The position numbers and the translations under genes were made by a program. A model generated the notes under the pieces. The model was not told the DNA's origin. It did not search any database and saw only the letters and a program-made list of their open reading frames with translations. This document shows, piece after piece, positions 1 to 32,860 of a stretch of 32,860 nt of DNA. The DNA lies in NCBI GenBank assembly GCA_015492195.1, contig WGFP01000230.1:1-32860 (forward strand), given 5' to 3'. This DNA is from Acidiferrobacterales bacterium (GTDB lineage: Bacteria > Pseudomonadota > Gammaproteobacteria > Acidiferrobacterales > Sulfurifustaceae). Position 1 is the first letter of the stretch. Every line of letters begins with the position of its first letter.

Positions 1-636
<636 letters not shown>

Positions 637-638
637 CG

Positions 639-1205
639 ATGGCGATGACCGTAGATAAAATCAAAAAAGACTCGGAAAGCCGAATGGCGAAGTCTGTGGA
701 AACGTTAAAAACGGATCTAAGCAAGATCCGGACGGGCCGTGCGCATGCCGGTTTACTTGATCATATACGAGTGGATTACTACGGCACGAAAACGCCGCTT
801 AACCAGATGGCGAACATTTCGGTAAGTGACGCCCGTACGCTTACCGTGACGCCATGGGACAAAGGGACGATTCAGGCCGTTGAAAAGGCAATCCGGGAAT
901 CGGAGCTCGGCCTTAATCCGGCCACGGCGGGCCAGATTATCCGTGTGCCGTTACCGCAACTCACTGAGGAACGTCGCAAGGAGCTGAGCAAGCACGTGCG
1001 CGCCGAAGGCGAGAATGCCAAGATCGCCATTCGCAATATTCGCCGCGACAGCAACCATCATCTCAAGGAATTATTGAAAAAGAAGCTTATTACCGAGGAC
1101 GAGGACAAGCGAGCGGAGCAAGACATACAGAAATTCACTGACCGTTTTGTCGACGAGGTGGATAAACTGGTTTCCGCCAAAGAGCAAGATATCATGCAGA
1201 TCTGA
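639..1205 (+). CDS. frr: Ribosome recycling factor
   Basis: 188 aa; KIRTGRAHAGLLDHIRVDYYG, IRNIRRDSN; pyrH-frr synteny. Confidence 0.97.
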   Translation: MAMTVDKIKKDSESRMAKSVETLKTDLSKIRTGRAHAGLLDHIRVDYYGTKTPLNQMANISVSDARTLTVTPWDKGTIQAVEKAIRESELGLNPATAGQIIRVPLPQLTEERRKELSKHVRAEGENAKIAIRNIRRDSNHHLKELLKKKLITEDEDKRAEQDIQKFTDRFVDEVDKLVSAKEQDIMQI

Positions 1206-1267
1206 GGCTGCCCCCATTCCGCTTCACCGTTATACAACTGGGTGATCGTGATGCGTTTATTTTTCCA

Positions 1268-2044
1268 ATGACTAAAGACGGCATAATGAGCACCGTTCCA
1301 TCCGTTGTTTCCGATCCGGCGATACCCAGACATATCGCTATTATTATGGACGGAAACGGCCGTTGGGCGAGACAGCGGAGAATGCCGAGAATCGCCGGTC
1401 ATCGTAAAGGCGTTGAGCGCGTACGTGAGCTTGTTATTGCGTGCAAAGAAGCAGGTATTGAATACCTGACACTGTTTGCGTTCAGCAGCGAGAACTGGCG
1501 GCGGCCGAAACAAGAGGTAAAGATGCTCATGGAGCTTTTTATGAACGCTCTTGACAAGGAAGTCAAAAAATTGCACGAGAAGGGCGTGCGCTTCCGCGTT
1601 ATCGGCGACAGCACGCGGTTCGGCAAGGAAATTACGGAAAGGATACGGAAGGCGGAAACGCTGACGCGGGACAACTCGGCGCTTACGTTGACCATTGCGG
1701 CCAATTACGGTGGACGATGGGACATTGCCCGCGCCTGCACCGAGTTGGCGCGACGTGCCGTATCGGGCAAGATCGATGCCGCCACGATTACGCCCGAGAG
1801 TCTTGAGGCCTTCCTTAGCACGAGCGGTATCCCCGAACCCGACCTGTTCATTCGCAGCGGTGGAGAACAGCGAATCAGTAATTTTCTATTATGGCAGCTT
1901 GCTTATACCGAGTTGTATTTTACGCCGGTTCTGTGGCCGGACTTTGATCGCATTCAATTTGAGCAAGCCCTGGCTTCTTACGCCGGACGACAGCGCCGTT
2001 TTGGTCTGACCGGTGAGCAGGTCGAAGCCGCGCGTCATGCTTAA
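1268..2044 (+). CDS. uppS: Isoprenyl (undecaprenyl) diphosphate synthase
   Basis: HIAIIMDGNGRWA, RSGGEQRISNFLLWQLAYTELYF, WPDF motifs. The start could be the in-frame ATG at 1286. Confidence 0.96.
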   Translation: MTKDGIMSTVPSVVSDPAIPRHIAIIMDGNGRWARQRRMPRIAGHRKGVERVRELVIACKEAGIEYLTLFAFSSENWRRPKQEVKMLMELFMNALDKEVKKLHEKGVRFRVIGDSTRFGKEITERIRKAETLTRDNSALTLTIAANYGGRWDIARACTELARRAVSGKIDAATITPESLEAFLSTSGIPEPDLFIRSGGEQRISNFLLWQLAYTELYFTPVLWPDFDRIQFEQALASYAGRQRRFGLTGEQVEAARHA

Positions 2045-2867
2045 GCAACGAATTCTGACCGCGCTTGTATTAGCCCTGCTGTTGGTGGCGACGGTGTTCT
2101 ACCTTCCGCCTGTTTGGGTCGCGGTTGTGTTCGGTTTGTTGATAACCGCCGCCGCTTGGGAATGGACGACGCTTGCCGGCCTGACGCGCCTTTGGCACCG
2201 GGGTGTCTATACGGGTCTTCTGGTTCTGATGGGCGGTGCCGGCGTGTTATGGGTTTTGCGACAGCCGTCGATTATTCTTCCGTTGTTAATCGTTGTTATT
2301 GTGTGGTGGTTATGGGCGTTGATTGGACTGGTTTTCCGGAGCAATGCCCATAACGGCATGTTTTTCTCGTCTTCAGGAAAAATCACGAGCGGTTTTTTTA
2401 TTTTGATACCCGCCTGGATGGCTGCGCTTTTTCTGCATTCAGAGGACCCAAGCAGCCCGGCCGCGCTGCTGTTTATTTTTTTATTGGTATGGGTTGCAGA
2501 CATCGCGGCCTATTTTGCCGGACGTGCCTATGGCAAAATGAAACTTGCTCCTAACGTAAGTCCTGGTAAGACAGTGGAAGGTTTGTTGGGCGGACTCCTT
2601 GCCGCAGTGTTGCTCGCCCTCGTTTACGGGGCAATTGTTTGGGGACTCAAGGCCGGCGAGCTTGCGTTGTGGGCCGTGCTGGCGGTTGTTGTTACCCTGT
2701 TTTCCGTCGTAGGCGATCTCGTGGAAAGCAAATTTAAACGCATAGCGGGTATGAAGGACAGCAGCCATTTGCTGCCGGGACACGGAGGCGTGCTTGACCG
2801 CATTGACGCCTTTACCGGCGCGGTGCCGGTGTTTGTATTAGGCTGGATGTATTTAGTGAAACAATAG
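2037..2867 (+). CDS. cdsA: Phosphatidate cytidylyltransferase
   Basis: Multi-pass membrane protein with [12 protein letters not shown] and [36 protein letters not shown] signature. ATG at 2037 (MLKQRI) preferred over the upstream GTG at 2013. Confidence 0.95.
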
Positions 2868-2869
2868 GA

Positions 2870-4123
2870 ATGAATACAAAAGCATCAAAAGACGGGAACC
2901 CACACGGCGAGGAAGCCACGGTCCGGGGCGTTGCCATCCTGGGGTCAACAGGCTCCATCGGCGTCAGCACACTGGATGTATTGGCCAGGCATCCGCAGCG
3001 CTTTCGGGTCACGGCTCTGACGGCCAATACCCAGGTGGAGCGAATGTTTGAGCAGTGCCGGCGCTTCGTCCCCGCTCAAGCGGTCATGCTGGACTTGCGG
3101 GCTGCTGACGCCCTTCAGGCCAAGATAAATCAAGCAGGGTTGGCCGTCGAGGTGCTTTCCGGTATGGAGGCGTTGAAGCAAGTGGTCGCTTCGCCGCAAA
3201 CGCATATCGTTATGGCGGCGATCGTCGGTGCCGCCGGCCTGCAGCCGACGCTTGCAGCCGTCCGTGCCGGTAAACGCGTGCTTCTTGCCAATAAAGAACC
3301 GTTGGTCATGTCCGGCAATATCTTTATTGACGAGGCGAGAAAGTCGGGCGCGGAATTGTTGCCGATTGACAGTGAACACAATGCGATTTTCCAGTGCATG
3401 CCGTGCAACTACCGGACCGGTGAATCGCGCGCAGAGGTGCGCCGGATATTTTTAACTTGTTCCGGCGGCCCGTTTCACGCTGCATCGCTTGCGGAGCTTG
3501 CGAATGTCACCCCCGAGCAGGCCTGCGCCCACCCGAACTGGGCCATGGGCCGCAAGATATCGGTGGATTCGGCAACGCTGATGAATAAAGGCCTGGAGTT
3601 GATAGAGGCCTGCTGGCTCTTCGGTGTGACGCCGGAACAGGTGGATATCGTGATCCATCCGCAGAGCGTAATCCATTCTATGGTGGAATACCTCGACGGC
3701 TCCGTGTTGGCGCAGTTGGGAAATCCGGATATGCGCACGCCGATCGCGCACGCGCTCGCGTGGCCGCATCGCGTTGATTCCGGCGTAAAAGAACTGGATT
3801 TGTTCAATATCGCACACCTGGATTTTGAGCGCCCCGATCTTGACCGCTTTCCATGCCTGCGGCTCGCCTGCGAGGCGGCGCATGCCGGCGGCACGGCGCC
3901 GGTGGCACTTAATGCCGCAAACGAGATCGCTGTCGAGGCTTTTCTGGAACGCCAAATACGTTTTACCGATATACCGCGGATTATCGAGCACGCATTATCA
4001 CATGCGTCTCATGCGCTTAATGCGGATCTTGAGGCCATCCTCAAAGAGGATGCCATGGCCAGAGACACGGCAAGGCGGTTTATTGTCGATATGAAACACG
4101 AAGTAAAACGGGGGGCGTTGTGA
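2870..4123 (+). CDS. dxr: 1-deoxy-D-xylulose 5-phosphate reductoisomerase
   Basis: [57 protein letters not shown]. Confidence 0.97.
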
Positions 4124-5481
4124 TCAATCTCCTATATTATGTCGCCGCCTTTCTCGTCGCGCTCGGTATTCTTATCGTCGTGCACGAATTCGGACATTTT
4201 TGGGTCGCGAGACGTCTCGGCGTTAAAGTGTTGCGCTTTTCCATCGGGTTTGGAAAAACATTGTGGTCACGCCGGGTAGGCGCCGACAAGATGGAACTGG
4301 TCGTCGCTGTATTGCCGTTGGGCGGTTACGTCAAGATGTTGGATGAAACCGAGGGGAATGTGCCGGAGAGTGAACGTCATCGCGCCTTCAACCGCCAATC
4401 GGTGTGGAAACGCATAGCCATCGTCCTGGCGGGACCGATGTTCAACTTTTTTTTCGCCATCCTGGCCTATTGGTTGATTTATACAGTCGGTGTGGACGGT
4501 ATCAAGCCGGTGGTGGGGAAGGTGGCGGAAGGCTCAATCGCCCAAAAAGCCGGGTTTCGCGTCGGGGACGAGCTGCTCAGCATCGACGGCAAGCAGGTTT
4601 TAAGTTGGGGCCAACGCCGACTCTATCTCTTTCGTAAGGCCTTGGATCAAGACAGCGTCAACGTGCAGGTTCGAGACACGAGCGGCATTGTACAGGAACG
4701 GGTGTTGGATTTGAGGAATTTTCCTGTGGCCAATGTAAATGCCGCGCTGTTGGAGCAAGGAATCGGGTTGTTTGGCTATATACCCAAGGCCTTGCCCGTC
4801 ATTGGCGCGCTCGAGGCAGGCCCGGCCGCGAGTGCAGGCATGCAGGTCGGAGACAGAATAGTAGCGATTGATCAAACTGAGGTGCGCACTTGGGAGGACT
4901 TGGTCGCGTTGATCAGCGGGAATCCCGGCAAGAAAATGACTATTACCGTGGAACGCGGTGATCGCTTAGAGCAACTCGAACTGACCCCGCTTACCGTTGA
5001 GCAGGGGGGGCGAAAAGTAGGACGGATTAACATCCGCCCGCGCTTAATGGATCTGCCCGATGAGCTGCGCGTAAAGGTCAGATTGGGGCCGATCCAGTCT
5101 CTCATTGACGGCGCTGAAAACACCTGGTCGATGTCGCTTCTCACACTGGAAATGCTCTATAGAATGCTCAAGTTGGAGGTATCGACGAAGAATATCAGCG
5201 GACCCATTACTATCGCCCAGTATGCCGGTTATTCCGCCAAGGTTGGATTCTCCCAATTTGTCATGTTTCTGGCGGTAATCAGTATCAGTCTTGGCGTGCT
5301 GAATCTGTTGCCTATCCCCATCCTCGATGGCGGCCATTTAATGTATTACAGTATCGAGGTCCTGAAGGGCAGCCCAGTCTCTGAACGTGTTATGGCGTGG
5401 GGGCAGCAGGTAGGCATAATTATGCTTGCCGGTCTGATGATCCTGGCATTTTATAACGATTTAACCCGAATTTTCCGATAA
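4120..5481 (+). CDS. rseP: Site-2 intramembrane zinc metalloprotease RseP
   Basis: [10 protein letters not shown] zinc motif, two PDZ-like segments, [15 protein letters not shown] start overlaps dxr stop (GTGA). Confidence 0.96.
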
Positions 5482-5517
5482 ACTCAGCCATTGACTTTAA
5501 TACAACCAGAATAACGA

Positions 5518-7809
5518 ATGAAGAAAATCTTCGCGGCGCTGCTTTTCGGCGTTTTTTTTATACCGTTTGTTCATGCTATTGAATCCTTCGTGGTGAAGGA
5601 CATCCGTGTTGAAGGTTTGCAGAGAATTTCTGCGGGAACCGTCTTTAATTACCTCCCAATCAAAGTCGGCGACACCCTGAATGAAAAATATTCGCAGGAA
5701 GCCATCCGCGCCCTTTTCAAGACCGGCTTTTTCAAGGATGTGCGTTTAGAGCGCCAGGGAAACGTCCTTATCGTTACAGTTGTGGAGCGGCCGTCGATTG
5801 GCAACGTCAAAATTGACGGCACAAAAGAGCTCTCGGAGGAAGACCTGAAGGAAGGTCTAAAGCAAGTCGGTCTCACGGAAGGCCGGATTTTTAATAAATC
5901 ACTGCTCGATAAGGTGGGGCAGGAACTAAGACAACAATATTTTAGTCGTGGCTACTATGCAGTTAATGTGAAGTCCACCGTCACGCCGCTGGAACGTAAC
6001 CGTGTTGCCATCAACATAGACGTGACCGAGGGCAGACCGGCAAAAATAAGAGAAATAAATATTGTTGGCAACCATCGGTTTTCTGACAAGAAATTACGAA
6101 AACTATTCACCCTCGGTCCTAAACCGTGGTATGCATTCTTCTCCAAAAGAGATCAGTATTCCAAACAGAAATTGGGAGGCGATCTTGAGCGTCTCCGGAA
6201 TTTTTACCAGGATCAGGGCTATCTTGAATTTAATATTGATTCAACACAGGTTTCAATTACGCCGGACAAAGAGCATATATTTATTACAGTAAATATTACC
6301 GAAGGAAATAAATTTACAATTACGGATTTTAAGCTTTCCGGAAAATTCGTGGTTCCGGAAGAGGAGCTTCGTGGTTTGGTGACCATCAAGCCCGGCAGCA
6401 TCTTCTCGCGCAAGGCGGTAACAGAAACCACTAAGAAAATATCCGATCACTTAGCCAACAATGGATATGCCTTTGCCAACGTAAACGCCATACCGGATAT
6501 TGATAAAAAAAATTCCCAAGTATCTTTTACCTTCTTTGTTGATCCGGGGAGGCGTGTTTACGTTCGACGCATCAACTTCTCCGGGAATATTGCTACGCGC
6601 GATGAGGTGCTGCGGCGTGAAATGCGCCAGCTGGAAGGCGCGTGGTACTCGTCAAAAAAGATTCAACGTTCTCGTACACGACTTAATCGTCTCGGCTTCT
6701 TTGAAAGTGTGAATATTGAGACACCGGCGGTTCCCGGCAGTCCGGATCAGGTTGACGTTAATGTCAGCGTAAAGGAGCGCCCCACGGGAAATTTTCTGTT
6801 CGGCATCGGTTTTTCTGACGTTCAAGGCGTACTTTTAAATGCCAGTATCACACAAAGCAATTTATTCGGAACGGGAAAGCAGCTCAGCGCGAACGTTGAC
6901 ACCAGTGACGCCACAAAGAGCATAAGCGTTAATTACGTAAACCCATACCATACACCTGATGGGATCAGCCGTGGATTCAATGTTTTTTCAACCAGAATAG
7001 ACGCGGCTCAGGCGAATATCGCGGCTTACGACACCGAGACCACGGGGGCCGGGATATTTTACGGCATTCCCTTGAGCGAAACCCACAGGCTCAACGTGGG
7101 CGCCGACATCGAGAGAATTAGTATCAAAACAACCACGAGCAGCGCCCAGGTTGCACAGGATTTCGTGGCCAAACACGGGGCCTCCAATAACATGTTGAGG
7201 ACCACGTTGGGCTGGTCATTCGATACCTTGGATAATATCCTTTTTCCCACCAAAGGCAGTATACAGCGGTTATCATTGGAGCTTACCGTGCCGGGAAGCG
7301 ATATTGAGTACTATAAAATTAATTATCTAGCAGGACGATATTGGCCGGTGAGTGCGCGTACCAGTTTTAAAATCAAAGGAGAGGTAGGTTTTGGTGATGG
7401 GTATGGGGGCACCGATAATTTGCCGTTTTTCAAGAATTTTTTCGCGGGAGGCAGCAGAACCGTACGGGGCTTCGACCCCCGATCGCTTGGCCCACGCGAT
7501 ACCTTGCCGCCGAACAATCCAATTGGGGGAGACAGGCGAATCTTGGGCAATATGGAATTTTTATTCCCCGTGCCGGGCACAACCCAGGAGCAGAAATCCA
7601 TGCGCCTGAGTGCCTTCGTCGACGCCGGCATGGTTTACGGGCCGGGCGAAAAGCTGGATATGGGGGAGTTGCGCTACTCGACCGGTTTGGCGTTTAATTG
7701 GCTCTCGCCAATCGGGCCGCTCAGTTTCAGTATCGCGGTTCCGCTTAATGACAAGCCGGGGGATGATACTCAATCGTTCCAGTTTACTTTGGGGGTGCCG
7801 CTTAGATAG
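5518..7809 (+). CDS. bamA: Outer membrane protein assembly factor BamA
   Basis: 763 aa, signal peptide, POTRA repeats, C-terminal barrel with FFAGGSRTVRGF and terminal FTLGVPLR; rseP-bamA-skp synteny. Confidence 0.97.
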   Translation: MKKIFAALLFGVFFIPFVHAIESFVVKDIRVEGLQRISAGTVFNYLPIKVGDTLNEKYSQEAIRALFKTGFFKDVRLERQGNVLIVTVVERPSIGNVKIDGTKELSEEDLKEGLKQVGLTEGRIFNKSLLDKVGQELRQQYFSRGYYAVNVKSTVTPLERNRVAINIDVTEGRPAKIREINIVGNHRFSDKKLRKLFTLGPKPWYAFFSKRDQYSKQKLGGDLERLRNFYQDQGYLEFNIDSTQVSITPDKEHIFITVNITEGNKFTITDFKLSGKFVVPEEELRGLVTIKPGSIFSRKAVTETTKKISDHLANNGYAFANVNAIPDIDKKNSQVSFTFFVDPGRRVYVRRINFSGNIATRDEVLRREMRQLEGAWYSSKKIQRSRTRLNRLGFFESVNIETPAVPGSPDQVDVNVSVKERPTGNFLFGIGFSDVQGVLLNASITQSNLFGTGKQLSANVDTSDATKSISVNYVNPYHTPDGISRGFNVFSTRIDAAQANIAAYDTETTGAGIFYGIPLSETHRLNVGADIERISIKTTTSSAQVAQDFVAKHGASNNMLRTTLGWSFDTLDNILFPTKGSIQRLSLELTVPGSDIEYYKINYLAGRYWPVSARTSFKIKGEVGFGDGYGGTDNLPFFKNFFAGGSRTVRGFDPRSLGPRDTLPPNNPIGGDRRILGNMEFLFPVPGTTQEQKSMRLSAFVDAGMVYGPGEKLDMGELRYSTGLAFNWLSPIGPLSFSIAVPLNDKPGDDTQSFQFTLGVPLR

Positions 7810-7982
7810 CCTTCGATCCTTGCTATGGGATATAAGAGGTACCTAAGACTAGGTTAAGATTTAACTGCTGATTTGCAATAAATGGCCAATATCGACCTTC
7901 ATCGTTTGCGGTATTATTCGCAATCTATAATCTATATGATAAGTTAATGATTCATTTGGCCTGGGAGCCCGTTTTTTGAAAG

Positions 7983-8513
7983 ATGAATAAACGAATTATT
8001 TATTCCGGTTTAGTCTCGCTGCTTGTGATCTACGGGGTTTTTCTTACGGCTGTTCCCGTTGTTGCGGGAGAACTTAAAATTGGGTATGTCAACGCCGTCA
8101 AGGTGATCGAGGAGGCCCCGCAGGGAAAGGCGGCCTTGAAAAAGATTGAGGCTGAATTTGGTCCACGCGATAAAAAACTCGTGGAAATGCAGAATAAAAT
8201 TAAAAAGCTGGAGGAGGACCTGAAAAAGAATGCACTGGTGCTCAAGGATACGGAACGGCGCACAAAAGAACGCCGGATAGTCGTATTGAAGCGCGATTTA
8301 CGGCGCGCCACTCAGGAGTTCAGAGAAGATTATAATTTGCGGCGCAACGAAGAGCTGGCCGCCTTACAAAGGATTGTATACAAAGCTATCACTGAAATTG
8401 CAAAGAAGGAAAAATTTGATCTGATTCTGCATGAGGGCAGCACAATTTACGCCAGCGGGAAGGTGGACATTACCCAGAAGGTCCTGAAAAAACTTGGAAG
8501 GAAACAGAAATAG
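7983..8513 (+). CDS. skp: OmpH/Skp family periplasmic chaperone
   Basis: 176 aa, signal peptide, coiled-coil charged body, located between bamA and lpxD. Confidence 0.93.
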   Translation: MNKRIIYSGLVSLLVIYGVFLTAVPVVAGELKIGYVNAVKVIEEAPQGKAALKKIEAEFGPRDKKLVEMQNKIKKLEEDLKKNALVLKDTERRTKERRIVVLKRDLRRATQEFREDYNLRRNEELAALQRIVYKAITEIAKKEKFDLILHEGSTIYASGKVDITQKVLKKLGRKQK

Positions 8514-8517
8514 ATAA

Positions 8518-9555
8518 ATGGCCGTAACCCTTGCAGAGCTGGCGAAGCGCTTTGGGGGCCGGATACGTGGAAATTCTGACCTGAGGATCGAAAGCGTTGC
8601 AACATTAAACACGGCAGGCCCGCATGATATTGTCTACGTTGCAAGTAAAAAGTATCTAAAATTGTTATCACGTACGTCGGCGGGGGCTGTAATCCTCACG
8701 GAGGCGGACGCCGAACACTATTCCGGCACAACGCTTATCGTCGAGAATCCTCATCTTTGTTACGCGCGAATCGCAACCTTGCTGAATCCTGTTTCCGAAT
8801 GCACACCAGGCATACATCCTACCGCCGTGGTGGATAAGGGCGCTCATATCGCGCCGACGGCGGGAGTCGGACCTCACGCTGTTATTGAGGCAGGGGCTGA
8901 TATCGGTGCGGGGGCGTTTATCGGGCCGGGTTGCTATATCGGCCGCAAGGTAATTATCGGGAATTACACAAGGCTGATCGCCCATGTTGTGATCAATTCA
9001 GGCTGTACAATCGGTAGCAACTGTATTTTACATCCAGGCTCCGTTATCGGCAGCGATGGATTCGGTTACGCGGACGATAATAAAAAATGGGTAAAAGTAC
9101 CGCAGCTGGGCCGCGTGATCATTGAGAATGATGCAGAAATCGGCGCCAACACCACTATTGACCGGGGCGCGCTTGGTGATACAGTCATTGGACACGGCGT
9201 AAAACTGGATAACCTCATACACATCGCGCACAACGTACAGATAGGTGAGCATACGGCCATCGCTGCTTGTGTCGGAATAGCGGGAAGCACAAAGATCGGA
9301 AAGCGTTGCACTATTGGAGGCCAGGCGGGCATTTTGGGCCATTTGGAAATTACGGATGATGTGCACATAACGGCGGCAACGCTTGTTACCAACTCTATTG
9401 CACAATCAGGCACATATTCATCAAGCCTTAAGGCCGGTCCATTGGATAAATGGCGCAAGAACGCGGCAAGATTGCACCATCTGGATGAAATGAACCGTCG
9501 GCTCCGACAACTTGAAGAAAATCTTCAGCGGCTAATTGAGGATCAATCGTCTTGA
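8518..9555 (+). CDS. lpxD: UDP-3-O-acylglucosamine N-acyltransferase
   Basis: Hexapeptide-repeat left-handed beta helix; IGSDGFGYA, IGANTTIDRGALGDTVIG, IAHNVQIGEHTAIAA. Confidence 0.97.
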   Translation: MAVTLAELAKRFGGRIRGNSDLRIESVATLNTAGPHDIVYVASKKYLKLLSRTSAGAVILTEADAEHYSGTTLIVENPHLCYARIATLLNPVSECTPGIHPTAVVDKGAHIAPTAGVGPHAVIEAGADIGAGAFIGPGCYIGRKVIIGNYTRLIAHVVINSGCTIGSNCILHPGSVIGSDGFGYADDNKKWVKVPQLGRVIIENDAEIGANTTIDRGALGDTVIGHGVKLDNLIHIAHNVQIGEHTAIAACVGIAGSTKIGKRCTIGGQAGILGHLEITDDVHITAATLVTNSIAQSGTYSSSLKAGPLDKWRKNAARLHHLDEMNRRLRQLEENLQRLIEDQSS

Positions 9556-9998
9556 ATCAAATCGAAATTAATAATGTCTTAAAACTTCTTCCGCATCGTT
9601 ATCCGTTTTTACTAATTGATCGCGTACTGGATTATTCCAAGAATGAATCAATTACCGCGATTAAAAATGTAACGATTAATGAGCCTTTTTTCCAAGGACA
9701 CTTCCCGCGCCATCCGGTAATGCCGGGTGTTCTAATTCTAGAGGCGATGGCGCAGTCCTGCGCTATTCTCTCATTCAAGAGCATTGAAACGCTTCTAGAT
9801 AAGGGATCTATATATTATCTCGTTGGAATAGATAAGGCGCGATTCAAGCGCCCGGTAGAGCCGGGTGATCAATTGATAATTAAGACAAAGATTATAAGAA
9901 AGGTAAAGAGGGTCTGGTTATTTGAAGGCAGTGCTTACGTGGATGATAATCTGTGCTGCAGTGCGGAATTGATGTGTACTTATAAGGACGTCGAGTGA
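9552..9998 (+). CDS. fabZ: 3-hydroxyacyl-ACP dehydratase
   Basis: LLPHRYPFLLIDRV, FQGHFPRHPVMPGVLILEAMAQ. TTG start overlaps lpxD stop (TTGA). Confidence 0.97.
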   Translation: MNQIEINNVLKLLPHRYPFLLIDRVLDYSKNESITAIKNVTINEPFFQGHFPRHPVMPGVLILEAMAQSCAILSFKSIETLLDKGSIYYLVGIDKARFKRPVEPGDQLIIKTKIIRKVKRVWLFEGSAYVDDNLCCSAELMCTYKDVE

Positions 9999-10765
9999 TT
10001 CATTCGCAATCGATAGTTCATCCGGAAGCAAAAATAGGAAAAGATGTAGATATCGGTCCATATACGGTAATCGGTCCGGATGTTGAAGTAGGGGACGATA
10101 CCTGGATTGGACCGCATGTCGTCATAAACGGGCCGACACGCATCGGCAAAAAAAACAGAATTTATCAGTTTTCTTCGCTGGGTGACGCTCCGCAACACAC
10201 AAGTTATGGGGGCGAACCGACGCGTCTGGAAATCGGGAATAACAACACCATCCGAGAATACTGCACTTTTAACCGCGGCACGGTTGATGGTGGAGGCATC
10301 ACGCGTATCGGTAACGATAATTTTATAATGGCTTATTGTCATGTTGCGCATGATTGCCAGATAGGCAGCCACACCATCTTCGCAAATTGCGCGAGCTTGG
10401 CGGGCCATGTTTCAGTGGACGATTATGCGCTTCTTGGCGGATTTACCGTGGTTCACCAGTACTGCAGAATCGGCGCACACTGCATCACGGCTTTGGGAAC
10501 CATCACGTTTAAAGATATCCCTCCTTATATCATGGCGGCAGGCAACAGCGCCGTACCCCATGGCATTAATACCCGAGGGCTTAAACGGCGGCAGTTTCCG
10601 GAGGCATCCATCGAGTTTCTAAGGCGCGCCTATAAGATAATTTATAGGTCAGGGATAAGGTTGCATGAAGCCGTCGAACAGCTTGAAAGTATGGCTGCAG
10701 AGAACAAGGAAGTCGCTTATTTCGTCAATTTTATAAAAACGTCTGAACGCGGCATCATCCGATAG
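9995..10765 (+). CDS. lpxA: UDP-N-acetylglucosamine O-acyltransferase
   Basis: Hexapeptide repeats; IREYCTFNRGTVDGGG, AYCHVAHDCQIG, HQYCRIG. GTG start overlaps fabZ stop (GTGA). Confidence 0.97.
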   Translation: MIHSQSIVHPEAKIGKDVDIGPYTVIGPDVEVGDDTWIGPHVVINGPTRIGKKNRIYQFSSLGDAPQHTSYGGEPTRLEIGNNNTIREYCTFNRGTVDGGGITRIGNDNFIMAYCHVAHDCQIGSHTIFANCASLAGHVSVDDYALLGGFTVVHQYCRIGAHCITALGTITFKDIPPYIMAAGNSAVPHGINTRGLKRRQFPEASIEFLRRAYKIIYRSGIRLHEAVEQLESMAAENKEVAYFVNFIKTSERGIIR

Positions 10766-10766
10766 C

Positions 10767-11945
10767 GTGTTATCCCAGAGCCCCCCGATCAGAATCGGCA
10801 TAGTGGCAGGAGAGGTATCCGGAGACTTGCTGGGTGCCGGTCTTATGCGCGCCTTGAAGGAAATCTACCCGGTCATCCGTTTTGAAGGAATCGGCGGCTC
10901 ACGTATGAAAGCCGAAGGATGCATAAGCCTTTTTCCAATGGAACGGCTTTCCGTTATCGGTTTCGAGGGAATAAGGAGCTACCCTTTAATCTTACAGACA
11001 CGGCGCAGGCTTGCGGCATACTTCAAAGAAAATCCTCCAGATCTGTTTATCGGCATCGACGTGCCTGATTTCAATCTTGGCCTTGAGAGAAAATTGAAAT
11101 CCGTTGGTATAACCACCGTACATTATGTCAGTCCTACCGTATGGGCGTGGCGCAGCTATCGCATACATAAAATTAGAAGGTCGGTTGACCACCTGCTCGC
11201 ATTATTTCCTTTTGAAGAAAAGTATTATCAGGAGCGCCATATTCCCGTGACTTTTGTTGGCCACCCGCTGGCAGATGAAATAGACAACGAGTATGATCGT
11301 GATGCCGTCAGGAAAGGCCTTGATCTGCCGCCAGACCGTACAATTGTAGCGCTTCTGCCCGGAAGCCGCATGAATGAATTAGCCAGGCATGCCGATCTAT
11401 TTGTGAAAACGGCAAAGTGGCTGCATCATCGTAATCCCAGCATGCATTTTGTCGCTCCTTTTGTGGATGTCGAAACAAAGACCGTCTTCAAAAGTTCATT
11501 AGAAAAATATGACGCGGAAAACTTAAATATTACGCTGTTGCTTGATCATTCACGTGATGTGTTGGCCGCATCCGATATTGTTTTGCTTGCTTCAGGAACC
11601 GCGGCTTTGGAGGCGGCTCTACTTCGAAAGCCTATGGTGGTAACATATAAAATCTCTTTTCTTTCCTATATATTTATCAAACTTTTGTCGCATATAGATT
11701 TGTATTCGTTGCCTAACAACTTGGCCGGATATGAACTTGTTCCTGAGTTCATGCAATTCGACGCGCGACCGGAGAAACTTGGAAATGCAATTGAGCACTA
11801 TCTGACACATCCCAAGCAAGCGGAAATTGTAAAAGATGCTCTGGCCGAAATTCACAATTCATTGCGCACCAAGGCCAACTTCCGTGCTGCCGAAGCGGTG
11901 GCGAAACTAATCACCGCAAAATTGGAAAAAAAGAATACCCTTTAA
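10767..11945 (+). CDS. lpxB: Lipid-A-disaccharide synthase
   Basis: [50 protein letters not shown]. Confidence 0.97.
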
Positions 11946-11971
11946 TTTCACTGTCCGAGGCTGGAGATCCT

Positions 11972-12595
11972 ATGAACGGCACATCCGAATCAGGCTGCGG
12001 AAAACCCGGTTATGAAAATATACAATGGGTTGCCGGAGTAGATGAAGCGGGTCGCGGTCCCCTGGCGGGACCGGTCTTTGCCGCCGCGGTTGTTTTTGAA
12101 GACCTCCCCCCCATAGAAGGGCTGGCGGATTCAAAGGTTTTGAGCAAGGAGCGGCGTGAGGCGTTATCCAGACAAATTCAGACGCAAGCCGTATGTTGGG
12201 CGTTGGGCAGGGCGGAAGTGGGTGAAATTGATTCCTTGAATATCCTTCAGGCCAGCTTGTTGGCCATGAAACGGGCCGTAAACGCCCTTCAGTATCCGCC
12301 TGGGCTTGTGATGGTCGACGGTAACAAGGCCCCTGGACTTAATCGACCGGTTTGCACGGTGGTTCATGGAGACGCCATCGTGCCCGTTATTTCCGCCGCT
12401 TCCATCCTGGCCAAGGTGGCGCGGGACGCCCACATGAAAACACTGGAGGCGCGTTTTCCGGGGTACGGGTTCGCCCGCCACAAAGGCTATCCGACCAAAG
12501 CCCACCTTGAGGCCATCAGAAGGCTCGGGGTGTGTCCGGCCCACCGGCGGAGCTTTAGGCCGGTAAAATATTTGATGGAAAATTCATCATTTTAA
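11972..12595 (+). CDS. rnhB: Ribonuclease HII
   Basis: [46 protein letters not shown]. Confidence 0.97.
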
Positions 12596-12745
12596 TGATT
12601 ATAAAACAATTAGATACATAATATTTATTATCTATAACTTTAAATATAGATAGGGGTATGCTTTTGAGCTGGACTCAAAAACCAAGCCGGTGCCGCAGGA
12701 ACCGCGCGTCTTTTATGGCTATGAAAAATCCGGTGAAATAAAAAC

Positions 12746-15700
12746 GTGGCCGCCCACTTTGTCCATCTCCGAGTCCATTCCGAGTTCTCGCTGGTTGACG
12801 GGATCATCCGTCCCCGCGAGCTGGTCGCGGCGGCCCGTAAACAGGAAATGCCGGCAGTGGCGCTTACCGATCTTTGCAATCTTTTCGGGGCGGTGAAATT
12901 TTACCGGGAGGCGCTGTCAACGGGAATCAAGCCGCTTATCGGGGCTGACGTCTGGCTGGAAAACCACACCAACGGTAACAAGACTTTCCGGTTTTTGCTT
13001 CTTTGTCGGAATCAAGAGGGCTATCGTAATTTGTGCCGCCTGCTGACGCGCGCATACACGGAAGGGCAACACACCGGTCGGCCATGTATCGCGAAGGACT
13101 GGTTTGAAGATCAGGCATCCGGGCTGATTGGGCTTTCCGGCGCTCAGGAGGGGGATATCGGCCAAGCCTTGTTGGCGGGAGACAGCGCGTATGCCGAACG
13201 GCTGGCAAAGAATTATGATGCGCTGTTTCCAGGAAATTTCTATCTTGAGCTTCAACGCACGGGACAAGCCTTGCAGGAAGAGTATAACCATGCGGCCGTC
13301 GCCCTTGCCCGAAAAATGCAACTGCCGGTGGTGGCGACCAATCCGGCGGTTTTTCTGCGGCCGACCGAGTTTGAAGCGCATGAAGTCAGGGTGTGCATTC
13401 AAGACGGGAGGGTGCTGACGGACAGCCGTCGCCCAAAACGCTACACGGCACAACAGTATTTCCGTAGCCCCCAAGAGATGGCCGAGCTCTTTCAGGACAT
13501 CCCGGAGGCCCTTGAAAACACCGTTGAGATCGCCAGGCGTTGCAATTTTCGTCTGGAATTCGAGCGTTACTTCCTTCCGGATTATCCGGTGTCAGCCGAC
13601 GTAAGCGTAGATGAAATATTGCGTCGCCAGAGTCTTGAGGGATTGGAGGCGCGCCTCAAATTGCTGCCGGAAAATGAGCGCATGAAACAAGACCGGGCGT
13701 ATTATGAGCGCCTTGAACATGAACTCGACGTCATCATAAAAATGGGATTTTCCGGTTATTTCTTGATCGTCGCGGATTTTATTCAATGGTCTAAAAACAA
13801 CGGAGTGCCGGTCGGGCCGGGCAGGGGTTCCGGCGCCGGTTCGCTCGTTGCCTATGCCTTGGCGATTACGGAACTTGATCCAATTAAATATGACTTGTTG
13901 TTCGAACGCTTCCTGAACCCGGAACGCGTATCCCTTCCCGATTTTGACATTGATTTCTGTATGGAAGGGCGCGATAAAGTGATTGATTATGTCACCGCGC
14001 GCTACGGGAGTGACCGGGTCTCCCAGATTATTACCCACGGCACAATGGCGGCACGGGCCGTTGTACGTGATGTCGGCCGCGTCATGGACCATCCCTACGG
14101 GTATGTCGACAAGATCGCCAAGTTGATTCCATTCGAACTCAAAATGACGCTGGATCGCGCGCTTGAAGTTGAGCCGTTGCTGCGCGAACGTTACGAGAAA
14201 GAAGAGGACGTCCGTGCATTAATAGACACGGCTCGCACCCTGGAGGGCCTTGCCAGAAATGCCGGCAAGCATGCCGGCGGCGTCGTTATTTCCCCGTCGG
14301 CGTTAACGGACTTTATGCCGATGTATTGTGAGCAGGGCGGCAAGCAGCTGGTTACGCAGTTCGACAAAGATGATGTGGAGGCGCTGGGGCTGGTTAAGTT
14401 TGATTTTCTGGGTCTAAGAACGCTAACCATCATCGATAAGGCGGTCAAGACGATCAATGAAAAACGTAAAGATTCAGATGAATCACCGCTTATCATTGAA
14501 CAGATTCCAATTGATGACCCCAAAACTTATTCGCTGTTAAAGTCGTGCAAAACCACGGCCATGTTCCAACTTGAGTCGCGCGGTATAAAGGATCTGATTC
14601 AGCGTCTACAGCCCGATAACTTCGAGGAGATCATCGCGCTTGTGGCGTTGTTCCGCCCGGGCCCGCTGCAATCCGGCATGGTGGATGACTTTATAAACCG
14701 CAAGCACGGCCGCAGCCCGATCAAATATCTGCATCCCAGCCTTGAGCCGATTCTTAAGCCTACCTATGGGGTGATCCTGTATCAGGAACAGGTTATGCAG
14801 ATTGCGCGGATCTTGGCCGGATACTCACTTGGAAAAGCGGATCTTCTGCGTCGGGCAATGGGGAAGAAGAAACCAGAGGAAATGGCGCAACAACGTGAAG
14901 GTTTTATCAACGGCGCCAAAGAGCGCGGCGTACCCGAGCGAATCGCCGTGCATGTTTTTGATGTCATTGAAAAATTCGCAGGGTACGGATTTAATCGCTC
15001 TCACTCGGCGGCCTATGCACTTATTGCCTACCAGACGGCCTGGTTGAAGGCGCATTATCCGGCGGCTTTCATGGCGGCGGTTCTGTCCGCGGATATGGAC
15101 CATACGGATAAGGTTGTAACCATGATTGCGGAATGTCGCGACATGCAGCTCGATATTCAAGCGCCGGATATCAACCGCTGTGAATATACATTTGTTCCGT
15201 TAGATGACAACACCATTCTTTATGGGCTGGGCGCGATCAAGGGCCTGGGGCAGGCGGCTATAGACACCATACTGCAGAACAGAAATCGTGAAGGTCCGTT
15301 CAAGGATTTGTTTGACCTATGCAAGCGCATTGATCTACGCAAGGTAAACCGACGTGTTCTGGAGTCGCTTATTCGAGCAGGCGCCCTTGACGGCCTGGGC
15401 CCCCATAGGGCGGCGATGATGGCGTCGTTGGGCCAAGCCTTGGCGGTGGCGGGGCAACACAGCAAGAATCAGGAAACGGGCCAATCCGATCTGTTCGGAA
15501 CGGATGAAGTTCATATCGAAAGCCCTCTATTCAGCGATGTCCCGGAATGGAGCGAGGAAGTACGCCTTCAAGGCGAGAAGGAAACCCTGGGCTTGTATCT
15601 GACCGGACACCCGATCGAGCGTTATGTAAAGGAGCTTGCCAATATTACGAATTCGTCCATTTCCGAGCTTAAGCCGACCCAGGACAGCACTATTATTGTT

Positions 15701-16195
15701 GCCGGACTTGTGGTGGCGGTACGCACCATGCACACCCGGCGCGGCGACAGAATGGCTTTCGTCACGTTGGACGATCGTACCGGCCGGCTGGAATTAGCCG
15801 TGTTTTCGGATCTTTATGCGAATCACCGAGAGCTGCTGGTTAAAGATAAGCTCCTGATCGTCGAGGGACACGTAAGTGTCGATGAATATACAGGCGGATT
15901 CAAAATGTCCGCAGAGAAGATCTATAATATGGAGCAGGCGCGCAGCGCGTTTGGTTCGCGTGTGGTTATCGAGGTGGACGCCGATCTGGCGGGTAACGGC
16001 TTCCTGGATGAGTTGAAACGGATTCTTAAGCCTGTCCGTCAGGGTCCGTGCCCGGTTTATTTGCATTACCGGAGCAATTTAGCGGAAGCGGATATTGTTC
16101 TGGGTGAGGAGTGGAATATCAACCCGACCGGATCGGTGCTGGAGCGCCTTACCGAGTTTGCCGGCAAAGACAGGGTCCATTTGATTTACCGTTAG
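12746..16195 (+). CDS. dnaE: DNA polymerase III alpha subunit
   Basis: 1149 aa; HLRVHSEFSLVDG PHP domain, GPGRGSGAGSLVAYAL, PDFDIDFCMEGRD, GYGFNRSHSAAYALIAYQTAWLKAHYP. GTG start. Confidence 0.97.
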   Translation: MAAHFVHLRVHSEFSLVDGIIRPRELVAAARKQEMPAVALTDLCNLFGAVKFYREALSTGIKPLIGADVWLENHTNGNKTFRFLLLCRNQEGYRNLCRLLTRAYTEGQHTGRPCIAKDWFEDQASGLIGLSGAQEGDIGQALLAGDSAYAERLAKNYDALFPGNFYLELQRTGQALQEEYNHAAVALARKMQLPVVATNPAVFLRPTEFEAHEVRVCIQDGRVLTDSRRPKRYTAQQYFRSPQEMAELFQDIPEALENTVEIARRCNFRLEFERYFLPDYPVSADVSVDEILRRQSLEGLEARLKLLPENERMKQDRAYYERLEHELDVIIKMGFSGYFLIVADFIQWSKNNGVPVGPGRGSGAGSLVAYALAITELDPIKYDLLFERFLNPERVSLPDFDIDFCMEGRDKVIDYVTARYGSDRVSQIITHGTMAARAVVRDVGRVMDHPYGYVDKIAKLIPFELKMTLDRALEVEPLLRERYEKEEDVRALIDTARTLEGLARNAGKHAGGVVISPSALTDFMPMYCEQGGKQLVTQFDKDDVEALGLVKFDFLGLRTLTIIDKAVKTINEKRKDSDESPLIIEQIPIDDPKTYSLLKSCKTTAMFQLESRGIKDLIQRLQPDNFEEIIALVALFRPGPLQSGMVDDFINRKHGRSPIKYLHPSLEPILKPTYGVILYQEQVMQIARILAGYSLGKADLLRRAMGKKKPEEMAQQREGFINGAKERGVPERIAVHVFDVIEKFAGYGFNRSHSAAYALIAYQTAWLKAHYPAAFMAAVLSADMDHTDKVVTMIAECRDMQLDIQAPDINRCEYTFVPLDDNTILYGLGAIKGLGQAAIDTILQNRNREGPFKDLFDLCKRIDLRKVNRRVLESLIRAGALDGLGPHRAAMMASLGQALAVAGQHSKNQETGQSDLFGTDEVHIESPLFSDVPEWSEEVRLQGEKETLGLYLTGHPIERYVKELANITNSSISELKPTQDSTIIVAGLVVAVRTMHTRRGDRMAFVTLDDRTGRLELAVFSDLYANHRELLVKDKLLIVEGHVSVDEYTGGFKMSAEKIYNMEQARSAFGSRVVIEVDADLAGNGFLDELKRILKPVRQGPCPVYLHYRSNLAEADIVLGEEWNINPTGSVLERLTEFAGKDRVHLIYR

Positions 16196-16247
16196 GGTTT
16201 AACATAGCGTGCATGCTTAAATGTGTTTATTATTTTAAGTAATCGAT

Positions 16248-17207
16248 ATGAATCAGAATTATCTTGAATTTGAGCAATCTATTGCTGACCTCGAGGCCAA
16301 GATCGAGGCGCTGCGTTATGCCGGCAAGGACAGCGACGTCAACATCAACGAAGAAATCAAACGGCTGCGCGCCAAGAGCCAAAAACTTACCGAGACGATC
16401 TTTACTTCCCTGACGCCCTGGCAGGTTTCCCAGTTGGCGCGGCATCCGCTGCGTCCCTATACATTGGATTATGTGGAGCGTATTTTTACGGATTTCCAAG
16501 AGCTGCACGGTGATCGTGCGTTTGCCGATGACCCCGCCATTGTCGGGGGCGTGGCGCGCTTGGAGGACAGGCCCGTAATTATCATCGGACACCAGAAAGG
16601 ACGCGATACCCGCGAGAAATTGCGGCGTAATTTTGGCATGCCGCGCCCGGAAGGATACCGCAAGGCCTTGCGACTGATGCGCATGGCGGAGCGCTTCCGG
16701 CTTCCGGTGATTACTCTGATCGACACGCCCGGCGCCTATCCGGGCGTCGGGGCGGAGGAACGCGGACAAAGTGAGGCGATTGCCCGCAACTTGTATGAAA
16801 TGGCGCAACTGCGCACGCCGATAGTCAGCGTCGTGATCGGCGAAGGCGGATCCGGCGGCGCGCTGGCGATCGGCGTGTGTGACCGACTGCTGATGTTGCA
16901 ATATGCCACATACTCCGTGATTTCTCCCGAGGGTTGCGCCTCTATCCTTTGGAGGGCGGCAGACAAGGCTACGGAAGCGGCAGAGGCCATGGGCATTACC
17001 GCCGACAGCCTGAGCCGATTGGGATTGATCGATGACGTGGTGTCTGAACCTTTGGGCGGCGCGCATCGTGATGTCGAGGCCATGGCAAGAACGTTAAAGT
17101 CAACGCTGGTTTCCGCTGTTGACACCCTGTGTACCGTTCCTGTTGAACGGTTGATCGAACAACGCCATGAACGCCTGCTGCAATTCGGAGAGCTTGAAGA
17201 ACATTGA
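16248..17207 (+). CDS. accA: Acetyl-CoA carboxylase carboxyltransferase alpha subunit
   Basis: [66 protein letters not shown]. Confidence 0.97.
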
Positions 17208-18549
17208 TACCCCATTTTCCACGTCGGCACTTGAGCGCATCCTTACCGAAGATCTGGGACTGAATCCGGACACGCCGCTGAAAGTCGCCTACAGCGGCGG
17301 ACTTGATTCCCACGTCCTGCTCCATGCCCTTTGCCAGTTGCGCCTTCATGCACCCTGGCAGGTAGAGGCCATTCACATCGACCACGGCCTGCAACCACAG
17401 TCTTCTCAGTGGGCACGGCATTGCCGGCATATTTGTGAGGCGTTGAACGTGCCCTGCGTGGTTGAACAGGTTCGTGTGCGGCACCGCAAGGACAGCCTTG
17501 AGGCGGCGGCGCGCCGCGCACGCTATGAGGCGCTGGCGCACCATGTCAGCGCAGGCGAGGTGTTGTTGACCGCCCACCATCAAGACGACCAAGCGGAAAC
17601 CGTGCTGCTGCAGCTCCTGCGGGGCGGCGGCGTCCACGGGCTGGCGGCGATGCCGAGAATCACGGACTTCTCGCGGGGAAGGTTGGCGCGCCCCCTTCTC
17701 GGGTTTACCCGCCAAGCGCTGGCGGCCTATGCCGCCAGCGAGCGGTTGCAATGGATCGAAGACGACAGCAATCGGGACATGCGTTACGCGCGCAATTATC
17801 TCCGTCACCGGGTTTTCCCCGTCATTTTGGAACGATGGCCCGAGGCAAGCAGGCAGCTGGCTCGTTCCGCCCGTAACACGGCACAGGCCGCCGTTGTCTT
17901 GGATGAAATCGCGCACCTGGATTTGAAGGTCTGTCAGGCAGGGGCGAAACCGATGTTAAGCATCGCTGCGTTGCTTGGGCTTTCCCCCGCGCGCCAACGC
18001 AATCTTATCCGTTTCTGGGTCCGGGAGCAGGGCCTGGGCGTGCCCTCTGAAGCGCAATTGCAACGCATCCTGGATCAGTTGCGACAATTACCGCGCACGG
18101 GCCAGGCCGTCATCCGCTGGCCGGGCGCAGTGCTTCGCCGTTATCGCGATAAACTGGCCGTGATGCCCGAGCAGACGGTTGAGGATCGAAATTGGAGCTG
18201 TGCTTGGCATCCCTCGACACCGCTTGAAATCCCCGGAACCGGAGCGCGGTTGCGCACCGTTGCGACAGTCGGGGCGGGTCTGAGCCGGGAGCGTCTTAAC
18301 GGGAAATCCATGGTCGTGCGGCTGCGCCAGGGCGGAGAAACCTGCCGATTGCCCGGCCGGCGCCATCGCCACAAATTAAAAAAAATGCTCCAGGAGGCCG
18401 GAATCCCCCCGTGGGAGCGGGAACGAATGCCGCTGGTTTACGTGGCAGGGGAGCTGGCCGCGGTGGGAGACCGGTGGGTATGCGAACCTTATGCGGCAAA
18501 ACCGGAAGAACCCGGGCTGGTACTGGTGCTGGATGACAAACCCGAGTAG
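17194..18549 (+). CDS. tilS: tRNA(Ile)-lysidine synthetase
   Basis: [18 protein letters not shown]-loop, [41 protein letters not shown] at 17194 used here; ATG at 17167 also possible, and either overlaps the accA end. Confidence 0.93.
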
Positions 18550-18699
18550 AACCTGTCTCAAAATCGAATATTGTCGAGCCAAGCCTCCACGCCCCGGAAG
18601 CAACGCCAAGTACGCCGGGGCCGGCCGCCGGTTGTGCAAAGACCCGTCATCTGGTAGTTTGTCCTTCCGTTCGGGTGTCGAATGTCGGACCCCTGTTAA

Positions 18700-21203
<2,504 letters not shown>

Positions 21204-21227
21204 TTTCCGTTCCCTAAAGGTCTTTAA

Positions 21228-22532
<1,305 letters not shown>

Positions 22533-22547
22533 AACTGGGGGGATGAT

Positions 22548-22683
22548 TTAAGGGGGATCTGATTAATTATGAATATTCACCGCAAAGACGCAGAGAACGC
22601 AAAGAAATGATGGAATCAAAATAGAGAAATCTCCGCGCGCTTTGCGCCTTTGCGGTAAAAACTTATAATTAGAGATTCCTTAA
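22548..22683. repeat. MITE-like imperfect inverted-repeat element (about 136 bp)
   Basis: Left arm TTAAGGGGGATCTGATTAATTATGAATATTCACCGCAAAGACGCAGAG aligns with the reverse complement of the right arm, TTAAGGAATCTCTAATTATAAGTTTTTACCGCAAAGGCGCAAAG. The ACCGCAAAG...CTTTGCGGT core is exact. Confidence 0.75.
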
Positions 22684-22758
22684 GCGGTTGAGACAAGGGC
22701 GCGATATAACGCCCCCACTAAACGAAACCGCCTTTTCTTTTGCGTAACCGCGTATACA

Positions 22759-23046
22759 ATGAAAATAATGAAGCCCATCACCTACACACTTCTTGGTCTG
22801 CTGTTGCTGTTGCAATACCCTCTATGGTTTGGCGGCGGGGGGCTCCTGACTTTGTGGCGACTGCATCAGGAAATCAGCATACAGCAAGAGGAAAATCTGC
22901 GCCTGAAAGAAAGAAATCAGGCCCTGGAGGCCAGGGTCCTCAACCTGAAACAGGGGCTTGATTCAATCGAAGAACGGGCGCGTATCGAGCTTGGTATGGT
23001 GAAAAGGGGGGAAACCTTCTATCGGATCGTTGAAATGCCTGATTGA
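22759..23046 (+). CDS. ftsB: Cell division protein FtsB (DivIC-like)
   Basis: 95 aa, N-terminal TM then coiled coil (LKERNQALEARVLNLKQGLDSIEERARIELGMVKRGETFYRIV), directly after eno. Confidence 0.92.
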   Translation: MKIMKPITYTLLGLLLLLQYPLWFGGGGLLTLWRLHQEISIQQEENLRLKERNQALEARVLNLKQGLDSIEERARIELGMVKRGETFYRIVEMPD

Positions 23047-23186
23047 TAATGGTCTTCTTCACTTTTATCAACCAACCGCGCAGGGAAACAACAGCAAAAT
23101 TGTACAAACAACAATCGCTTACGATCGTTTTTTGTCACGATGAGGGGTAATCAAAATAAAATAGGGTGGTGGGACTACTTGGGGAT

Positions 23187-23792
23187 CTACTCAGCAGGGA
23201 AGACCGTGTTCATTTCCGCCGTTCTCAAGGCCTCGGCGGCTTCTTCCGTTTTGGAAAGCATCTCAGAGAAGTTTCTTGTTGTTTGGCTGAAAGCCCGGTT
23301 CGCCGCCCGGTTTACTTCTTTTTCCGCTTGTTGAAGTAAATTCAGGAATCGCTCGTAACTGATACGGGTCAGGTAGGCATTCTTCAACAGCGAATGGTAG
23401 CTGTCTCCCTCTGCTTTGAGAAGTTTAACGTAATGATCGATGAGGAGATCTATCTCTTTCAGTTGTTTCCGGCGTATCTCCTTTGCCGGTTCGGCGTAAC
23501 CCCCTTCTGAACTGGGAAGACACCCGGCCAGTGCCTGTTCTTTTGGTATACCTCTCTCTACCATATCAAAGGCTGCATTCAGAGCCGCTTTCTTGGTAGT
23601 CATAAACTCCTTGGCTACCGCTTCCAACGCCGGCTTATACTGCCGATAACCGAGAAGATACTGAACAAAAATGATCGGGATTACGATCATCCAGGCCGAA
23701 AGCCGCGGCCTGTCCACAATCTTGTCCGCCAGCAAGTCTGCAAACCGGCGTTCCTGGGAAAAAATGAGTTCGTATCTTGTTTCTATGGACAT
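23187..23792 (-). CDS. Uncharacterised single-TM, helix-rich protein
   Basis: ORF 23187..23828. RBS-like GCGAGGGGGT just upstream of ATGs at 23795/23792 supports start MSIETRYELIFSQ. One TM segment (LSAWMIVIPIIFVQYLLGY), then a long helical charged region. Confidence 0.8.
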   Translation of the reverse strand: MSIETRYELIFSQERRFADLLADKIVDRPRLSAWMIVIPIIFVQYLLGYRQYKPALEAVAKEFMTTKKAALNAAFDMVERGIPKEQALAGCLPSSEGGYAEPAKEIRRKQLKEIDLLIDHYVKLLKAEGDSYHSLLKNAYLTRISYERFLNLLQQAEKEVNRAANRAFSQTTRNFSEMLSKTEEAAEALRTAEMNTVFPAE

Positions 23793-23947
23793 CATACCCC
23801 CTCGCTGCACTCCACCGACCGCCGACACCCCTGCTTTAATCGCGGTGGCTGATGGTTATCATTACGATAGAGATTGCCCGGCAGGGATAATTATTCAAGT
23901 GCGTGGCGTTCAATTACTGCGCGGTCTCCGGGCGTTTCAATGCCCAG

Positions 23948-24199
23948 CTATTTCGTCTGCGACTCCTTTTCGGAATAATCCCGCAACACCATATTCTTCC
24001 GGGGGTTATAGTCGCGATGGTGAAGCAGTTCAAACTCTATCTCCCAGATTCTTTCCACTTCTCCGTAAAAGATGGCGCTGGTCTCCAGACCACTCTCGCG
24101 CAGGTCGGTAATCTGTTGTCCGAATCCTCCCAGGCGCTCCAGCGCCGGAGCTATAACGGTCAATCCGGCCAGCAGGAGGACCCCCCCAATAAACGCCAT
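23948..24199 (-). CDS. Uncharacterised small membrane protein
   Basis: ORF 23948..24283 (GTG start). The ORF 5' end contains a strong terminator hairpin, so the ATG at 24199 (MAFIGGVLLLAGLTVIAP) may be the true start. One TM helix plus a soluble tail. Confidence 0.6.
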   Translation of the reverse strand: MAFIGGVLLLAGLTVIAPALERLGGFGQQITDLRESGLETSAIFYGEVERIWEIEFELLHHRDYNPRKNMVLRDYSEKESQTK

Positions 24200-24206
24200 C
24201 CAGCGG

Positions 24207-24242
24207 TAAAAAGGATGGCCGGGTGGGAAACCCCACCCGGCC
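24207..24242 (-). terminator. Rho-independent terminator downstream of the exporter gene
   Basis: On the minus strand: GGCCGGGTGGG-GTTT-CCCACCCGGCC followed by ATCCTTTTT; 11-bp perfect GC-rich stem plus T run. Confidence 0.8.
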
Positions 24243-24292
24243 AGCTTGCTCCTTCCAGACGCTCCTGGTGCCGGCGTCCTCACGGTGCCCGA

Positions 24293-26047
24293 TTACTCCA
24301 TAATCCGCGCCGTGATGTCCGGAAACACGATGAAGAACATCAGATACGCCATGGCCAGGGTCAATATCAGATTGAACGTCTGTCCGGCTACGTAAAGAAT
24401 GACCGGCTTGCCGCCCTTGAAGTGTACGGCCAACTCACGGAAGTTGGTGGCCAGGCCAATGCTCACAAACGCCAGGGCGAAGAACCAGCCGCGGAAACGG
24501 TTCGCCCAAGACAGCATCCCTTGGTCGATCATCACCTTGCCCCAGTCGTGGCCCATGGTCCCGTACATCACGGAAAACACGATCGAGGCGCCGATAAAGC
24601 CGAGGATGAACTTGGGGAAACGGCTCCAGATCTCGGCCATGGCTGCCCCAAAGCCAAGGTTCACTTGTCCGGCCGTGCCTGAGCGTTCACGCTCTATTTT
24701 CAGGGCCCAGTAGGCCGCTACACAGAAGGCCATGACGCCGATCATGATGTTTTGGATCATCTTGATGGTGGCCGCCGTATACATAGCCACCGGTCCGATC
24801 AACTCACCCGCTGCGACCACCGACCCGGTATTGTCGACGGTGCCGCCGATCCAGGCGCCGGCCAACACCTCGTGCATTCCCACATAGTTAGCAAATGCGG
24901 GCAGGGCGAATATCATGATCGCCACGAAGACCATGGACAGGCCGATGGCCAACGTCAGCTCCTCCTTCTTGGCCCGGCAGGCGGCCGCGCAGGCAATCGC
25001 CGCCGACACACCGGATACGGACATATCGGCCGAGATGGTAATGTTCAACTCCTTGGACGGCATCTTGACGAGCTTCTGCCCGAACCAGTAGGTGCCGATG
25101 AGCACGATGGGAGTCACCACCCAGGCCACAAAGATGCCGGGGATACCGATAAGCACAATCTTGCCGATCAGAATACGCGCACCCAGCAACACCAGACCGG
25201 TCTTAATGTAGAATTCGGTCTGGACGGCCGGCTTCAGCCACTTGGGCGTTCCTATGGTATTCGCGACCAAAAGGCCTATGATCAATGCAAACAGGACATA
25301 CGAAAGGCCAAGAGTTTTCATGGTGGTCTGTTTGGAGATCATGTAGGCCATCACTGCAATCACAAACACCACTGGAAAGGCAATCAGGAATTTCCGCGCA
25401 CTGTGGCCCATAAAACGCATGCCGATGGCGAAAATAATCCCTATAGCAACCATGAGCACCGCGAGGCTGGGAATCAGATTGTAGGGTTTGGCCTTAGCCT
25501 TTTTCTTGATCTTCCCCTCGGCCCGTTTGGCGGCGCGCCAGTCCGCGATTGCCGCCTTTGCCTGTTCATTTAGAGAATTATCCTGGAAGTTGGCAGCCGC
25601 GGCCGCGGCTTCGGCTTCTTCAGCCTTGGCGCGGGCCGCCTTGGTCGCCGCCTTGGCATTGGCGTACTTCTCCGCGTTTGCCGCCCGGATGGCCGCCGCG
25701 TCCTCCTCGCTCAGGTAGAGGGAGGAAATCGGGTTGCTCGTCCATTTTTTCGGCCTGTTCGTATAGGCGTACAGAGTCTTCATCGGCGCGACCTTCTTGG
25801 CCTTCAATTTCTTCTTCTTGTCCTCGGCATCGAAATAGGCGAGGGTTCGGAAAGGCGCCCGCTCCGATTCTTGCTGCATAATGGCGTTTGACTTGTCGAA
25901 CGTGGCTTGCATGTTCTTCGGCGGGTTGGGTATGACAAGAATCATCCCGAGCACCAGCAGAAACACGCCCAGCCATATGGACCATAAATCCTCCGTATTC
26001 CACCAGCTCGGTCGGTCAGCAATAGTTTTACTTTTTTGGTTAACCAT
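24293..26047 (-). CDS. YeiH/UPF0324-like putative sulfate exporter family transporter with large N-terminal insertion
   Basis: 584 aa, multi-TM. GLSYVLFALIIGLLVANTIG, FYIKTGLVLLGARIL, SGVSAAIACAAACRAKKEELTLAIGLSMVF, GAWIGGTVDNTGSVVAAG. RBS GAGGAAAAAACGCC-ATG. Confidence 0.85.
   Translation of the reverse strand: MVNQKSKTIADRPSWWNTEDLWSIWLGVFLLVLGMILVIPNPPKNMQATFDKSNAIMQQESERAPFRTLAYFDAEDKKKKLKAKKVAPMKTLYAYTNRPKKWTSNPISSLYLSEEDAAAIRAANAEKYANAKAATKAARAKAEEAEAAAAAANFQDNSLNEQAKAAIADWRAAKRAEGKIKKKAKAKPYNLIPSLAVLMVAIGIIFAIGMRFMGHSARKFLIAFPVVFVIAVMAYMISKQTTMKTLGLSYVLFALIIGLLVANTIGTPKWLKPAVQTEFYIKTGLVLLGARILIGKIVLIGIPGIFVAWVVTPIVLIGTYWFGQKLVKMPSKELNITISADMSVSGVSAAIACAAACRAKKEELTLAIGLSMVFVAIMIFALPAFANYVGMHEVLAGAWIGGTVDNTGSVVAAGELIGPVAMYTAATIKMIQNIMIGVMAFCVAAYWALKIERERSGTAGQVNLGFGAAMAEIWSRFPKFILGFIGASIVFSVMYGTMGHDWGKVMIDQGMLSWANRFRGWFFALAFVSIGLATNFRELAVHFKGGKPVILYVAGQTFNLILTLAMAYLMFFIVFPDITARIME
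25484..25927 (-). other. Ala/Lys-rich, probably helical insertion (residues about 41-188) in the exporter
   Basis: Lies between TM1 (IWLGVFLLVLGMILVIP) and the main TM bundle; includes EEDAAAIRAANAEKYANAKAATKAARAKAEEAEAAAAAA. Confidence 0.8.
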
Positions 26048-26064
26048 GGCGTTTTTTCCTCATT

Positions 26065-26094
26065 GTGTGGCTTTACATGGTGTGGCTTTACATG
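26065..26094. repeat. Perfect 15-bp tandem duplication
   Basis: GTGTGGCTTTACATG repeated twice back to back (26065-26079, 26080-26094), just upstream of the exporter start at 26047. Confidence 0.95.
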
Positions 26095-26616
26095 AGATTA
26101 AATGCATCCAGCGTTTGGTGTTTGCTAAAGTCCGTGTAATTTATTTTTATAGAAAAATAATTCACTTATTTTTATTCGGGTCAACCGTCGTTCTGCTATC
26201 GTCCAGAAAAACTATCTGGAAAAACCTCGGCATATCGCTTTATATTCCCTTGCAAGGAAACAAGCCGGACTTTCCTCTCGTCAACGACTGTTGGTGCCGA
26301 CGATTACACAACTCCTCCCGTGAGCACCCCAAATGGGGCCTGTCGGGGTCCCTGGATATTTTTCCTTGAGAAAGGCCGTGCTGATCCTCCATGTTGTTAT
26401 GTTGCGGTGTGCCCTTTTGGTTCTGAATGAACCGTTGTTTTATTAGAGTATGCTTATATAGCAATGGATTAACAAAATCATTCAAGCACAAGCTGTCTGA
26501 GCAGACAAGAGTCAGATTTGCTCAACATCATAGGTAAAAACTCGTTGTCAAGAGGAAGAACCAAAAAATAACAATGAGAAAAGGGGCGCGCGAGGCCTGT
26601 TCTTGAAGCAAAATTT

Positions 26617-27708
26617 TTAAAGAACGCCTTGGCTTGATTCCGGTGTCGGGACCGTATAGGGCAATGCTTGAACCTCAAGCCGCGGCCCGGTTTCACTATG
26701 GAGGGAGAGGGAGCCATCCGCGATGCGGCTCGTCTGGATCACCGCCAACAAATCGTAACCGCCCCCCGGTGCCGGCTGGGCGACGACGACACGCCCGGCC
26801 GCCTGCCCGCGCAGGCCGGGAGCGTAGACCGCGTCACCCGGTTGGGGGGATGCTGCTTCACCACTGACATGCGCACGCACCATGCGCTGCTTGGGTTTGC
26901 CGAGGTAGTGCATGCGCGCCACAATTTCCTGGCCGGGATAACACCCCTTCTCAAAGCTGACGCCGCTCAGCAATTCGAGGTTGACCATCTGCGGCACAAA
27001 GGCTTCGCTGGTTTCAGGCAATATCGTCGGCAGGCCGGCCATGATATCGAGCCAGACCCACGTTCCCGGCCCGGCTTTCACCGCCTTCGGTGAAAGTTCT
27101 TCCCACAGGGTAATGGCTGTCGACGTGGGCGCCGCGCACGCAAAACGGGGGTGCACCCCGGGTAAACGCAACACCGTAATACCATTCTGGGTCAGGCAGG
27201 CGTCGTCGCCATCCGGGATGGAGGGGGTTATTTCTTGCATAATTCCAGGGGCATCCGGCCCCGAAACGCCGATGCTGCACAGTTCCTGATCCGCGCTTTC
27301 CAGCGTGACTTTGGCGCGCAACACGTACTTGCGCAGTCGCTCGAGTATGCAGTTTTGCAGCGAGGCGGGCAGCTGCAACAGATAATGCCCGTCGCGCCGG
27401 AAAATGCGAAATATCGCCAGGATGCGCCCCTTTGCGGTGCAATAGGCAGCCAGCTGGCCGTGTGCGTCATCCACCTGGCGCACATCGTTGCTTAACTGGT
27501 TGTTCAGGAAGGCAGTGGCCTCTTCACCCCGAGCGCGGATCAGGGATAGATGCGTCAGGGGCACCAGAATAGTATTGTTTGCAGCGGCGCGCCTTTCCTG
27601 TTCCGGGTTGCCGAAGTGCCGCACCTGGCGGTCGTCGAGCACCGCCCCTGCCTTAGCGAGATAGGATATCCATTCGTCATTCACGATGTTACCGTCCATT
27701 GCCGGCAA
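26617..27708 (-). CDS. ygfZ: Folate-binding protein YgfZ (tRNA-modifying/Fe-S cluster related)
   Basis: 363 aa; GCVT-like fold sequence, FLNNQLSNDV, CTAKGRILAIFRIF, and the KGCYPGQEIVARMHYLGKPKQRM signature. Start may lie at an internal site (MDGNIVNDEW). Confidence 0.93.
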   Translation of the reverse strand: MPAMDGNIVNDEWISYLAKAGAVLDDRQVRHFGNPEQERRAAANNTILVPLTHLSLIRARGEEATAFLNNQLSNDVRQVDDAHGQLAAYCTAKGRILAIFRIFRRDGHYLLQLPASLQNCILERLRKYVLRAKVTLESADQELCSIGVSGPDAPGIMQEITPSIPDGDDACLTQNGITVLRLPGVHPRFACAAPTSTAITLWEELSPKAVKAGPGTWVWLDIMAGLPTILPETSEAFVPQMVNLELLSGVSFEKGCYPGQEIVARMHYLGKPKQRMVRAHVSGEAASPQPGDAVYAPGLRGQAAGRVVVAQPAPGGGYDLLAVIQTSRIADGSLSLHSETGPRLEVQALPYTVPTPESSQGVL

Positions 27709-27795
27709 TTAAAGAATGGGGCGCATGATAACGGAATCAGTGGGTCATGGAAAAAATCAGATGGACGGAAAAAGCGACCGGTTTACACTATAAGC

Positions 27796-28176
27796 ATGGG
27801 AAATAAAAACAAACGTCCCGTCTATTTGAATTTATTCAAACTGCGCCTGCCCGTTACCGGTGTCGTGTCCATCGTTCACCGCATCACCGGGCTGTTTCTG
27901 GTTCTGCTGCTTCCGCCGGCGTTCTACCTGTTGCAGCGTTCCCTGCAAAATCGCGATGCCTTCGACGGGATTGTTTCATGGTTTTCCGCCCTGCCGGGGC
28001 GGTTGATTATGCTTGTCGTCCTGTGGTTGTTTCTGCAACATTTTTTCTCAGGGGTGCGTCATCTGCTTCAGGACATGGACATCGGCGTCGGGAAGGCCGC
28101 CGGCCGTTTGAGCGCCCGGCTTACCTTTATTGCCTCCATTGTTGTTATTGCCATCATCGGAGTACGGCTATTGTGA
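27796..28176 (+). CDS. sdhC: Succinate dehydrogenase cytochrome b556 subunit
   Basis: [49 protein letters not shown]; first gene of sdhCDAB. Confidence 0.94.
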
Positions 28177-28529
28177 GACGGTCACGCTACACGGGCAGCG
28201 CCCATACCGGCACCATGGAATGGCTGATTCAGCGCGTTTCCGCGTTGTATCTGTCGGGATTCGTGATTTACCTCATTGTGAGTTTCAGCTACGCACCCTT
28301 GGGGGAATTTGCGGCCTGGAAGGCGTGGTTTTCCCTAGGCGGCGTGCGTCTCGCCTGGGCCTTGTTTTTCTTAAGCCTCTTGTTGCACGCCTGGATCGGT
28401 TTGCGAAGCATTTACATGGACTATCTGCAACCGCTGTGGCTGCGCTTCAGCTTTACTCTCCTGACCGGCGTCGGTCTGCTGACGCTCGCCCTGTGGGCGG
28501 CCCAGATACTGCTGCAGGCGGGGCCATGA
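28173..28529 (+). CDS. sdhD: Succinate dehydrogenase hydrophobic membrane anchor subunit
   Basis: [38 protein letters not shown] start overlaps sdhC stop (GTGA). Confidence 0.92.
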
Positions 28530-30292
28530 AGCAGATCCCGCGCCGCCGTTTCGATTGTCTTGTGATCGGCGCCGGCGGCGGCGGCCTGCGCGCCGCGCTG
28601 CAACTGGCCCAGGCGGAGGCCCACGTGGCCGTGGTGTCCAAGGTCTTTCCCACGCGCTCCCACACCGTGGCCGCCCAGGGCGGCATCAACGCGGCGTTGG
28701 GGAACGTACTGCCCGACAATTGGCACTGGCATATGTACGACACGGTCAAGGGCGGTGATTACCTCGGCGACCAGGACGCGATTGAATACATGTGCCGCGC
28801 CGCCGCGCAGCTTGTGATCGAGCTTGAGCACTACGGCGTTCCCTTTACGCGTCTTGCCAACGGCCGGATTTACCAGCGCCCCTTCGGCGGCCAGAGCCAG
28901 AATTTCGGCGGTGAGCAAGCGGCGCGTACCTGCGCCGCCGCCGACCGCACCGGCCACGCCCTGTTGCATGCGTTGTACCAGCAAAATCTGCGCGCCAAGA
29001 CGCATTTTTTCGATGAATTTTTCGTGCTCGATCTCTTGATCGACGACCAAGGCTACGCCTTGGGAGCCGTGGTGCTGGAAATCGAAAGCGGCGAGCCGTT
29101 GATCATCGAGGCCAAAACCACGCTGCTTGCCACCGGCGGAGCAGGGCGCATGTTCCGGACCACCACCAATGCGCTGATCAATACCGGCGACGGCATGGCC
29201 ATGGCGCTGCGCGCCGGCATTCCCCTGCAGGACATGGAATTTTTCCAGTTTCACCCGACCGGTATCGCCGGTATCGGCGTCCTGATTTCCGAGGGAGTGC
29301 GTGGGGAAGGCGGTTATCTGATCAACAGCGAAGGCGAGCGTTTCATGGAACGGTACGCGCCGGGCGCCAAGGATCTCGCGAGCCGCGACGTGGTCAGCCG
29401 TGCCATCTACACGGAAGTCCATGAAGGCCGGGGCTGCGGACCGGGCAAGGACCACGTCCTGCTGAAGCTCGATCACCTGGGCGCGGACGTCATTAAAAAA
29501 CGCCTGCCCGGTATCCGGGAATCGGCCATGCGTTTCGCCCACGTGGATCCCATCGAGCAACCTATCCCGGTCTACCCGACGGCCCATTACACCATGGGCG
29601 GGATTCCCTCGAACCGTTTCGGGCAGGTGGTGATGCCGGCGCATCACGGGCCGGAGGAACCGGTCCCGGGGCTTTATGCGGTCGGGGAGTGTGCCTGCGT
29701 TTCGGTGCATGGTGCCAATCGTCTGGGAGGAAACTCGCTGCTCGATATCATCGTGTTTGGACGCGCCGCCGCCAACCACATCCTCGAATACATCGTGGAG
29801 AACCGTTACCATCGCCCGGTGCCGCAAGCGGGTATTGACCAAGCGCTGGCGCGCCTGGCGCGCTGGGACAAGGGCGGGGCAGGGGAATCCGTGGATGAGG
29901 TACGGGAATCCTTGCGCGCGGTCATGGAGGAATACTGCGGGGTGTTTCGTACCCAGACACTCCTGGATGAAGGAATCAGCAAAGTGCTGGAGTTGGAAGC
30001 GCGTTTGCAAAGGGCGCGGCTTCGCGACCACAGCAAGACATTTAATACCGCCCGAATCGAGGCGCTTGAGTTGGAGAACCTGATGGACGTGGCGCTGGCC
30101 ACGGTGCACGCGGCGGCGGTGCGCACGGAAAGCCGCGGCGCGCATTCCCGCCTGGATTTCCCACAGCGAGATGACATCCATTGGCTGAAGCATTCGCTCT
30201 ACAGCAAAGCGGAGCGGAAACTGGACCATAAACCGGTCCGCATGAAACCGTTGACGGCCGAACCCTTTCCGCCCAAAGAGCGGGTGTACTGA
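28526..30292 (+). CDS. sdhA: Succinate dehydrogenase flavoprotein subunit
   Basis: [79 protein letters not shown]. Confidence 0.98.
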
Positions 30293-30321
30293 CGCGTGAG
30301 GTGCGAGGAGCTTTCTGGTCT

Positions 30322-31017
30322 ATGAAATTCTCGATCTACCGCTTTAATCCCGAAGACGGGACAAAACCGCGGATGCAGGACTATGAGCTGCCGGACGATT
30401 GCGGGGCGGTCATGCTGCTGGATGCGTTGTTGTTGCTCAAAGAAAGGGATGACAGCCTTGCCTTTCGTCGTTCGTGCCGGGAAGGGATATGCGGGTCGGA
30501 CGCCATGAATATCAATGGACGCAACGGGCTCGCCTGCATCACGCCCCTGAAGGACTTAAGCTGGCCCGTTGAAATCCGGCCGCTGCCCGGGTTGCCTGTG
30601 ATCCGCGACCTTGTCGTGGACCTAAGCCCGTTTTACAACCAGTACCGTGCCGTCAAACCCTGGCTGATCAATCACGATCCGGAACCCGAAATTGAGCGCC
30701 TGCAAACGCCGGAAGAACGTGAACGCCTGGACGGGTTGTACGAATGTATTCTGTGCGCCTGTTGCACCACGGCCTGCCCGTCGTTTTGGTGGAACTCGGA
30801 CCGGTTTCTGGGGCCGGCGGCGCTGTTGCAGTCTTGGCGCTTTCTGGCGGACAGCCGCGACCAGGCCGTCGGCGAGCGCTTGGACGACCTGGAAGATCCC
30901 TACAAGCTTTTTCGCTGCCGCAGCATCATGAATTGCACGGACGTCTGCCCGAAAGGCCTGAATCCGACCCGGGCAATCGGCCGCATTAAACAAATGCTGA
31001 TAAAACGGATCCTGTGA
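30322..31017 (+). CDS. sdhB: Succinate dehydrogenase iron-sulfur subunit
   Basis: CREGICGSDAMNINGRNGLACI, CILCACCTTACPSFWWN, CRSIMNCTDVCPKGLNPTRAIGRIK. Confidence 0.97.
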   Translation: MKFSIYRFNPEDGTKPRMQDYELPDDCGAVMLLDALLLLKERDDSLAFRRSCREGICGSDAMNINGRNGLACITPLKDLSWPVEIRPLPGLPVIRDLVVDLSPFYNQYRAVKPWLINHDPEPEIERLQTPEERERLDGLYECILCACCTTACPSFWWNSDRFLGPAALLQSWRFLADSRDQAVGERLDDLEDPYKLFRCRSIMNCTDVCPKGLNPTRAIGRIKQMLIKRIL

Positions 31018-31250
31018 TGAAAAATTCTGTGCCCGCACGTTTGCGCTGGCGTTGCCGCCGGGGAATGCTGGAATTGGATCTTTTGTTGCTGGCGTTTCTG
31101 GAGCGGGATTACCCGGCGCTTTCCTCTTCTGAAAAACAGGCGTTCGAGCGCTTGCTTCAAGTGCCGGACACCACGCTGCTGGGGTATCTCCAAGGACGTC
31201 AAAATCCCCCTGATAAGGAGTTAATGAATATTATTATAAAGATTGTATAA
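31014..31250 (+). CDS. sdhE: FAD assembly factor SdhE
   Basis: RLRWRCRRGMLELDLLLLAFLERDYPALSSSEKQAFERLL; directly after sdhB. GTG at 31014 or ATG at 31017. Confidence 0.95.
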   Translation: MMKNSVPARLRWRCRRGMLELDLLLLAFLERDYPALSSSEKQAFERLLQVPDTTLLGYLQGRQNPPDKELMNIIIKIV

Positions 31251-31677
31251 TTTGTTGACTATAAAAATAAAAGATTCGTCAATTCTGACCCTGATTTTTA
31301 TGGCAATTCATCTGGGCGGGGCGGTGCTTGTCGGGCTGGTTCCGCTTACATGGCCGGTGCGGCTTGGCCTTTGGGGGATGATCGGCTTCAGCCTGCACCA
31401 CTGTGTGCGCGTACACAGCCGACGCCGCGCGCCGCCGGCCGTTGTGGCCATGGAGTTTGATGCGGAAGATGCCTGTGCCGTACAGCTCGCCGGGGAGGAG
31501 GCGTGGCGTCCCTGCCGCATAACTTCTCGTTTTGTGCATCCTTGGCTGGTGCTCGCGTCTTTGCGCCTGAACGGCCGTCGCCGGCCCATGGGCCTGGTGA
31601 TCGCGGTGGACGCCGTGCCCACGGAGGCATTCAGGCGTTTGCGCGTAAGGCTGAAACGGCGAAGCGCGGAGGCTTGA
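31243..31677 (+). CDS. YgfX/CptA-like small membrane protein
   Basis: TM hairpin near the N-terminus then a soluble tail; immediately after sdhE, matching the known sdhE-ygfX gene pair. TTG start at 31243 uncertain. Confidence 0.65.
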
Positions 31678-32860
31678 GCACGGTATCCCGCCGGGCAAAT
31701 CGCGGGTCCGGGTGGGGATGGGTGCGGGTGTAATGCAGACCGCGGCTTTCCTTTCGCGCCAGGGCCGAGCGGATGATGAGTTCCGCCACCAGCACCAGGT
31801 TGCGTAGTTCCACCAAGTCGTTGGTGATGCGGAAATTTTTGTAATATTCGCGGATCTCCTCTTTGAGAAGGTCAACGCGGTGTTGCGCGCGCTGCAGGCG
31901 TTTGGTGGTGCGCACGATGCCGACGTAATCCCACATGAAGCGCCGCAGCTCGGCCCAGTTATGGGACACCACCACCTGTTCGTCGGCGTCGGTGACGCGG
32001 CTCTCGTCCCAGGACGGCAGATCGGTGACGGACGGCTCCGGCGTGTGTAGCCTTGGCAACAAATCCCGGACCGCTGCTTCCGCGAACACCAGACATTCCA
32101 GAAGGGAATTGCTGGCCAGGCGGTTCGCGCCGTGCAGGCCGGTGAAGGCGCATTCCCCGACGGCATAGAGCCCGGCGAGGTCGGTGCGACCGGCGAGGTC
32201 GGTCATAATGCCGCCGCAGGTATAGTGCGCGGCCGGCACCACCGGGATGGGCTCACGGGTGATGTCGTAGCCGTATTGCAGGCAACGCCGGTAGACGGTC
32301 GGGAAGTGCGTGGTAATAAATTCCGCCGGTTTGTGGCTGATATCCAGATGGACGTAATCCAACCCCCGGCGCTTCATTTCATAGTCGATGGCGCGTGCCA
32401 CCACGTCCCGCGGCGCCAGTTCACCGCGTGGATCGTGTTCCTGCATGAAAGGCTGCCCGTCCGGCAGCACCAATTTCCCGCCTTCGCCGCGGACCGCCTC
32501 GGTGATGAGAAACGACTTGGCCCGGGGGTGGTGCAGGCAGGTCGGGTGGAATTGGACGAACTCCATGTTGGCCGTCCGGCAGCCGGCGCGCCAGGCCATG
32601 GCGATGCCGTCGCCGGTCGAGGTGTCCGGATTGCTGGTGTAGAGGTAGACCTTTGAGGCCCCGCCGGTGGCCAGCACCAGGTAACGGGCGCGGAACGTCC
32701 GGACCTTGCCCGTGGTTTTGTCCAGGGCGTACAGACCCAGGCAACGGTCTTTCCCGCGTCGCCCGAGTTTTTTGCGGGTAATGAGATCAATCGCGATGTG
32801 GTTCTCGTACAGGGAGATTCCCGGATGTCGGCGGACCTGGATTTCCAGGGTGGTCTCGAT
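31631..32860 (-). CDS. nadB: L-aspartate oxidase, N-terminus truncated by window edge
   Basis: [91 protein letters not shown]. Reading frame verified open to 32860. Confidence 0.96.

Follow-up and report, generated by a model that had tools for sequence, protein, structure and literature searches.

Between ftsB and ygfZ, an Acidiferrobacterales contig of 32,860 nt (the whole of which we call the window) carries three minus-strand open reading frames coding for a long-form PSE (PF03601) transporter, a small one-TM protein designated S1, and an NF038143 'HYxxLL' protein (Table 1). On balance, we regard this module as a laterally acquired unit for the efflux of sulfite or other sulfur oxyanions, although we hold this reading with only modest confidence. 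The adjacency of the three genes is far beyond chance, and they form a functional unit rather than an accidental grouping, because S1 consistently follows the long-form transporter and, among Desulfobacterota, NF038143 occurs only in genomes that have the transporter. Loci and genomes compared with the window are given below as L and G numbers, its own genome being G000.

Table 1. Coordinates of the module and its flanking features in the window
Feature	Position	Strand	Properties
Transporter gene, long-form PSE (PF03601)	24293..26047	-	584 aa, ATG start, AGGA-type SD
S1, small one-TM gene	23948..24283	-	111 aa, GTG start
NF038143 'HYxxLL' gene	23187..23795	-	202 aa, ATG start, all-helical, hydrophobic segment
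Stem-loop within 5' part of S1	24216..24243	-	12-bp GC-rich stem
eno + ftsB	21240..23046	+	Left flank of the slot, family synteny
ftsB	22759-23046		PF04977
ygfZ	26617..27708	-	Right flank of the slot; exceeds the TIGR03317 cut-off

All three minus-strand reading frames that an initial annotation had listed at 23187-26047 are present, but they are not alone in interrupting the plus-strand run as it had proposed, since ygfZ also lies on the minus strand. The GTG start of S1 is 9 nt past the transporter stop codon, and for the NF038143 gene the ATG at 23795 is a more likely start than the GTG at 23828 of an alternative reading frame (23187-23828), because the alignment of relatives begins at the ATG. 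Upstream of the module, a sigma-54 promoter pattern is no commoner than chance and a sigma-70 scan gave a chance-level result. A phage or defense origin was dropped in the absence of such neighbor genes, as were DFP and chlorosome Pfam matches in the window, which are below cut-off. Between eno and ftsB (22572-22662) there is an imperfect 'accgcaaagacgcagag...ctttgcggt'-type inverted repeat, presumably a kind often met in environmental genomes; an Rfam match to MIR1507 at this position is below cut-off and certainly spurious, and the Rfam scan returned nothing else.

The PF03601 match spans residues 226 to 550 of the transporter (E = 4e-44; 151 bits versus a gathering threshold of 24.5), and the protein scores below cut-off against TIGR00698 (YeiH; 72.8 versus 232.6 bits). 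The AlphaFold2 model (pLDDT 80) has TM1 (residues ~19-38), a helical insert of ~150 aa (46-184), TM2 (~192-212), and the PSE core (226-550), and the insert is predicted to face the periplasm, because the PSE_2 form is given as 11 TM and N-in in the topological description of PMC8396727. PSE proteins are expected to have a CPA/AT-type fold with 9 or 11 TM. The best Foldseek matches of the model are NhaP, CitS, and NHA2, with E values of only 0.02 to 0.05 and low TM-scores, and the model leans weakly toward an NhaP/CitS-type elevator fold; PDB sequence searches with the transporter and with the NF038143 protein gave no meaningful match. Sulfate reducers (Desulfobacterales, Desulfohalobiaceae, Desulfosporosinus, and Desulforudis) account for almost all of the 18 loci that hold close relatives at 52 to 73% identity; the others come from an Omnitrophota genome, from a bin assigned to Rhodospirillales, and, as a distant form, from Pirellulaceae. 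The gene order of the module is kept across several phyla, and 13 of the 15 genomes carrying relatives of the window transporter have dsrA.

S1 has a single TM and the family motif ..LRESG(I/L)..(G/S)A.(F/Y)Y..VE.., and by its genomic distribution it is the exclusive partner of the long-form transporter. A profile search of the six-frame translations of 75 PF03601-type loci (6373 open stretches) gave 29 matches, all of them on the same strand as, and directly downstream of, a long-form transporter, and none beside shorter or resident PSE forms. The profile was built in three rounds, two of them refined on earlier matches, with the first (10-sequence seed) already giving 28. S1 is thereby present in 29/29 long-form loci with downstream DNA, a count that omits L033 and L075, which stop too early downstream of the transporter. 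The N side of S1 is the more positive in 25/29, from which an N-in topology is predicted with the conserved C-terminal part in the periplasm, and it is plausible that this part and the transporter insert touch each other, since both are predicted to be periplasmic.

The third protein had been taken, like S1, for an uncharacterized partner, but it belongs to a named family, matching NF038143 at 193 bits (cut-off, 50) over 196/197 positions. Its model is all-helical (pLDDT 84.7), in line with its earlier description as helix-rich, whereas the single TM also proposed is only putative, the hydrophobic stretch (approximately residues 31-50 of the 202-aa form) being the low-confidence part of the model. 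Foldseek found no credible match (best E, 0.77), and the name 'HYxxLL' was not found in a literature search. NF038143 is only a frequent companion: about half of the long-form loci have it with the transporter, and about half lack it. It was not found in viral contigs, and among 369 genomes of the window's class it is above cut-off only in the window's own. That genome has a second, divergent NF038143 paralogue on contig C155 (L045:1220-1840) with a slightly short C-terminus, which has no transporter nearby, adjoins smpB/bamE/fur-type genes (read by eye), and resembles the second NF038143 copy of L022 and L024.

Within S1, the minus-strand stem-loop consists of TGGCCGGGTGGG-GTTT-CCCACCCGGCCA followed by CCTTTTT. 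Strong, GC-rich hairpins at the transporter/S1 junction are present in about 19/29 long-form loci, with stem sequences that differ and pairing that is kept; the junction hairpin is the sole strong one in L022, L024, and L028, and is missing in Desulfosporosinus. Our guess is that it sets the ratio of transporter to S1 product.

The association with dissimilatory sulfur metabolism was examined in one set of 247 Desulfobacterota genomes, in which the transporter (profile threshold, E <= 1e-60) occurs in 43, NF038143 in 12, and dsrA in 122. The transporter is present in 12/12 NF038143-bearing genomes (Fisher P = 1.9e-10), dsrA is present in 39/43 transporter-positive versus 83/204 transporter-negative genomes (P = 5e-10) and in 14/14 genomes with the long form (P = 3e-5), all of these P values ignoring phylogenetic kinship and thus overstating the evidence. 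NF038143 and the transporter are on one contig and no more than 6 kb apart in 10/12, and on separate contigs in G245 and G273. There is also direct proximity: six genomes of Desulfobacterota (G155, G167, G196, G199, G251, and G296) have a shorter sister-clade transporter at 2 to 6 kb from their dsrAB genes, and in G273 an NF038143 cluster is near dsrAB. Most dsrA-positive Desulfobacterota are without the module, which is thus not essential for Dsr metabolism. We note that in L092, L093, and L095, from three Desulfobacterota genomes, dsrAB is separated from the PSE/NF038143 genes by what reads by eye as a P-type cation ATPase gene.

DsrEFH and DsrL are markers of the oxidative Dsr direction. 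The window's genome has dsrA above cut-off, and its operon, identified by eye, has the composition dsrABEFHCMKLJOP, which is of the reverse-Dsr, sulfur-oxidizing kind; by gene content the organism is a sulfur oxidizer. The Rhodospirillales bin, which holds the nearest relative, likewise carries dsrAB, accompanied by dsrEFH-like genes, on the same contig at a distance of ~45 kb. Of the sulfite, sulfate, and taurine roles raised by the initial annotation, the evidence favors the sulfite/Dsr context over taurine, and a taurine or sulfonate exporter was dropped because sulfonate genes are not alongside. That annotation had let its module stand or fall with the co-occurrence of the neighbors in other genomes; they do co-occur, and the claim is now strengthened well beyond the evidence first available for it.

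The position of the module provides a view of its origin. In the window's family the slot reads eno-ftsB, an unassigned ~209-aa gene, a Usp gene, a divergent PSE gene, and then ygfZ and sdhCDAB, most clearly in L129 and similarly in L127, L128, L130, and L132 (genes read by eye except those checked with Pfam), and in L138 the ftsB-ygfZ slot is empty. The resident PSE genes (e.g., L129 and L132) share this slot and PF03601 with the window transporter, but belong to a separate clade at ~30% identity, and their neighbors are the Usp and ~209-aa genes rather than S1 and NF038143. In the window, a sulfate-reducer-type module occupies the slot, with the eno-ftsB-[..]-ygfZ synteny kept on one contig, and a second PSE-like copy was not found in its genome (243 contigs, 89.6% complete). 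In a maximum-likelihood tree, the window transporter pairs with that of the Rhodospirillales bin (support 99/89), and the pair falls inside a clade of sulfate-reducer proteins (100/98), remote from the resident PSE genes of the family. Tree position and the occupied slot together support lateral acquisition of the module from sulfate reducers with replacement of the resident PSE gene in place; GC content shows no clear signal.

We propose that the transporter, probably of the elevator type, would move sulfite, and possibly sulfate, out of the cytoplasm, with S1 as a dedicated membrane partner whose C-terminal part probably contacts the periplasmic insert, and NF038143 as a helical accessory that is often present and may act as a regulator or scaffold. 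Sulfite is favored on the grounds that sulfite resistance in Salmonella is driven mainly by YeiH, as shown genetically (PMC12880088), that the Hyphomicrobium YeiH is a sulfite-export candidate with 526-fold induction by thiosulfate (PMC11582611), and that the module is linked to dsrA. The module would have arisen in Dsr-bearing sulfate reducers and moved into a reverse-Dsr sulfur oxidizer, where it took the slot of the family's own PSE transporter, such that the two are probably interchangeable in function. More tentatively, and with well less assurance than for efflux itself, we suggest a dedicated multi-protein sulfite exporter, composed of PSE and S1 and tuned by NF038143, that serves Dsr in both directions and can be swapped with the distant-clade PSE of oxidizers, the hairpin possibly setting the subunit ratio.

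Rather unlikely, but deserving the most attention among the alternatives, is that the transporter works as an importer or exchanger of sulfate or sulfite, or of oxyanions analogous to them, molybdate for example. The base of evidence for the 'exporter' in the PSE name is thin (PMC11582611), most dsrA-positive holders of the module are sulfate reducers and need uptake, and disruption of DVU0543 and DVU0544 in Desulfovibrio vulgaris is beneficial under molybdate, a result consistent with import of a toxic analogue of sulfate (PMC10102598). However, the protection from sulfite by Salmonella yeiH is hard to reconcile with import (PMC12880088), and the module is also kept by a sulfur oxidizer, in which reverse Dsr would make cytoplasmic sulfite and leave little need for import. 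Somewhat less credible still is that the module takes part in a response to redox or nitrosative stress that shields the Dsr pathway, with the ion being secondary (e.g., nitrite or another anion). This would account for the Tll0287-heme histidine kinase, sigma-54 response regulator, and Usp genes that often flank the module in Desulfobacterota, and fused Tll0287 domains behave as NO sensors in vitro (PMC12889525), but these regulators are absent beside the module in the window and, with reading frames read by eye, in L021, and the module is linked directly to dsrA and dsrAB.

It is very improbable that the three genes are mere neighbors or that the contig is chimeric through binning or assembly. 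The module does have a phylogeny foreign to the family, and the genome is assembled in 243 contigs, but both flanks match the family slot on one contig, the second NF038143 copy is on a different contig alongside genes that read by eye as smpB/fur-type, and several phyla share the gene order.

Efflux of sulfite is of interest in that the handling of toxic sulfite in the cytoplasm of dissimilatory sulfur bacteria is largely unresolved and the PSE 'sulfate exporters' are without a proven substrate. A literature search found no transport assay for the long-form PSE clade, and PF03601/UPF0324 is not mentioned by Marietou et al. (2018). The obligate S1, the dsrA link, and the natural in-place swap open the questions of substrate, direction, and subunit composition to direct testing. 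The parts of the module are of known kinds, but the literature searched appears not to report the obligate pairing with S1, the connection to dsr, or the swap into an oxidizer's PSE slot.

Several known systems resemble the module in part. Enterobacterial YeiH (TIGR00698, PSE_1) shares the PF03601 core and probable sulfur-oxyanion transport with the window transporter, which, besides falling below the TIGR00698 cut-off, has two extra N-terminal TMs with the ~150-aa insert and an obligate S1 partner, and there is no LysR regulator YeiE next door. The PSE_2 form also has two extra N-terminal TM helices ahead of the PSE core, and relative to its description in PMC8396727 the window transporter has in addition a long helical stretch inserted between TM1 and TM2, as well as its partner genes.

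The closest known case, which corresponds in gene order, is DVU0543-DVU0544 of D. vulgaris. DVU0542-0545 (with DVU0540/0539) encode a PSE transporter and then a one-TM protein of 133 aa, both between two Usp genes; genes for a kinase and a sigma-54 regulator lie opposite, and disruption of DVU0543-0545 is beneficial under molybdate, with the authors leaving the role open (PMC10102598). The likeness in layout is that a small one-TM protein follows the PSE transporter, although DVU0544 is longer than the 111-aa S1, the operon as described does not mention an NF038143 gene, which the window has, and the Usp, histidine kinase, and sigma-54 regulator genes alongside are lacking in the window. A DVU-like layout with kinase, sigma-54 regulator, and Usp does surround the long-form pair in several Desulfobacterota loci (e.g., L022 and L144). 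We also observe C_GCAxxG_C_C redox-type proteins adjoining PSE transporters in sulfate-reducer loci (L096:7673-8524 and, by eye, L103), and Tll0287 (CxxCH heme) histidine kinases with sigma-54 regulators beside PSE transporters in L022, L096, L144, and other Desulfobacterota. Tll0287 domains fused to signaling modules behave as NO sensors in vitro (PMC12889525, a preprint), and the kinase-regulator pair is a candidate signal input for the module in the genomes that encode it alongside.
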